This document shows, in pieces, positions 1 to 64,000 of a stretch of DNA of 64,000 bases. The position numbers and the translations under genes were made by a program. Position 1 is the stretch's first letter, and the number at the start of each line of letters is the position of its first letter. Source of the stretch: Verrucomicrobiota bacterium JB024 (GTDB taxonomy: Bacteria > Verrucomicrobiota > Verrucomicrobiia > Opitutales > Cerasicoccaceae); contig JAUTCS010000159.1 of NCBI GenBank assembly GCA_030673825.1, positions 62,001-126,000 on the forward strand. Direction: 5' to 3'. The notes beneath the pieces are model-generated. The model was not told where the DNA came from. It saw only the letters and a program-made list of their open reading frames with translations, and made no database searches.

Positions 1-17
1 GGGTCGTGCGAAGTGCA

Positions 18-1760
18 TCATCGGCCCCTTTCCGCATAGTGCCAGCTGCCCAGCAGGACACCAGTCAGCAGGAGGACCCACCAGAGCTGATGGGCGTCGG
101 TTTCACTGTTTGTTTCGGCCAGCTCTCGCCTGAGCGTGGCGAGTTCGGATAGCTTATCGGCCCGGCTCAGGTCGGCCTCGCGCACATCTGCGAAGTGCGC
201 GGCCCCGCGCAGCAGCGGCTCGCCGTCCACCGTGATCGTGATCGGTCCCGGTCGATCTGGCGCATTCAGGGTCAGGTGTGGGGTGGGGGCGACGCTTTCG
301 CCATTAATGAGGACCTCCTGCGCGTCTGCGGGAAGCGCGGCGTTCACGCGCTGGCCCAGCTCGAAGTTCGCGGACTCATAGCCCGGCTTAACATCACGCA
401 GTTGATTGACGAAACGCCCGATCAGCAGCACGGTGGCGGGAAGCTTTAAGGCGTTGCTTTCGCGTAGGGAAAAATTGAATATAAGGTCACGTCCGTCCGT
501 CCGTTCACGCAGCCAGATAAGCGGCGTGCCGCCGAGCCAGACGAGCGGCGTCTCGCCGGGGCCGAGCTGGCGGGGGAGGACGCCCCCGCGCACGGTGAGG
601 CCGTTCCAGTTGAGACCCGAGTTGAGCGGGTGGGCCTCGGCGTTGAGCAGGCCCGGCGGGAGGGTGCCCTCGGTGCCCGCGGGGGCAAAGAGAATCTGGT
701 TGCGTGCGTCACTGTCGAGGGAATGCAGGCCGTCCGACTCCGCGGCGAGCAGGTCCGTTTGTCCGTTCAGGGTGCCCTGGTAGGTCTCGCCCAGACTTTT
801 TAAAAGGTTGCGCAGGACGGAGGCCGTATCCGCATTTTCGATACGCACCTGATAGGCGATGCGCTTGGGCTCGGGCCAGACGAGGGGCAAGCGGTTGTCG
901 ATGGGCCAGGCGTCGTCTTCGAGCACGAGCGTAAGGGCGTTGACGCCTGCGGGGAGGGCTCCGGAGAGGGCGAGGGTGCCGTTGGCAGGCAGCTGTGCCC
1001 GGCGCGGTTCGGTGCGCTCGCCGTTGATCTCGATCCACCACTGGCGCTCGACGGGGCGGTCACTGTAGTTGCGGAGCATGGCCTGCCAGACGGCGTCCCC
1101 GGCCTGCATGCCCACGTGCAGCCCAGCGAACCCGGCGTTGTCCAGCGGCGTGCCCACGCTCAGGATGGCCGTCTCGTGGGGGCGCTCGGTGGGCACGTGA
1201 TCAGTGACGAAGATCACCGCCCCTTCCGTGCCCACGAGGGCGCGGGCTGTGCCGACGGCTCCGGCCCACTCGTGTGTACCGAGGCGGGGACGCCACTGCC
1301 CGACGGCCCGGAGAAGGGCTTCGCGGTCCGTGCCGCGGGTGAGGACGGGGGCGCGCGGATCGCTTTCCATGAGCAGCCAGTCGGTGCGCGCGGCGGTTTT
1401 CTCCAGAGCTGCGGTTTCGGTGCGCAGGGAGTCGAGCAAGGTGTCTTGGAACGCCTCCATGGACAGCGAGCTGTCGAGGACAAGAGCGATGCGTTGCGTG
1501 GTCTGCGGGCCGATCCAGCGCGGCTGGAGCAGCAGCCAGGTAATCAGCAGGGCGGCAAGCACTTGCAGCCAGAAGGCGATCGAGTGCTTCCAGAAAACGA
1601 ATTTGCGCCCGCCTCGGCGTTCCATTGATCCGCGCTGTACGAGAAAGAGCGTGCTGATAACCAGTGGGCGGCGGTTGCGGTGCAGGCAGTGGATGAGCAC
1701 CAGAGCGGGGATCATGGTCAGCCCCCACCAGCCGAGTGGGTTGGAAAGGATCAGTTGCAC
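18..1760 (-). CDS. BatA-like vWA-domain membrane protein
   Basis: A 580-residue protein. The N-terminus has two hydrophobic segments (about residues 8-25 and 58-78) with the layout of the BatA/aerotolerance-regulator N-terminal domain. A von Willebrand factor A-like fold follows, with a MIDAS-type start DSSLSM near residue 95. The centre resembles the large periplasmic or cytoplasmic part of BatA-type proteins, and a last membrane segment lies near residues 560-575. The start overlaps the end of the upstream DUF58 gene by 10 nt, so the two are co-translated. It is the last gene of a seven-gene minus-strand operon with a MoxR ATPase; in such systems vWA proteins are thought to be assembled or remodelled by the ATPase. 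The substrate is unknown. Confidence 0.8.
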   Translation of the reverse strand: MQLILSNPLGWWGLTMIPALVLIHCLHRNRRPLVISTLFLVQRGSMERRGGRKFVFWKHSIAFWLQVLAALLITWLLLQPRWIGPQTTQRIALVLDSSLSMEAFQDTLLDSLRTETAALEKTAARTDWLLMESDPRAPVLTRGTDREALLRAVGQWRPRLGTHEWAGAVGTARALVGTEGAVIFVTDHVPTERPHETAILSVGTPLDNAGFAGLHVGMQAGDAVWQAMLRNYSDRPVERQWWIEINGERTEPRRAQLPANGTLALSGALPAGVNALTLVLEDDAWPIDNRLPLVWPEPKRIAYQVRIENADTASVLRNLLKSLGETYQGTLNGQTDLLAAESDGLHSLDSDARNQILFAPAGTEGTLPPGLLNAEAHPLNSGLNWNGLTVRGGVLPRQLGPGETPLVWLGGTPLIWLRERTDGRDLIFNFSLRESNALKLPATVLLIGRFVNQLRDVKPGYESANFELGQRVNAALPADAQEVLINGESVAPTPHLTLNAPDRPGPITITVDGEPLLRGAAHFADVREADLSRADKLSELATLRRELAETNSETDAHQLWWVLLLTGVLLGSWHYAERGR

Positions 1761-2662
1761 AGCTCGACTCCTCCCTGCGGGCCGGCGGTGGCCAGGAGTT
1801 GTTCGGCCAGCGTGCCCGCGTCAGGCACACGGACGAAGGCGGCCCGCGTGCGGGTGGCGGCGTCCGCCCAGCCGGTGAAGTGCCCCTCGTAGCGAGCGTG
1901 GTAGTCCTCGATGTCCTGCCGGGTGAAGTGGCGACGCACGCGCTTGCCGTTCTCGCAGTCGAGAAGCTCCACGTCGCCAAGCCAGGCGGGGCGCATCTCG
2001 GAGCGGGCGTACACGCAGTAGAGCACGACCTGGCTGCCGTTGCGGGCGAGGAGGTTCATGGCTTCACCGGGGTCCTGCTCGTAGAGAAAGTCTGACACGA
2101 CCACGCGCATGGACTGCGTGCTCCAGGGAATGCGCGGCCAGTCCGGGGCACTCGCCGTCCGGGCGGGGGCGGCGTTGTCACCGGGCAGGGGCCAGTCGCC
2201 CACGCGCAGGCTCTCGGGCTGGGGCCGTAAAAGCTCGCCGCCGCGCACGAGGGTGACGTTGAGCAGGGCGGCGTTGCGCCAGGCGCTGTGGCAGGCGAAG
2301 TAAAACAGCTCCAGCGCACGGGTGGCTTTGGCGGGCTCGACGAACATCGACTCGGACAGGTCCAGCACGAGGTCCACCTGCGGGCGCACTTCCTCGCGGT
2401 AGAGCTTCATCGTGTAGTGGCCGCTGCGGGCGTAGGCTTGCCAGTTGATGTAGCGCGGGTCGTCGCCGGGCACATAGGGGCGGTGGTCCTGAAAATCAAT
2501 CGAGCTGCCGATCCCGGCCCCGGCCCAGTTGCCCGTCTGCCCGCGCCAGCTCTGCCGGTTAAAGGGTAGCCTAAACTGTCCGGCAGCGGCCTCGCACGCG
2601 CCGATCAGGGCACTGAGCGGCTGATCGGTACCGGCTTGTTCCAATCGCTCCCCGATGGTCAT
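1751..2662 (-). CDS. DUF58 domain-containing protein
   Basis: A 303-residue soluble protein of the DUF58 family (vWA-like). The signature is clear: a G-D-D-P-R-Y-I-N-W stretch around residue 68, then an A-R segment, then the MIDAS-like LDLSESM near residue 100. DUF58 proteins almost always accompany MoxR AAA+ ATPases, and one lies four genes upstream in the same operon. It starts 6 nt after the permease stop and overlaps the downstream vWA gene by 10 nt. The biochemical role of the family is poorly defined; a scaffold or metal-dependent adaptor for the MoxR machine is the usual inference. Confidence 0.88.
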   Translation of the reverse strand: MTIGERLEQAGTDQPLSALIGACEAAAGQFRLPFNRQSWRGQTGNWAGAGIGSSIDFQDHRPYVPGDDPRYINWQAYARSGHYTMKLYREEVRPQVDLVLDLSESMFVEPAKATRALELFYFACHSAWRNAALLNVTLVRGGELLRPQPESLRVGDWPLPGDNAAPARTASAPDWPRIPWSTQSMRVVVSDFLYEQDPGEAMNLLARNGSQVVLYCVYARSEMRPAWLGDVELLDCENGKRVRRHFTRQDIEDYHARYEGHFTGWADAATRTRAAFVRVPDAGTLAEQLLATAGPQGGVELCN

Positions 2663-2668
2663 GAGCGC

Positions 2669-4138
2669 TTAGCTGGAGGTTTCGAGGACGGGCGGCGCGA
2701 CGACGCTTTCGCGGGCGCTGCGTGCCTGCCGGTTGGCGCGTGCCTGCTTTTCCATCCGGATGACGAGCCGCCGTTGCGGGAAGGCTTTTATAGCGATGGC
2801 GACGAGCGAGAGTGCGGTCATGACGAGACTGGCGATCATGTACACGTCTCGATAGGGGAGGTTAGCATCTCCGAGGTCCTCCATTATGTAGAGAACCAGG
2901 ACCGAGGTGGGGCTCCAGCACGCGGCCAGCGTGAGGTGTGTGTGTCCAAACTCGTCGAAGAGGTGCAGCAGCACCATAATCAGCACGAGGCCCAGTTGAA
3001 AGAGGAACATGCTCAGGCCAAAGAACCGTCGTCCCAGCCCCACCCAGAGCAGAACCGCGAAGGGGAAGAGAAACGCGCCGATCAGCAGCCGAATTATCTC
3101 AATATCTTCGTTGCCCATCGTTTCGCCGCCCCACACGAGCCCGAATAGAAAGAGCCCGAATGTGACCAGGCTGAAGACGACCGAGGAGGCCCAGCCAGGA
3201 TACAGGAGGCGTCCGGCCATGCGCCCAGCCCAGCCGAGGCGCACGAAGGGCTCGTACACGGAGGGGGACGCCGAGGCGGGGCGGCAGAGGCCGTCCCAGC
3301 TTACAAAGAGGAAGCCGATCCAGAAGAGGATATTGGGCATGACGAGGTCGTCGTCCCAGGCGTAGCTGCCCGCGCCCACCAGCAGCATGAGCAGGAGAAT
3401 GAGACGCTTGGGCGTGTCATGGTTTTCCTCGATCGGGCTGAAGCGGGCGGCGGCGAACTCCATTGCCAGGGCCACCAGCAGCCCGCCGCTGAGCAGGATC
3501 AGTGGAATCTGCGCGAGCAGGTCGCTCATCTGCCTGAAGCTCTGCACGAGCAGACCGATCAGCGCGGGGATCGTCCACAGGCCGCCGACCACGAGGAGGA
3601 ACCAGCGCACGAGGGGCGAGCGGATGACCGAGACACTGACGGTCAGCCCGGTCAGGATGGCCGAGGCTGCGAGCAGGATCAGCGCGATGAGCAGGCTCTC
3701 GTGAAACTCGACCGAGCCGATATAGTAGCGCAGCACCAGGTAGGGCAGCAGCGCCATGACGATGAGCGTACCCTGGGCCACGATGGCGAGCCACTTGCCA
3801 TAAACAATGCGCCTGGCGGTCAGGCGCGTGAGCACCATCAGCTCCAGCCGCGAGCCGCGGTTCTCCGAGCTGAGGGCTCCGGAGCCCATCAGGGGCAGGA
3901 TGCCCAGCAGGAAGCCCCCGACGATGATCCAGAAAAACGCGTCCAGTTCGGAATTGTTGCTCCCGCCGGATTCTTTCACCGCCATGCCGAAGATCAGGTA
4001 AAAGACCATGACCACCTGCACGATGAGAAACACCAGCGTGTAGGCCCGCGAGCGCACGCCCTGGCGCAGTTCCTTGACCAGAATCGGGTTGAACCGCCGG
4101 GCCAGCCACTGGGAGATGCTGTCGGGTAAAAGCTTCAT
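2669..4138 (-). CDS. ABC-2 type transporter permease
   Basis: A 489-residue, highly hydrophobic protein with about twelve predicted membrane segments. The start fits ABC-2 permeases: a short cytoplasmic amphipathic stretch with N-P-I-L-V-K-E-L-R-Q-G, typical of NosY/GldF-like exporters, precedes the first helix. The start codon overlaps the stop of the upstream ATPase by 4 nt, so these two form the transporter pair. The C-terminus is a basic cytoplasmic tail. The substrate cannot be read from sequence. Placement inside a MoxR-DUF58-BatA operon suggests export or membrane remodelling tied to that machine rather than nutrient import. Confidence 0.85.
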   Translation of the reverse strand: MKLLPDSISQWLARRFNPILVKELRQGVRSRAYTLVFLIVQVVMVFYLIFGMAVKESGGSNNSELDAFFWIIVGGFLLGILPLMGSGALSSENRGSRLELMVLTRLTARRIVYGKWLAIVAQGTLIVMALLPYLVLRYYIGSVEFHESLLIALILLAASAILTGLTVSVSVIRSPLVRWFLLVVGGLWTIPALIGLLVQSFRQMSDLLAQIPLILLSGGLLVALAMEFAAARFSPIEENHDTPKRLILLLMLLVGAGSYAWDDDLVMPNILFWIGFLFVSWDGLCRPASASPSVYEPFVRLGWAGRMAGRLLYPGWASSVVFSLVTFGLFLFGLVWGGETMGNEDIEIIRLLIGAFLFPFAVLLWVGLGRRFFGLSMFLFQLGLVLIMVLLHLFDEFGHTHLTLAACWSPTSVLVLYIMEDLGDANLPYRDVYMIASLVMTALSLVAIAIKAFPQRRLVIRMEKQARANRQARSARESVVAPPVLETSS

Positions 4139-5085
4139 GAGGGCTGCCCTCCGAGGATTTCGACGAACGCGTCTTCGAGTTTGCGTTCGATCCGGTGAAA
4201 TTCATAGACCCGCAGCCCGGCGGCCAGCAGCTCTTGCAGGAGCGCCGCGAGTTGGGCCTCGGGGGGGGCGTCCCCGGCCTTTTCGACCACGAGCTCGATG
4301 TAGTCCGCTTGCTCGCCCCGCCGAGTGATGCCGGGGCGGGCGGCCAGCCACTGCTCCAGCCGGTAGGCCTCGTCGAGGCAGCGCAGGCGCACGTGCAGGT
4401 GCCCGTCGCTTTTGTGAAAGCGCAGGCTCTCGGAGGTGCCGTGGTGGACCATGCGCCCGTTGTCGATAAAGAGCAGGTGGTCGCACATTTCGCCCAGCTC
4501 GGAGAGGATGTGCGAGCTGATGAAGAGCGTCTTGCCCCGGGCCGCGAGGAGTTTGACCAGATTTTTGAACTCGATGCGCGCCTTGGGGTCGAGCCCGGCG
4601 GCGGGCTCGTCGAGGACGAGCACCTGCGGATCGGAGAGGAGGGCGCGGGCCAGACACAGGCGCTGAGTCTGGCCCTTGGAGAGGGCGTTGCTGGGGCGCT
4701 CGGCGAGCACGTCCATGTCGGTAAAGGCCAGTACCTCGTCCACCCGGCGGGTGCGCTCGGCCCCGTGCAGCCCGAAGGCGCGTCCGTAAAAGTCCAGGTA
4801 CTCCCACACGTCCATGTTCGGGTAGGCCTCGAAGTGGTCGGGCATCCAGCCGATCAGGCGACGGATTTCGTGCGGGTGGTCGAGGGTGTTCAGGTTGCAG
4901 ATTTCGATACGGCCCGCGTCGGGCACATCGAGCGTGACCATCAGGCGCATGGTCGTGGTCTTGCCTGCGCCGTTGGCCCCGATGAAGCCCACGATCTGCC
5001 CGGCGTCGATCTTGAAGCTCAGGCCGTTGACGGCCTGGACCCGCCCGAAGGCCCGGTAGATGTTATCAACCTCGATGATGGTCAT
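4135..5085 (-). CDS. ABC transporter ATP-binding protein
   Basis: A 316-residue ATPase. Walker A is GANGAGKTT near residue 37. The signature reads LSKGQTQRLCLARAL near residue 135, a K in place of the second G of LSGGQ, as in many drug or exporter-type (CcmA/GldA-like) ATPases. Walker B is VLVLDEP, followed by a switch His in SSHIL. The C-terminal 80 residues form the small regulatory domain common to ABC-2 exporters. 4-nt overlaps on both sides place it in tight translational coupling with the upstream membrane protein and the downstream permease. Confidence 0.92.
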   Translation of the reverse strand: MTIIEVDNIYRAFGRVQAVNGLSFKIDAGQIVGFIGANGAGKTTTMRLMVTLDVPDAGRIEICNLNTLDHPHEIRRLIGWMPDHFEAYPNMDVWEYLDFYGRAFGLHGAERTRRVDEVLAFTDMDVLAERPSNALSKGQTQRLCLARALLSDPQVLVLDEPAAGLDPKARIEFKNLVKLLAARGKTLFISSHILSELGEMCDHLLFIDNGRMVHHGTSESLRFHKSDGHLHVRLRCLDEAYRLEQWLAARPGITRRGEQADYIELVVEKAGDAPPEAQLAALLQELLAAGLRVYEFHRIERKLEDAFVEILGGQPS

Positions 5086-6952
5086 GGCCGGGCCTCCTCG
5101 GTGGCGGTGGGGGCGGTTTTCGCGGCGGCGATGACCAGCCCCGTATACGGCTGCCAGTCGATGCCCGAGACGGTCTGCGGACTATCCCCCGTGTAGTGCT
5201 CGACACTGGCGTAGATGTGGTCGGGCTGGATGTCCATGGGGTTGAGTGTCTCCATCGTGGATTCGCTGAAGTAGTTTAGAACGTCACCCAGCCAGCGTTC
5301 GAACTCTTGGCGGGAGACCGGTTCGAGCGGGGCGGGCTTGCCGGTGGTCACGTCGCGGGCGCGGTAAATCGTTCCCTCGTCCGTGGTCAGGTAAAGCTCG
5401 GGGCACGTCCCCGGGAAGCTGGAGACCACGGCCAGCTCACCGTCGCGGAGCTGGATATCGAACCCGGCGCGGGTGGGGCGGATTTGCGTCAGGGCCACGC
5501 CCTGCACCCGGCGGCTGCCGAACCACGCACCCCAGCAGGTTGCTTCGTTAAACCCATAGGTGCCGTCGAGCAGCAAGTCGCGCCCGCCGGTGGCCTGGCT
5601 GCCCAGAGGAACGGGCCAGACGCCTTCGCCCGGCTCAAACTCGCGCCCGAGCAGCAGGCCGGTGCGGGCGAACTGCTCCTCGATGAGGACTTCCTGGTTG
5701 CTCCCTTCGGGCAGGATAAACAGCCGGGCGACCTGGCCCTCGCCCCCGACGCCGTCAGCCACGAGGATGAAGACCGAGATCAGCACGCAAAAGGCGACCG
5801 AGATCAGCGGGGTGGTGAAGAGCAGTCGGTAGCGCTTGCGCCCCCGGGCGAAGACCCACAAGTTGACCGGCCCCACCACAATCCCGAAGGCGAGCACGGA
5901 GAGCGTGACCAATGGGAAGTTAACCCCCTTTGGCTGGTAAAACTCGGAGACCGCCACCTGCGGAATGTCTGTCTTGGGGAGGAAGGCGTCCGATGCTGGC
6001 CGCATCCGGGCTAGGTCGCCGTTGAGAGAGGCCGGGCGCATCCAGAAGTTCGCCCCCAGTGCGTTGTAGAGTTCAAGTATTTCGTCGGAGTAGTGTGCCT
6101 CGCCGCCCTCCTGGAGCGCGACCTTCGAGGGGAACTGAAAAAGCTCCTCCTCGCTCAGGAAAGGGTAAACCCGCACGACGCCCGCGCCGTGGGCGATCAG
6201 GCCGTGGCCCTCGCCGGGCAGGCCGGAGACGGGGGCGCTGTCGGGGGTGCCCTTGTCCTTGAGGATGCGCAGGTCGCCGCCCTGGGCCACCCATTGGAGG
6301 ATGGGGCGGAGCTTCTCGGGCGTGGCCTTTTCCCAGTCACTTTGCTGGAACCAGAGAATGTCCACCCCGGTGTACCCGCGCCAGTCCTGCGGAAAAAAGC
6401 CCAGCTCGCAGGTGCCGGAGATCAGTTCGCAGTCGTTACGCTGGAGATAATCTTCCAGCCGCGATCCGTATTTGAGCCGCAGGGTGTCCGAGGCGATACC
6501 GTAGAGCTGTGTCCGGCTCGAATGTCGGCCCGCCAGGCTGTCCACCCAGAAACTACCAGCGGTACCAGGGCCGGATACCTCGACCTGGCAACCGCTGGTG
6601 TAGCCGGCGCTGTCGATGACGGGGCTGAGCAACTCAAAGCTGCGCCGCTGGCCTGCAGGGACGCTTAGTTCCTGCTGCCACTCGGTTTTGACCTCGACAT
6701 GGCCGCCGTACCATCCGTTGCATTCGCGGCTGCTGCGGACGGTCCAGGTCTTGTCGGCGTTGGTGGTGTTGACGATGGTGAGGCGCAGCGGGTAGTAGCC
6801 GCGTTCGGGCAACTTGTCGAAGGCTCTCGTCATTTCCGCAGTGATGCCGCTGCCGGGCTGGGTCTCCATCCTGTAGATTTCTATGGCGGACGCGGAGAGC
6901 GGCGCCAGCAGGCAGCCTAGAGTGACGAGGGGGAGGATAAAGGCGCGGGGGC

Positions 6953-6956
<4 letters not shown>
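5082..6956 (-). CDS. Membrane protein of the MoxR/ABC operon, unknown function
   Basis: A 624-residue protein with a signal peptide (cleavage after about residue 24, A-S-A). A long extracytoplasmic region rich in beta structure contains several Cys. Two membrane helices lie in the middle (about residues 350-375 and 383-405), followed by a second soluble domain. I do not recognise a named family. The arrangement (exported N-domain, helix pair, C-domain) is like the large accessory proteins of gliding/ABC clusters in Planctomycetes and Verrucomicrobia, but that comparison is by layout only. It overlaps the moxR stop and the ABC ATPase start by 4 nt each, so it should be a stoichiometric partner of the complex. 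Confidence 0.7.
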
Positions 6957-7972
<1,016 letters not shown>

Positions 7973-8039
7973 AAAACAGGGGAGGATGGCTGGGAGGGGT
8001 AAGGGGCGACAATGATTAATATCACAACGCGGAGGGTTT

Positions 8040-9341
8040 TTATTGGAAATAGTCTTCGAGGATCGCTCGCTCCTGCGGGGTGTAGGTCTCGCGCCAGACG
8101 ACGTCGCCGCCGTCGCCCAGCTCGGCCGCTTGGCCGGACTCGGCCCCGGCACGGAAGTCCGTATCCGCCTCGTCGTTACCGGGGCGTGAGGAGATGCCCA
8201 CCGTCTCGCCCAGTACGGCGGCGCGCATGTCCTGGTTGGAGACGCCCTCGCGGGCGGCGGTTTCCAGCGAAGTACCGTCGTCGCTCATGACGAGGGGGGC
8301 CGGGCCGGGGCCGCGCTGGATTTCGCCCATGCCCATCTGGCTCACCTGGAGGCTGACGGCTTCGAGGTCCATGTCGCTCAGTCCGGCGGCACCGCCGCAG
8401 CGGCCCGCACTCTGCTGGAGACGTTCCTGCATCTGCTGCATCTGCTCGGGGCTGAGGCCCTTCATCTGGGAAAAATTCATCTGCTGGAGTTGGCTGAGGA
8501 GTTCGGGGTCAAGCCCGGGCTGACTCATCTGGAGCTGTTCGAGCTGCTTGAGCCAAGCCTGGTCGAGGGCTTCGGCCTGTGCGCCACTGAGCATGGGGAC
8601 AGCCTGATTTTTCGCCATCTCCTCCAAGAAGGTGCCGGTGGATTGGAGTTGGCGGGCCAGCTCCTGCATGGCTACGCGGGTCTCGTCCCGGAGCGCTTCC
8701 CCGGCCTCCAGCGAGCCCTGCGTGTACCACTCCTCCTTCGGGCGGTCGCGCAGCTCGCTCAGGCGGTCTTCGAGCTTGTCAATGTCCTCGTTGTCCACGA
8801 GGCGCTCCTCCTTGAGCAGCTCGGTCCAGTCGGCCACCTGCGTCCAGGCGGAGGGTTCGACCGCGTCCCCGGCCACGGGCTTGGCATCGACCGGCTGGAT
8901 GGGCAGCCAGAGCCCGGCCAGGACAAAGGCCCCCGAGTACACCAGGGGCAGCAGTGCGACGTGGGCGCGCAGGCCGATGACCTTGCCGTGGTATTCGCTC
9001 GGGGCGGGCCAGGGGAGGGTACCGGCGTGGGCGCAACTGAGGCGGTTTTTCAACCCCTGGGCAGTTTCGATGCGCAGGAGCGCGTCGGAAACGGTAAACT
9101 CACGTCCCCGCAGCCGCCAAAGCGCCCACAGCGCGGCCAGGGCGAGCGCCAGCAGGTACCAGGGGAGCCCGGCGGTGACCTCGCCCCCCGAGCGGCGGGC
9201 GATCAGCAGGTACGCCGCGAAGACGAGGTTAATCCCCGCGAACAGCGGCATCAGGCTTTGCCAGAACCACGCGGCATTCACAGCGAAGGCCCACTGGCGC
9301 GCGCGCCTGAGCCAGAATGCTGCTGCGGGGTCCTTTGCCAT
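8040..9341 (-). CDS. DUF4175-like membrane protein with Gln/Met-rich domain
   Basis: A 433-residue protein and the first gene of the MoxR operon. Three hydrophobic segments lie in the N-terminal 150 residues (about 28-47, 60-75 and 127-145). A charged helical region follows, then a Gln/Met/Leu-rich stretch (about residues 270-345) with repeated QM and LQQ words, and an acidic tail. The layout resembles the DUF4175-like proteins that precede MoxR in Bacteroidetes and Planctomycetes; this is a similarity of architecture, not a proven match. The ATG at 9341 is the only plausible start. It is divergent from the potA gene. Confidence 0.6.
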   Translation of the reverse strand: MAKDPAAAFWLRRARQWAFAVNAAWFWQSLMPLFAGINLVFAAYLLIARRSGGEVTAGLPWYLLALALAALWALWRLRGREFTVSDALLRIETAQGLKNRLSCAHAGTLPWPAPSEYHGKVIGLRAHVALLPLVYSGAFVLAGLWLPIQPVDAKPVAGDAVEPSAWTQVADWTELLKEERLVDNEDIDKLEDRLSELRDRPKEEWYTQGSLEAGEALRDETRVAMQELARQLQSTGTFLEEMAKNQAVPMLSGAQAEALDQAWLKQLEQLQMSQPGLDPELLSQLQQMNFSQMKGLSPEQMQQMQERLQQSAGRCGGAAGLSDMDLEAVSLQVSQMGMGEIQRGPGPAPLVMSDDGTSLETAAREGVSNQDMRAAVLGETVGISSRPGNDEADTDFRAGAESGQAAELGDGGDVVWRETYTPQERAILEDYFQ

Positions 9342-9524
9342 GAGACGTAAGGTTACTTTCAGGTATCACTTCGGCAATGCCAAAGCCACACACCCGTCGA
9401 AAAGCCCCTCCGAATCGGGCCCGGACGGGAGAAAATCGCTGGATGGTTCACCGGGGGCATCTTTCAGCTTTCATTGGGGGGCCGACGTGCTAAAAGACTA
9501 AGGTCTTCACGCTGCTACGCGCCT

Positions 9525-10664
9525 ATGCCCGCTTTTTTTGAATTCCGCGACATCGGACACCAGTTTGGGAAAACTCCGGTCGTCGAAAAGGTGAACCTGT
9601 CCCTGAACCGGGGGGAGGTCTTCTCACTGGTCGGCCCCAGCGGCTGCGGCAAGACGACCCTCCTGCGCATCGCCGCCGGCTTCATCCAGCCCACTCGCGG
9701 GGCGGTCCTGCTCGACGGCGAAGACATCACCGCGCTTCCCCCGGACAAGCGCAAGATCAACACCGTTTTCCAGAACTACGCGCTCTTCCCGCACCTGAGC
9801 GTGTTTGAGAACATCGCCTTCGGGCTGCGCGTGGCCAAGAAGTCCAAGACCGACGTGACCCGCGCCGTTGGCGAGATGCTGGAGCTGATCGACCTGGCCG
9901 AGCACGCCCGGAAAAAGCCCGCCCAGCTCAGTGGCGGCCAGAAGCAGCGCGTCGCCATCGCCCGCGCCCTGGTCAACCAGCCGGACCTGCTCCTGCTGGA
10001 CGAGCCGCTGGCCGCGCTCGACCTCAAGCTGCGCCAGCGCATGCTGCTGGAGCTGGACCGCATCCACGAGGAGGTCGGGACTACTTTCCTTTACGTCACG
10101 CACGACCAGACAGAGGCCATGAGCCTCTCCGACCGCATCGGGGTCATGCACCAGGGCAAGCTTTTGCAGGTCGGGACCCCGGCGGAGATTTACGAGTCGC
10201 CCGAGTCGAGCTTTGTCGCGGCGTTTATCGGGGACACGAACTTCGTCGTGGGCAAGGTCCGGCGCATCGTGGACGAGAACCGCTTCGTCCTGGAGGCCGA
10301 GTGCCTGGGCGAGATCGTCGTGTGGCGGGACAAGCCCGTCGCCGTCGGCGATCAGGTTACCGTTTCCATCCGCCCGGAGAAGTTCAGCCTGCAAAAGACC
10401 CGACCGGCCACCAACGGCGAGACCTCCAACTCCGTCCCGTGCAAGATCGAGGAAGTGATTTACCTCGGCCCGCAGACGCGCTACTGGGTGCGTTCGGCGG
10501 ACCAGTTGATCTCCGTCATCCAGCAGCATGCCAACTACCTGCTGGACGAGACGCCGCTGGCCTGGGGCGACGAGGCCTGGTTGACCTGGCGCGCCAACGA
10601 CGGCTTCATGCTCAACGCCTACCGCGAGGCCGACGAGGCGCTGCTCACCCTGCCCGACGACTGA
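9525..10664 (+). CDS. potA: Spermidine/putrescine ABC transporter ATPase PotA
   Basis: A 379-residue importer ATPase. Walker A is GPSGCGKTT, the Q-loop QNYALFP, the signature [15 protein letters not shown], and Walker [17 protein letters not shown] domain occupies the C-terminal 100 residues. The ATG at 9525 (MPAFFEF) is chosen; the open frame begins earlier at 9474, but those 17 residues are basic and unlike the family. It couples to two permeases (the next starts 1 nt after the stop) and to a polyamine-binding lipoprotein gene, which is why polyamines are preferred over other CUT1-type substrates. Confidence 0.93.
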
Positions 10665-10665
10665 G

Positions 10666-11577
10666 ATGAAACCGCTGCGCTCGATCAAAGTGAGCCCGGT
10701 CCACGACGGGCCGCTCAAGCCCGGTCGCCTCGACCGCCGGGAGTGGGCCCTGACCCTGCCGACCATTATCTGGCTCGTGCTGCTTTTCGCCGTGCCCACG
10801 GCGCTGGTGTTTCTCATCGCCCTGCGCCCGGCCAATCCCGCCGGTGGCATCGGCGAGGGTTGGACCCTGGCCACGCTGAAGGACCTCATGCAGCCGGCGT
10901 ACCCGGCCATCATCTGGCGCACGGTCTGGCTCTCAGTCGTGGCCACGGCGATCTGTCTGGGCTTGGCGCTGCCGGTGGCCTATTATCTGGCACGGCTGTC
11001 GCGCCGCAGCCGCCAGTGGGTGCTGCTGCTGGTCATCCTGCCGTTTTGGAGCAACTTTCTCATCCGCATTTTCGCGTGGCGCACGGTGCTGCACCCGGAC
11101 GGCTGGCTCAAGCAGGGGCTGGTCTTCCTGCGGCTGATGCCCGAGGACGCCACGCTGCTTTACAACTCCGGGGCGATCCTGCTCGTGCTCGTGTACACGT
11201 ATTTGCCCTTCGCCATCCTGCCGCTGTACGCCGCCGCCGAGAAGTTCGACTTCGCGCTGCTGGAGGCGGCCCGCGACCTCGGGGCCAAGCGTTTCCGGGC
11301 CTGGTGTACGGTGTTCCTGCCGGGCGTGAGTCGGGGGCTGTTGACGGCGCTGCTGGTCGTCCTCATCCCCGCGCTGGGCTCCTACGCGATCCCCGATCTG
11401 GTCGGCGGGCCCGGCTCCGAGATGATCGGCAACAAGATCGCCCAGCGCGTTTTCTCCGACCGTAACCTGCCGCACGCCGCCGGGCTGTCCGCGCTGCTGG
11501 CCATGGCCGTGATGGTCCCGGTCATCGTGATGCTGCTGGCCCGCCGCGACGAGTCCAAGGGGGGAGGGCGTCCGTGA
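10666..11577 (+). CDS. potB: Polyamine ABC transporter permease PotB
   Basis: A 303-residue inner-membrane permease with six predicted helices and the EAA loop (L-L-E-A-A-R-D-L-G-A) near residue 200 that docks with the ATPase. The start lies 1 nt after the potA stop (TGAGATG), and its end overlaps the potC GTG start by 4 nt. The family is identified by the position in a potABCD order and by the loop sequence. The N-terminal 20 residues are a cytoplasmic, charged extension. Confidence 0.92.
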   Translation: MKPLRSIKVSPVHDGPLKPGRLDRREWALTLPTIIWLVLLFAVPTALVFLIALRPANPAGGIGEGWTLATLKDLMQPAYPAIIWRTVWLSVVATAICLGLALPVAYYLARLSRRSRQWVLLLVILPFWSNFLIRIFAWRTVLHPDGWLKQGLVFLRLMPEDATLLYNSGAILLVLVYTYLPFAILPLYAAAEKFDFALLEAARDLGAKRFRAWCTVFLPGVSRGLLTALLVVLIPALGSYAIPDLVGGPGSEMIGNKIAQRVFSDRNLPHAAGLSALLAMAVMVPVIVMLLARRDESKGGGRP

Positions 11578-12347
11578 AACGCTCGCGCTTCCCGTTTGTG
11601 GCTACGACGCTGATCCTGGTCTTTTTGTACCTGCCGATCCTGGTGCTCTTCGCCCAATCCTTTAACGACGCGCGCTTCGGCGGGAGCTGGAACGGCTTTA
11701 CCCTGAAATGGTACAAGCTGCTCTTCGAGCACCGCGGGGTCATCACCGCCACCGAGAATACCCTCATCGTGGCGGTGACGGCGACGCTCCTGTCCACCGT
11801 ATTGGGGACGCTCGCGGCGTGGGCGCTGCATCGCTTCCAGAGCCGGATGCAGAAGGTCCATCAGGTGCTGATCTACGGCCCGCTCGTGGTGCCGGACATC
11901 CTCATGGGCATCAGCCTGTTGCTGCTCTTTGTCAACCTCTCCGTTCCGCTCGGGCTGGGAACGGTCATCGTGGCGCACTCGACCTTCGGGCTCAGTTACG
12001 TGGCCTTTGTCGTGCTGGGACGCTTGCAGGAGTTTGACCACTCGTTGCTGGATGCTGCGCGCGACCTGGGCGCGGGGAGTTGGACAACCCTTTGGCGCGT
12101 GCTCCTGCCGCTGCTGTGGCCCGGCATCGCCGCCGGGGCGCTGCTGGCCTTCACGCTCTCGCTGGACGACTTTGTGATCACGTTTTTCGTGGCCGGGCCG
12201 GGTAGCTCGACCCTGCCCGTGCAGGTGTACGGCATGATGAAGCACGGCCAGCCCGCCCTCATCAACGCCCTGTCCGTCCTCTTCATGAGCGCGACTTTCG
12301 GGATCGTGTTGGCCAGCCAGTTCCTCCTGCGCAAGCGGTATGACTGA
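11574..12347 (+). CDS. potC: Polyamine ABC transporter permease PotC
   Basis: A 257-residue permease with six helices and an EAA loop reading L-L-D-A-A-R-D-L-G-A near residue 160. Translation starts at GTG 11574, inside the potB stop (GTGA overlap), with a strong purine-rich GGGGGAGGG ribosome-binding site about 5-13 nt upstream. The motif L-D-D-F-V-I-T-F-F, typical of PotC, is present near residue 200. It pairs with PotB as a heterodimeric channel in the cytoplasmic membrane. Confidence 0.92.
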   Translation: MKRSRFPFVATTLILVFLYLPILVLFAQSFNDARFGGSWNGFTLKWYKLLFEHRGVITATENTLIVAVTATLLSTVLGTLAAWALHRFQSRMQKVHQVLIYGPLVVPDILMGISLLLLFVNLSVPLGLGTVIVAHSTFGLSYVAFVVLGRLQEFDHSLLDAARDLGAGSWTTLWRVLLPLLWPGIAAGALLAFTLSLDDFVITFFVAGPGSSTLPVQVYGMMKHGQPALINALSVLFMSATFGIVLASQFLLRKRYD

Positions 12348-12350
12348 CCC

Positions 12351-12434
12351 GTTTTTTTACAGGAAGGCCGGGAAGGCCAGAAAGGGATAGCGGGAACGAC
12401 CTTTTTTCGCTCTTCCCGGTCCTACTGTTAAATC
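12351..12434. repeat. Dispersed palindromic repeat, AACAGGAAG family, copy 1
   Basis: The potC-potD gap holds an imperfect inverted repeat. The left arm ACAGGAAGGCCGGGAAGG (from about 12358) is mirrored by CTTCCCGGTCCTACTGTTAAAT (to 12434). The same layout and wording recur at 61279-61362. It may also act as an attenuator between potC and the highly expressed binding-protein gene. Confidence 0.6.
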
Positions 12435-12541
12435 GCGTGCGTTATGAGAACCGCTGAGCAGGCAGACGCTCCCACTTTACGCATAATAGCGATTGACGCG
12501 GGCCGCGCAGGGAATGTGCTTTACCCTAACCGTTCGTCACT

Positions 12542-13588
12542 ATGAAAAAACGCACCCTCCTCGGCGGCGCGATTGCGCTCATCATCGCCCTGTTCGCCCT
12601 GAACGCCTGCGGCCCCGCCAAGCGGGACCTCAACCTCTATACCTGGTCCGACTACATCGACCCGGAGCTGGTCAAAGCCTTTGAAGAGCAGTACGACTGC
12701 CGGGTCATCATCGACACCTTCGACTCGAACGAGGCCATGTACGCCAAACTCAAAGCCGGAGCCAAGGGCTACGATCTGCTCGTGCCGACCAGCTACATGG
12801 CCGAGGTGCTCTACAAGGAGAAGATGATTCGCGAGCTCGACCTCGCGCAGATCCCGAACGCCAAGTATATCGACAAGAACTACCTCGACGGCAAAGCCTT
12901 TGACAAGACCATGGCCTACAGCGTGCCCTACATGATCGGCACCACCGGCGTGGCCTACCGCGACGACAAGATCGAGGATGTCGAGGACTCTTGGGCGATC
13001 TTTGGCCGCGAGGACCTCAAGGGCCGCATGACCATGCTCAATGACATGCGCGAAACCCTCGGAGCCGCGCTCAAGTACCTCGGCTACAGCCTTAACACCA
13101 CCGACGAGACCCAGATCAGCGCCGCGGGCGACCAGATCATCAAGTGGAAGGCCAACCTGGCCAAGTTCGAGAACGAGCAGTACAAAAGCGGGATTGCTTC
13201 GGGCGAGTTCTACGTCGTGCAGGGGTACAGCGGCGACATTCTCCAGGTGCAGGAGGAGAGCGAGAACGTCGTGTACATGCTCCCGAAGGAGGGCTTCGCC
13301 ATCGCCTGTGACGACATGGTCATCCCCACCGACGCCACGGACGCCGACTTGGCCTACGCCTTTATCAACTTCGTCCAAAACCCGGAGAACGCCGCCCGCA
13401 ATGTCGAGTACGTGTACTACCTGTGCCCGAACACCGGCGCGTACCAGCTGCTCCCTGAGGAGATCAAGGAAGACCCGGCGGTCTTCATCCCCGAGGACCT
13501 GCTTGACAAGGCCGAGACCATCCGCGACCTCGGCCCGGACAACCAGAAGTATATCCAGGTCTGGGACCGCGTGAAGAGCGCGAACTGA
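12542..13588 (+). CDS. potD: Polyamine-binding lipoprotein PotD
   Basis: A 348-residue extracytoplasmic solute-binding protein. It has a lipoprotein signal with lipobox L-N-A-C, so the mature protein begins at Cys 22. The start of the mature domain (L-Y-T-W-S-D-Y-I-D-P) and the downstream S-G-E-F-Y-V-V-Q-G-Y-S-G-D segment are characteristic of PotD/PotF. It delivers putrescine or spermidine to PotBC. It is separated from potC by 194 nt containing a palindromic repeat, so it may also have its own promoter. Confidence 0.92.
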   Translation: MKKRTLLGGAIALIIALFALNACGPAKRDLNLYTWSDYIDPELVKAFEEQYDCRVIIDTFDSNEAMYAKLKAGAKGYDLLVPTSYMAEVLYKEKMIRELDLAQIPNAKYIDKNYLDGKAFDKTMAYSVPYMIGTTGVAYRDDKIEDVEDSWAIFGREDLKGRMTMLNDMRETLGAALKYLGYSLNTTDETQISAAGDQIIKWKANLAKFENEQYKSGIASGEFYVVQGYSGDILQVQEESENVVYMLPKEGFAIACDDMVIPTDATDADLAYAFINFVQNPENAARNVEYVYYLCPNTGAYQLLPEEIKEDPAVFIPEDLLDKAETIRDLGPDNQKYIQVWDRVKSAN

Positions 13589-13618
13589 GGCACAACAACG
13601 CCGTCACCGAGATAGCCT

Positions 13619-13650
13619 CCGTCGTGCCCTGATTAACTCCGGCGCGACGG
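13619..13650. terminator. Hairpin between convergent potD and lacI-type gene
   Basis: CCGTCGTGCC (13619-13628) pairs with GGCGCGACGG (13641-13650) around a 12-nt loop, with one G-U pair. There is no T-run on either side, so termination is only a suggestion based on its position between two converging genes. Confidence 0.4.
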
Positions 13651-13670
13651 GCATGTTTGCGGCTTGGCCG

Positions 13671-14741
13671 TCAGCGGCGCTTCGCCGCACGGCGTGCCTT
13701 GTGCTTTCTCAGGGTCGGGCCGTCCACCCAGTGCGGGCGCACCAGGGTTTCCTTCGGGGAGAGGGGAAAGCCGGTCTCGCCGCGCAACAGGAGCAGGTGC
13801 AATTGCTCGATGGCCATCTCTCCGGAGATGTCCAGGTGTTGGGCCAGTCCCGCCGCCTCCACATCGGTCGTGTCCCGCGAAACCAGCGCGACACCGATAT
13901 CGCGCGGTACCCGGTATTTGGCCTGCTTCAGCCAGTCGAGGATGAGGGGCGAGTTGGTGATGACCACCTCGGGGCGGTGTTCCTCCACCCAGGCGAGAAA
14001 GCGCTCAGGGGTAAAGGCGTCGGGCAGGCAGGGCGGGACGATTTCCAACTGCGAATCGGGGAGGAATATTTCTTTGCTCAGACCGCCGAGCCACTCATAC
14101 CCGAGCCGCTTTTCCGCCATCAAGGGGTGAGCCAGCCCGATGCGGCGGTAGCCAAGTTGTTTCAGCTTGTCGCAGATGATCTGCACGGCATGAAAGGCTG
14201 CGCTGCCCACGCGGTGAAAAGGCAGTTCCTTCGGCGGAGCACCCACCGCGATAACCGAGTAGCGGTCCCAGTTCAGTCGTAGAGAGAGCGTCGGGGAGAA
14301 CAACGGCAGCAGCACGATACCGCGGATGCCGCGCCCGTGCAGGATGCTGTCGGGGCGGTTGCTCGCCTCCAGATCGCGGCTGATCCGCATGACATCCAGC
14401 GCGTAGCCAAGCCGTCGGCAGGCCCGCTCCATCCCATCGAGAAAGGCATGAAACCACCCCGCGCGGATGTTGTCCTGCCAGCGGTCGTCCACGAGCGCCG
14501 CCAGGTTTGTCCCGACAGCATGCTTACGGTTGAGGTCGCGACGGGCGACGAGCGCGGACAGCACCGGGTCCGGCGTGTAGCCGAGCTGCGCGGCCGCCGC
14601 ACGGACCTTCTGCTGGGTGGCGGCCAGGACGCGAGCGTCATTACGCAGCGCGTAGGAGGCGGTGGTGGCGGAAACGCCCGCCAGTTTTCCGACGTCTGCC
14701 AGGGTGGGGGCACGGGAGTCTGAGCGGGGTCGGGCTGTCAT
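13671..14741 (-). CDS. LacI-family transcriptional regulator
   Basis: A 356-residue regulator. The N-terminal HTH (T-L-A-D-V-G-K-L-A-G-V-S-A-T-T-A-S-Y-A-L) starts at about residue 11, followed by a hinge helix and a periplasmic-binding-protein-like effector domain. The ATG at 14741 is chosen over a TTG at 14780, which would add 13 residues ahead of the HTH and would start inside the probable operator. It is divergently transcribed from a pseudopilin and PEP-CTERM gene pair, its likely targets. The effector is probably a sugar, as for most LacI proteins; nothing here fixes which one. Confidence 0.9.
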   Translation of the reverse strand: MTARPRSDSRAPTLADVGKLAGVSATTASYALRNDARVLAATQQKVRAAAAQLGYTPDPVLSALVARRDLNRKHAVGTNLAALVDDRWQDNIRAGWFHAFLDGMERACRRLGYALDVMRISRDLEASNRPDSILHGRGIRGIVLLPLFSPTLSLRLNWDRYSVIAVGAPPKELPFHRVGSAAFHAVQIICDKLKQLGYRRIGLAHPLMAEKRLGYEWLGGLSKEIFLPDSQLEIVPPCLPDAFTPERFLAWVEEHRPEVVITNSPLILDWLKQAKYRVPRDIGVALVSRDTTDVEAAGLAQHLDISGEMAIEQLHLLLLRGETGFPLSPKETLVRPHWVDGPTLRKHKARRAAKRR

Positions 14742-14765
14742 CTTATAGATAAGACTGGGGCGGCA

Positions 14766-14780
14766 TTGCCGCGTTGGCAA
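14766..14780. promoter_or_regulatory. Candidate LacI-type operator
   Basis: The inverted repeat TTGCC-gcgtt-GGCAA lies in the 84-nt divergent spacer, 25 nt from the regulator start and 46 nt from the pseudopilin start. Position and symmetry suit an operator controlling both genes. The evidence is a single short palindrome. Confidence 0.4.
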
Positions 14781-14825
14781 GCCTGTAGCAAGGTGGCGGA
14801 CAAGAGATTACCCCGACCTCGCTCC

Positions 14826-15506
14826 ATGTCCGCCCTCGTGAAATTCACCCGCCAGATGCCAGCGTTCACCTTGATCGAGTTGCTGGCGGTCATCGCCATT
14901 ATCGGGATTCTCGGGGCGGTGATTATTCCGCTGACGGGCAAGATCCGCAAAAGCGCGCGCAGTACCGAATGCGTCAATAACCTGCGGCAAATCGGCGGGG
15001 CGTTGTTTCTGTACGCGGCGGATCACGGGAACTGTTTGCCGCCGGTGTCCGACCCTTATCCCGCCGAGCAGGAAAAGATGTGGCAGTATGCGATCTGGTC
15101 CTATCTGGGGTATGACCCGAAGGCGTTTAATGTGCCCGAGAACGACTTCGCGGGCACGCGTGGGGCGGACGAGAATATTTTTCACTGCCCTGAAACCCGC
15201 GATAACCCGGTCGCGGCCCCCTCGGTCTCCAGCGGCGTCAACGGCAACAAGATGTCCTATGGGCTCAACCCGCGTGAAGCGGGGGCGGGCAGCATTCCCA
15301 TCCCGCTCGCTCGGGTGAAGACGCCGGGGCGGACCTCCATGGTGAACGAAACCAGCTACTGCCTGGGCGGGGCTTGGGGGTACACTCAGTTCTTCGGCCT
15401 GCTGCCCCATGGCGATGGCACCAACGTGCTTTTCTACGACGGGCATGTCGAGTTCCGGACCTTCGACACGATCCCCTCGGACCGGGCCGATCCTTTCTGG
15501 CAATAG
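14826..15506 (+). CDS. Pseudopilin-like protein with prepilin N-terminal motif and H-X9-DG tail
   Basis: A 226-residue protein. A short basic leader precedes the type IV prepilin cleavage motif (F-T-L-I-E-L-L-A-V-I-A-I-I), with E5 and the long hydrophobic helix intact. The C-terminus carries H-G-D-G-T-N-V-L-F-Y-D-G-H, the H-X9-DG motif of the DUF1559-like pseudopilins that are greatly expanded in Planctomycetes and Verrucomicrobia. The ATG at 14826 is chosen because it places the cleavage motif about 13 residues in. Single copies next to a LacI or AraC regulator are common in polysaccharide-degrading Opitutae. The role is unknown. Confidence 0.85.
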   Translation: MSALVKFTRQMPAFTLIELLAVIAIIGILGAVIIPLTGKIRKSARSTECVNNLRQIGGALFLYAADHGNCLPPVSDPYPAEQEKMWQYAIWSYLGYDPKAFNVPENDFAGTRGADENIFHCPETRDNPVAAPSVSSGVNGNKMSYGLNPREAGAGSIPIPLARVKTPGRTSMVNETSYCLGGAWGYTQFFGLLPHGDGTNVLFYDGHVEFRTFDTIPSDRADPFWQ

Positions 15507-15548
15507 TGCCACCTTCTTTTCTCCTCAAACCACCAACTCCTACAGGAT

Positions 15549-16415
15549 ATGAAAACAGACTCCCAGCTCTGGGCCTCCCGGGCCCGTTCCACTGCCGCCG
15601 TGCTTGCCTTCGGACTGGCCCTTGCCCTGCCAGTCCAGGCTCAGGTCACGACCGGCTTTGAGACCTCCAGCGGCTATACCAGCGGCGCGTCCGTCATCGG
15701 GGTGGACGACACTGGTATCGCGGGCAGCGCCGTCTGGCAGACGGTGTTTATCGATACCGGCGGCGCCACCGCCTCCCCGGCGAACCCCCAGACCGGTGAG
15801 CTCGCCATGCGCGTCAGCTCCGATGCCACTCAGGTGTATGGAGGGAAGCTCTTCCTGCAGGGCTCAGGCCTCGTGTGGAACGACCCCCAGCAGCGCGTGA
15901 ACTTCAGTTTCGGCATGGCTATCTCGAGCTTCAGCGCGGGCACCGGTAACCAGGTGATGGTTTACCTGGGCGAGAACACGGTATTGCCGGGCACGGGCAA
16001 GTACTGGGTCGAGCTCATCTTCACCAACGGCGAGCTGCAATTGTGGAAGGGCAATACCAGCGCCAACAACTCCGCCGTGAGCATCGGCAGCTACACGACC
16101 TTCTCCAACCTGGGCGAGTATATCACCTTCGACATCACAGTCGCTCCGGTGTCCAAGACCTACACGAGCGTCACCCTGTCGGGAACGAACTCGTCGGTGG
16201 ACCTGACCTCATCCTTTGAGGGTGTGTCGCTTCCGAGCTACAACGGCACGCCTGACCAGTGGATTCAATTCGTGGTCGGCAGTAACGACACCGTGGTCGT
16301 GGATTTCGACAATGTGAATGTTAACAACATCAGTATCCCCGAGCCCTCCACCTACGGAGCCGCTTTCGGTGTCGTCGTGCTGATGTTGGCCGCCCTGCGT
16401 CGTCGTCGTCGATAG
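15549..16415 (+). CDS. PEP-CTERM sorting domain-containing protein
   Basis: A 288-residue exported protein. It has an N-terminal signal peptide (A-L-A-L-P-V-Q-A) and a beta-rich body. The PEP-CTERM tail starts at I-P-E-P-S-T-Y, followed by a hydrophobic helix and a terminal run of five Arg. Such proteins are exported and processed by an exosortase; no exosortase gene is in this window. It starts 42 nt after the pseudopilin stop and is probably co-transcribed with it under the LacI regulator. The central domain may bind carbohydrate (concanavalin-like), but I cannot assign it. Confidence 0.85.
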   Translation: MKTDSQLWASRARSTAAVLAFGLALALPVQAQVTTGFETSSGYTSGASVIGVDDTGIAGSAVWQTVFIDTGGATASPANPQTGELAMRVSSDATQVYGGKLFLQGSGLVWNDPQQRVNFSFGMAISSFSAGTGNQVMVYLGENTVLPGTGKYWVELIFTNGELQLWKGNTSANNSAVSIGSYTTFSNLGEYITFDITVAPVSKTYTSVTLSGTNSSVDLTSSFEGVSLPSYNGTPDQWIQFVVGSNDTVVVDFDNVNVNNISIPEPSTYGAAFGVVVLMLAALRRRRR

Positions 16416-16549
16416 CAGGAGAGGTTTTTTCCTCTCAAATACCATTCGCAACCGGGCCAGGATACCCCGGTCGCGGATGGGAGGGAGTGCTGTGTGCCGT
16501 TGTCCGGGGTCGCCCCGGCAACGGCACTTCTTTTGGAAGAACGCTGTAC

Positions 16550-16666
16550 TCAGGAGGCGGCCAGCTGCCGCAGGGTCGTGATATCCCGCAACGGCGGTGA
16601 GCCGAACTGGCGACTGTACTCCCGGCTGAACTGTGAGGGGCTTTCGTCGCCGACTTCAACGGCCGC
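16550..16666 (-). pseudogene. C-terminal remnant of an AraC-family regulator
   Basis: On the minus strand the frame ending at the TGA 16552-16550 reads ...[24 protein letters not shown]. This is the hallmark second HTH helix and tail of AraC regulators (usual form [13 protein letters not shown]). Only about 38 codons are recognisable. Everything 5' of about 16666 is gone and is replaced by the SDR remnant on the opposite strand. There is no start codon or N-terminal domain, so it is a dead fragment. Confidence 0.8.
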
Positions 16667-16883
16667 GCTCAACGTCCTGACGGTTTACCTGGCGCGGGAG
16701 CTGAAGGACACCGGCATCAAGGTCAACTCCGTGTGCCCCGGGCTGACCGCCACGCGCTACGTGGATTCTCCCTACGCCCACCCGGTGGAAGTCGGTGCCG
16801 CGATCCCGGTGCAGTATGCGCTGATCGACGACGACGGCCCGACAGGCGGGTTCTTTGACCGTAACGGTCCGCACAAGTGGTAA
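16654..16883 (+). pseudogene. C-terminal remnant of a short-chain dehydrogenase (SDR)
   Basis: The plus-strand frame reads [15 protein letters not shown], then I-K-V-N-S-V-C-P-G and finally P-T-G-G-F-F-D. These are the SDR alpha-F helix, the PG motif and the C-terminal tail of carbonyl reductase-like SDRs. The Rossmann GxxxGxG half and the catalytic Tyr-x-x-x-Lys are missing; the Tyr and Lys positions read Ser and Thr. It abuts the AraC remnant tail to tail across a junction near 16660, as expected if a deletion removed the facing 5' halves of a divergent AraC/SDR pair. Confidence 0.8.
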
Positions 16884-17000
16884 CGGGGTCTGTACTCTCA
16901 GCCCGTTGATGAGGAAGGGGCGTGCAGGTTTCGTCCGGTTTTCATTACGGTGAAATGCCCGGCGATGCCTGCCGCCTCTGACTTGCCTTTCCGGCGCGGC

Positions 17001-17417
17001 TTACTCGCCGATGATTTTGACGAGGGCGCGCTTCTTGCGTTTGCCGTCGAACTCGCCGTAAAAGATCTGCTCCCAGGGGCCGAAGTCGAGCCGCCCTTCG
17101 GTCACGGCGACGGTGACCTCGCGGCCCATGATGGTGCGCTTGAGGTGGGCGTCGGCGTTGTCCTCGTAGCCGTTGTGGGCGTACTGGTCGTGGGGCTTTT
17201 CGGGGGCGAGTTTTTCCAGCCAGCGCTCGAAGTCGGCGTGCAGGCCGGACTCGTCGTCGTTGATAAAGACGCTGGCGCTGATGTGCATGGCGTTGACCAG
17301 GCACAGCCCTTCCTGAATGCCGCTCTCGCGCAGGGCGGTCTCGACCTCATTCGTGATGTTGATCAACTGGCGGCGCTGCGGAATGTTGAACCAGAGTTCC
17401 TTGCGGTAAGATTTCAT
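17001..17417 (-). CDS. YjbQ/UPF0047 family protein
   Basis: A 138-residue protein of the YjbQ (UPF0047) family, some members of which show weak thiamine-phosphate synthase activity. The conserved features are visible: [17 protein letters not shown] near residue 40, a downstream D-Q-Y-x-H-N segment, H-L-K-R-T-I-M-G and L[14 protein letters not shown]. The length is normal. It lies 57 nt after folA on the same strand and probably shares the thyA-folA transcript. The true cellular role of the family is unsettled. Confidence 0.88.
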
Positions 17418-17474
17418 GGACGCGGATGGTTGCGGGTTGGCGTGGCGCGCGGCGAGAGCGCCGGAGAGAACGGG

Positions 17475-17981
17475 TTATTCGTTCGGCAGGAGGGCCTTGT
17501 TACGGTAGCGCACGACCTTGATTTCGTCGGACTCGCGGAGGGTCTCCACAGGCGCGAAAAGCTGCTCAAAGGGCGGCAGGAAGGTGTCGCCGGGATAGTC
17601 GCCCTTGACGTGGGTGAGGAAGAGCTCGCTGCACACGGGAAGCGTCTCGGCGTAGAGCTGCGCGCCGCCGATGATGAACAGCTCCCCCTTGTCGGGCAGG
17701 CCGTCGAGTTCGGCCAGGCTGTGGATGACGGTGAAGCCCGGCGCGGGCAGATTTTGCTGGCTGGTGATAACGACGTTGTGCCGGCGGGGGAGGGGCTTTT
17801 TGATCTCCTCCATTGTACGCCGCCCCATCACGACGGTGTGGCCGCTGGTGGTCTGCTTGAAGAACGCCAAATCCTCCGGGATGCGCCAGGGCAGACCGCC
17901 GTTGAGGCCGATGGCGCGGTTTTTGTCCGCCATCGCGACGATGGCTTTCCAGGGTTTGATGGCGGAGGCGGAAGTCGGCAT
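17475..17981 (-). CDS. folA: Dihydrofolate reductase
   Basis: A 168-residue DHFR that reduces dihydrofolate to tetrahydrofolate with NADPH. The signature is present: A-I-G-L-N-G-G-L-P-W-R-I-P-E-D, with the substrate-binding acid in P-E-D-L, then V-V-M-G-R-R-T-M-E and the NADPH loop F-I-I-G-G-A-Q-L-Y. It starts 24 nt after the thyA stop, the usual thyA-folA pairing, in which DHFR recycles the dihydrofolate made by thymidylate synthase. Confidence 0.95.
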   Translation of the reverse strand: MPTSASAIKPWKAIVAMADKNRAIGLNGGLPWRIPEDLAFFKQTTSGHTVVMGRRTMEEIKKPLPRRHNVVITSQQNLPAPGFTVIHSLAELDGLPDKGELFIIGGAQLYAETLPVCSELFLTHVKGDYPGDTFLPPFEQLFAPVETLRESDEIKVVRYRNKALLPNE

Positions 17982-18005
17982 GCGGAAAAAAAGATGTTCG
18001 TGGGC

Positions 18006-18842
18006 TTAGACGGCGATGGGGGCCTTGATGGGCGGGTGCGGATCATAGCCGATCAGTTCCACATCGGTGTAGTCGAAGTCCTCCAAGCGCGTGATGGCGG
18101 GGTTGAGCTTCACCTGGGGCAGGGGGCGCGGCTCGCGTGCGAGTTGCTCGGCGACCTGGTTGAAGTGGTTCGAGTACAGGTGCAGGTCGCCAAAGGTGTG
18201 GATGAACTCCTTCGGGCGCAGCCCGGCGACTTGCGCGACCATGCAGGTGAACAGGGCGTAGGAGGCTATGTTGAAGGGCACGCCCAGGAACAGGTCCGCG
18301 CTGCGCTGGTAGAGCTGGCAGCTGAGTCCGCCGTCCTGCGAGACGTAGAACTGGAACATCGTGTGGCAGGGGGGCAGGGCCATCTTGCCCTCGGCGGCGT
18401 TGACGTGGGGTGGCTTGCTCTCGTCGGGCAGGTCCGCGACGTTCCAGGCCGAGACGATGTGGCGGCGGCTGTGGGGCTTGTTTTTCAGGTTGTCGATGAG
18501 CTCGTCGAGCTGGTTGATCCGGCGTCCGTCCGGGCACTGCCAGCGGGTCCATTGCGCCCCGTAAACCGGACCGAGGCTGCCGGACTCGTCGGCCCATTCG
18601 TCCCAGATGGAAACCTTGTGCTCGTTGAGGTAGCGGATGTTCGTATCGCCCTTGAGAAACCACAAAAGTTCGTAAACCACTGATTTCCAGTGGACTTTCT
18701 TCGTGGTCAGGAGCGGGAACGACTCTGCCAGCCCAAAGCGGGCCTGGGCCCCGAAAACACTGCGGGTGCCCACGCCGGTCCGGTCGGAACGGTTTTCACC
18801 CTGGTCCATGACGAGCCGCAGCAGATCGAGGTAGCCTTGCAT
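18006..18842 (-). CDS. thyA: Thymidylate synthase
   Basis: A 278-residue ThyA that methylates dUMP to dTMP with methylene-tetrahydrofolate. The catalytic Cys is in [12 protein letters not shown]. The phosphate-binding segment [17 protein letters not shown] and the D-R-T-G-V-G-T near the start are intact. The ATG at 18842 gives the normal family start (M-Q-G-Y-L-D-L-L); the frame is open far upstream, but that part lies antisense to the next gene and is not coding. First gene of thyA-folA-yjbQ. Confidence 0.96.
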
Positions 18843-18992
18843 GGGGGACAGATTTCGGCCAAACCGGGCCAAAGTCAATGACGGCCTGCGCTTTGGGCGG
18901 AGTTTGCCCCCGGAGCCGGTCAGACAGGGGCTCGCGGGCCTCGGGAAATTGCCGTATTGCATTGGGCAGGCGTTTAGGTGATAATAAGAGGT

Positions 18993-19742
18993 ATGTTTCG
19001 TTGTCTTGCCTTTGCCCTCCTGTCCGCGGCGCTCGCCCTGCCCGCGTCCGCCGGCCTGAAGAAAATCAACTACGGCCAGCGCAGCTCGATCCAGGATGAG
19101 AAGGCGGACGACTTCGAGGTCAAGCAGCCCGAAATGAACACGCAGTTCGACGGGCAGCGGATGGACCTGAGCCAGTGGCACACCCAGTTCTCCACCCTCG
19201 GGCAGAAAAAGTCCGAGATGCTTAGCGGAGCCGACCGCTTTTCCGGCGAGAAGCAGGAGTTCGCCATGCAGGAGATGAAGATGAAAAACACCTCCATGGC
19301 TCCCGGCAACCGCAAGATGACCCAGCCGCGCAACTGGAACTACGCCATGGACAACTTGATGGCGGGCAAATTCCAGGGGGCGGAAATCACCTCGCCCGTT
19401 GGTCGCCAGATGCAGCAGTACATCGACGAGGTCAACCTGCGCGACATGAACCGTTACGTTTTCCAGAGCAACATGACCGAAGACGGCATCCCGGTCCAGC
19501 GCACCGGCGAGGGCGCGCTGAGTGAGATCCCCATGCAGTTGCGCGATAACGGTCGCCCCGTCTTCGACCCCGATGACGAAAACGGCGACCCTTCCGTCCT
19601 CTTCCGCAGCCCCTTCCAGCGCAACGGCTCCGACGATGAGGCCTCTGACGTGGATACCGCGCCCAGCAGCAGCTACAACCGTGACAACGGCTACACCACG
19701 ACGACCCGCGTCCTGCCCGAGTCCCACAACAGCGACAAGTAA
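18993..19742 (+). CDS. Exported hypothetical protein
   Basis: A 249-residue protein with a good signal peptide (M-F-R-C-L-A-F...A-L-P-A-S-A). The mature part is hydrophilic, rich in Asp, Asn, Gln and Met, with no recognisable domain. An alternative GTG start at 18978 would add five residues and has a better-spaced GGGCAGG site; either start leaves the signal peptide intact. It is divergent from thyA. The Met/Gln-rich stretches and the Thr/Ser/Asn-rich tail suggest a poorly structured periplasmic or surface protein. I cannot assign a function. Confidence 0.65.
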
Positions 19743-19851
19743 GGGCTGCACAGCCCCGCATTCATAGGGTGTTGCCCATCGGAGCCCTTTGGCCGCTGTC
19801 GGCAAATACTTTTCCTCACGCTCTTCACGCCATCCATCCCATCTCTACTCC

Positions 19852-20352
19852 ATGATAGAAATCGAGTATGTCTATGACAAAGCCTACGCCCTGCGGACGG
19901 GGTGGGCTATTACCAAACGCCAGGGTCGTATTCTGATTCCTGCCTATTGTATCGTCCTGTTCCTCGCGACGGTAGGCGTCATCCTTCTGACGGTTGATAA
20001 TATCCGAGCAGGTGCCAGATTTGATTTTATTGCACTTGGCATCGTCGTGTGGCTCTGGAGCGTGCCATTTTGGGTTCGATGGAGAATGCTCTCACGCTTC
20101 AAGAAGACGCCTCTTGCCGGTAAAGCGGCTAAATGGGCTATCGATGAAACCTCCCTGCGGCAATGGATTGGCGCAAGTGAGGGGACACTGAACTGGTCAG
20201 ATATTTACCAGTGTGTTGAGATCCGCCGTGGCTTTTTAATCTATACTCAACCGAGCATGGCAGCTCTCCTCCCCGCCGAAGCCTTCGCCTCGGAGGCGGA
20301 CAAAGAAAAGCTGCGCGGGTTTGCCCGCGCAGCCGGTAAGTTCAAGAAGTAG
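19852..20352 (+). CDS. YcxB-like membrane protein
   Basis: A 166-residue protein with two membrane helices (about residues 31-52 and 61-82) followed by a soluble C-terminal domain. The layout and the I-D-E-T-S-L-R-Q-W...W-S-D-I-Y-Q-C-V-E segment match the YcxB-like family of small membrane proteins of unknown role. The ATG at 19852 follows a 109-nt gap. Codon use is less GC-rich than its neighbours (for example runs such as TTGATTTTATTGCACTTGG), which may point to transfer or relaxed constraint. Confidence 0.7.
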   Translation: MIEIEYVYDKAYALRTGWAITKRQGRILIPAYCIVLFLATVGVILLTVDNIRAGARFDFIALGIVVWLWSVPFWVRWRMLSRFKKTPLAGKAAKWAIDETSLRQWIGASEGTLNWSDIYQCVEIRRGFLIYTQPSMAALLPAEAFASEADKEKLRGFARAAGKFKK

Positions 20353-20373
20353 GCGCTTCGCCCGTTGCCCCAT

Positions 20374-20434
20374 GGCCTTTCTCCCGGAAAGGCCATCCCG
20401 GTGCGCAGCACCGAGGGTCCAGGGCAAGCCCTGG
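20374..20434. repeat. Three tandem hairpins between convergent genes
   Basis: Three perfect stems lie in 61 nt: GGCCTTT/AAAGGCC (20374-20394), GGTGC/GCACC (20400-20412) and CCAGGGC/GCCCTGG (20419-20434). The last ends at the base before the stop codon of the convergent DUF1015 gene. A REP-like element or a bidirectional terminator are both possible. Confidence 0.6.
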
Positions 20435-21646
20435 TCAGAAGGTGTGGATGAAGAGGCCGGAGCGCAGCTTCGGCTCGAACCAGGTGCTCTTCGGGGGCAT
20501 AATGGCGTCGGCATCGGCGATGTCGATGAGCTGGTCCACCGTGACCGGATAGACCGAGAAGGCAACGCCGCCGCCGTTGTCCACAAGCTTGATCAGTTCC
20601 TTGGTGCCGCGGATGCCGCCGATGAAGTCGATCTTCTCGCTGGTGCGCGGGTCGTCGATGTCCAGCAGCGGGGCCAGGATGTGGTCCTGCAGGCGGGAAA
20701 CGTCGAGCCGGGCGATCGGGTCGCTCTCGCCGCCGGGGAATTTCAGGCTGTACCACTTGCCGTCGAGGTACATGGAGACTTCGCCGTAGGCGGCGGGCTC
20801 GGGGCTGGCGCCCTCGGAGACTTCGCAGACCTTGGCGATCTCGGCCACGAGCTGCTCGGGCGTGCGGCCGTTGAGGTCGTGCACGTAGCGGTTGTAGGGC
20901 AGGACGTTGAGCTGCTCGCCGGGGAAGATGACCGCGAGGAACCAGTTGTAGTCCTCCTCGCCGGTGTGGGCCGGATTGGCGGCGCGGCGCTCGGCCCCGA
21001 CGCGGGCGGCGCTGGCGCTGCGGTGGTGCCCGTCGGCCACGTAGCACACGGGGACGGCCTTGAACGCCGCGATCAGGTCGGAGCCGCCGGGCACGCGCCA
21101 GACGGTGTGCTCGACGCCGTCGGGCGCGGTGAACTGCACAAAGGGCTTCTCCGCGGTGAGCTTGGCGACGATGGTGTCGATGGCCTTCTCCTCCTTATAG
21201 GTGAGAAAGACCGGGCCGGGGTGGGCCGAAAGGGTGCGGTTGAGCGTGGTACGGTCGTCCTCCTTGGCCTTGCGGGTCTTTTCGTGCTTCTTGATCAGGT
21301 TGTTCTCGTAGTCCTCGATGTGGAAGACCCCGACGACGCCGGTCTGGACGTGGCTGCCCATCTTTTGGCGGTAAAGGTACAGGCACGGCTCGGACTCGCG
21401 CACGAGCCCGCCCTCGGCCTCCAGGCGGGTGAGAGCGGCCTTGGCCTGCGCGTACACCTCGGGCGCGTAGGGATCGGTGCCGTCGGGCAGGTCGATCTCG
21501 GCCCGCACCACGTGCAGGAAGCTCAGCGGGTTGCCCGCGGCCAGCTCGCGCGCCTCGGCGGTGTTAACCACGTCGTAAGGCAAGGAGGCGATTTTCGGGG
21601 CCGACTCGGGAGCGGGCCGCAGTCCTTGGAAAGCACGAATACGCAT
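20435..21646 (-). CDS. DUF1015 family protein
   Basis: A 403-residue soluble protein of the DUF1015 family, full length for that family. Characteristic segments are M-R-I-R-A-F-Q-G-L-R-P at the start, Y-D-V-V-N-T-A-E-A-R near residue 30, and A-D-G-H-H-R-S-A-S-A-A near residue 210, where the His-His pair may bind a ligand. The ATG at 21646 is used; the 21 residues of open frame upstream do not fit the family. DUF1015 genes often sit near serine-biosynthesis genes in other bacteria. The biochemical function is not established. Confidence 0.85.
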   Translation of the reverse strand: MRIRAFQGLRPAPESAPKIASLPYDVVNTAEARELAAGNPLSFLHVVRAEIDLPDGTDPYAPEVYAQAKAALTRLEAEGGLVRESEPCLYLYRQKMGSHVQTGVVGVFHIEDYENNLIKKHEKTRKAKEDDRTTLNRTLSAHPGPVFLTYKEEKAIDTIVAKLTAEKPFVQFTAPDGVEHTVWRVPGGSDLIAAFKAVPVCYVADGHHRSASAARVGAERRAANPAHTGEEDYNWFLAVIFPGEQLNVLPYNRYVHDLNGRTPEQLVAEIAKVCEVSEGASPEPAAYGEVSMYLDGKWYSLKFPGGESDPIARLDVSRLQDHILAPLLDIDDPRTSEKIDFIGGIRGTKELIKLVDNGGGVAFSVYPVTVDQLIDIADADAIMPPKSTWFEPKLRSGLFIHTF

Positions 21647-21837
21647 AGGCCGTCCAAGCAAGCCGCCCGCGCCCCCCAAGGCAAGGGAAATTCCCGCCCA
21701 TGGCCGCAAAACCGGCCCGCTGGCATCGCGACGCGGCAGCAGAGGTGCCCAGTCGGGGGTGGTCGGGTGTCCCGTATGAGCAGGTGGCGAAAACTGACCT
21801 TTACAGGCGCGGGGATTTCGCTTTCACTGCGGCCCTT

Positions 21838-22146
21838 ATGGCAGGAGTTGGCAAACTACTCAAGCAAGCGAAGAAAATGCAGCAGAAGGTCGAGGCGATC
21901 CAGGAGGAGCTCACCGCGGCCGTGCTCGACATCACCGCCGGTGGCGGTGCCGTCGCCCTCAAGGTCAATGGCCAGGGCGAGTTTCTCGCCCTCAAGCTCG
22001 ACCCCGAGTTTCTCAAGGAAGACGCCGAGATGGTGCAGGACACCATCCTAGAAGCCGTCAAGGAAGCCGCCGCTAAGGCCAAGGCCCTCAACGAGGAAAA
22101 GATGGCCGAAGCCACCGCCGGTTTCCAGATGCCCGGCTTCATGTAA
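21838..22146 (+). CDS. YbaB/EbfC nucleoid-associated protein
   Basis: A 102-residue YbaB/EbfC-family DNA-binding protein. The typical start M-A-G-V-G-K-L-L-K-Q-A-K-K-M-Q-Q-K, the G-G-G-A-V-A-L-K-V-N-G core and the acidic mid-segment before the last helix are present. It acts as a dimer that binds and compacts DNA. It lies immediately upstream of recR, the widely conserved ybaB-recR order, although here 294 nt of hairpin-rich DNA separates the two. Confidence 0.92.
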   Translation: MAGVGKLLKQAKKMQQKVEAIQEELTAAVLDITAGGGAVALKVNGQGEFLALKLDPEFLKEDAEMVQDTILEAVKEAAAKAKALNEEKMAEATAGFQMPGFM

Positions 22147-22151
22147 GCGGG

Positions 22152-22215
22152 GAGCCCCCGCTGGCAATGAGGGGCTGCGCCCCTACGCGGCCAGACAGGC
22201 CGCTACCCCGAGAGA
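22152..22215. repeat. GC-rich hairpins downstream of ybaB
   Basis: Short inverted repeats follow the ybaB stop: CGGGG/CCCCG, AGGGGC-TGC-GCCCCT and CGGCC-agaca-GGCCG. They form a hairpin-dense stretch just before the larger structured repeat at 22293. Termination of ybaB is possible, but there is no T-run. Confidence 0.45.
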
Positions 22216-22292
22216 ACGGCCAGACGCGTTTTCCCTCTTGTCTCCGGCGCGATCCCTTCAAAAATGGTTCGACTCAGTTTTGATGCCTTCGC

Positions 22293-22406
22293 TCTGCGAT
22301 TAGGGAAAATGAGCGTCGCTCATTTTCCCTAATCGCAGACACGATGCGCCAGCATCGAAAGTGCAGGCTTTGCCTGCCGCGGGGTGTGGGGGTGCGAAGC
22401 CCCCAC
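22293..22406. repeat. Four-hairpin structured repeat, copy 1 (upstream of recR)
   Basis: H1 is a perfect 23-bp palindrome (arms 22293-22315 and 22317-22339, 1-nt centre). H2 is CGATGC-gcca-GCATCG (22342-22357) within a conserved block 22338-22366. H3 is GCAGGC-ttt-GCCTGC (22363-22377). H4 is GTGGGGG-tgcgaag-CCCCCAC (22386-22406). An opposed copy lies at 23063-23171 with the same four stems in the same order but different stem sequences, apart from the H2 block. Confidence 0.7.
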
Positions 22407-22440
22407 CATCAACCTCATCCCAACCAACCCACCTACACGT

Positions 22441-23037
22441 ATGTCGGAATCACTGGAAAAGGTCGAAAAGCTGCTCAAGCAGTTGCCGGGGCTGGGTTAT
22501 CGTTCGGCGGAGCGCATTGCGTTGCACCTGCTGGTGGAAAAGCCCGAGCGGCTGGAGCCGCTGGTGGAGGCGCTGCGGCAGGCTGCCGAGAACCTGCGCC
22601 GCTGCCCCATCACCGGGAACCTGACCGAGTCCGACACCTGCGCCATTTACGCCGACCCGGCCCGCCACCGCGAAGTCACTTGCGTGGTCGAGACCGTGCC
22701 CGACCTACTCGCCATCGAGCGCTCGGGCGTGTTCCGTGGGGTGTACCATGTGCTCCACGGCAAGCTCTCGCCCCTGCACGGCGTCGGCCCGTCCGACCTG
22801 AACTTCGCCAGCCTGCGCCGCCGCATCGACGAGGGCGAGGTGCACGAACTCATCCTCGCCCTGTCCAACGACATCGAGGGCGAGGCCACCTGCCACTACA
22901 TCCAGGACGAGCTCCTCGCCGGGCGCGAAGACATCCGCCTCTCCCGTATCGGCTTCGGCCTGCCCAGCGGCGGTGGCATCACCTACGCGGACTCCGCCAC
23001 CCTCAAAAGCGCCCTCGACGGCCGCCGGGATTTCTAG
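22441..23037 (+). CDS. recR: Recombination mediator RecR, degenerate zinc finger
   Basis: A 198-residue RecR, which works with RecO/RecF to load RecA on gapped DNA. It has the N-terminal helix-hairpin-helix (L-P-G-L-G-Y-R-S-A-E-R-I-A), the Toprim region (V-V-E-T-V-P-D-L-L-A-I-E) and the C-terminal G-L-P-S-G-G-G-I-T-Y-A-D. The four-Cys zinc finger is half lost: C55 and C67 remain, while the expected second and fourth Cys are T58 and Y70. Length and all other motifs are normal, so the gene appears functional. The ATG at 22441 gives the family start. Confidence 0.93.
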   Translation: MSESLEKVEKLLKQLPGLGYRSAERIALHLLVEKPERLEPLVEALRQAAENLRRCPITGNLTESDTCAIYADPARHREVTCVVETVPDLLAIERSGVFRGVYHVLHGKLSPLHGVGPSDLNFASLRRRIDEGEVHELILALSNDIEGEATCHYIQDELLAGREDIRLSRIGFGLPSGGGITYADSATLKSALDGRRDF

Positions 23038-23062
23038 GGGGAAGGGGAGGGAGATTCTTTTT

Positions 23063-23171
23063 TCTGGGCTTGTGCAGCCCAGACCCGCAGCAGCCGCAGG
23101 CTGCACTTTCGATGCTGCGCATCGTGTCAGCGATTATTGAAAATGAGCGGCACTCAATTTCAATAATAGCT
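23063..23171. repeat. Four-hairpin structured repeat, copy 2 (downstream of recR, inverted)
   Basis: Opposed copy of the repeat at 22293-22406. In plus-strand order: H4 TCTGGGCT-tgtgc-AGCCCAGA (23063-23083), H3 GCAGCC-gca-GGCTGC (23090-23104), the conserved block 23101-23128 (one base shorter than in copy 1, otherwise identical), and H1 with 19-nt arms 23129-23147 and 23153-23171 (two mismatches). Stem sequences differ from copy 1 while pairing is kept. Confidence 0.7.
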
Positions 23172-23271
23172 GAGGCCCAAAATCAAAAATGGGTCGCCAC
23201 CATTAGGGGAGAGGGGGACGGGTATTTGCGGTTGAAGGATGCGGGCGGATTGTGATACCACCTATCCAGCG

Positions 23272-23841
23272 ATGAAACCCCTGCTCGCGCTCAGCCTCCT
23301 GCTCAATCTCTGCCTGCTCACCGCCCTCGGCTACCTGCTGGCCCGCGGCCCGGAAGTCGTCACCGAGATGAAAGAGGTCGTTGTCACGAAGACTCTAAAC
23401 CCGAATATCGAACTGGAGACGCGCGTCATTGCGCTGGAGGCGGAGTTGGCGCAGGCAAAGGAGCTTTATGCGGGCGGGGTTGAAAAGCTTGCCGAGGCTC
23501 AGGAGGAGATTGTCGCGTGGGAGCGAGGACGGGTGCCCGAGATGCTATTGCTCGATGGGCCGCGTGCCTATGGGCAGGCGTTGGGGTGTTTTCAGCGGGG
23601 TGTGTTGGAATTATCCCGGCAGTATCCGACTCGCCCGCCGGAAGGCAGTCCGCAGCATGCGGACTACGAGGCCCAAAGCGATGCGTTGAATCCATACATT
23701 GGGCCGTACTGGGAACAGTTCCGCATACTCGAAAGGTCGCCGGAGTCCGACCCCGATCGGCAAGCATTCATGGCCGCCAGTGTGGGTGCCACGTTGGGAC
23801 TCGACGATGTCAGGCAGGAGCAACTAGAGAATTTTAAATAA
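23272..23841 (+). pseudogene. 5' part of a signal-anchored hypothetical protein, split by an IS630 element
   Basis: The frame encodes an N-terminal signal anchor (M-K-P-L-L-A-L-S-L-L-L-N-L-C-L-L) and a charged, coiled-coil-like segment (about residues 45-90). At 23826 it enters the insertion sequence; the last three residues and the TAA are supplied by the element's inverted repeat. Removing the 999-bp element and one TA copy joins it in frame to 24828-25058, giving an intact 261-residue ancestor. The truncated 189-residue product may still be made. No family is recognised. Confidence 0.8.
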
Positions 23842-23880
23842 AGTTGTAGCCATTTTTGATCGAGTGGTCATCGTGTTTTT

Positions 23881-24255
23881 ATGGGCACGTTATCGATGGA
23901 TTTGAGGGAGCGTATCTTGGCTGCGTATGATGCAGGTGAAGGCACGCGTGAGGATATCGCGTTACGTTTTCGCGTATCACTTGGGATGGTCAAGAAGCTG
24001 TTACAGCTTCGCCGCAGCGGCAAGGGGATCGAAGCTGGTTATGCTCGCTGTGGTCGCAAAGCCATGATCCAGGCGGTGCATCGTCAGCGTCTTCGCGAGC
24101 TGTTGTCTGAGAGTCCTGACCTTACGCTGGAGCAGTTGCGTACGCAGTTGGGGCTGACCGTGACGGTGCAGGCGATCCACTACGCGCTGGCTGACATGGA
24201 TCTGACATATAAAAAAAGACGCTCCGCGCCAGCGAGCAGGACCGCCCGGACATAG
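23881..24255 (+). CDS. IS630 transposase, first frame (DNA-binding part)
   Basis: A 124-residue product holding the helix-turn-helix DNA-binding domains (M-D-L-R-E-R-I-L-A-A-Y-D-A-G-E-G-T, then a second winged-helix region). It stops shortly after an A7 tract at 24211-24217. A -1 slip there fuses it to the catalytic frame and would yield a 312-residue transposase. Without the slip it gives only the DNA-binding part, which could act as a repressor of transposition. Confidence 0.88.
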   Translation: MGTLSMDLRERILAAYDAGEGTREDIALRFRVSLGMVKKLLQLRRSGKGIEAGYARCGRKAMIQAVHRQRLRELLSESPDLTLEQLRTQLGLTVTVQAIHYALADMDLTYKKRRSAPASRTART

Positions 24256-24818
24256 CTCGCCAACGCATCCGATGGAAGCGCCTGCAACCCGGTTGGGACC
24301 CTGCGCGACTGGTCTTCATCGATGAGTCAGCGGCCAAGACCAACATGACCCGTCTGCGCGGGCGCAGCCCCAAAGGACAACGCCTGCATGCGAACGCTCC
24401 CAGCGGGCACTGGCACACCACCACCATGATCGGGGCGGTGCGCCTGGACGGGCAAACCGTTTGCATGGCCCTGGAAGGGGCCACCGACACGCTCACCTTC
24501 CGCGCCTTCGTCGAGCATGTACTGGTGCCTACGTTGCGAGCCGAAGACATCGTCATCATGGACAACCTCACGCCTCACAAAAGCGAACCCACCCTCGAAC
24601 TCATCCGAGCAAAAGGAGCAAATGTGCTCTTTTTGCCTCCGTACTCCCCCGACCTCAACCCCATCGAAAAAATGTGGAGCAAAATTAAAAACTCACTCCG
24701 AGCTACCGCCGCTCGAAACAAACAAGACCTCATCCACGCAATTGCTCACGCTCTGGAAAAAGTCTCAACAAAAGACACTATCGGTTGGTTTGCCTCTTGT
24801 GGCTATAGCTTTATTTAA
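24216..24818 (+). CDS. IS630 transposase, catalytic frame (via -1 frameshift)
   Basis: Read in the -1 frame from the A7 tract, the sequence continues K-T-L-R-A-S-E-Q-D-R-P-D, the usual linker of IS630 transposases. The catalytic acids follow: F-I-D-E-S, then I-V-I-M-D-N and N-P-I-E-K-M-W. This is the complete D-D-E triad. An internal ATG at 24345 exists, but starting there would lose the first Asp, so the fusion is the active form. The stop at 24816-24818 lies inside the right inverted repeat. Confidence 0.88.
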   Translation, partial: KTLRASEQDRPDIARQRIRWKRLQPGWDPARLVFIDESAAKTNMTRLRGRSPKGQRLHANAPSGHWHTTTMIGAVRLDGQTVCMALEGATDTLTFRAFVEHVLVPTLRAEDIVIMDNLTPHKSEPTLELIRAKGANVLFLPPYSPDLNPIEKMWSKIKNSLRATAARNKQDLIHAIAHALEKVSTKDTIGWFASCGYSFI

Positions 24819-24827
24819 AATGCTCTA

Positions 24828-25058
24828 GAGGTCGTGTTTGCCTCGGCCTATGCCCTATTAAAGGAAGAAGGGCTCCTGTCCGAGAAAAGGTACTATTTTT
24901 CTACGTCTGATCGTGCCAAGAGCGAGCGTCGCAAGGCGATTCAACAACAGGCGTACGAGCAAACGCTGGAGCTGCTGACGCCCGAGGAGCAGGCGTTTTT
25001 CGACCGGTCATTTGGCGACGACTTTCTGTTTACCTCCAAGATATTGTTTGTGGATTAA
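24828..25058 (+). pseudogene. 3' part of the IS-split hypothetical gene
   Basis: The frame E-V-V-F-A-S-A-Y-A-L-L-K-E-E-G-L...F-L-F-T-S-K-I-L-F-V-D-stop starts directly after the right TA of the insertion sequence and continues the frame of 23272-23826. It has no start of its own beyond a GTG at 24834 and no ribosome-binding site. It contains a basic region and a helical C-terminus; no domain is recognised. Confidence 0.82.
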
Positions 25059-25162
25059 AGCCGTGTCTGAACAGGAGCTTTTCTGCTCCGATGGGGTCCG
25101 GCTGGACCCGCATTTGCCCCATCGCGGTGCGAAGCCCCGAGAGTATCGGGCATATACCCTGC

Positions 25163-25195
25163 AAATAAAAAGCCCGGTCGATTGGACCGGGCTTG
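25163..25195 (-). terminator. Rho-independent terminator of mdh
   Basis: On the minus strand, AAGCCCGGTCC-aatc-GACCGGGCTT is followed by TTTATTT. It lies 60 nt past the mdh stop. Upstream (25073-25150) are further short hairpins such as GGAGC/GCTCC and GGGTCC/GGACCC. Confidence 0.88.
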
Positions 25196-25253
25196 AAAGG
25201 GTTGCGGCGCAGGGCCGCAGAAGGTGTTTTGATCGGATGCCGTGGGCGCTCGC

Positions 25254-26240
25254 TTAGGCCAGAGCGGCCATGGCGGTTTCCTTCTCGGAGGTGAGCTCGT
25301 CGATGGAGACCTGGATCTTCGCCTTGGCGAAGTCATTGAGCTGGAGGCCCTTGACGACTTCCCACTTCGTGCCGTCGGACTTGATCGGCAGCGAGGTGAT
25401 GATGTCCTTGGGGGCGCCGTATTCGCCGCTGGAGCAGACGCACACGCTGTGGTAGTCGCCGGGGGCGGTCGGGGTGGTCAGGCTGACCACGGTGTCAACG
25501 ACGGCGTTGGCGGCCGAAGCGGCGGAGGAGGCTCCACGGGCTTCGATGATGGCCGCGCCACGCTTGCCGACGACGGGGAGGAAGGTTTCTTCCAGCCAGG
25601 CCTTGTCGGTGATGACTTCGGTCACGGGCTTGCCGTTGATCTTCGCGTTGGTGAAGTCGGCGAACATGGTCGGGGAGTGGTTGCCCCACACGCACAGGTT
25701 GGAGACGGCGCTGACGGGCACGCCGGCCTTCTGGGCGAGCTGGCTCTTGGCGCGGTTTTCGTCCAGGCGGGTCATGGCGAAGAAGCGGTCGTTGGGGACG
25801 TCCGGGGCGTTCTGCATGGCGATCAGGCAGTTCGTGTTGCAGGGGTTGCCCACGACGAGCACGCGCACATCCTTGGCGGCGTTGTCGTTGATGGCTTTGC
25901 CCTGGCCGACGAAGATCTTGCCGTTGATGCCGAGCAGTTCGGCGCGTTCCATGCCCTTCTTGCGCGGCACGCTGCCCACGAGCAGGGCCCAGTTGACGTC
26001 CTTGAAGCCGACGTTGAGGTCGGAGGTCTGGACGACGTCGGTCAGCAGCGGGAAGGCGCAGTCTTCCAGCTCCATGACGACACCCTTGAGGGCGTTCATG
26101 CCGGGTTCAATTTCGATCAGGTTCAGCGCGACCGGCTGGTCGGGCCCGAACATCTGGCCGGAGGCGATACGGAAGAGGAGGGCGTAGCCGATTTGGCCGG
26201 CGGCCCCGGTGACAGCGACACGGATGGGTGCTTTGCTCAT
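25254..26240 (-). CDS. mdh: Malate dehydrogenase
   Basis: A 328-residue NAD-dependent malate dehydrogenase of the cytosolic/group-2 type, interconverting malate and oxaloacetate in the TCA cycle. The Rossmann start [13 protein letters not shown] and L-D-E-N-R-A are present, and the catalytic His lies in V-W-G-N-H-S. Substrate Arg residues sit in V-P-R-K-K-G-M-E-R. The ATG at 26240 is used; a further 17 upstream codons are open but lack family similarity. A strong terminator follows. Confidence 0.95.
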
Positions 26241-26328
26241 GGTTTTGCTTCGATACGGGTTACCTTTGTAAATGACATTAGTTGCGCTCATTGCTCAAAC
26301 GGGGTACGATAATGGTTACTGATTTGAA

Positions 26329-27393
<1,065 letters not shown>

Positions 27394-27500
27394 GGATCTA
27401 ATGAAAAAGATGATATCACGTTTGACGAAGCGCCTCTTTTCAAGGCTATTCTTGGCTCGTGCCGGTTAAATCCGGTTGCGCCAAGCCCTTAAAATTTCTC

Positions 27501-28394
27501 ATGCCCGACGCTCTCACCGTCCAAACCCGCCCCGCCGCCGTGCTCCGAGTGAGCGGCGAAGACGCGCCCACCTACCTCCAAAGCCAGTGTTCAAGCGACC
27601 TGCGCGGCCTCGCGCCCGGCCAGGTTCGCTACGGCCTGTGGCTCGACCGCAAGGGTAAAGTCCACGCCGATAGCCTGATTTTCTGCTTGGAGCCGGAGGT
27701 TTTTATTCTGCTGAGCCCGTATTGCCCTGCCCAGACGCTGGCCGCCAAGCTGGAGGACAACATCATCGCCGATGAGGTCGAGATCGAGGACCTGACGGCG
27801 GACGCCCTCACCGTGGTCGAGATCGGTCTGCCCGCGACAGATGTGCCCGACGCCGGGACTTTTTCCGCAAAACAGGCGGGCGAGGGGAGTGTTCCCGCCG
27901 ACGGGCTGAGCTTTGCCGGGCGGCGTTCTATGCGTCCTTGCCGCGAAACTCTCTGGTTGCACGGCCTGCCAGACGGCGAAAATGCGCCGCCCTCCGAAGA
28001 CGATGTGCTGGCCCGCGAGCGGATCTTGGCGGGCATCCCGGCGGTTCCGCAGGATATTGGCCCCGGGGACTTGCCGCAGGAGGGCGGGCTTGAGAAGGAC
28101 GCCGTTTCTTTTAATAAAGGTTGCTACCTTGGGCAGGAAGTCATGGCTCGTCTCCACGCGATGGGCCGCACCCAGCGGGCGTTGCATCGGGTGACGCTGG
28201 ATAAGCTCCCCGCCTCGCTCCCCGCGGAAGTCCTTGATGCCGAAGGCAAAGCGGTAGGCGAATTGCGTTCTGTCGCGGCTTGCGCGGACGGAGTCATCGG
28301 CCTGGCCATGCTGAAAAAGCGGGCGCTGGGCGAGGGGAGCACCTTTACGTTAACGGGCGGCGAACTGGTCGAAATCGGGGAGGCCCTGGTCTGA
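27501..28394 (+). CDS. ygfZ: YgfZ/GcvT-domain folate-binding protein
   Basis: A 297-residue YgfZ-family protein, a tetrahydrofolate-dependent helper in Fe-S cluster maintenance. The family signature K-G-C-Y-L-G-Q-E with its conserved Cys is at about residue 210. The N-terminal GcvT-like domain has the Q-S-Q-C-S-S-D-L start. The ATG at 27501 is used; 14 upstream codons are open but unlike the family. Its stop overlaps the start of the next small gene by one base (TGATG), so the two are co-translated. Confidence 0.88.
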   Translation: MPDALTVQTRPAAVLRVSGEDAPTYLQSQCSSDLRGLAPGQVRYGLWLDRKGKVHADSLIFCLEPEVFILLSPYCPAQTLAAKLEDNIIADEVEIEDLTADALTVVEIGLPATDVPDAGTFSAKQAGEGSVPADGLSFAGRRSMRPCRETLWLHGLPDGENAPPSEDDVLARERILAGIPAVPQDIGPGDLPQEGGLEKDAVSFNKGCYLGQEVMARLHAMGRTQRALHRVTLDKLPASLPAEVLDAEGKAVGELRSVAACADGVIGLAMLKKRALGEGSTFTLTGGELVEIGEALV

Positions 28395-28657
28395 TGGAAG
28401 AGCACTTGAAATCGCTCGTCGCCCTGTGTGAGAACATGGGGGCTTCCCCCGAGCAGGCGCTGACGATGGCGCGGCAATTATGGAAGCGATCGGAGCAAAT
28501 CGCCTGCGAACGCAATATCAAGCAGGTTGAAGCCATGGACTACCTCCTGAGGCTGATGGTCAGGGGCAGGCAGGGGGGCGTTTGGACCGATCCCCCGCCA
28601 GAAAAGGCCTCAACTGCCCCCGAACCCGCAAAAAAACAGGGAAAGTCCCAAGATTAA
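28394..28657 (+). CDS. Small hypothetical protein coupled to ygfZ
   Basis: An 87-residue protein starting in the ygfZ stop (TGATG). The first 60 residues look helical (M-E-E-H-L-K-S-L-V-A-L-C-E-N-M-G), followed by a Pro/Lys-rich, probably disordered tail. No family is recognised. The tight coupling suggests a function linked to YgfZ or simply shared expression. Confidence 0.65.
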   Translation: MEEHLKSLVALCENMGASPEQALTMARQLWKRSEQIACERNIKQVEAMDYLLRLMVRGRQGGVWTDPPPEKASTAPEPAKKQGKSQD

Positions 28658-28736
28658 GGTTGACGGTGCGTGGCTCGCATCTACGTAATCACCCTCGTAT
28701 TCTCAAACCGTAAACATCCAATAAAACTATACCAAT

Positions 28737-29012
28737 ATGAATAAAGCAGAGCTTGTTGTCGAAGTGCAAAAGCAACTCGGTAAAGATACCTCCAAGGCTC
28801 AGGCCGAACGCGCTGTTGACGCCTTCATCGACGCCGTCAAGAAGGGCGTGAAAAAGGACAAGGCCGTTCAGCTTATCGGTTTCGGTACCTTCTCCGTCAC
28901 CAAGCGCGCCGCTCGTACGGGCGTGAACCCGAAGACCGGCGAAAAGATCAAGATTGCCGCTTCGAAGACCGTCAAGTTCAAGCCGGGTGCCGGCCTGAAG
29001 GCGATTCTCTAA
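28737..29012 (+). CDS. HU-family DNA-binding protein
   Basis: A 91-residue histone-like HU protein that bends and wraps DNA as a dimer. It has the N-terminal helix M-N-K-A-E-L-V, the core G-F-G-T-F-S-V, and a beta arm with G-V-N-P-K-T-G-E-K-I-K-I. The Pro at the arm tip and the C-terminal F-K-P-G-A-G-L-K are conserved. Codon use is strongly biased, as expected for an abundant protein. It is followed by a strong terminator and is probably monocistronic. Confidence 0.96.
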   Translation: MNKAELVVEVQKQLGKDTSKAQAERAVDAFIDAVKKGVKKDKAVQLIGFGTFSVTKRAARTGVNPKTGEKIKIAASKTVKFKPGAGLKAIL

Positions 29013-29039
29013 TCTCTTCCGCAATTTTAGACTTGAGAA

Positions 29040-29066
29040 AGCCCGCAGTTATTGCGGGCTTTTTCT
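29040..29066 (+). terminator. Rho-independent terminator of the HU gene
   Basis: AGCCCGCA-gttat-TGCGGGCT followed by TTTTCTTT, ending 8 nt before the galactokinase start. Confidence 0.9.
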
Positions 29067-29073
29067 TTGCACC

Positions 29074-30240
29074 ATGAAAGAAGCAGTCAGTTGTTTTAAG
29101 GAACGTTTCGGGGAAGCGCCCGAACATGTGGCCGTGGCCCCCGGGCGGCTGGAGTTTATCGGTAACCATACCGATTATAATGGCGGCCCCGTCATGGGCG
29201 TGGCGGTGGACTGTGTGCTGGGGATAGCCCTGACGCGCACGGAGGAGGAAACCGCCGAGCTCGTGGACATCGGGTTGGACGGTCGCGTGGTCGTTCCGCT
29301 GGCTGACCTCAAGCCCGTCCAGGGCACGGACAGTTGGGTGAACTACCCGCTGGGCGTTTACCACGTTCTGAAGAAGGCCGGTGTGAAGCTGCCGGGCGGC
29401 TTCCGCATGGCCATCGCCAGCACGCTGCCCAAGGGCGCGGGCATGAGCAGCAGCGCCGCCTTTGAGCTGGCCGCCGCCTACGCCTACTCCGCCGCGTTCG
29501 GCTTCGAGGCCGACCGCAAGCAGATGGCGCGTTACGGCCGCCAGGCGGAAAACGAGTTTGTCGGCGTGCCCTGCGGTATCCTCGACCAGGGCGTGAGCGC
29601 CTTCGGTGAGGAGAACCACATCGTCAGCATCGACTGCAAGACGGAGACCTTTGGCCGCGTGCCCATGCCCGCCGGGGTCCACTTCTGGGTTTTCAACACC
29701 CAGAAGAAGCACGCCCTGCTGGACTCGCTTTACGAGACCCGCCACAAGGAGTGCATGGAGGCCTTTGACATGCTCAAGGTCAAGTACCCCGAGCTTGAGT
29801 GCCTGGCCGACGCGAACCTCGCCCAGCTCGACAGCCTCTCCGGGCAGATGCCCGAGGCCCTCTTCAAGCGTGCCCGCCACGTCATCACCGAGAGCATGCG
29901 CGTGCGCGAGATGGCGTCCGCCCTTCAGGACGGCGACCTCAAGCGTATGGGTGGCCTGCTCCTGGCCTCGCACGCCAGCTCGCGTCACGACTTCGAGAAC
30001 AGCTGCGACGAGCTGGACTTTCTGGTGGACGAGCTGCGCGAGCTCGGTGGGGTCCATGGTTGCCGCCTGACCGGCGGTGGCTTCGGCGGGGCTGTCATGG
30101 CCGTGACCGACTCGACCTTTTCCGATGCCACGGCCAAGGAAGCCTGCGCTCGCTATCGCGAGCGTTTCGGCCACACCCCGAAGGTTTTCCACACCCGCAC
30201 CGGCGCCGGTGCCCATGTGGTCGAACCGGTCGAGGCTTGA
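29074..30240 (+). CDS. galK: Galactokinase
   Basis: A 388-residue GHMP kinase that phosphorylates galactose at C1. Motif 1 is A-P-G-R-L-E-F-I-G-N-H-T-D-Y-N-G-G, where GNHTDY contains the sugar-binding Asp; the usual GEHTDY has a Glu in place of the Asn here. Motif 2 is L-P-K-G-A-G-M-S-S-S-A-A (ATP loop). Motif 3 is T-G-G-G-F-G-G-A-V. The length is normal. It lies directly behind the HU terminator with little room for a promoter, so its own promoter probably overlaps that hairpin. No galT or galE is nearby. Confidence 0.93.
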   Translation: MKEAVSCFKERFGEAPEHVAVAPGRLEFIGNHTDYNGGPVMGVAVDCVLGIALTRTEEETAELVDIGLDGRVVVPLADLKPVQGTDSWVNYPLGVYHVLKKAGVKLPGGFRMAIASTLPKGAGMSSSAAFELAAAYAYSAAFGFEADRKQMARYGRQAENEFVGVPCGILDQGVSAFGEENHIVSIDCKTETFGRVPMPAGVHFWVFNTQKKHALLDSLYETRHKECMEAFDMLKVKYPELECLADANLAQLDSLSGQMPEALFKRARHVITESMRVREMASALQDGDLKRMGGLLLASHASSRHDFENSCDELDFLVDELRELGGVHGCRLTGGGFGGAVMAVTDSTFSDATAKEACARYRERFGHTPKVFHTRTGAGAHVVEPVEA

Positions 30241-30270
30241 GCCTTGGTAGAGACGGTTTTTGCTGTGAAA

Positions 30271-30300
30271 GGCCGGGCGTGCTACACGCCCGGCCTTTTT
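30271..30300 (+). terminator. Rho-independent terminator of galK
   Basis: GGCCGGGCGT-gctac-ACGCCCGGCC followed by TTTTT, 30 nt after the galK stop. Confidence 0.92.
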
Positions 30301-30448
30301 GTTAGCCTTGAGATATGCCCTCGCCCGGGTGAGCAGACTCTGCACTGAGGCTTTAGGGGAGGGGGTTAGGGGATTTTGGCCCGGTATTTTGCCCTATTAG
30401 GGCTTCTACCTGTGTATATCAATTGTTTCGACTTGCTTCTGCGCGTTC

Positions 30449-33964
<3,516 letters not shown>

Positions 33965-34183
33965 CCCTCTCCGGTCCTCTTGCGTCCATTCCGGGTGGCA
34001 GGGGTTATGCGCAGTCAAGACCCGGTACTAACGGTGGCTTGTCGCGGTTTGGCAATTTTCCGGAACCCCCGCCGGTTAAACTTGTCGTTAGTAATGCTAA
34101 TTTTCGGTTTCATCCACATAAAGGCCATTGATGGGTTGGCGTCTGAAGGTGTATACTGGAAAGCCTAGCCGGAGGTTTATGAT

Positions 34184-35611
34184 ATGAAGATTGCCAATGA
34201 AGTCATTGAACGGGGCAAACGCAATTGGTCCCGTCTGCCCAAGGTTCTGGGCCTGTCGCGAAAGCCCGAAGTCGCGCCCGACGAACGCCAGTTCAGCGCT
34301 GCCGATGTGAAACCCCTGCGTGAGCAGATCGAAGCCTGTATCGCCCAGCGCGGCGGTCAGGTCTCCTCTTCCCAGCAGGCGGCCAGGCTGGCCGACCAGT
34401 ATCGCGGGTGGGGCGCGGCGGAGCGGCGGCAGTTTCTGGAGTTGCTGCTGGAGGATTTTGACATCAACGAGACGCAGGTGCGCGAAGCACTTCAGGCGGC
34501 CTCCAGTGTGACCGGCGAGGAGCTGAGCAACGCCTGCCAGGCGTTGCGCAAGGCACTCGTACCCGACCGTGCCGAGCTGCTGCGGCAGTGGACCCTCCTG
34601 CCTGCGGGCGTCAAGTTCCTCGTGGACCTGCGCCGTGACGTCATCGGATTGATGAAGGAGGACCCGCGCTTCAAGCCGCTGAGCACGGACCTCAAGCTGC
34701 TCCTGGCCTCGCTCTTCAATGTGGGCATCCTCCAACTCCAGTCCATCAGCTGGAAGTCGCCCGCGGCCCTGCTGGAAAAGCTCATCGCCTACGAGGCCGT
34801 GCACGAGATCAAGAGCTGGGAAGACCTCAAAAACCGCCTCGATGTTGACCGCCGTTGTTTTGCGTTCTTTCACCCGAACATGCCCGAGGAGCCGCTCATC
34901 TTTATCGAGGTGGCGCTTAACAAGGGCGTGGCCGACAACGTCCTGCGCCTGCTCGACACCTCCGTCCCCGCGCTCAATCCCCACGAGGCCGACACCGCCG
35001 TTTTCTTTTCCATTTCGAACACGCAGCAGGGGCTGGCCGGGATTCCCTTCGGCGGCTTCCTCATCAAGCAGGTGGTGGACAGCCTGCGCCACGACGTGCC
35101 CAACATCCGCAAGTTCATCACGCTCTCGCCGATCCCGGGCTTCCGCAAGTGGGTGGAAGGCGAGGAGGGGCAGTCCGTACTGAAAACCCTCGATCCGAAA
35201 AAGCTCAAGGCTGCCGCGCCCGGGCTGGACGCGGCCGAGAGCTTCGCCGCGTATCTGAAAGGATTGGACTGGGAGCATCCCGATACGATTGGAGAAGACT
35301 TTCGCCTGCTCCTGCGAGGCCTGTGCGCCCGCTACCTGACGGAGGCTAAACGCGGAAACGGCCCGGCGGCACTCGACCCGGTGGCGCACTTCCATCTTAA
35401 CAATGGCGCGCGCGTCGAACAGATCAACTGGGGCGCGAACCTGACCGAACGCGGCTTGCGCGAGTCTTTCGGCCTCATGGTCAACTACCGCTATAAGCTC
35501 GAACGTATCGAGAAGCACCACGAGGACTACCTGCACAAGGGCATGGTGTACACCTCGTCGCAAGTCAAGGCGCTGCGGACGAAGAGCGTTGCCGCGCGGA
35601 CGCGGGGGTGA
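34184..35611 (+). CDS. Malonyl-CoA decarboxylase
   Basis: A 475-residue MCD-family enzyme, converting malonyl-CoA to acetyl-CoA and CO2. It has the helical N-terminal domain and the GNAT-like C-terminal domain. The catalytic pair is visible: Ser 315 in F-I-T-L-S-P-I-P-G-F and His 402 in D-P-V-A-H-F-H-L-N-N-G-A. The segment I-S-N-T-Q-Q-G-L-A-G-I-P-F-G is also a family hallmark. It is monocistronic with a strong terminator and no malonate-uptake or malonyl-CoA synthetase neighbour, so its job may be control of fatty-acid precursor level rather than malonate growth. Confidence 0.92.
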   Translation: MKIANEVIERGKRNWSRLPKVLGLSRKPEVAPDERQFSAADVKPLREQIEACIAQRGGQVSSSQQAARLADQYRGWGAAERRQFLELLLEDFDINETQVREALQAASSVTGEELSNACQALRKALVPDRAELLRQWTLLPAGVKFLVDLRRDVIGLMKEDPRFKPLSTDLKLLLASLFNVGILQLQSISWKSPAALLEKLIAYEAVHEIKSWEDLKNRLDVDRRCFAFFHPNMPEEPLIFIEVALNKGVADNVLRLLDTSVPALNPHEADTAVFFSISNTQQGLAGIPFGGFLIKQVVDSLRHDVPNIRKFITLSPIPGFRKWVEGEEGQSVLKTLDPKKLKAAAPGLDAAESFAAYLKGLDWEHPDTIGEDFRLLLRGLCARYLTEAKRGNGPAALDPVAHFHLNNGARVEQINWGANLTERGLRESFGLMVNYRYKLERIEKHHEDYLHKGMVYTSSQVKALRTKSVAARTRG

Positions 35612-35636
35612 TTAAGGTGTATTGAACTTTCATGAC

Positions 35637-35664
35637 AAGCCCGCCAGTAAGGCGGGCTTTTTTT
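35637..35664 (+). terminator. Rho-independent terminator of the malonyl-CoA decarboxylase gene
   Basis: AAGCCCGCC-agtaa-GGCGGGCTT followed by TTTTT, 25 nt after the stop. Confidence 0.92.
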
Positions 35665-35776
35665 GTGACATTTTTATAGTTATGAATAATCATTAATAGA
35701 TGATTGATAGCTGTTCGAAAAAACCTTTTACAGGAGAAACGTTGCAACGGGCATAGAACTGGCTATTCTACTACGA

Positions 35777-37129
35777 ATGGCAGACGAAGTTTACCTGAAG
35801 CCGCCTGAAGTTAAACGCCTTCGCCGCGCCCGCAAGCGCGAGCGTATCGCCATGGTATCCACACATGGATACGTGGCAGCCGAACCACCGCTCGGACTCC
35901 CCGACACCGGAGGACAGGTCGTGTACGTGCTTGAGCTGGCGAAGAAGCTCGCCCAGCTCGGCTACGAAGTCGATATCTGGACGCGCCGATTCGAGGATCA
36001 GCCCGAATCCGAAAAGGTGGATGACCATGTGCGCATCATCCGCATGCCCTGCGGCGGAAAGGAATTTATCCCCAAGGAGTATCTTTATAAGAAACTGCCG
36101 GAGTGGACCGAGAACGCCCTGCGCTACATCCAGAAAAAACGCTACAAGTACGAGTTTATCAACTCGCACTACTGGGACGCCGGGCTCGCCGGGCAGCACA
36201 TGTCCGAGGAGTTGAATGTTCCCCACATCCATACGCCGCACTCCATCGGTACATGGAAGCAGCGCCTCATGCGCGAAGATTCGCCCGACGACGATGAACA
36301 GTTGGAGAAGACCTACAATTTTTCCCGGCGCATCCACCACGAGAGTACACTGTACCGCGAGTGCGACATCGTCGTGGCCACCTCGCCGATCCAGCTCGAC
36401 ATGTTCAAGGCCGACTACAGCCTGCCCGCAGACAAGGTCCAGATGATCCCCCCTGGCTACGATGACAACCGCTTCTTCCCCGTCAGCGAGGCCACCCGCT
36501 ACTCCATCCGCGACTCCCTGCAGTACGACCCGAATATCAAGGTCGTCTCCTCTATCGGGCGCCTGGCGCGTAACAAGGGCTTCGACCTGCTGGTGGACGC
36601 CTTCGCGGTTGTGGCCGAGCACATGGATAACGTCGTGCTGCGTCTGGCCGTCGGCACTGAGAACGAGCAGACGATGGAAGACCCGATGCTCAAGGAGATG
36701 ATCGACAAGATCAAGGCACTTGGTATCCAGGAGCGCGTCATCCTCAGCGGCTCGTTGGAGGACCCCGATATGCCCGACTTTTATCGCGCCGCGGATGTGT
36801 TCTGCCTGCCGAGTCGTTACGAGCCCTTTGGGATGACGGCGATCGAGGCCATGGCCTGCGGCACGCCCACCGTCGTCACGACCAACGGTGGCCTTTTCCG
36901 CACGCTGACTTACGGTGTCGATGCGCTCTATGCCGACAGTTTCGACGCGGGTGATTTCGGCTACACCATCCTCAAGACCCTCCGCCACCCGGCTATCCAC
37001 AACCGTCTGGCCTACAGCGGCGCGCACAAGGTGCGAAGCCTGTTCACCTGGACCGGTATCGCCCAGCAACTGCTCAAGACCGTCGAGGGCCGCCGTGTGC
37101 CGCGCCTCGAAATCACCGAGGCAGGCTGA
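35777..37129 (+). CDS. GT4 glycosyltransferase, sucrose- or mannosylfructose-phosphate synthase-like
   Basis: A 450-residue GT-B glycosyltransferase of family 4. The start carries L-P-D-T-G-G-Q-V-V-Y-V, the DTGGQ loop typical of sucrose synthase, sucrose-phosphate synthase and mannosylfructose-phosphate synthase. The second domain has G-R-L-A-R-N-K-G-F-D and the donor-binding E-P-F-G-M-T-A-I-E-A. The next gene encodes a sucrose-phosphate-phosphatase-type HAD domain, which makes a disaccharide-phosphate product likely. Whether the donor is UDP-glucose or GDP-mannose cannot be decided from sequence alone. Confidence 0.85.
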   Translation: MADEVYLKPPEVKRLRRARKRERIAMVSTHGYVAAEPPLGLPDTGGQVVYVLELAKKLAQLGYEVDIWTRRFEDQPESEKVDDHVRIIRMPCGGKEFIPKEYLYKKLPEWTENALRYIQKKRYKYEFINSHYWDAGLAGQHMSEELNVPHIHTPHSIGTWKQRLMREDSPDDDEQLEKTYNFSRRIHHESTLYRECDIVVATSPIQLDMFKADYSLPADKVQMIPPGYDDNRFFPVSEATRYSIRDSLQYDPNIKVVSSIGRLARNKGFDLLVDAFAVVAEHMDNVVLRLAVGTENEQTMEDPMLKEMIDKIKALGIQERVILSGSLEDPDMPDFYRAADVFCLPSRYEPFGMTAIEAMACGTPTVVTTNGGLFRTLTYGVDALYADSFDAGDFGYTILKTLRHPAIHNRLAYSGAHKVRSLFTWTGIAQQLLKTVEGRRVPRLEITEAG

Positions 37130-37203
37130 TTGCCCTCGTATTGTGCCGGACGGTGGAAATTCTGCTCCGGCCTGGTGTATCCAAAAGTAAATACCTTTGA
37201 CTC

Positions 37204-39288
37204 ATGGCTGCCAAAGAGAACACAACCGCTACGCCGTTCCGGGTCTTTTGCTCGGACATTGACGGTACCCTGGTGGGCAAGGCCGATGCCGCGCTTGCCT
37301 TTGCCCGTACCTGGGAAGCGCTGCCGGACAAGCGCCGCCCGCTGCTGGTCTATAATACCGGACGCCTGCTCGACGATGTGCAGCGTCTGATCAAAAAGAA
37401 GCGTCTTCCGCTTCCGGACTACTGCATCTGCGGGGTTGGGACGGTCATCTACGACTTTAAGAAGAGCGCCTGTATCAAGGCATTCTCGGTCGTGCTGGAG
37501 GAGGGATGGGACTTGGCTCGGACCGAGGAGATCGTCCGCGAGTGTGTCCCGGCGGCGACTTATCAACCCGAGCGCTTCCAGGGACCGTTCAAAAGCAGTT
37601 GGTACGCGCACTGCGACGAGCCGGAATTGGAGCGCCTGGAGCAGCGACTGAGCGAGGAGGGGCTATCCGCCAACATCGTGTACTCCAGCGGACGAGATCT
37701 GGACGTACTTCCGAAGTTCGCGGACAAGGGCAACGCGCTCTCGTGGTTGCTCAAGTATCTGGAAATTCCGCGCGAGCAGTGCCTGGTAGCCGGGGACACG
37801 GGTAACGACAACGCGATGTTTCTTAAGCGTGGGGTGCGCGGTATCGTCGTGGCCAACGCCCAACCCGAGCTGCTGGAGCGCATGGTCGGGCTTCAGAATA
37901 TCTACCGCGCGCAGGGAGCCTGCGCCGACGGCGTGCTGGAGGGCCTGCTGCACTACGGCGTCATCGACGAGATCGTCGAGGGTACGCCGGACGAGGCGCT
38001 CAGCCACGCGCCCGAGATTCAGCACCTGCTGGAGGAGGAGAACACCAGCCCGCTCAGTGACAAGGAGCTGGCGTTCATCCGCGAGGGCTACGACCATGCG
38101 ATAGACGGTATCCGTCGCAACATTACGCCGAAAGGCTTCTCCGCCTGCTCACTGGAGGACAACCATACCCGCGGTACCGACGCGAACTACCGCAGCGTGT
38201 GGGCTCGCGATGGCGCGGTGACAATCGTCGGCACGATCGAGCTGGATGACCCCGACATCCGCGCGTGCCAGCGGGCCACGCTCGACACACTCGTCAGCTG
38301 CATGACGCCCACCGGGCAGATCCCCGCTAACGTCAGCCTCGACACGGGAGAGCCCGACTACTCCGGGGTGGGCGGTATCTGCTCCATCGACAGCGGCCTG
38401 TGGGTGATCATCGCCTTTGCCGAGTATGTGCGCGCCACGCAGGACTTTGACTTCCTGCGCGGGCATATCGGCGCGTTGCAAAAAGCGATGGACTGGCTCA
38501 GCGCGCACGACAGCAACAACGACGCGCTCCTTGAGATACCGGAGGCCGGGGACTGGACGGATCTTTTCGGACGCAGCTATCACGTGCTCATCGACGAGGT
38601 GCTGTGGTTCCGGGCGAATATCGCCTTTGGTCGCCTGATGGAGTACCTGGGCGAGTGGAAACGTGCGGGCGACTACCTGCGCTGGGCCGGCTCGATCAAG
38701 AAGAAGATCTTCCGCGAGTTCTGGCCCTCGGTCAACGCGGCGGGCGAACTCAACTACACCTTCGCCGACTCGCAGGCCTCGATGGGTGATACCAGCTACC
38801 TGTTGGCTCAGATAACGCCCTTTGACCATGACTGGCGCTGCGATGTGTACGGAAACGCGCTGGCATTTCTGTTTAACGTCATTGACCACGAGCACGCTCA
38901 GATCGCGTTTCGCTTCATGTGGGGTTCGGGAGTAAACGAGCCTTTCCCTGCGAAAAACCTGTACCCGCCCGTCGAGTCGGGTGACCCGAACTGGAAGCGC
39001 TACTATACGGTGAACCTGCTCAACCTGCCTCAGCACTACCACAACGGCGGTATATGGCCGCTCGTGGGCGGCGTCTGGGTACGCTTCCTCAATCGGCTCG
39101 GGCTGCGTGAGCTGGCCTGCGGGCAGCTGGTCAAACTGGCCGAGCTCAACCACTCCGGCGCTTTCTACGAGTGGGAGTTCAACGAGTGGGCACACGGTAC
39201 GACCGGAAAGCCGATGGGCAAGGCCTACCAGGCCTGGTCGTGCAGCGAGTACATTGCGGCCTGTCATGAGATAGGATTGTTTGACTAA
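37204..39288 (+). CDS. HAD disaccharide-phosphate phosphatase fused to an (alpha/alpha)6 glycosidase
   Basis: A 694-residue, two-domain cytoplasmic protein with no signal peptide. Residues 1 to about 265 form a HAD-IIB phosphatase of the sucrose-phosphate-phosphatase type, with D18 and D20 in S-D-I-D-G-T-L, V-G-T-V-I-Y-D-F, and the acidic G-D-T-G-N-D-N-A. Residues from about 300 to the end form an (alpha/alpha)6 domain like GH100 invertases and GDE-type glycosidases: V-W-A-R-D-G-A-V-T, then C-S-I-D-S-G-L-W-V-I-I, and F-N-E-W-A-H-G-T-T-G-K-P near the end. It follows the GT4 gene by 74 nt. The protein appears to couple release of a sugar with its later hydrolysis. Confidence 0.82.
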   Translation: MAAKENTTATPFRVFCSDIDGTLVGKADAALAFARTWEALPDKRRPLLVYNTGRLLDDVQRLIKKKRLPLPDYCICGVGTVIYDFKKSACIKAFSVVLEEGWDLARTEEIVRECVPAATYQPERFQGPFKSSWYAHCDEPELERLEQRLSEEGLSANIVYSSGRDLDVLPKFADKGNALSWLLKYLEIPREQCLVAGDTGNDNAMFLKRGVRGIVVANAQPELLERMVGLQNIYRAQGACADGVLEGLLHYGVIDEIVEGTPDEALSHAPEIQHLLEEENTSPLSDKELAFIREGYDHAIDGIRRNITPKGFSACSLEDNHTRGTDANYRSVWARDGAVTIVGTIELDDPDIRACQRATLDTLVSCMTPTGQIPANVSLDTGEPDYSGVGGICSIDSGLWVIIAFAEYVRATQDFDFLRGHIGALQKAMDWLSAHDSNNDALLEIPEAGDWTDLFGRSYHVLIDEVLWFRANIAFGRLMEYLGEWKRAGDYLRWAGSIKKKIFREFWPSVNAAGELNYTFADSQASMGDTSYLLAQITPFDHDWRCDVYGNALAFLFNVIDHEHAQIAFRFMWGSGVNEPFPAKNLYPPVESGDPNWKRYYTVNLLNLPQHYHNGGIWPLVGGVWVRFLNRLGLRELACGQLVKLAELNHSGAFYEWEFNEWAHGTTGKPMGKAYQAWSCSEYIAACHEIGLFD

Positions 39289-39303
39289 GTAAAAAGATTA
39301 ATG

Positions 39304-39331
39304 GCGTCATTGAAATGTCATGACGCTTTTA
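39304..39331 (+). terminator. Probable terminator after the phosphatase-glycosidase gene
   Basis: GCGTCAT (39304-39310) pairs with ATGACGC (39320-39326), followed by TTTT, 15 nt past the stop. Confidence 0.65.
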
Positions 39332-39403
39332 CGGAACCGTGACGTGCGCGGCATCAGCGTGTCACGAGTGCGGTCTATGCTTGGCGGCTTGTAAGCTCCC
39401 GCC

Positions 39404-42400
39404 ATGAATCCGCTAAAATCCGCTACTGTATTCCTGACTTTGGCCTGCGCGCAGGCGCTCTGCGGCCAGTCATCCGTCATCGTCAACGAGATTAACACCG
39501 TGACCGACCAGAACGCCGAACGCAACGGCTACCTGGGGGGCACCGCGCTGGACGGCCAGCAGCCCGGTCAGGGTGAGGACGCTTACTTCGGACGCGTCTA
39601 TCACAACGGCGGCGACTGGTTCGAGATCGTCGTCGTCGGCGACGGCACGGCGGGCTCGACCGTGGACATGCGCGGCTACACCTTTGCCGCACTCGGGCCG
39701 GGGGCGATGGAGTTTACGCTCAGTGATGATCCATACTGGAGCGCCGTTTCAGCCGGGACTATCATTACCTTTATCGATATCCAGGAGGGTGTGGATGGCG
39801 AGGGTACCGGGATGAGCACGCAGCTCAACGTGGAGGATAACCTGTCCACCGAGGGATGGGCCTGGACGAATATTTACCTCAACGACGACCAGTACATCGC
39901 CTCTCGCACGGCCACAGCGTTCGCTTTTGATAATAACGGTTCGCGTATCCAGATATTCGATACGAATGAAAACACTGTCTATGGTCCGGCGGGTGAGGGG
40001 ACCGGCGGCTATGCCACAACGGGTATCGACGCGCGTGAAACCACCTTGCTGATGGAAGACCCGTCGCCGCTGAGCGAGTGGGAAGCAGGCTCGGCCTGGG
40101 GTGATAACACACCGAACTACAACAGCAGCTTTGGCCACCCGAATACCTGGGGAAGTACGGACACGGTACAGGATTTCTCTGCCTTTATCGACAGAGGAGC
40201 TGTGGTTGAGTATGTTTTTCGTGAGGGGCTCGACGGCTACGCCGGGACGGTGGACACCTCGCTTTACGAGACCTATCCGACTGTCACCTATGGAGAGACG
40301 ACTGCGGGGCGTACGGATATCAACGACGATCCTTCCGACCCGGACGAGAACGGTCTGCTACGCTTTACCGAGATCTTTGGTACTGGTGCAGGACAGGTCG
40401 CCGCTGATGCCATCATCGTATCGGCCACGCTTCAGGTGCACTTCGATAACGGCGCGCCAGACAGTACCGTGACGGTTCACCGCATGCTCGTCAGTTGGGA
40501 CGAGTCCTCGACCTGGAACAGTATGGACGACGGCGTCGCCATCGACGAGGTGGATGCGCTTGCCGACCCCACGGACAGCATTTACGCGGTGGCCGACAAC
40601 AGCACGCAGAGCTTTGATGTGACGGCGGACGTGCTTGCCTGGCAAGCCGACACGGGCAGCAACAATGGCTGGATATTCCACCTTGGAAGCGGTTCCAACG
40701 GCTACGAGTTTCGCACGTCGGAGTGGGGAACGGAAGAGGAGCGCCCGACGTTGGTCATCGTCGTCGCCTCCGGTGCCGAGCAACTGGCTGCTCCGACTGA
40801 CCTGACAGCGGTGGCGCTGAGCCAGACGAGCGTACAACTGAACTGGACTGATAACGCCGAGGGCGAGACTGCCTACCGCATCGAGCGCAAGATCGGCAGC
40901 GGTGAGTACGAAACGCTGGTGGAAGACCTGCTCCCCGACACCATCACCTACACCGATACCGGACTGGCCATGAACACGCTCGTGACCTACCGGGTGCAGG
41001 CAGTCGGTGCGCTTAGCAGCGACTATTCCAACGAGTATGCTGTTCGTACGCTACTGCCTGCCGGGCAGCATCTGGCCACCTTCCGTCAGGGAGAGAACGG
41101 CTACATCGGTACGGTCGATGCGACCCTCTACGAGTCTGACCCGCAAACGACCTACGGAGATGTCGATTATGTTCGCACGGACATCAATAACGACGCTGCC
41201 GACCCGGACGAAAACGGCCTGTTGCGCTTCGAGGCGCTCTTTGGAGGTATGGAGGGGCAGGTTCCGCTCGGTTCGGGCATCGTCAGCGCGACGCTGACTG
41301 TTTACTTTCACAACGGTGCGCCCGGCGCCGGCTACGTCACCGTTCACCGGATGCTGGCCGACTGGAACGAAAACACGACCTGGGGCGCGATGAATGACGG
41401 GGTCGATGCAGACGGGGCAGAGGCGGCGTTGGATGCCACCGCACGCGCCTACAATGTCATGGACAATGAATACAGGAGCTTCGACGTGACGCAGGATCTG
41501 GTCGCCTGGCTCAACGATCCGGAGTCGAACCGTGGTTGGGCCTTTCGCATGGATCAGACCAGCAACGGGTATGAGTTCCGCTCCTCGGAGTACGTGGACG
41601 CGGATTCGCGTCCGGTCCTGGAAATCGTCTGGTCGGACGAACCACTGCCCGCCGCTCCGGCTGACTTGCGCGCAGTTGCCGTTACGGCCAATACCGTGCT
41701 GCTGACTTGGGTGGATCAGGGGGATGGTGAGACGTTTTACCATATCGAACGGGCGGACGGAGGAGAGTTCGCCGTGCAGACTGATGCCCTCGCCGCGAAT
41801 ACCGTGCGTCATATCCAGACGCATCTCGACGCCGGGAGCTACACCTACCGGGTGGCTGCCGGGAGCGAGGCGGGGCTCTCCGCCTATTCGGATGAGGTGA
41901 GCGTGGAGGTCGGCTCTGGCTGTGCACGCGACCTGGTGATCAACGAACTGCTGATCGCTCCGACGGGCGATGCCAATGGGGATGGCTCTGTTAATGACGG
42001 GGACGAGTTCGTGGAAATTTACAACACCGGCGAGGCATCGGTGGACCTGAGCGGTTTCGAGCTCTCGGACAGCACGGCGGTGCGGCATCTCTTCGCCGCG
42101 GGTACTGTACTGGAGCCAAAGACCGCGCTGGTGGTTTTCGGCGGAGGTACGCCCACGGGCAGCTTTGGCGGGGCCGAGGTCGTGGTGGCAAGCACGGGAA
42201 CGCTGGACCTCGACGACGAAGGCGGAATGGTCAGCCTGTCGGTGTCAGGTGTATTGATTTCCCAATACGTGTACGGGGCGGGAGAGGGGGCTGGCTCCTC
42301 TATCGTTCGGGCGGAGCCCGGTGACATGAGCGCTCCCATGGGCTCCCACGGCTCCGGCGGTGAGCCCAGCTACTCGCCGGGCGCGGAGATCGGAGGCGGG

Positions 42401-45400
42401 TCCTTCTCGGGCGTGTCGGACCGCGTGCGGGCTTTGACCTTTGTGCGGGCGATCAACCTGTGGGACGAAAGCTCCGTGCGCAGCTCGGATGCGACGGGCG
42501 TGGTTTACCACGCACCTTCCCGGCGTCTGTTTATCTCCGACTCCGAGATCAGCGAGTACGGCAACTCGTTGGAACCCGCCACAGGCGAATCGGTGTTTGA
42601 GGGTTTCAATGTTTTCGAGACGAACCTGACCGGCACAGACCGGCTGGACGCGCACTTCGCGCGGCGTACCGCTGGTTCCAATACGACGGAGCCGACGGGC
42701 ATCACCTACAATCCGCTCGACGGACACTTCTACGTGAGTGACGACGACGCCGTATCCATCCACCGCTACGCCTACAGCGAGAGTGGCAAGTTCGGCGCGC
42801 CGCTGGCCACGATGAGCACGGCCAGTAATGGACCGACCGACCCCGAGGGGATCACGGTGGACCCGGAGACGGGCATCCTCTACGTGATGGGCGGCAGCGA
42901 CGATCGTGTGGGCAAGTTCTACTTCGACGAGGAGCAGAACGCCTTTATCGCGCTGGGAAGCTTCTCGGTCAGCGAGTATCTGCACGACGCCGAGGGCATC
43001 GCCTTCGACCCGGTGGCGCGCACGCTGTTCATGGTTTCAGACTACAGCTACGCCATTGTGGAGATCACACTGGAGGGCGAGTTTTTAGCCAAGTACTCGC
43101 TGTACGACTTGCTGGCTGAGACGGGTGTGGCGCCGGAGATTCCCGGCGGCCTGACCTTCGGTCCCTCCTCGGACGACCCGACGCAGATGTCGATTTACGT
43201 GGCCGATCGTGGCGTGGATAACGGCGCTTTCCCCGAGTCGAACTCGCTCGACGGCGGGCTGATCGAGTTTCGCGTCACGCGTCACTCGGACAGTGGCTCC
43301 GGTACGGAGAACATCCTCCGCGTGCCTGCCGACTACGCGACGATCCAGGCCGCGATCAACGCCGCCTCCGAGGGGCAGACCGTGCTTGTCTCGCCGGGCT
43401 CTTACACAGAGAACCTCAACATTTCCAAAAACATTGTGCTGACCTCGCTCCAGTCCTACGGCGGCGGCGAGGACAGTATCGCCTCCACCGTACTCGACGG
43501 TGGCGATGGCAGCTATGTGATCAATGTTGCCTCCACCGTCACGGAGCTGACCGTGAACGGCTTCACGATCCGCAACTCCGACGACGGGGTGATGTGCGCG
43601 GGGGTGATGACCTTTACGAACAACTGGGTCACGCAGACGCAGGACGGGATTGACTACGAGGGCGGCGGCGGGCTCGTGCAGGATTGCCGCTTCTACGAAA
43701 ACGGGGACGACGGGATCGACCTGGACGGCCCGACCGCGGTGCGCGTGATCAACTGCGTGATCGCCGACAACGGAAACGACGGCGTCGAGATTCGCTTCCA
43801 CCCGATCCCCGGTGAACTCGACGGGCAGGATTTCAACTCGTTCTTCTACGGGAACACCATCTCGGGCAACGTCGAGGACGGTATCCAGTTTATCGACTAC
43901 GAGGGGACCGGCGATGACGCGCGCCGCAGCTTTATTGTGCAGGAAAATATCTTTGCGGGTAACGGCGGCGCCGGTCTGGGCTTCATGGACGACGAGAAGA
44001 CCAGCCAGGACTTTTCCGGCGGCGACGTGGCCGAGCGTGTGTACGCCTTCAACAATACCTTTTACGGAAATAACCACGGGATCAGCGGCGGGGACTCCGT
44101 CGTGGCGGTGAACAACATCTTCGCCGCCTCGACCGGGCGCGCCCTCTGGCGGATGAACGACAACTCCGTGGCGTACAACAATATCTTCCACGGGAACACG
44201 GTGGACTACGCCGAGAGCAATGTGGTGGAGGCGGATAACCGCTTCACGGATCCGCTGCTCGATACGGCTACGCTGCTTCCGGTTTCGGGCAGCCCGGTAA
44301 TTGAGGCCGGGGTGGCGCAGTACACCTATCTTAGTGAATTGGTGCTCGATCTGGATGAGGGGGACTACGACGGGACCGCGCCCGACATCGGCACGAGCAT
44401 TGCCCGGCAGTGGGACTCGCTCAGTCTGGCCGTTCCGACCGCGCTTGCCGCTGTGGCGGTGGATGCCGCCAGCATTCGTCTGAGCTGGACGGACCACAGT
44501 GTCGGCGAAACGGCTTACGAGGTCGAGCGCAGCCTGGGCTCTTCCGGGAGCTACAGCCGCGTCGCCACGCTGGCCGCGAATGCCTCCACCTGGATCGACA
44601 GCGGGCTTGCCGCCGAAACGACCTACAGCTACCGCGTCCGTGCGGTGGCGGGGACGGAGAGCTCGGATTATTCAGCCAGCACCGCCGCCACGACGTTGGC
44701 GGTCGATCAGAGCCAGCTCAGCACGAGCTTCCAGAACGGGGCGGGTGGCTACTCGGGCACGCTCTCGCTCACCATCGGGTCCGGTATCAGTGGTGGACAG
44801 GACGCCACCGGGACGGCTGTCTGGGTGGATGGTGACGATGGCGGAGAAGTGACGCAGGGGCTGATTTCATTCAGCGGTCTGTTCGGCGATGGTATGGGGC
44901 AAGTTCCGGCGGGCGCGACGATTATCAGCGCCACGTTGGAGCTGTACTGCGTGAGCCCCTCCGATGATGGCGGGCTGGGGATTTATCGCCTGCTGGTGCC
45001 GTTTGACAGTGCGAGCACGTGGAGTTCGCTCGGCGCGGGAATCAGCGCCGATGGCAGCGAGGCCGTTACCGTGGCCGATCAGGATCGCGAGGTTGGCGGG
45101 GAGTACCGCAACGCCGTGGTTGGCTGGGACGTGACCGCCTCGGTCCAGGCCTGGGCGAGCGGCTCGGCAGAGAATTACGGCTGGGTCTTTATCAACCTGA
45201 CGGGCGATGGCTTCGACTTCTCCAGTGAACGTGACGGCGACAGCTCGCACTGGCCCCGGCTGGTTGTGATCTATCGCCTCGATGACGTGGATGACTCGAG
45301 CTCCGGCGGTAGTTTCGCCTCCAGTGGCTCGTCCCCTGTCAACAGCTCGACGGGCGGGAGCAACACGGGTACCGATGCCGGTTCCACCACGCAAAGCGAT

Positions 45401-45655
45401 GTCTCCAGCGGCGAAGACGGCTCCGCTCAGGAGGATGCCGAGGCTACGACCGCCGGTCAGCTCGTGCTGAGACTGATCAAGCCGGTGGGGACGGCCTGCA
45501 GGTTGCAGGTTTCCCATGACCTGAAAAACTGGAGCGAGGTGGAGGACTACACACTGCTGGGGACGACCGGCAACGGAGACGGCACCGAACTGGTGGAGGT
45601 CTCTGTGACCCTGCCGGAAACCTCGCCGAGCTTTTTCCGCTTCTGCGTGGAGTGA
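39404..45655 (+). CDS. Giant multidomain surface protein (DNRLRE/FN3/lamin-tail/beta-propeller/beta-helix)
   Basis: 2083 residues with a signal peptide (about 1-21). Approximate domain order: lamin-tail-like start; DNRLRE domain 267-456; fibronectin III 462-550; DNRLRE 555-746; fibronectin III 750-836; lamin-tail domain 843-966 with a calcium-loop-like D-A-N-G-D-G-S-V; beta-propeller of SdiA-regulated/phytase-like type 1007-1291; right-handed beta-helix (pectate-lyase/NosD-like) 1304-1636; fibronectin III 1676-1769; DNRLRE 1774-1959; Ser/Gly linker; a C-terminal domain ending in F-F-R-F-C-V-E. The three fibronectin units share a W-x-D-x-x-x-G-E-T-x-Y motif. Adhesion or polysaccharide handling at the surface is likely; no catalytic site could be confirmed. 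Confidence 0.85.
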   Translation: MNPLKSATVFLTLACAQALCGQSSVIVNEINTVTDQNAERNGYLGGTALDGQQPGQGEDAYFGRVYHNGGDWFEIVVVGDGTAGSTVDMRGYTFAALGPGAMEFTLSDDPYWSAVSAGTIITFIDIQEGVDGEGTGMSTQLNVEDNLSTEGWAWTNIYLNDDQYIASRTATAFAFDNNGSRIQIFDTNENTVYGPAGEGTGGYATTGIDARETTLLMEDPSPLSEWEAGSAWGDNTPNYNSSFGHPNTWGSTDTVQDFSAFIDRGAVVEYVFREGLDGYAGTVDTSLYETYPTVTYGETTAGRTDINDDPSDPDENGLLRFTEIFGTGAGQVAADAIIVSATLQVHFDNGAPDSTVTVHRMLVSWDESSTWNSMDDGVAIDEVDALADPTDSIYAVADNSTQSFDVTADVLAWQADTGSNNGWIFHLGSGSNGYEFRTSEWGTEEERPTLVIVVASGAEQLAAPTDLTAVALSQTSVQLNWTDNAEGETAYRIERKIGSGEYETLVEDLLPDTITYTDTGLAMNTLVTYRVQAVGALSSDYSNEYAVRTLLPAGQHLATFRQGENGYIGTVDATLYESDPQTTYGDVDYVRTDINNDAADPDENGLLRFEALFGGMEGQVPLGSGIVSATLTVYFHNGAPGAGYVTVHRMLADWNENTTWGAMNDGVDADGAEAALDATARAYNVMDNEYRSFDVTQDLVAWLNDPESNRGWAFRMDQTSNGYEFRSSEYVDADSRPVLEIVWSDEPLPAAPADLRAVAVTANTVLLTWVDQGDGETFYHIERADGGEFAVQTDALAANTVRHIQTHLDAGSYTYRVAAGSEAGLSAYSDEVSVEVGSGCARDLVINELLIAPTGDANGDGSVNDGDEFVEIYNTGEASVDLSGFELSDSTAVRHLFAAGTVLEPKTALVVFGGGTPTGSFGGAEVVVASTGTLDLDDEGGMVSLSVSGVLISQYVYGAGEGAGSSIVRAEPGDMSAPMGSHGSGGEPSYSPGAEIGGGSFSGVSDRVRALTFVRAINLWDESSVRSSDATGVVYHAPSRRLFISDSEISEYGNSLEPATGESVFEGFNVFETNLTGTDRLDAHFARRTAGSNTTEPTGITYNPLDGHFYVSDDDAVSIHRYAYSESGKFGAPLATMSTASNGPTDPEGITVDPETGILYVMGGSDDRVGKFYFDEEQNAFIALGSFSVSEYLHDAEGIAFDPVARTLFMVSDYSYAIVEITLEGEFLAKYSLYDLLAETGVAPEIPGGLTFGPSSDDPTQMSIYVADRGVDNGAFPESNSLDGGLIEFRVTRHSDSGSGTENILRVPADYATIQAAINAASEGQTVLVSPGSYTENLNISKNIVLTSLQSYGGGEDSIASTVLDGGDGSYVINVASTVTELTVNGFTIRNSDDGVMCAGVMTFTNNWVTQTQDGIDYEGGGGLVQDCRFYENGDDGIDLDGPTAVRVINCVIADNGNDGVEIRFHPIPGELDGQDFNSFFYGNTISGNVEDGIQFIDYEGTGDDARRSFIVQENIFAGNGGAGLGFMDDEKTSQDFSGGDVAERVYAFNNTFYGNNHGISGGDSVVAVNNIFAASTGRALWRMNDNSVAYNNIFHGNTVDYAESNVVEADNRFTDPLLDTATLLPVSGSPVIEAGVAQYTYLSELVLDLDEGDYDGTAPDIGTSIARQWDSLSLAVPTALAAVAVDAASIRLSWTDHSVGETAYEVERSLGSSGSYSRVATLAANASTWIDSGLAAETTYSYRVRAVAGTESSDYSASTAATTLAVDQSQLSTSFQNGAGGYSGTLSLTIGSGISGGQDATGTAVWVDGDDGGEVTQGLISFSGLFGDGMGQVPAGATIISATLELYCVSPSDDGGLGIYRLLVPFDSASTWSSLGAGISADGSEAVTVADQDREVGGEYRNAVVGWDVTASVQAWASGSAENYGWVFINLTGDGFDFSSERDGDSSHWPRLVVIYRLDDVDDSSSGGSFASSGSSPVNSSTGGSNTGTDAGSTTQSDVSSGEDGSAQEDAEATTAGQLVLRLIKPVGTACRLQVSHDLKNWSEVEDYTLLGTTGNGDGTELVEVSVTLPETSPSFFRFCVE

Positions 45656-45695
45656 TTCCCGCGCGCCACTTTAACCGCTACGACCTGCCAAGACG

Positions 45696-46361
45696 ATGAA
45701 ACTGATCTACGCTCTACTCGGATGCCTGGCCCTGCTGGGCTCACTGAACCTGCACGGGATGGACGCCATGCCGTGGATTTCCGGCCTGTCGGCCACCCCG
45801 GACGACACGGACACCTCCTTTGCCGTGGATGGGGTGTACGGGTACTCCTTTACCGTGGGCGAAACTGCGCTGGAGGTGAGTGCGCTGGGCATTTACGACT
45901 ATCAGGCGGACGGCCTGCTGAGTGATCACGAGGTGGGCCTGTACACGAGCGACGGCATGCTGGTGGCCTCCGTCTCATTGGAGGCGGGCGCTTCCAGCGG
46001 GGAATCCTTCGTTTACGTCTCTTTGTCCACGCCGATCATCCTGTCGGCGGACGCCGAGTATGTGGTCGCCGCGACCTACCTGCGTGGGACGGCGGGCGAC
46101 TCCACCGCCTACGCCAATGACCGCTTCTGCTTCGCCACCTTCGATACGACCTGGGGAAATGTTGCCTCCTACGGCACCGCGCTTTTCACCAATGAGACGA
46201 CCTCGCTGGTGTATCCGACCGGGCAGTCCGCCTCCGCTTATGGTGGGTTCATCGGGCCGAACATGATCGTGGCGGCGGTGCCAGAGCCTTCGTGGACAGT
46301 GGCTGCTGCCGGGCTGGCCGTGGGGCTACTGGTATTGCGCCGGGTGCGTCGTCGGGGCTGA
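45696..46361 (+). CDS. PEP-CTERM protein, DUF4082-like
   Basis: A 221-residue exported protein. It has a signal peptide at 1-21 and a beta-sandwich resembling DUF4082/choice-of-anchor domains (Y-G-Y-S-F-T-V-G near residue 48). A PEP-CTERM tail V-P-E-P-S-W-T-V-A is followed by a hydrophobic helix and R-R-V-R-R-R-G. It starts 40 nt after the giant surface protein and is probably expressed with it, so both may belong to one extracellular structure. Confidence 0.82.
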   Translation: MKLIYALLGCLALLGSLNLHGMDAMPWISGLSATPDDTDTSFAVDGVYGYSFTVGETALEVSALGIYDYQADGLLSDHEVGLYTSDGMLVASVSLEAGASSGESFVYVSLSTPIILSADAEYVVAATYLRGTAGDSTAYANDRFCFATFDTTWGNVASYGTALFTNETTSLVYPTGQSASAYGGFIGPNMIVAAVPEPSWTVAAAGLAVGLLVLRRVRRRG

Positions 46362-46409
46362 AGCCTTGATGCGCGTTGCGTTTTTACGGCGTACAAGCGG
46401 GTGGGGAAG

Positions 46410-47282
46410 TCAGTTTTTCTCCGCCAGGGAGAGCCGGTACTGACGCGGGGTCATGCCCACATGCCGCTTGAAGGTTCGGATAAAGTATGAGGGTTCGTTG
46501 AAGCCGCAGGCCCAGCCGACTTCGGAGATGTTGTAGGTACCGCTTCTCAGCAGTGAACGGGCCTGGGCGATGCGTTCCTGGGCGATCCAGGTGCTCAGCG
46601 TCAGCCGCCGGTGCCGGTGAAACATACGTGAGAGGTGGTCTGGCGTACAGTTGAGCGCAAGAGCGATGCCAGCGACGGAGAGCTTGGGCTCGCTCAGGTG
46701 CGCGTGGACGAATTTCTCGGCCTCAGCGACGAGAGGTGAGCCGGGCCGGGCCACGAGTTTAGCCGGTTGGCTCAGCTCCGAGCAGGTGGTGATGAAAAAC
46801 GCTTCGAGCAGCGCCCGGGTATAGGCGTGCCGGTGTTTGGCGGGGATGTGGTCGAGATTGGAGATGTCGTCCAGGTAACGGAAGATATCGTGCCCGCGGG
46901 TGCTGATGAGCCGAATGTGATCGTGCCCCAGGATGCGCCGGGAGGCGTCGGCACGTGCGCGCATCAGGTAGAGCCCCTCCTGGACGTTCATACACACGAT
47001 GATACTGTAGGGGGTGTCGAGATCGACGGGAGTCTCCGCGTGCGGTACGCCCCGGGGCATGACGCAGATCTCTCCCGTGCCGAGTTGGAACGTCTGACCA
47101 GCGCAGTCAAAGTCCGTGGCCCCGCCCGTCTGAATGAAGAGCTCGGGGTTGGGGTGGAAGTGTGAGTTGGGGCGCTTGCGGTGCAGTTCCTGCCGGGGCG
47201 GTATGCGGACCTGGAGCTTGCCGCTGCGCAGACGGGCCAGGGTGCGCTGGAGGTCCTTGCAATAGTTCTGGGCGGAAGGCAT
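46410..47282 (-). CDS. AraC-family transcriptional regulator
   Basis: A 290-residue regulator with an N-terminal cupin-like sensor (H-F-H-P-N-P-E-L-F-I-Q near residue 39) and a C-terminal double HTH. The second HTH helix reads G-F-N-E-P-S-Y-F-I-R-T-F-K-R-H-V-G-M-T-P. It is divergent from a ThuA-like gene and a Gfo/Idh/MocA oxidoreductase gene, which it probably controls in response to a sugar or sugar derivative. Confidence 0.9.
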   Translation of the reverse strand: MPSAQNYCKDLQRTLARLRSGKLQVRIPPRQELHRKRPNSHFHPNPELFIQTGGATDFDCAGQTFQLGTGEICVMPRGVPHAETPVDLDTPYSIIVCMNVQEGLYLMRARADASRRILGHDHIRLISTRGHDIFRYLDDISNLDHIPAKHRHAYTRALLEAFFITTCSELSQPAKLVARPGSPLVAEAEKFVHAHLSEPKLSVAGIALALNCTPDHLSRMFHRHRRLTLSTWIAQERIAQARSLLRSGTYNISEVGWACGFNEPSYFIRTFKRHVGMTPRQYRLSLAEKN

Positions 47283-47421
47283 GAATCGTGGGATGCCGGA
47301 TTTGTACTATAAAGCTCGATTCAATCACACTCTGGTGACTTGTCAAAGCCAAAGAAAATGTGCAGAATGATTACGTTATTAAATTTGGGCGGGATTGTTC
47401 ATTCTCCGTCCATTAACCCCC

Positions 47422-48168
47422 ATGATTAATATGAGTTCACCGATCCGAGTCACTGTGTGGAGCGAGTACCGCCACGAAAAGAACAACCCGAAGGTCACCG
47501 GGATTTACCCCGAGGGCATTCACGGAGCCATTGCCGGTTTTCTGGGAAAACAGGCGGACATTACCGTGCGTACCGCCACGCTGGACGAGCCGGACCATGG
47601 CCTGGGCGGAAGCGTCCTGGATGAGACGGATGTGCTCGTGTGGTGGGGGCATATGGCGCACGGCGAGGTTTCCGACGAAATTGTCGCCAAGGCCAAAACC
47701 CGCGTACTGGAGGGCATGGGGCTTATCGCACTGCACTCCAGCCATAAGGCGAAGATATTCACGAGCCTGATGGGCACGAGCGGCTCGCTCAAGTGGCGTA
47801 TGTCCACGGACAAGGAGCGCCTGTGGAACCTGATGCCCTCGCACCCGATTACCCAGGGGATCGGTGAGTATTTTGAGATCGCGAACGAGGAAATGTACGG
47901 CGAGCCCTTCGGGATTCCGACGCCGGACGAGCTCCTGTTCATCTCGTGGTTCACTGGTGGGGAGGTCTTCCGCAGCGGGGCCACCTGGAACCGTGGCAGT
48001 GGCCGGATCTTCTATTTCCGCCCCGGGCATGAAACGCTCCCGACCTACCATCAGGCGGAGGTGCAGACCGTCATCACCAACGCCGTGCGCTGGGCCCATA
48101 CCGGTGTGCGCACCGAGGCCGACGTGTGTCCGAAATCGGAACCGCTCGAGCCCCTGCCCGAAGCTTAG
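47422..48168 (+). CDS. ThuA domain-containing protein (trehalose-utilisation type)
   Basis: A 248-residue protein of the ThuA class-I-amidotransferase-like fold. Characteristic segments: V-W-S-E-Y-R-H-E near the start, [11 protein letters not shown], and F-Y-F-R-P-G-H-E-T near residue 205. ThuA-like proteins with a Gfo/Idh/MocA partner are linked to oxidation of disaccharides to keto-sugars, as in ThuAB. The start may be ATG 47422 or ATG 47431; neither has a clear ribosome-binding site. Confidence 0.88.
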
Positions 48169-48182
48169 GATAATTTGCGAAT

Positions 48183-48217
48183 CGGTCCGGGTTCTCGAAC
48201 GGCCCGGGCCGGTTTTG
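48183..48217 (+). terminator. Possible terminator after the ThuA gene
   Basis: CGGTCCGGG (48183-48191) pairs with CCCGGGCCG (48203-48211) with one G-U pair, followed by GTTTTGT. Confidence 0.55.
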
Positions 48218-48286
48218 TATTATCTTCCCATTGTGTTTTTGTCTAAATAGCCCGGGTTGTATCGGGCTGAAAGTTAAGCTATACCC

Positions 48287-49375
48287 ATGAAAAAGACACC
48301 CAAGCGTTCAGGGCCGGTCCGTCTGGCTATCATCGGCACCGGCGGCATGGCCAACAATCACGCGCGCAAATTCAAGGAGGTACCCGGTTGCACGCTAGTG
48401 GCGGCAGTGGACGTCTCCCGCGAGCGAGCCGAAGCCTTTGCCAAGGAGCACGGCATTCCCGAGGTTTACAGCTCGGTGGACGAGTTGCTGGCCGCCGGGT
48501 CAGTGGAGGCGGTTTCGATCGTTACTCCGGACGCCTTTCACGCGGCGCTTGCCATCCAGTGCCTGAAAGCGGGCCTGCACGTGCTGTGCGAGAAGCCGCT
48601 CGCAGTGAACTACCCGGACGCGCAGCGCATGGTCAAGGCCGCGCAGAAGGCCGGGGTGATCAACATGGTGAACCTCTCGTACCGCGACATGCCGAGCCTC
48701 CAGGCCGTGGCTAAGCTCGTCCATACGGGCAAGCTTGGGGAGATCCGGCATCTTGAGGCCAGCTACCTGCAAGCCTGGCTGGCGAGCAAGATATGGGGCG
48801 ACTGGCGCACGACGCCGGCGTGGCTGTGGCGGCTCTCCAGCGCCCATGGCAGCAAGGGGGTATTGGGCGATGTCGGCGTGCATATTCTGGACTTCGCGAC
48901 TTTCCCCGCAGGGCCGCTCAAGAGCGTGTACTGCGCGCTGAAGACTTTTGACAAGGCCCCGGGCAACCGTATCGGCGAGTATACGCTCGACGCCAACGAC
49001 AGCGCGGTGATGACGGTCGAGTTCGCCAACGGCGCACTTGGGACGATCCATACCAGCCGCTGGGTCGGTGGCCATGCCAACCGCCTTTACCTGAAGATCG
49101 CAGGCACCCTTGGCACAGTTGTCATCGATACGGACTGGGGCCATGACACCTACCGTGCCTGCCTGGGCCGCAACCTCGACAAGGCCGTCTGGAAGGAGGT
49201 CAAGGTCAAGTCCACGCCGAACAACTACGCCCGCTTCATCAAGAGCATTCGCACCGGCAAGCAGGACCAGCCGGACTTCGCCCGTGGGGCGGAGGTTCAG
49301 AAGGTCCTCGACGCCTGCTATGTCTCCGATGGTAAGCACGCCCCGGTACGTTTCCCCGCTCGTGCGGCGAAGTAA
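48287..49375 (+). CDS. Gfo/Idh/MocA family oxidoreductase
   Basis: A 362-residue NAD(P)-dependent oxidoreductase. It has the Rossmann start A-I-I-G-T-G-G-M-A, the substrate and cofactor motif C-E-K-P-L-A-V-N near residue 103, and the catalytic region G-D-V-G-V-H-I-L-D with Asp and His near residue 200. There is no Tat signal, so it acts in the cytoplasm. It pairs with the upstream ThuA-like gene as the ThuB-like partner and is likely under the divergent AraC regulator. The substrate is probably a sugar or glycoside. Confidence 0.9.
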   Translation: MKKTPKRSGPVRLAIIGTGGMANNHARKFKEVPGCTLVAAVDVSRERAEAFAKEHGIPEVYSSVDELLAAGSVEAVSIVTPDAFHAALAIQCLKAGLHVLCEKPLAVNYPDAQRMVKAAQKAGVINMVNLSYRDMPSLQAVAKLVHTGKLGEIRHLEASYLQAWLASKIWGDWRTTPAWLWRLSSAHGSKGVLGDVGVHILDFATFPAGPLKSVYCALKTFDKAPGNRIGEYTLDANDSAVMTVEFANGALGTIHTSRWVGGHANRLYLKIAGTLGTVVIDTDWGHDTYRACLGRNLDKAVWKEVKVKSTPNNYARFIKSIRTGKQDQPDFARGAEVQKVLDACYVSDGKHAPVRFPARAAK

Positions 49376-49417
49376 ACGCCGTTGGGACGCGCCCATTGAT
49401 AGCCCTGTTGCAATAAG

Positions 49418-49450
49418 AAGCCCCTTCGGTCAACCGGAGGGGCTTTTTGG
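49418..49450 (+). terminator. Rho-independent terminator of the oxidoreductase gene
   Basis: AAGCCCCTTCGGT-ca-ACCGGAGGGGCTT followed by TTT, 42 nt after the stop (one G-U pair). Confidence 0.9.
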
Positions 49451-49706
49451 CGTCTTTACCGCCGGTGCGGGTGAGACGGGGTTCAGGTGATCCCAGTAGG
49501 AGGGCAGGGCCAGAGGCACGCGATGGAGTGGGGATTGTGCCGGGGGTGTATTGTAAAAAAAAGCGTCATGGGCTACATTACGGTCGTTTGTATTTACAGT
49601 CCACAGCCAGAAAAAGCCGCACGTGTATGTTTCGCGCTGGACGTCAGCGCGGGGCATGGTTGTATGGCGGATCATTGATGGTCGCAGCGCGTGGAGGTTG
49701 ACGTCT
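49451..49706. other. Leader of the PAS-SpoIIE gene, no gene seen
   Basis: The 256 nt between the terminator and the next start hold no convincing frame. A good ribosome-binding site (GGAGG at 49693-49697) precedes the ATG at 49707. A minus-strand frame crosses the region but has no start site or recognisable motif. Confidence 0.5.
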
Positions 49707-50909
49707 ATGAAAACACACGAAGTCAAGCAGGTTCAGGACATCTACCGGATGAGTATTCCGGCGTTGTTCGACGCGCTCCTGAAGGAGTCCGAGGACTGCA
49801 TTTACTTCAAGGACATGAAGTGCCGCTTCGTGTACGTCAGTCACCGGCATGCGCAGAAGTTCGGTGTCAGCTCGCTGGACGAGATCGTGGGCAAGACGGA
49901 CTTCGACTTTTTCACCGAGGAGCACGCCAAGCAGGCTTATGAGGACGAGCAGGAGATCCTGCGCAGTGGCAAGGCTCTCATCAACGAGACCGAAAAGGAA
50001 ACCTGGCCCGACGGAACCATCACCTGGGTCACCTCAACCAAGATCCCGCTGCACCTGAACTCGGGTAAGCTGGTTGGCATCCTCGGTATCTCGCGCGACA
50101 TTACCCGCGAGAAGCTCGCCCTGGACAAGCTGGAGGACTCCGAAAAGCGCCTGCGCGAGAAAAACCGCATCCTCCAGATCGACTACGACAACGCCCGTCG
50201 CGTGCAGAGCGCGCTCATCCCCGGCGAGTCGCAGCCGTGCAGTTTTTTAAAGTACTCCGTCGTCTATAACCCGCTGGAGGCGGTCGGCGGCGACGTCCTG
50301 AGCTTTCCCACCGGGCAGCCGGACGAGTTCATGGTTATCCTCGGCGATGTCTGCGGGCACGGTATCTCCGCCGCGCTCTACACCCTGCTGGTCAAGCACG
50401 TGGCCGACCAGGCCGCGGTGAATCACCCCGACCGCCTGGAGATCGCCATGGAGCAGGTGCAGGAGGAGATTTCCGAGCTGGTGCGCCCGAACTACGTGAC
50501 CATGGTCGCCGGGCGTATCCGCCGCACGGACGATGGCTACCAGTTGAACGTGGCCCACGCCGGGCATCCGGACATCCTGCACTACGACAGCCAAAGCGGC
50601 GAAGTCGAGGTGATCCGGCTCAAGCCGCAGGACGCGATCGGGTTTGTCACCGGGCGCGAACGCCGTGGGCAGGTCTTCGAGCTTTCGAAGGGCGACCGCT
50701 TGCTCTTTTACACGGACGGGGCGGTGGAAACCGTCAATGAGTGTGCTGAGGAATTCGAGCTAGACCGGCTGGTCGAGGCTTTCAAGGCCGAGCTCCAGGC
50801 TCCGATCAAGGACATGGCGGGAAACATTGGCAAGCGCGTGCGCGCGTTTCGCGGTAAGGCCCCGCGCATGGATGACGTGACCCTGCTGGCGGTCGAGATC
50901 AGCGGTTAG
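49707..50909 (+). CDS. PAS domain SpoIIE-family (PP2C) serine phosphatase
   Basis: A 400-residue cytoplasmic signalling protein. A PAS domain covers about residues 15-140 (Y-F-K-D-M-K-C-R-F-V-Y-V-S near 33, I-S-R-D-I-T-R-E-K at the end), followed by a short coiled coil. A SpoIIE-type phosphatase covers about 185-400, with G-G-D-V-L-S, L-G-D-V-C-G-H-G and F-Y-T-D-G-A-V-E supplying the metal-binding Asp residues. Such proteins usually dephosphorylate an anti-sigma-factor antagonist, but no STAS or HPK-type gene is adjacent. The start is set by GGAGG 9 nt upstream. Confidence 0.92.
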   Translation: MKTHEVKQVQDIYRMSIPALFDALLKESEDCIYFKDMKCRFVYVSHRHAQKFGVSSLDEIVGKTDFDFFTEEHAKQAYEDEQEILRSGKALINETEKETWPDGTITWVTSTKIPLHLNSGKLVGILGISRDITREKLALDKLEDSEKRLREKNRILQIDYDNARRVQSALIPGESQPCSFLKYSVVYNPLEAVGGDVLSFPTGQPDEFMVILGDVCGHGISAALYTLLVKHVADQAAVNHPDRLEIAMEQVQEEISELVRPNYVTMVAGRIRRTDDGYQLNVAHAGHPDILHYDSQSGEVEVIRLKPQDAIGFVTGRERRGQVFELSKGDRLLFYTDGAVETVNECAEEFELDRLVEAFKAELQAPIKDMAGNIGKRVRAFRGKAPRMDDVTLLAVEISG

Positions 50910-50950
50910 GGCAAGTTTGCCCGCTGTTCGTTGCGGAGAGAACCGTGTTT

Positions 50951-51218
50951 TTAACCACAGAGGACACAGAGAGCACAGAGGCTATTTAGAGGGCTTTAAA
51001 CGAAGTCGCAGCCATTACTCCCTCAACGTTGCGTCTTCGTGTCTCTGTGGTGAAAAAGAGATGAACCGCAGAGGCGCAAAGACGCAGAGTCGATGAGAGA
51101 AGGGCTACGGCCTTACTTATACCCCAACCTTGGGCGGAGAGGGCGCGTCTCCTGATCAGTGGCATCCGTGTTATCCGTGGTTAAGCCCCTCTGTGCTCTC
51201 TGTGTCCTCTGTGGTTAA
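50951..51218. repeat. CACAGAG-family palindromic element A, 31-bp perfect inverted ends
   Basis: The 31-bp end at 50951-50981 (starting TTAACCACAGAGGACACAGA) is repeated exactly in inverse at 51188-51218. Inner words (GCGTCTTCGTGTCTCTGTGG at about 51030 and ACCGCAGAGGCGCAAAGACG at about 51064) are a second, diverged inverted pair, and a third motif (ATCCGTGTTATCCGTGGTTAA) adjoins the right end. There is no coding frame inside. It fills most of the gap between the PAS-SpoIIE gene and hemA, ending 12 nt from the hemA stop. Confidence 0.85.
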
Positions 51219-51230
51219 CCTCTTCTTTCT

Positions 51231-52268
51231 CTAAGCGCGGCCGCAGAGGTGGGTCCAGAGGTGAGTGGCGCGTTCGACGAGGGCATGGCGGGCCTTTTCG
51301 ACTTCGGCCTGGCGGGCTTTGAGGTTCTCGTTGGCGATGGCGGCGAGGTCGTCGAGGTTGTAGAGGTAGACGTTGCTGAGTTTGCCGACGGCGGGCTCGA
51401 TGTCGCGGGGCAGGGCCAGGTCGATGGCGAAGAGCGGGCGCGTCGGGCGCTGGCGCAGGGCAGGGGCGACCTGGTCCTTGCGCAGGAGCGGTTCGGGCGA
51501 GGCGGTCGAGCAGATCACGATGTCGTGAAAGGTCAGCACCCGCGGCACATCGGCCACGCTCATGCAGGGGCCTTGAAAGGAGTCGGCCAACTGGCGGGCC
51601 TTAATCAGGTTGCGCCCGGCCACGGTGACGCGGGAGGCCCCCCGGCTGACGAGGGCTTGGACGGTCTTTTCGGCCACTTCGCCCGTGCCCACGAGCAGGA
51701 CGGAAATCTCCTGAAGCTCGCCGCAGACGCGCTGGGCGAGCTCGGCGGCGACATTGCCGATGCTGACCTGGCCCCGGCTGATGCCTGTGTGGGTGCGGGC
51801 CCACTTGGCGGCCTGGAAGCTTTTTTGGAAAAGGCGGTTAAGGATGGGGCCGGTGGAGGCGGTGGCAGCGGCTCCGGCGTAGGAGCTCTTGATCTGGCCT
51901 AGGATCTCGGTCTCGCCGACCATCTGCGAGTCCAGCCCGGCTGCCACCTCGAAGGCATGCCGGACGACTTCCTCGCCCGTGAGCCAGAACCCGTGCCGCA
52001 CGAAGGCCGCGGTGTCGAAGCCGTGGGAGCGGCTGAGCGACTCCTCCAGCCGGGTGCGGCTCTCGGGGCCATTGGCGACGCCGTAGATTTCGACGCGGTT
52101 GCAGGTGTTGAGGATGAGGCATTCGCTCAGTCCGGCCTGTTCCTTGAGGCTGGTGTAAAGGGCCTGGGCGGAGTCGGCGTTGAGCGCGAAGGACTCCCGC
52201 ACCTCCAGTGGTGCGGTGCGGTGCGAGCTGCCGAGCAGGAAGAGTTGGGGGGACTCAACGGCTTGCAT
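51231..52268 (-). CDS. hemA: Glutamyl-tRNA reductase, short form
   Basis: A 345-residue HemA, making glutamate-1-semialdehyde from Glu-tRNA in the C5 route to heme. The start S-S-H-R-T-A-P-L-E-V-R-E, the catalytic Cys in L-N-T-C-N-R-V-E-I-Y and the NADPH domain V-G-T-G-E-V-A-E are present. It ends at R-A-T-H-L-W-T-H-L-C-G-R-A, about 70 residues short of E. coli HemA, so most of the C-terminal dimerisation domain is absent. The gene end lies 12 nt from a palindromic element. Its start overlaps the end of the ccsA-like gene by 14 nt. Confidence 0.92.
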   Translation of the reverse strand: MQAVESPQLFLLGSSHRTAPLEVRESFALNADSAQALYTSLKEQAGLSECLILNTCNRVEIYGVANGPESRTRLEESLSRSHGFDTAAFVRHGFWLTGEEVVRHAFEVAAGLDSQMVGETEILGQIKSSYAGAAATASTGPILNRLFQKSFQAAKWARTHTGISRGQVSIGNVAAELAQRVCGELQEISVLLVGTGEVAEKTVQALVSRGASRVTVAGRNLIKARQLADSFQGPCMSVADVPRVLTFHDIVICSTASPEPLLRKDQVAPALRQRPTRPLFAIDLALPRDIEPAVGKLSNVYLYNLDDLAAIANENLKARQAEVEKARHALVERATHLWTHLCGRA

Positions 52269-53118
52269 CGTCGTAAAAATCCGTGCCCGTGGGCGGGGAA
52301 TCCGGGGCGGTGCGGAGCATCAGCGGCCACAGCGAGATGAGCGCGGCGGCGAAGAGGATGACGCAGGCCCGGGCAAAGGGCGAGGCGATGAGCCGGTTGG
52401 TGTTGCGCAGGATGAGCAGACACAGGTAGGCGGCCCACACGGCGATGGCCACAATGAGCTTGAGGGCGCCAATGGTGCCGGGCAGGGCTATCCAGTTGAG
52501 GCAGCCGATGGCCACGGCCACGGTCAGTACGCTCACCCCGAAGACGATCAGCTTGCTGTTGATGTCCTCCAGTTGACGGATGGCGGGCAACAGGGAAAAA
52601 ATGCCCCCGGCCTTGCGGCGGTTGAGCCCGTAGTTCTGGATCAGGTACATGAGCGAGGTGATCGCCAGCACCCCGAAGACCCCGTAGCTGAACACAGCCA
52701 GCACGGCGTGGAAGCCGACCCACGGGTTTGAGCCGATGTGAGTGGGGATCGCGGTGTAGTCCCAGTGCGGACTGCCCAGCGAGAGAGCCCCCAGCAGCGT
52801 GGCCAGGCCCGCGCTGAAGAAGTTCAGCAGGTTGAGCCGGAACAGCGGGCGCAGGATCAGGTTCACACACACGGCGCTCCACGAGAGCACCTGGAGGATT
52901 TCAAAGGGGTTGGTCAGCGGAAAGGCCCGCTCGTCGATCCCCCGGAAGTACAGTCCGAGGCTCTGGAATATGAATCCGCCCACCAGCAGCGTCATAAAGA
53001 CCGAGCGGATGAGCCGCTTCTCCGAGGTGATCGACACCAGCGCGAACAGGAACGACAGCGCGTACAGGACGGTGCCGATCCAGAACAGCGAATAGCCGGT
53101 GTGTGTAGCTGGTGCCAT
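52255..53118 (-). CDS. CcsA/HemX-type cytochrome c assembly membrane protein
   Basis: A 287-residue membrane protein with about eight helices and the CcsA/CcmC-like domain (F-H-A-V-L-A-V-F-S-Y-G-V-F near residue 125, and an N-P-W-V-G-F-H segment with the heme-handling His). Proteins of this type upstream of hemA are called HemX in Gram-positives and act in heme delivery or tune HemA level. The ATG at 53118 is chosen (M-A-P-A-T-H-T-G), since the upstream codons are not family-like. It overlaps the hemA start by 14 nt. Confidence 0.85.
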   Translation of the reverse strand: MAPATHTGYSLFWIGTVLYALSFLFALVSITSEKRLIRSVFMTLLVGGFIFQSLGLYFRGIDERAFPLTNPFEILQVLSWSAVCVNLILRPLFRLNLLNFFSAGLATLLGALSLGSPHWDYTAIPTHIGSNPWVGFHAVLAVFSYGVFGVLAITSLMYLIQNYGLNRRKAGGIFSLLPAIRQLEDINSKLIVFGVSVLTVAVAIGCLNWIALPGTIGALKLIVAIAVWAAYLCLLILRNTNRLIASPFARACVILFAAALISLWPLMLRTAPDSPPTGTDFYDDASR

Positions 53119-53240
53119 AAAAACCGCTAACTTATACCGCACCGGGGCCGGAAATCAACCGCATTAGCCGATCTGCGAGCCGCTCCGCAACCCAACACCT
53201 AAAAGCCCCCGCAAATCTACGAATTTACAAGTTTAAAAAT

Positions 53241-54281
53241 CTACGAATTGGGTTCCCCGAGGGAACCCAGCCACCGGTCCACGCGGGCGTTGAGGACGGC
53301 GAGCCAGGCGGGGTGGTTGTTCATGCAGGGGATTTGCTGGAAATCCTCACCCCCGGCGTGAAGGAAGGTCTCCTTGCCTTCCATGGCAATCTCCTCCAGC
53401 GTTTCCAGGCAGTCCGAGACGAAGGCCGGGCAGATCACGCGCAGGCGCTTGACGCCTTCCTGGGGCAGCTCCTGCAGGCGGAAATCCGTGTAGGGCTTGA
53501 GCCACGGGTCGCGCCCGAGGCGCGACTGGAAAGAGACGGCGACCTTGTCCGCCGGGAGGCCCGCCCGCTCGGTAAAGGCGCGCGTGGTCGCGTAGCACTG
53601 GTGCCGGTAGCAGGTGGCGTGCGCGGGGTTTGCGGTTTCGCAGCAGCCGGGCACGCACAGGCAATGCGCGTGCGAGGGATCGGATTTGCGCACGTGGCGC
53701 TCGGGGATGCCGTGGTAGGAAAACAGCAGCAGGTCGTAGGGCTCCTCCAGGTAGGGGCGGGCGCTCGCGATGAGCGCGTCGATGTAGTCCTCGTCCTGAT
53801 AAAAGGGCTGGAGAGTCGTGGTCTTGACCGAAAAGTCCTGCGCGGCCAGTTCCTCGGTCACGCGCACGAGCACGGTCTCGTAGCTGCTCATGGCGTAGTG
53901 CGGGTACAGCGGCATGATGAACAAGTGCGTCACGCCCGCAGCCTTGAGCCGGGAAATGGATTCGGGGATGGACGGCGTGCCGTAGCGCATGGCCAGCTCG
54001 ACCATGACCTCGCCGTGCGCCTTGGCGACGGCGGTCTGTTGCTGCTGGCTGGAGACGATCAGGGGCGAACCCTCGGGGGTCCAGACCTTCGCGTAGGCGG
54101 CGGCGGAGCGCTTCGGGCGGAAGGGCAGGATCAGCCCGCGCACAACAAAGTTGCGTACCGGAGCGGGCGCGTCGATCACGCGCTCGTCGAGCAGGAACTC
54201 CTTCAGGTAGCGGCGCACGTCGGCCACCGCCGTGGAGTCGGGGGAACCGAGGTTGAGCAACAGGACGGCTGGTTTGACCAT
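53241..54281 (-). CDS. hemH: Ferrochelatase
   Basis: A 346-residue HemH, inserting iron into protoporphyrin IX (or coproporphyrin III in some lineages). The start L-L-N-L-G-S-P-D, the active-site His in F-S-Y-H-G-I-P-E-R-H, and the C-terminal P-A-F-V-S-D-C-L-E-T-L-E-E region are intact. A Cys-rich insert (C-L-C-V-P-G-C-C-E) is present near residue 208. It lies 62 nt after the serine hydrolase gene in the heme cluster. Confidence 0.95.
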   Translation of the reverse strand: MVKPAVLLLNLGSPDSTAVADVRRYLKEFLLDERVIDAPAPVRNFVVRGLILPFRPKRSAAAYAKVWTPEGSPLIVSSQQQQTAVAKAHGEVMVELAMRYGTPSIPESISRLKAAGVTHLFIMPLYPHYAMSSYETVLVRVTEELAAQDFSVKTTTLQPFYQDEDYIDALIASARPYLEEPYDLLLFSYHGIPERHVRKSDPSHAHCLCVPGCCETANPAHATCYRHQCYATTRAFTERAGLPADKVAVSFQSRLGRDPWLKPYTDFRLQELPQEGVKRLRVICPAFVSDCLETLEEIAMEGKETFLHAGGEDFQQIPCMNNHPAWLAVLNARVDRWLGSLGEPNS

Positions 54282-54343
54282 ATCGTACTAGAAACGGAAT
54301 CCGCCGCGGTTGCAACGCCCGCCAGCCGCTTTTTTCGCTGCCG

Positions 54344-55912
54344 TTAGCGAGTGAAGGTGCCCAGGTCGTGCTCGTCGAGGTTTTCGACGGTGACGGCCGT
54401 GGCCTGGCCATCCGGACCCAGCGTAAACGTGACGGCGGCGATCCCCGTGGCGTTCTCGCCGGTGGGATGGTAGGCGAAGACATTCCCGTCCCAGTGCGTC
54501 AGCGGGAACGTCATGGGGGCGGGGCCGAGGGCAAGGGTGAGGCCGCTGTCGGTCTCGGTGACGCTGAGCGGGCCGTAGGTGTCATTGGCGTAAGTACCGG
54601 TGAGTTGGCCGGCAGCGGGCGCGGGGGCCGGGGAGGCCGGGGGCTCCTGACCGTCGAGCGCGCTGGGGTTGGCCAGCAGGGGCGCGAAGAGCTGCCCGTA
54701 CGCTGCGAGCCAGTCGAAGGCGCTTTCGCCGCTCTCGACCCGGTCCAGGAAAGTCGCGATAACGGCCTCGGGCAGGCCGACGGGAGTGCCGTTTGTCAGG
54801 ACGACGATGCCGAGCTGCTCGGCGGGGACGAGGGCGTAGGCCGTTCCCGTACCCAGCACGAACGCCCCGGAATGGCTGAAACGCACGCGCCCGGAGGCGT
54901 CCACGCCGATGCCTACCCCGTAGCCGTAAAAGCCTGGCCGTGACGAGAGCGAGCGGGAGGGGGCGGAACTGTTGGCGTGCGCGGTGAGGACCTCCCGCAT
55001 GACGGAAGCCTCGATCAGTTGTTCGCCGTCGAAGGTTCCCTCCGCCAGGACGAGGCGCATCCACTTGGCCATGTCGAGGACGTTCGAGCTGACGCCGCCG
55101 GCGGGCGATTGGGCGTCGGGCTGGCGCTGCTGCGGGGTCGGGCTCCAGGTACCGTCCGGGTTCTTGACGCTGCCAAGGGCCTTGTTGTCGCGGGCCATGA
55201 AGTCCGCGTAGGTCGAACTGGTGGCGTCCATCCCGAGCGGCTCGTAGAGGCGGGTGCGGGAAAACTCTTCCCAGCTCTGGCCGTCCCGCGTGGCCACGGC
55301 GACGGCGGCCACGGTCATCCCGAAATTCGTGTAGTGGTAGCTGGTGCGAAAGCTGTCCAGCGGGAGGTATTTCAGCCGTGCGAAAACCTCCTCGCGGCCG
55401 TAGCCGATGTCCTCCAGCAGGTCTCCGGCATGGTCGGGCAAGCCGCTGCGGTGGGAATACAGGTCGGCCACAGTCAGGCGCTCGGTGACGAACGGGTCCG
55501 CCAGCGTGAAGCCCGGCAGCAGGTCGGCGATGCGGTCGTCCCAGGCCACGGTGCCGTCGCTGACGGCGGTAGCCACGGCGGTCGCGCCGACGGACTTCGA
55601 GAGCGAGGCGAGCTGGAACACCGTCTCGGCGTCCACGGGTTCGTCGCTTCCGGTCTGTTTTACGCCGAAGCCCTTGGCGTACACGAGCTGGTCCTGATAC
55701 ACCACGGCGATGGCCATCCCCGGCACGCCGGAGCGCTCCAGCATCTCCGGGGCCAGCGTATCGAGCCCGGCGAGTGCCTGCTCCACGTCAGCGGGCGTGA
55801 CCTCGCTAAAGGTGTAGTTGCCGGGGTTGCGGCTCTGGGCGGTGGCGGTGAGCGTCGCGCCCAGCAGGAGGGCAGCGAGTGTAAGCGTGCGGAAACGTGC
55901 GGTGTTTGACAT
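54344..55912 (-). CDS. Exported serine hydrolase (class C beta-lactamase-like)
   Basis: A 522-residue exported protein with signal peptide cleavage after A-T-A near residue 24. The class C/DD-peptidase fold is shown by S103-L-S-K106 (SxxK), Y-H-Y-T-N-F-G (YxN) and F-S-H-S-G-A-F (HSG variant of KTG). A C-terminal beta domain of about 100 residues (G-T-Y-A-N-D-T-Y-G-P-L) follows a Pro/Ala linker. Likely an esterase or peptidase, not necessarily a beta-lactamase. The ATG at 55912 gives the signal peptide; the frame is open far upstream without coding character. It sits inside the heme cluster with no evident link. Confidence 0.88.
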   Translation of the reverse strand: MSNTARFRTLTLAALLLGATLTATAQSRNPGNYTFSEVTPADVEQALAGLDTLAPEMLERSGVPGMAIAVVYQDQLVYAKGFGVKQTGSDEPVDAETVFQLASLSKSVGATAVATAVSDGTVAWDDRIADLLPGFTLADPFVTERLTVADLYSHRSGLPDHAGDLLEDIGYGREEVFARLKYLPLDSFRTSYHYTNFGMTVAAVAVATRDGQSWEEFSRTRLYEPLGMDATSSTYADFMARDNKALGSVKNPDGTWSPTPQQRQPDAQSPAGGVSSNVLDMAKWMRLVLAEGTFDGEQLIEASVMREVLTAHANSSAPSRSLSSRPGFYGYGVGIGVDASGRVRFSHSGAFVLGTGTAYALVPAEQLGIVVLTNGTPVGLPEAVIATFLDRVESGESAFDWLAAYGQLFAPLLANPSALDGQEPPASPAPAPAAGQLTGTYANDTYGPLSVTETDSGLTLALGPAPMTFPLTHWDGNVFAYHPTGENATGIAAVTFTLGPDGQATAVTVENLDEHDLGTFTR

Positions 55913-56355
55913 GAGAGAATAAGGAGGGCGGAAGCCCGACGGCGACCGGGGGATTGAGAGAGCCGGTTCGCGCAGGTTTATTGTGAAAGGAGGATTCGTG
56001 CTCAGACAGGCTGACTGCGATGGGGTGCGTGTTATCAGGCGCGGCCCGCCGCGCCGCAAGCGCAAACGCCCCCTGGGAGAGTCCGCCCGCTGTCTGGGCG
56101 TGTCCCCGCCAGTCGTATGGGGGAACGACCGGCCCGGAAACCGCTTGGCCTGGGACACGCATGGTTGGGCAACGCTGCTTCGGAACGCCGCGGTGCGCAT
56201 GCGGTCCGTCCCTGCTCGGTAGCCGTCTCTCCCGCAGTGAACGGTCATTAACCTACAGGTTTTCCGCACCCGTCGCCCATGCCGCCGTGTTGGTGGTGGC
56301 ATCGCGTGATCAGATCGGATCACAGGTGGAGGACTATGTCCTGCCGTGGCGTCCG
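55913..56355. other. 443-nt gap between the serine hydrolase and hemG/Y, no gene seen
   Basis: No frame with family-like content, tRNA or strong terminator was found on either strand. It likely holds the promoter of the serine hydrolase gene on the minus strand and marks a break in the heme operon. Confidence 0.5.
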
Positions 56356-57708
56356 CTATTGCGCGGCGATTTTGTGGCCCAGTTCGATGCCGTTGGTCAG
56401 GCACTGGCCGACGGCGATACCGCCGCGGTAGTTGCCGCATAGGTGCAGGCCGGGGTTTTCGCGCTCGGCCTTGTCGATCATGGCGAGGAAGTTGCCGTGG
56501 CCGACATTGTACTGCGGGATGGCCTTGCGCCAGAGCGTGCGCTCGGTGAAGGTCGGCTCGCCCGTGACCCCGAGGATGGCGGCCAGCTCGGTCTTGAGCA
56601 GGGCGAGGTGCTCCTCCTCGCTCAGGGTGGCCAGGGTGGGCTGGCGCATGCCGCCGATGAAGGCAGTCAGGAGCACATGGCCCTCGGGGGCGCGGTCCGA
56701 ATAGACGGACGAGGGGAAAAGCACGCCGAGCACCTTGCGCTGCTCGACGGCGGGCACGAGCACGCCGAAGCCGTCCAGCGCGTGCCCGACCTGCTCGCGG
56801 CGGTAGCCGACGGAGAAGGATGTGACCGGCGGGTAAGGGATCTCGTGCAGGTCGAACAGGGTCTGTTTGGCGTTCTCGGGCAGCGGCAGGTCGCGCACGG
56901 CATAGGCGGGCACGGCGAGGATGAGCGTGTCGGCCTCGGCGCTGTGCTGGCCGCCGTCGGCCTCCCAGCTCACCAGCCAGCGGTCGGTGCGGCTGATGGC
57001 GGTGACGGTGGCACCGAGGGTGAGCGCATCCCCGAGGCGCTCGGCGAGCTTGGCGGGTAGGGCCTGCATGCCGTCTTTAAAGGTGGCCATGACAGCCCGG
57101 AAGCTGCCGGGGGCCTTGCGCATCCCGCCCTTGAACGCGCCCTTGACCAGCGAACCGTAGCGGTTTTCGAGTTCGTGAATCTTCGGGAAGGCATGCTGGG
57201 CTGAGAGGCGCTTGGGGTCGCCCGCGTAGATGCCGGAGACGGCGGGCTCGGCCATAAAATCGAGCGCATCCTGCCCGAGACGGCGCTGCACGAAGCTGGC
57301 CAGCGACTCCTCGGCGAGGTTGGCGGGCTTTTTGACAAAGGGTTCCTTCATCAGGCGCAGCTTGCCCTTGGCGGAGAGCAGGGGGCTTTTGAAAAACTTG
57401 CCGGGGCCGGTTGGCACGGCGACGGTTTCGCCGCCCTTGTAAATGTAGCGGTTTTTCGCCACGTCAGAGGAGAGCAGAAGCTCGTCACCCAGTCCCAGTT
57501 CGCCCAGGAACATCGCCGTCTGCAGGCTGCTGAGCATCATGGTGTTGGGGCCGGTCTCGACCAGATAGCCGTCTCGCCGGACGGTCTGGATGCAGCCGCC
57601 GGTGCGAGTGCTTTTCTCCAGCAGGCGGACGTCGTACCCGGCCTTTTTCAGGGTGGTGGCGGCGGCAAGACCGGTGATCCCGGCTCCGATGACAACGGCA
57701 GACTTCAT
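56356..57708 (-). CDS. hemG: Protoporphyrinogen/coproporphyrinogen oxidase (HemG/HemY type)
   Basis: A 450-residue FAD enzyme. The dinucleotide site V-I-G-A-G-I-T-G-L-A-A-A-T-T-L is followed by L-L-E-K-S-T-R-T-G-G, and the C-terminus has the FAD-binding G-N-Y-R-G-G-I-A-V-G-Q-C. This is the oxygen-using HemY family (sometimes named hemG in databases), oxidising protoporphyrinogen IX or coproporphyrinogen III. Its start lies 51 nt after the hemN stop. With HemF it forms an aerobic route in this cluster. Confidence 0.93.
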   Translation of the reverse strand: MKSAVVIGAGITGLAAATTLKKAGYDVRLLEKSTRTGGCIQTVRRDGYLVETGPNTMMLSSLQTAMFLGELGLGDELLLSSDVAKNRYIYKGGETVAVPTGPGKFFKSPLLSAKGKLRLMKEPFVKKPANLAEESLASFVQRRLGQDALDFMAEPAVSGIYAGDPKRLSAQHAFPKIHELENRYGSLVKGAFKGGMRKAPGSFRAVMATFKDGMQALPAKLAERLGDALTLGATVTAISRTDRWLVSWEADGGQHSAEADTLILAVPAYAVRDLPLPENAKQTLFDLHEIPYPPVTSFSVGYRREQVGHALDGFGVLVPAVEQRKVLGVLFPSSVYSDRAPEGHVLLTAFIGGMRQPTLATLSEEEHLALLKTELAAILGVTGEPTFTERTLWRKAIPQYNVGHGNFLAMIDKAERENPGLHLCGNYRGGIAVGQCLTNGIELGHKIAAQ

Positions 57709-57759
57709 AGGCGGGCCACGTTAGCGGATGCCCGGCCAAAGGGGAAGCCCAGGATGCGC

Positions 57760-59124
57760 CTAAACGGTTTTCGAGTAGCGGTTTTCCGTCGGCTGGAGGG
57801 TGGCGTCGAAGCACATGGCCAGGTTGCGGATGAAGAACCGGCCCGTCTCAGTCACGCGCAGGTCCCCGGCGGAGAGCTCAACGAGCCCGTCGGCCTGCAT
57901 GGGGGCCAGTTCGGCCAGGGCGGGGGCGAATTTTTCGGTAAAATCGATGCCCCAGCGCTCCCCGAAGGCGCCGAAGTCGAGCCCCATGTCACACATCAGG
58001 CGGGTGATGACGGCGCGGCGCAGTTTGTCCTCGTCGGTCAGGAGGTAGCCGCGTTCCAGGGGGAGCTCCCCGGCGGCGAGGCGGGCGGTGTAGTCCTCCA
58101 GCGCCTTGACGTTCTGGCGGTAGCTGCCCTCGGTCTGGGAAATGGACGACAGCCCGAAGCCGCAGATGTCGAGCCCGGCGCGGGTGCTGTAGCCTTGGAA
58201 ATTACGCTGAAGCGTCCCGGCCCGCTGGGCCACGGCCAGCTCGTCGTCGGCGCGGGCGAAGTGGTCCATCCCGATGTACACGTAACCGGCGCCGGTCAGG
58301 GTCTCCACGATCAGGCGCAGCAGGGCGAGCTTGGTCTGCGGGGTGGGCAGCCCGGCCTTTTCGAGAAGCTTCTGGGCGGGCTTGATCCAGGGCACGTGCG
58401 CGTAGTTGAAGATGGCGAAGCGCTCCGGCTCCAGCGCGAGGACTTCGTCGAGGGTCTTTTTAAAGGACCCGGGGCTCTGGTGCGGCAGGCCGTAAACCAG
58501 GTCGATGTTGAGCGAGGTAAAGCCTGCCCCGCGCAGGAACTCGACGCAGCGGCGGTTCGTCTCCACGGACTGGACGCGGTGGATGGCCTGCTGCACCTGC
58601 GCGTCGCAGTCCTACACGCCGAAGCTCGCCCGCCGTACGCCCATGCGCGCGAACGCCTCCACGTGCTCGCGGGTCAGCCGCCGCGGGTCCAGCTCGACGC
58701 TGCACTCGGCCTTGTCCTCGAAGGTGAAGTGTCGCCGGAGCATCGCCCCGAGGCGGTCGAGCTGCGCCGGGGTGAAAAAGTTCGGCGTGCCCCCGCCGAA
58801 GTGCAGTTGCGCCGCCGGGCGGGCGGGCTTGAGCAGCGGCGTAAAGAGCGTCAGCTCTTTTTCCAGGTCGTCGAGGTAAACGTCGGCGCGGGAGCGGTTG
58901 GTCGTGGTGATGGTGTGGCAGCCGCAGAACCAGCACAGCGACTCGCAGAAGGGCAGGTGCAGGTAGAGCGAGAGCGGCCCCTCGCCGTCGCGCACCTCGT
59001 CGAGCAGCTTGTCCGCCGGAACGTCCGGGGAAAACTGCGTGGCGGGCGGGTAGGAGGTATAGCGCGGCCCCGGCCGGTTGTACTTGGCGATCAGGGCGTC
59101 GGCGGGAAAGGCGGTCGTGCTCAT
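57760..59124 (-). pseudogene. hemN: Oxygen-independent coproporphyrinogen III oxidase with internal TAG
   Basis: The frame from ATG 59124 to the stop at 57760 encodes a complete 454-residue HemN, apart from one in-frame TAG at codon 171 (58614-58612). The radical-SAM cluster motif is C60-E-S-L-C64-W-F-C67-G-C. The TAG replaces the Gln of the conserved S-F-G-V-Q-D motif, a one-base change from CAG; the frame then resumes D-C-D-A-Q-V-Q-Q-A-I-H-R-V-Q. Length and all other motifs are normal, so this is a fresh nonsense mutation, a sequencing error, or suppression. It overlaps the hemE stop by 4 nt. Confidence 0.88.
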
Positions 59125-60146
59125 TGGAAGGTTTTTACAGTCTCGACCAGGGCGGCCACGTTTTCAACCTTTGCCTGCGGGTGGATGCCGTGCCCGAGGT
59201 TAAAGATGTACCCGCCCTGGCCGCGCATGGACGCCAGCAGCGCACGCACGGCGCTGGCGGTCGCCTCCGGGGTGGTGTCGAGGATGGCGGGGTCGAGGTT
59301 GCCCTGAAGCGCGGGGGGATGCTTCAGCCCGTCTCGGTAGCGGGGCAGGTCCACCGTCCAGTCCAGGCTGAGGACTTTGGCCCCGCTGGACAGGAGCGCG
59401 TCGCGCTCGTGGGCGCGGCCCTTGGCGTAGAGGATGATGGGGAAATCCCCCGGCAGGCGCTCGACGATCCGACGTATCCAAAACATGGATACATCGGCAT
59501 AGCGCCCCTCGGGGGCGAGCGCGGCCCAGCTGTCAAAAATCTGGATGGCGTCGGCCCCGGCCTCGATCTGCATCTTGAAATACTCGGTGAGCGCGGCGGT
59601 GAGCTTGTCCATCAGGTGTTCGAAGCATATGGGGTCGCTCTCCAGCAGGGCGAGCAGGCGGGGGAAGCCCTCGGCGCTGCCGCCCTCGACCATGTACGCG
59701 GCCAGGGTCCAGGGGGAGCCGCCAAAGCCCAGCAGCGCCCGCTCTTCGCCGAGGGCGGCGCGGGTCAGGCGCAGGGCCTGAGCCACGTAGTCGAGCCGTT
59801 CGCGCACGGCTTCGGGTTCGAGCGCCTCGATCTGCTCGGATGTCTCCAGCCGGTAGTCCATGCCGATGCCGCCCTGGTCGCGAAAGTGGTAGGGCTGGCC
59901 CATGGCCTCGGGGATGACGAGGATGTCGGAAAAGATGATGGCCGCGTCGAAGCCGTAGCGCCGGATGGGCTGGAGCGTGACCTCGGTGGCCAGCTCCGGG
60001 GTCTTGGCCAGGGTGAGGAAATCGTGCTTCTGTTTCAGTTCGCGGTACTCGGGCAGGTAGCGCCCGGCCTGACGCATCAGCCACATGGGCGGGCGCTCAA
60101 GCACTTCGCCGTGGACGGCGGCGAGAAATCTTTCGCGGGAATTCAT
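59121..60146 (-). CDS. hemE: Uroporphyrinogen decarboxylase
   Basis: A 341-residue HemE, converting uroporphyrinogen III to coproporphyrinogen III. The start P-P-M-W-L-M-R-Q-A-G-R-Y-L-P-E-Y with the substrate Arg residues, F-S-D-I-L-V-I-P-E-A-M-G with the catalytic Asp, and the C-terminal F-N-L-G-H-G-I-H-P are present. Its stop overlaps the hemN start (ATGA), so hemE and hemN are co-translated. Confidence 0.96.
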   Translation of the reverse strand: MNSRERFLAAVHGEVLERPPMWLMRQAGRYLPEYRELKQKHDFLTLAKTPELATEVTLQPIRRYGFDAAIIFSDILVIPEAMGQPYHFRDQGGIGMDYRLETSEQIEALEPEAVRERLDYVAQALRLTRAALGEERALLGFGGSPWTLAAYMVEGGSAEGFPRLLALLESDPICFEHLMDKLTAALTEYFKMQIEAGADAIQIFDSWAALAPEGRYADVSMFWIRRIVERLPGDFPIILYAKGRAHERDALLSSGAKVLSLDWTVDLPRYRDGLKHPPALQGNLDPAILDTTPEATASAVRALLASMRGQGGYIFNLGHGIHPQAKVENVAALVETVKTFQ

Positions 60147-60170
60147 GGGAAAACAGGGAAATTAGATTTT

Positions 60171-60237
60171 TTAACCACAGAGTTCACAGAGAGCACAGAG
60201 GTCGAGTCTCTGTGTCCTTTGTGACCTCTGTGGTTAA
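60171..60237. repeat. CACAGAG-family palindromic element B (67 bp)
   Basis: The ends TTAACCACAGAG (60171-60182) and CTCTGTGGTTAA (60226-60237) are perfect inverted repeats; the interior is made of further CACAGAG and CTCTGTG words. It lies between hemE and hemF and matches the ends of element A at 50951. Confidence 0.8.
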
Positions 60238-60274
60238 TTCCATTTTATTGATAGGTGAAGTCTGGGAAGCTTGA

Positions 60275-61234
<960 letters not shown>

Positions 61235-61278
61235 TTACTCGCCGCACCGGGGCAGGCGTGCGGTCATGGCCTTATCTT

Positions 61279-61362
61279 GATTTCTTAACAGGAAGGCCGG
61301 GAAGATCGGAAATTCTCGTTGCCGGCATTGCTTTCTGTCCTTTCCGCTCTTCCTGTTAAATC
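61279..61362. repeat. Dispersed palindromic repeat, AACAGGAAG family, copy 2
   Basis: The left arm TTAACAGGAAGGCCGGGAAG (from about 61284) is mirrored by CGCTCTTCCTGTTAAATC (to 61362), around an unpaired centre. Same layout as copy 1 at 12351-12434. It lies between the hemF start and the acetolactate decarboxylase stop. Confidence 0.6.
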
Positions 61363-61388
61363 TTTTCCCAAAAGGCGGTGAAGGGGAC

Positions 61389-62222
61389 TTACTGGAGCGC
61401 GGGGCTGCCGGGGTGCTGGTTCTTGGGAGCGCTGACCGCGTCCTGGTCAGAGTGGCTGCCGACCTGGGACTGCTCGATTTTGGTGCGGATTTCGGCCCGG
61501 TCGAGGTTCAGGTTCGCCTCGAAGTAGTTGGCCTCGTGCGGGAGCATGACCTCGAAGTTCATCATCTCCATGACGGAGACGTTGATCTGGCCGATCTCGA
61601 AGCTGAGCACATGGCCGCCGCGGGTTTTATCCTTCGATAAAAAGTGCATGTGCCAGCCGCCGATGTTGATGCCGTTGACAAACTGCGGGCACCAGAAGCC
61701 GATCATCGTGCCCTCGATCTGCTGAAAAGTGAAGACGGACTGGGTGTCGATCACGTCGCTGATGGCCGCGTCGGCAGAGCTCTGCTTTCGCGGGGCGCGG
61801 GCGATCACCTCCGTGAAGGTGCCCTCCAGCTCGACGGCGTAAAAGACGTTAGGGTTCGGGAACATCCGCTGCTCAATCATCTTGTACACGGCTTCGTCGT
61901 CGGCGGGGCCGGCAAGGGTGGCCGTGTGGCCCGGAGAGAAGGTGCAGAAGGTGGCGAAGGGAATGAGCATGTCATCCGTCGCGGGGACAGGGTTGCCCAC
62001 GGCGCGGATCTGCGTTACCTCGCCGTCGAGCATGAACAGCTCCCCGTCGATGCCGTTAAAGGTGCCAATGCCGAAGTCGCCCTGTTTCTTCAGGTCGCCC
62101 ACGGTGAGGTCGCCGTTGTATACCCCTGCCAGAAAGGCGTCGATGGTCGAGTACTGGACCATCTTGGGCTGGTCGAAGGGCGAGACGTTCAGCAGCAGCG
62201 CCAGAGCAAGAAGCGTTTTCAT
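61389..62222 (-). CDS. budA: Acetolactate decarboxylase, probably exported
   Basis: A 277-residue alpha-acetolactate decarboxylase, forming acetoin from acetolactate. Family segments: Y-S-T-I-D-A-F-L-A-G-V-Y-N-G, G-D-F-G-I-G-T-F-N-G-I-D-G-E, and the zinc-ligand region G-G-W-H-M-H-F-L-S-K-D with G-G-H-V-L-S. A short hydrophobic start (M-K-T-L-L-A-L-A-L-L-L-N-V) looks like a signal peptide, as in secreted Bacillus enzymes. The ATG at 62222 is chosen for that reason; 12 upstream codons are open. No acetolactate synthase is nearby. The C-terminal 35 residues are a polar extension. Confidence 0.9.
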   Translation of the reverse strand: MKTLLALALLLNVSPFDQPKMVQYSTIDAFLAGVYNGDLTVGDLKKQGDFGIGTFNGIDGELFMLDGEVTQIRAVGNPVPATDDMLIPFATFCTFSPGHTATLAGPADDEAVYKMIEQRMFPNPNVFYAVELEGTFTEVIARAPRKQSSADAAISDVIDTQSVFTFQQIEGTMIGFWCPQFVNGINIGGWHMHFLSKDKTRGGHVLSFEIGQINVSVMEMMNFEVMLPHEANYFEANLNLDRAEIRTKIEQSQVGSHSDQDAVSAPKNQHPGSPALQ

Positions 62223-62316
62223 GGGACGCACTTTTATAGGGAAATCCCGGTTGCGCAAACCGGAAGTGGCGTGGGGGCGGGCAGGGGGATGCGTCGGGAG
62301 TTACGGTTTTTTAGCT

Positions 62317-62510
62317 CTCACCAAGGCACAAAGGATCATAAAGAGCGGGAACGCTGATCATGCCTCTTTCTTCTCTTATCTCTGTGTCCTCCGTGCGCTC
62401 CGTGTGAAACTTTTCTTCTCACATAGAGGACACGGAGGGCACAGGGGTGGATAGAAAGACAGCAAGAAGCACGAACCTAAGCACTTTGTGATCCTTTGTG
62501 CCTTTGTGAA
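62317..62510. repeat. CACAGAG-family palindromic element C (about 194 bp)
   Basis: Outer arms AAGGCACAAAGGATCATAAAG (62323-62343) and CTTTGTGATCCTTTGTGCCTT (62484-62504) are 21-bp inverted repeats with one mismatch. An inner pair runs CTCTGTGTCCTCCGTGCGCTC (from about 62380) and CACATAGAGGACACGGAGGG (from about 62420). It occupies most of the 343-nt gap between mutS and the acetolactate decarboxylase gene; no frame is present. Confidence 0.8.
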
Positions 62511-62565
62511 AGAAAATCATCTCCCCGGTGGCTGACGATCAGTGTCCGCCGACTCGGCGTGCGGC

Positions 62566-64000
62566 CTAAAACAAATCGAGCTGACCGCCGCCGTCGATGT
62601 CGCTGTCGGCGAGAGGGGCGGGCTTGCGGCGAGGCTTGGGCTCGGGGCGCTGGGCGTCGGGCTCGCGCAGAGTCTGTTGGAGGACGTTGCCCTCGTTTTC
62701 GAGCTCATTGAGGATGGTGCGGGCGCGGTCGATGACCTTGCCCGGCAGCCCGGCCAGGCGGGCGACCTGAATGCCGTAGCTGCGGTCCGCCGCGCCCTCG
62801 ACCACGGTGTGCAGGAAGCGGATTTCGTCGGCCCACTCCTTGACGGAGACGGAGTAGTTGCGCAGGCGCGGGAGGGTGCGCTCCAGTTGGGTGATCTCGT
62901 GGTAGTGGGTGGCGAAAAGCGTGCGCGGGCCCTCGGCGGTCTCGCCGTGGAGGAACTCGATCACGCTCCAGGCGATGCTGAGGCCGTCGTAGGTGCTGGT
63001 GCCCCGGCCAATCTCGTCGAGGATGATGAGGCTGCGGGCGGTGGCGTTGTTGAGGATGTTGGCGGTCTCGTTCATCTCGACCATGAAGGTCGAGTTGCCG
63101 CGGGCGAGCTCGTCGCTGGCCCCGACGCGGGAAAAGATACGGTCCACCAGCCCGAGCCTGCATGCGGTGGCGGGCACCCAGGAGCCGACCTGCGCCATGA
63201 GCGCGATGAGCGCGACCTGGCGGATGTAGGTGGACTTACCGGCCATGTTCGGGCCGGTGATGAGGGCGAGCTGTTCCTCGGAGGCGGAGAGGCGGGTGTC
63301 GTTGGGGACGAAGCTCTGCGTCGTGGCGAAGCCGCGCAGGTCGGCCTTGAGCATCTGCTCGACCACGGGATGGCGGCCCTGCTTGATGTCGAGGAGGTCG
63401 CCGTCGTCGAGCTCGGGGCGGCAGTAGTCCCACTCGCGGGCGAGCTGGGCCCAGCCGACGAACAGGTCGATCTCGGCCAGGGCGAGCGCGGTGGAGGAAA
63501 GCGGGTCGGACTCGGCGAGGATGCGCTCGACCACTTCCTTGAATAGTTCCTCCTCGCGGGCGAGGGCCTTCTCCTCGGCGTGGACGATTTCCTTCTCCTT
63601 CTGGCGCAGCTCCTCGGTCACGAAGCGCTCGGCGTTGACCATGGTCTGGCGGCGGATGTAGTGCTCGGGGACGTTGGCGAGGTTGGACTTGGTCACCTCG
63701 ATGAAGTAGCCGAACGCGCCGTTGTACTTGACCTTGAGGTTCTTGATGCCGGTCTTTTCCTGCTCGTCGCGTTCGAGGTCGCTGATCCAGGTCTTGTTGT
63801 CGGTGGTGAGGCCGCGCAGGCGGTCCAGCTCGGGGTCGAAGCCCTTGCGGATGACACCGCCGTCGGTCAGGTTGCCGGGGAGCTCGTCGTTGAGCGCGGC
63901 GGAGAGGAAATTACGCAGTTCCTCGAAATCGCCGACCGACTCGCGCAGGGACGCGGCGGGGGAGTCCTCCAGCTTAGCTAAAAACTCGCGGATGGCGGGG
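62566..64000 (-). CDS. mutS: DNA mismatch repair protein MutS, partial
   Basis: About 478 C-terminal codons of MutS; the 5' part lies beyond the window edge at 64000. The lever/clamp region (F-G-Y-F-I-E-V-T-K-S-N), Walker A I-T-G-P-N-M-A-G-K-S-T, Walker B I-I-L-D-E-I-G-R-G-T-S-T-Y-D and A-T-H-Y-H-E are present. The C-terminus ends D-G-G-G-Q-L-D-L-F, a beta-clamp-binding-like Q-L-D-L-F tail. The ATPase moves MutS along DNA after mismatch recognition and recruits MutL. Confidence 0.96.
   Translation of the reverse strand, partial: PAIREFLAKLEDSPAASLRESVGDFEELRNFLSAALNDELPGNLTDGGVIRKGFDPELDRLRGLTTDNKTWISDLERDEQEKTGIKNLKVKYNGAFGYFIEVTKSNLANVPEHYIRRQTMVNAERFVTEELRQKEKEIVHAEEKALAREEELFKEVVERILAESDPLSSTALALAEIDLFVGWAQLAREWDYCRPELDDGDLLDIKQGRHPVVEQMLKADLRGFATTQSFVPNDTRLSASEEQLALITGPNMAGKSTYIRQVALIALMAQVGSWVPATACRLGLVDRIFSRVGASDELARGNSTFMVEMNETANILNNATARSLIILDEIGRGTSTYDGLSIAWSVIEFLHGETAEGPRTLFATHYHEITQLERTLPRLRNYSVSVKEWADEIRFLHTVVEGAADRSYGIQVARLAGLPGKVIDRARTILNELENEGNVLQQTLREPDAQRPEPKPRRKPAPLADSDIDGGGQLDLF

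Follow-up and report, generated by a model that had tools for sequence, protein, structure and literature searches.

A gene-less repeat beside hemA in Verrucomicrobiota bacterium JB024 points to a family of mobile elements with GxxExxY genes and tandem-word arms

A 268-bp intergenic feature of Verrucomicrobiota bacterium JB024 points to a widespread, apparently undescribed kind of mobile element in many bacterial phyla and some archaea. The feature very likely belongs to the terminal repeats of a mobile-element family that carries GxxExxY genes. It is well supported that the feature is a gene-less composite in which arms of three subfamilies stand side by side, each subfamily having its own GxxExxY gene elsewhere in the genome and the CACAGAG pair happening to be outermost. 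We consider it probable that the feature and its family are word-array mobile elements whose GxxExxY protein acts on its own words, and we put the chance that this nuclease-like protein is itself the mover at about even.

Structure and setting of the feature

The feature lies in the window (the whole 64,000-nt stretch analysed, from contig JAUTCS010000159.1) and occupies the spacer between hemA (stop 51231) and a convergent neighbour that encodes a PAS-SpoIIE phosphatase (stop 50909). The first-pass annotation had described perfect 31-bp inverted ends, no coding frame and a distance of 12 nt from the hemA stop, and all of this was borne out: the terminal arms are 100% complementary (31/31) with 206 nt between them, about 4e-12 such 31-nt inverted pairs being expected in 64 kb by chance, and none of the long ORFs listed for the window falls inside 50951-51218. 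The strand folds at -139.9 kcal/mol (shuffle mean -87.2, z = -11).

We found that the feature consists of five arms in a row, and that every arm has about three tandem 7-nt words at a period of 8-9 and, at its start, a TT(A/C)ACC-like head (Table 1). The arms are inverted with their heads outward, their tandem structure was tested against shuffles, and their word types are CACAGAG, CGCAGAG/CGCAAAG and CACGGAT. Nested and more diverged inverted repeats, which had also been noted, do exist between the perfect ends, but they are three more arms, different in word type, and not decayed inner repeats. A 137-nt piece (50950-51086) was found again at G000:C155:9880-10017 with 79% identity. None of the seven GxxExxY genes of the genome lies inside 50951-51218, so the feature is not a full element with a gene between its arms. 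Rfam at the gathering threshold gave no match to the feature, the sub-threshold matches being to miRNA models only. A terminator reading was rejected, because the scan matches at 50909-50947 fall outside the arms.

Table 1. Arms of the 268-bp feature, neighbouring genes and the second copy in the window
Feature	Position	Strand	Description
PAS + SpoIIE phosphatase gene, start codon uncertain	49623..50909	+	Neighbour; PF07228, PF08448; stop codon 41 nt from feature
Outer left arm	50951..50981	+	TTAACC + three CACAGAG words, period 9; 30/30 identical to 5' arm of GxxExxY gene at G000:C119:107430 (L167)
Inner arm TTTTTCACCACAGAGACACGAAGACGCAACG, words CACAGAG/CACGAAG/CGCAACG	51027..51057	-	With 50951-50981 delimits a 107-nt sub-unit
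Inner arm, CGCAGAG/CGCAAAG type, period 8	51063..51089	+	Best own GxxExxY arm L168 (gene at C92), score 22/27
Inner arm, CACGGAT type (TTAACCACGGATAACACGGATGCCACTGAT)	51155..51184	-	Best own GxxExxY arm L172 (gene at C132), score 24/30
Outer right arm	51188..51218	-	Exact reverse complement of 50951-50981
hemA (glutamyl-tRNA reductase)	51231..52268	-	Neighbour; PF05201, PF01488; stop codon 12 nt from feature
Second copy in the window	60171..60237		Short hairpin, two CACAGAG arms, 6-nt loop

The repeat family and its GxxExxY genes in JB024

A BLAST search of the genome, proposed earlier as a count of copies, gave 93 matches to parts of the feature, and triple-word arrays numbered 213 genome-wide, while the reversed control pattern gave 0. 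At C119, a pair of arrays brackets a small ORF that encodes GxxExxY (TIGR04256, E = 5e-44; PF13366). The PF13366 genes of this genome are all flanked by inverted arrays (7/7), each gene having its own words that match on both sides. The outer arms of the feature equal the arm of the C119 gene, and thus the same genome has a GxxExxY gene whose arms carry these words. The likely partner gene, which had been expected to be a transposase, is GxxExxY, with a predicted nuclease fold, and not a recognised transposase. RAYT/Y1_Tnp was rejected as the partner, since the four Y1_Tnp loci of this genome have no such arms around them, and the feature does not conform to a REP/RAYT arrangement.

Sixteen diverse GxxExxY members keep G24xxE27, D67, E77xK79 and Q91xxxY95 (positions as in the 130-aa L167 protein), E77 being nearly invariant and the rest invariant, which is the residue pattern of RecB/Cas4/lambda-exonuclease-type PD-(D/E)XK nucleases. 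An AlphaFold2 model reached pLDDT 92 and pTM 0.84 (built on 6 sequences only, 2/5 models confident), and its best PDB matches were the Cas4 nuclease SSO0001, LHK-Exo and lambda exonuclease (TM 0.45-0.54 by query length). Comparison with Cas4 HMMs gave weak matches, which agree with the model, and GxxExxY is therefore predicted to be a nuclease-like protein of about 125 aa with a Cas4/lambda-exonuclease-like fold.

Distribution across genomes and phyla

GxxExxY loci were drawn from the phylum, from 45 genomes of many phyla with an exact 27-mer of the arm, from Bacteroides and from further places, and inverted arms were called at a score of at least 17. Such arms were present at 129 of 164 distinct near-full GxxExxY genes across bacteria and archaea, while the other 35 showed no strong arms. 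A stricter test gave 55/65 for GxxExxY, 0/16 for HemA and 0/3 for Y1_Tnp, and none of the 420 shuffles made from these three gene sets reached 17. Shuffles and control genes served as the null, as a swapped-pair null was uninformative because words are common to several loci. Moreover, gene and arrays co-occur: among 145 genomes of the phylum, arrays were found in 65/69 with PF13366 versus 5/76 without it (Fisher 6e-30), and within the 11 taxonomic families represented by genomes of both kinds, in 24/27 with the gene versus 1/60 without.

The exact 27-mer ACCACAGAGGACACAGAGAGCACAGAG occurs, among the matches listed, in over 100 contigs that represent many phyla, including the isolates Methylobacter luteus, Amphritea atlantica, Chitiniphilus shinanonensis, Bacteroides nordii and Lacipirellula limnantheis and the archaeon Methanoperedens nitroreducens. 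Since isolates carry it, MAG binning errors cannot account for the whole spread. The perfection of the ends had been taken as a sign of recent spread or gene conversion; however, the same 30-33 nt stand at other loci and the same 27-mer in many phyla, so the perfect ends represent the family consensus and do not show either process. A PF13366 match was absent in 9/45 genomes carrying the exact 27-mer and in 4/15 array-rich Bacteroides genomes, where gene loss after spread is possible.

The plasmid collection gave few matches, and the phage and E. coli collections gave none. In Pseudoalteromonas shioyasakiensis megaplasmids (L235, L236), blocks of about 200-400 nt that contain CACAGAG are repeated in tandem close to an EAL gene. 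At another locus (L191), long inverted duplicates with the palindrome TTGACAAATGGGGTACTCGCCATTTGTCAA lie near a GxxExxY gene.

Co-variation of words and proteins

Arm similarity followed protein similarity (Spearman 0.375, permutation maximum 0.115), also among diverged pairs with a relative score below 0.6 (Spearman 0.315), and the nearest protein neighbour had the same word class in 89/120 cases (expected 35). Part of this correlation is shared descent of gene and arms. However, arms stay similar despite strongly diverged proteins, an argument for selection on the words.

At one radA site of Bacteroides (L241, L242, L245, L267-L270), GxxExxY elements have differing word types, CACAGAG or CACAGATTA, reflecting either repeated insertion or word turnover.

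Insertion sites and mobility

Empty sites, a check suggested for the feature, were found for family copies. In the Bacteroides spacer between radA and the gene of an FAD protein, GxxExxY gene and arms were present in 10/60 genomes, and in most others the spacer was short and free of both, lone or degenerate arm remnants being seen in L263 and L255. Sister species also show spanning empty sites for gene-less copies (L320 vs G227 and G218; L328 vs G227, G207 and G218; L331; L327). These comparisons are between species at 76-88% identity, and no strain-level movement event was seen among them. G215 and G265 were rejected as a same-strain pair, as only one contig is 99% identical and other loci are at about 77%; that contig (C66 of G265, with L237, L238 and L323) is probably MAG binning contamination. 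For the window copy, nine relatives, including three from its own genus, have no array beside hemA. The neighbours differ there, which leaves no base-exact empty site.

Target duplications, another check proposed at the outset, did not appear: none of 2-9 nt was above expectation in 136 distinct pairs of the family and none was seen at the empty sites. TTAA or any other target duplication was rejected, as the ends are inverted and the flank statistics are flat. Arm pairs face outward in 54 cases versus 9 in the opposite order. The loops between paired arms are mostly shorter than 100 nt, most arrays being gene-less short hairpins, and Bacteroides copies lie past stop codons at a median of 16.5 nt from a 3' end. 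No transposase lies between such arms in 117 loci, where the clear coding inserts are GxxExxY and one IVP-like fragment.

Six gene-less Bacteroides copies (L321, L325, L328, L331, L332, L334) have a common inner sequence of about 65 nt in either orientation and, judged from sequence, look like a true miniature-element subfamily.

IVP genes with a parallel layout

IVP/S23p (PF05635) genes (L366-L395) also have inverted tandem-word arms, in 22/30 loci, with words quite unlike CACAGAG, e.g., TTCAGTATTCAG or GTTAGGCTGTTAG, and tandem structure was significant (p < 0.05) in 19/21 of these arms. The IVP protein belongs to the 23S rRNA intervening sequences; these measure about 0.43 kb and have inverted ends of about 28 bp (PMC4990558). 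This suggests that IVP and GxxExxY elements have a common layout, and the rRNA intervening sequences and GxxExxY elements may form one broader class. As IVP is not a nuclease and has analogous arms, the claim of the nuclease as lone mover is weakened.

Proposed mechanism and alternative explanations

In the explanation that we favour, the full element is about 0.45 kb long, one GxxExxY gene (PD-(D/E)XK fold, PF13366/TIGR04256) being bracketed by inverted arms of about 30 nt with a TT(A/C)ACC start, and gene-less hairpin copies are dispersed between genes, usually just past a stop codon. We infer that the GxxExxY protein recognises arrays of its own word type, binds them at either end of the element, perhaps as an extruded hairpin, and cuts or resects the DNA at the bound arms. 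The element would then be copied or moved, and host repair would seal the site without a target duplication. Gene-less copies would retain the words and be mobilised in trans, and a hairpin inserted past a stop codon would be harmless.

The same loci could have arisen if GxxExxY were a homing-type gene that invades pre-existing hairpins, cuts the loop and copies itself in, the arrays being an independent repeat family. Such a history would suit the many gene-less short hairpins (loops < 100 nt), the nuclease-like fold and the lone arm without a gene at radA in L263, but we regard it as unlikely, because array presence is almost fully gene-dependent (65/69 vs 5/76), word type tracks the protein, and the radA genomes without the gene are mostly without arms too. 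It is similarly improbable that another enzyme common to GxxExxY and IVP elements (host repair, a reverse transcriptase or an unlinked transposase) mobilises the arms, with GxxExxY and IVP as nucleic-acid-binding accessories or addictive passengers. No such enzyme was found between the arms, whose clear coding inserts were GxxExxY and one IVP-like fragment, and Y1 transposase genes have no such arms, although genes of the IVP protein, a four-helix bundle and no nuclease, have the same layout with other words (22/30), and some array-bearing genomes are without PF13366.

The MITE-like layout proposed at first holds in part: the feature is non-coding, shorter than 600 bp, with inverted-repeat ends and many genomic relatives, and its layout makes the window copy a MITE-like derivative, but the family shows neither a target duplication nor a recognised transposase partner, the ends being common to GxxExxY genes instead of a transposase-bearing autonomous element. 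Were the feature a classical MITE, derived from a DDE transposon and having both terminal inverted repeats and target duplications, this would explain the layout, the empty sites and the inner sequence conserved in some Bacteroides copies. However, the lack of 2-9 nt target duplications in 136 pairs, together with the gene association (a nuclease-like partner and no transposase between arms in 117 loci), largely refutes this reading, which retains hardly any probability. Strong folding and the position of copies near stop codons (median 16.5 nt from the 3' end) would be expected of selected, non-mobile host palindromes such as bidirectional terminators, RNase III sites or mRNA-stability hairpins; these are very unlikely, however, given that copies are species-specific at orthologous sites and depend on one gene, and that the arms have no T-run terminator signature. 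Returning to the word-array explanation, the class would be categorically new if the nuclease is the mobilising enzyme. Further, we propose only tentatively that a stand-alone Cas4/lambda-exonuclease-like protein recognises its own tandem-word arrays, mobilises copies with and without the gene while leaving no target duplication, and defines, with IVP as a parallel branch, a categorically new class of minimal mobile elements in bacterial phyla and archaea.

Relation to known systems

REP/BIME sequences with RAYT (Y1_Tnp) are similar in being small extragenic inverted-pair repeats tied to the gene of a single-domain enzyme. The REP unit is an imperfect palindrome, whereas the unit of the GxxExxY family is a tandem-word array, and the four Y1_Tnp loci of this genome are without arms. 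Prokaryotic MITEs (PMC10969869) are likewise short, non-coding and numerous, with inverted ends, empty sites and a partner gene elsewhere; in contrast, the GxxExxY family has no target duplication or transposase partner, its arms consist of tandem words, and its words are common to phyla and domains. 23S rRNA intervening sequences with an S23p/IVP ORF, e.g., that of Coxiella burnetii, which has been described as selfish (PMC4990558), are also alike (about 0.43 kb, one small ORF, a stem of inverted terminal repeats of about 28 bp), but GxxExxY elements lie between genes and not in rRNA, their protein is nuclease-like and their arms are tandem words; the feature itself sits in the spacer between the SpoIIE-like gene and hemA and has no ORF. 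The fold and motif pattern of GxxExxY resemble those of Cas4/lambda-exonuclease (RecB-type) nucleases and casposons (PMC4046053), whereas GxxExxY stands alone at about 125 aa, without Cas1 or an integrase.

In the literature searched, which consisted of journal papers with subscription titles only in part, we found no earlier link of GxxExxY to repeats and no description of the element. GxxExxY is a common family without an assigned function that is named in two of 5.39 million papers. Its link to repeats provides a role that can be tested, accounts for dispersed repeats in many phyla and suggests that one small Cas4-like nuclease may suffice for transposition. A 27-mer common to distant phyla would be a striking example of a mobile recognition sequence that is conserved between domains. 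With the parallel IVP arms, the rRNA intervening sequences, long without an explanation, would become part of a larger class. In a survey of reverse transcriptases, one gene was called cas4 by one pipeline and GxxExxY by another (PMC8934634).

What the first reader, a model, noticed from the sequence alone, without database searches (positions are those of the whole stretch)
57760..59124. hemN carries a single in-frame TAG at the conserved Gln of the SFGVQD motif
Seen: the 454-codon frame is otherwise complete, with CxxxCxxC and all downstream segments, but codon 171 is TAG where the family has Gln (CAG to TAG is one transition). Known: HemN is the anaerobic coproporphyrinogen oxidase, and HemF, encoded two genes away, does the same step with O2. 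Inference: this is a fresh loss of the anaerobic enzyme in a strain kept under air, a sequencing error, or amber suppression restoring Gln.
Basis: partly seen in the sequence, partly recalled or inferred. Interest (0 to 1): 0.72.

Follow-up and report, generated by a model that had tools for sequence, protein, structure and literature searches.

The report
Fresh stop codon inside hemN
A haem-synthesis gene in this bacterium is cut short by one very recent stop codon; the evidence points to an ordinary new mutation or a consensus error rather than a changed genetic code, though a DNA repair gene close by carries the same kind of stop.

Summary
On the minus strand, window 57760-59124, hemN reads as 454 codons with one in-frame TAG at codon 171 (58614-58612), where 108 of 108 aligned relatives have Gln (93 CAG, 15 CAA). 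Read through, it is a full HemN (559 bits, cut-off 325). Three congeners have intact hemN. The broken copy shows no relaxed selection before or after the stop, so the lesion is very young or not real.
Amber decoding is not supported: RF1 is intact; 0 of 44 tRNAs found has anticodon CUA; no PylS above cut-off; TAG ends 167 of 715 coding segments. In 1.24 Mb (724 segments) I judged three in-frame stops real; in a congener one in 373 segments.
New here: mutS, 5.9 kb away, also carries a single TAG, at a codon that is Gln in 9 of 11 aligned relatives; no stop in 18 of 18 relatives. No mutator or clustered-damage signature was seen.
Best reading: a fresh nonsense mutation, tolerated because HemF is intact. 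A consensus error cannot be excluded without reads.

The parts
57760..59124 (-). hemN, oxygen-independent coproporphyrinogen III oxidase, 454 codons with one internal TAG
58612..58614 (-). in-frame TAG, codon 171, at a Gln conserved in 108 of 108 aligned relatives; aligns with residue 172 (Gln) of E. coli HemN (1olt)
58612..59124 (-). N-terminal 170-residue reading frame ending at the TAG (cluster motif included, barrel incomplete)
57760..58596 (-). C-terminal open frame (278 aa) from a GTG at codon 177, five codons lying between it and the TAG; it passes the hemN cut-off alone (340.7 against 324.95 bits), so automatic annotation may call it hemN
59121..60146 (-). hemE, uroporphyrinogen decarboxylase, intact
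60275..61231 (-). hemF, oxygen-dependent coproporphyrinogen oxidase, intact (436.6 bits, cut-off 297)
56356..57708 (-). hemY-type protoporphyrinogen oxidase, intact
53241..54281 (-). hemH, ferrochelatase, intact
62566..64000 (-). mutS, the part inside the window; the gene runs on to 65151 in window numbering and has its own single in-frame TAG at codon 209, outside the window (window-equivalent 64525-64527; contig C159 126525-126527)

Best explanation
hemN carries a real, very recent C-to-T nonsense mutation (Gln codon to TAG) that ends translation at codon 171. Ribosomes stop with the intact RF1, leaving a 170-residue piece without the rest of the radical-SAM barrel and the C-terminal domain, so the cell has no working HemN (inferred). 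Coproporphyrinogen is then oxidised by the intact HemF, which needs O2, so the loss is tolerated in air and should be harmful without oxygen (inferred). The lesion is too young for further decay. The mutS stop 5.9 kb away is a second event of the same kind.
For: One lesion only in a frame that is otherwise complete and full-scoring. Intact orthologues in G001, G002, G003 at 85, 87, 76% identity with hemF-hemE-hemN-hemY in the same order. No relaxation: pN/pS own-G002 0.245 overall, 0.278 before and 0.222 after the stop, against 0.234 for G002-G001; private amino-acid changes own 9 (stop included), G002 8, G001 13, G003 48 of 449 columns. RF1 intact (GGQ and PVT motifs seen, their meaning recalled). 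No CUA tRNA among 44, nor among the 21 tRNAs that ARAGORN finds in 1.24 Mb of the genome. TAG ends 167 of 715 coding segments with a readable stop. In-frame stops are rare: 3 judged real in 724 segments, 1 in 76 sulfatase matches, 0 in 39 ABC-ATPase matches. HemF intact; HemF and HemN both present in 10 of 10 genomes of the family searched, own included.
Against: No reads or sister strains of the same species were available, so a consensus error is open. A second Gln-to-TAG change lies in a core gene only 5.9 kb away, and all three in-frame stops judged real in this genome are TAG. The own-genome scan has 73% simulated sensitivity (1517 of 2067), covers 27% of the genome, and its last sorting was by eye.
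Confidence: 0.62

Rival explanations
1. Consensus or assembly error: the true base gives Gln and both hemN and mutS are intact in the organism.
For: Draft of 163 contigs with 1.99% contamination; two core genes within 6 kb hit; neither gene shows decay; no reads available.
Against: Of 74 frames matched to G001 at 55% identity or more (62 with at least 80% coverage), one apparent frameshift was checked and was not real; short split matches of one 107-codon frame were not pursued. Small-indel errors would anyway be expected only from some platforms. A congener assembled in 2 contigs has a roughly similar rate of in-frame stops, 1 judged real in 373 segments (sensitivity not measured there). A C-to-T excess is absent in the block.
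Confidence: 0.3
2. Amber suppression or TAG reassignment: TAG is read as Gln, restoring HemN and MutS.
For: Two in-frame TAGs in core genes at columns where most or all relatives have Gln, all three in-frame stops judged real are TAG, no decay.
Against: RF1 intact; 0 of 44 tRNAs with CUA; the two Gln tRNAs found (TTG and CTG anticodons) are normal and seen once each; no PylS above cut-off; TAG ends 167 of 715 coding segments; in-frame TAG very rare. CAG-to-TAG is expected to lead: by single transitions from codon counts, TAG would be about 62% of new stops, so 3 of 3 has probability about 0.24.
Confidence: 0.03
3. Split enzyme: translation restarts at the GTG at codon 177, just after the TAG, and the two pieces assemble into a working HemN.
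For: An open frame from GTG at 58596 exists; only residues 171-176 would be lost.
Against: The lost residues include the Gln that is invariant in 108 of 108; 0 of 28 near full-length relatives has an interrupted gene; the GTG is a Val codon of the normal frame.
Confidence: 0.03
4. Mutator lineage: the mutS stop came first, raised the transition rate and produced the hemN stop. This is a cause for the mutation, so it overlaps with the best explanation.
For: The mutS stop at codon 209 of 861 removes most of MutS; the hemN change is a transition; mutL is intact.
Against: No raised rate: over five genes of the block the own lineage has fewer private base changes (204) than G002 (304) or G001 (344) and a lower C-to-T share, 36 of 204 against 77 of 304 and 97 of 344; in-frame stops are not clearly commoner than in G001. 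A very recent mutS loss would leave no such trace.
Confidence: 0.1

Closest known systems
HemN, oxygen-independent coproporphyrinogen III oxidase (TIGR00538; E. coli structure 1olt)
   Same: Whole family profile matched read-through, cluster motif, HemN_C domain, codon 171 aligned with Gln172 of E. coli HemN.
   Different: Frame interrupted by TAG at the conserved Gln.
Young nonsense pseudogenes in bacterial genomes
   Same: Single stop one transition away from the relatives' codon, no further decay, intact orthologues in congeners.
   Different: Nothing, except that a second core gene (mutS) close by has the same kind of lesion.
Stop-codon reassignment UAG to Gln (known in eukaryotic nuclei; PMC8629427, passages seen)
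   Same: TAG stands where relatives have Gln.
   Different: RF1 kept, no CUA tRNA found, TAG still a common terminator, in-frame TAG rare. A passage of the same paper ascribes some false stop-reassignment calls (in yeasts) to in-frame stops in pseudogenes.

Membership tests
Functional HemN (TIGR00538) | Profile score above curated cut-off | tested here: met
   559.1 against 324.95 bits when read through
Functional HemN (TIGR00538) | C-x3-C-x2-C cluster motif and HemN_C domain | tested here: met
Functional HemN (TIGR00538) | Uninterrupted reading frame | tested here: not met
   TAG at codon 171
Functional HemN (TIGR00538) | Enzyme activity | not testable with these tools
   needs assay or complementation
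TAG reassigned to Gln | tRNA with anticodon CUA | tested here: not met
   0 of 44 tRNAs; the assembly is about 95% complete and its tRNA set has gaps, so absence is not proof
TAG reassigned to Gln | RF1 lost or altered | tested here: not met
   prfA intact, 478.3 bits against 423.25
TAG reassigned to Gln | TAG avoided as terminator and common inside genes | tested here: not met
   TAG ends 167 of 715 segments; 3 internal TAG judged real in 724 segments
Pyrrolysine decoding | PylS present | tested here: not met
   only match 19.7 bits against cut-off 178.15
Nonsense pseudogene | Intact orthologues in close relatives | tested here: met
   G001, G002, G003
Nonsense pseudogene | Base confirmed by reads | not testable with these tools
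   no reads held

The most novel reading that the evidence does not exclude
A genome that keeps RF1 and uses TAG as a normal stop nevertheless carries an unassembled amber-suppressing Gln tRNA, so that hemN, mutS and a few other genes with TAG at Gln codons are made at reduced level, giving tunable HemN and MutS.
Probability: 0.03. Interest if true: 0.75.

Novelty: new member of a known kind. Interest (0 to 1): 0.22.

Why it matters
As it stands it matters little: single nonsense changes in dispensable genes are ordinary, and this one is backed up by HemF. It would matter more if reads confirm both lesions, since a natural strain without MutS and HemN would be a likely mutator tied to oxygen for haem synthesis. 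It is also a caution: the C-terminal fragment passes the hemN cut-off alone, so an annotation pipeline may list hemN as present.

Tried and rejected
Genome-wide recoding was tested by tRNA, RF1 and PylS searches, by stop usage and by a scan for coding signal on both sides of a stop; rejected. At its last setting that scan gave 54 candidates (14 TAG, 24 TAA, 16 TGA), after the script had dropped candidates lying inside coding segments of the other strand. I judged 3 as real internal stops: hemN, mutS and a sulfatase at C1:43528. Most of the rest I dropped by eye as ends of neighbouring genes followed by a new start; some as weak or antisense signal. Six candidates were read in full and four. 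Searches were earlier versions on less sequence.

The same scan in G001 gave 16 candidates, of which I judged 1 real (a TAG in a frame that looks like an outer-membrane efflux protein, G001:C1:357300), not checked by a family search.

Tblastn of G001 frames on the own stretches flagged five frames with stops: mutS, hemN, and three set aside as likely start- or end-site differences (C83:8939, C88:18644, C88:158540). The reverse search flagged five frames in G001, near a start or antisense, one of them the antisense frame of hemN with five stops. On more sequence it flagged seven, of which mutS and hemN are again the only ones I took as real; the two matches of one short 107-codon frame were not pursued. 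An apparent frameshift at C1:6972-8775 proved to be the gap before a gene that I take for hisA (name recalled). An apparent early start of MutS in the ORF list was only the window edge.

Clustered C-to-T damage was tested on five genes and not seen. If one more of about 62 aligned frames (some of them spurious) is hit at random, the chance that it is one of hemN's five neighbours is about 5 in 61, or 8%; computed after seeing the result. So the mutS coincidence is suggestive, not significant.

The sulfatase TAG could not be assigned a residue: 0 of 11 relatives searched has a match at E up to 1e-60. A paper search for mutS, nonsense mutation, mutator, natural isolates and pseudogene together found 0. 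Of the papers listed, I saw passages of three only.

Full report
Observation. The hemN frame lies on the minus strand at 57760-59124: 454 codons, then its own stop, with a single in-frame TAG at codon 171, 58614-58612. Read through, it matches TIGR00538 over model positions 6-454 of 454 at 559.1 bits (cut-off 324.95) and has the Radical_SAM and HemN_C Pfam domains. Of three HemN-like matches in the own genome it is the only one over the TIGR00538 cut-off: the one on C109 is HemW by its NCBIfam cut-off, and the one on C119 is HutW-like, 381.2 bits, below that family's cut-off of 400. The column of the stop is Gln in 108 of 108 aligned relatives, 93 CAG and 15 CAA, and aligns with Gln172 of the E. 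coli enzyme 1olt. I recall that this Gln contacts S-adenosylmethionine in that structure; I did not check it here.

What organism. The nearest named relatives are Opitutae and Puniceicoccaceae bins and Cerasicoccus at 63-65% HemN identity, and unnamed congeners reach 85-87%. The family is therefore probably Cerasicoccaceae (inference). A passage of PMC10288369 describes that family as obligately aerobic, which would make loss of an oxygen-independent enzyme easy to bear. Whether the assembly is a culture or a metagenome bin is not known; it has 163 contigs, 95.14% completeness and 1.99% contamination.

Context. The order mutS, a gene of unknown role, hemF, hemE, hemN, hemY is shared with G001 and G002; in G003 the part hemF-hemE-hemN-hemY is shared and mutS lies on another contig. 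HemF, HemE, HemY and HemH are over their family cut-offs. HemF is found in 37 of 54 genomes searched, own included, 36 above cut-off, and in all 10 of the family. Those 10 genomes also have a HemN each. So HemF is an old partner here, not a recent replacement.

Age of the lesion. pN/pS between own and G002 is 0.245 for hemN, 0.278 before and 0.222 after the stop; G002 against G001 gives 0.234. Private amino-acid changes in hemN are 9 in own (stop included), 8 in G002, 13 in G001 and 48 in G003, of 449 columns. There is no sign of relaxed selection downstream of the stop, so the change is very young or not real.

Is TAG decoded? RF1 is present and intact at C11 (478.3 bits, cut-off 423.25; frame read). 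The same search gave a second match at C73, 256.5 bits, below the cut-off, which I take to be RF2 (inference). Forty-four tRNAs were found and typed with ARAGORN: none has CUA, and the Gln tRNAs have anticodons TTG and CTG. I saw no tRNA-Ile with anticodon GAT and no tRNA-Ala with TGC in those lists, so the tRNA set has gaps and absence of a suppressor is not proven. PylS gave only 19.7 bits against 178.15. TAG ends 167 of 715 coding segments with a readable stop, TAA 244, TGA 304. In 1,237,861 bases and 724 coding segments I judged three in-frame stops real: hemN, mutS and a sulfatase at C1:43528, all TAG; simulated sensitivity is 1517 of 2067. Over the whole genome, 1 of 76 sulfatase matches has an internal stop, the same sulfatase, and 0 of 39 ABC-ATPase matches. 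From codon counts (CAG 8726, CAA 2229, TGG 5220, CGA 1145) single transitions would make TAG about 62% of new stops, so three of three is not surprising. A passage of PMC8629427 ascribes some false stop-reassignment calls to in-frame stops in pseudogenes. TAG reassignment is rejected; a rare suppressor is very unlikely.

The neighbour. mutS (C159:124569-127151, partly in the window from 62566) also has one in-frame TAG, codon 209. Read through it is a full MutS (985.9 bits, cut-off 480). In 18 of 18 relatives it has no internal stop. Of 11 relatives aligned at the site, 9 have CAG and 2 have CAT, so this column is not invariant. Private amino-acid changes in own mutS are 11, stop included, against 11 in G002 and 16 in G001. 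mutL is intact.

Link between the two. If mutS loss had raised the mutation rate for long, the block should show it. Over mutS, hemF, hemE, hemN and hemY, own has 204 private base changes against 304 in G002 and 344 in G001; C-to-T on the coding strand is 36, 77 and 97. There is no mutator and no clustered-damage signature. In G001 I judged 1 in-frame stop real in 373 segments, a roughly similar rate. The coincidence of two core genes within 5.9 kb stays unexplained at roughly the 8% level computed after the fact (frames); it is what one would also expect from a locally poor consensus.

Function. Translation should end at codon 171, before the rest of the barrel and the C-terminal domain (inferred). 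HemF can carry the step in air. Passages of PMC5437285 state that in E. coli hemN and hemF can each be inactivated and that HemN works with and without oxygen; so the cost of losing HemN in air should be small but perhaps not nil.

Verdict. Restart after the stop (0.03) and suppression (0.03) are remote. The mutator link (0.10) is a cause for the mutation rather than an alternative to it, so these figures overlap.

Noticed in passing
window 62566-64000 and beyond (contig C159:124569-127151, minus): mutS has a single in-frame TAG at codon 209 where 9 of 11 aligned relatives have Gln; 0 of 18 relatives has a stop in mutS.
   Followed up: yes
own genome C1:42854-44194 minus (locus L223:2854-4194): A sulfatase frame has one in-frame TAG at C1:43528; no match at E up to 1e-60 in 11 relatives, so the original residue is unknown.
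   Followed up: partly
G001:C1:357300 (locus L212): The congener G001 has an in-frame TAG in a frame that looks like an outer-membrane efflux protein (by eye).
   Followed up: no
own genome C22:1-403 (locus L275): A C-terminal MutS fragment with 56% identity to the own MutS sits at a contig start; a contaminant contig or a second MutS.
   Followed up: partly
own genome C119 (locus L274:904-2709): A HutW/ChuW-like radical SAM protein, 381.2 bits, just below the family cut-off of 400.
   Followed up: partly
window 57754-59307 plus: A 517-codon open frame lies antisense to hemN; the matching G001 stretch has five stops in that frame, so it is probably a by-product of high G+C.
   Followed up: partly
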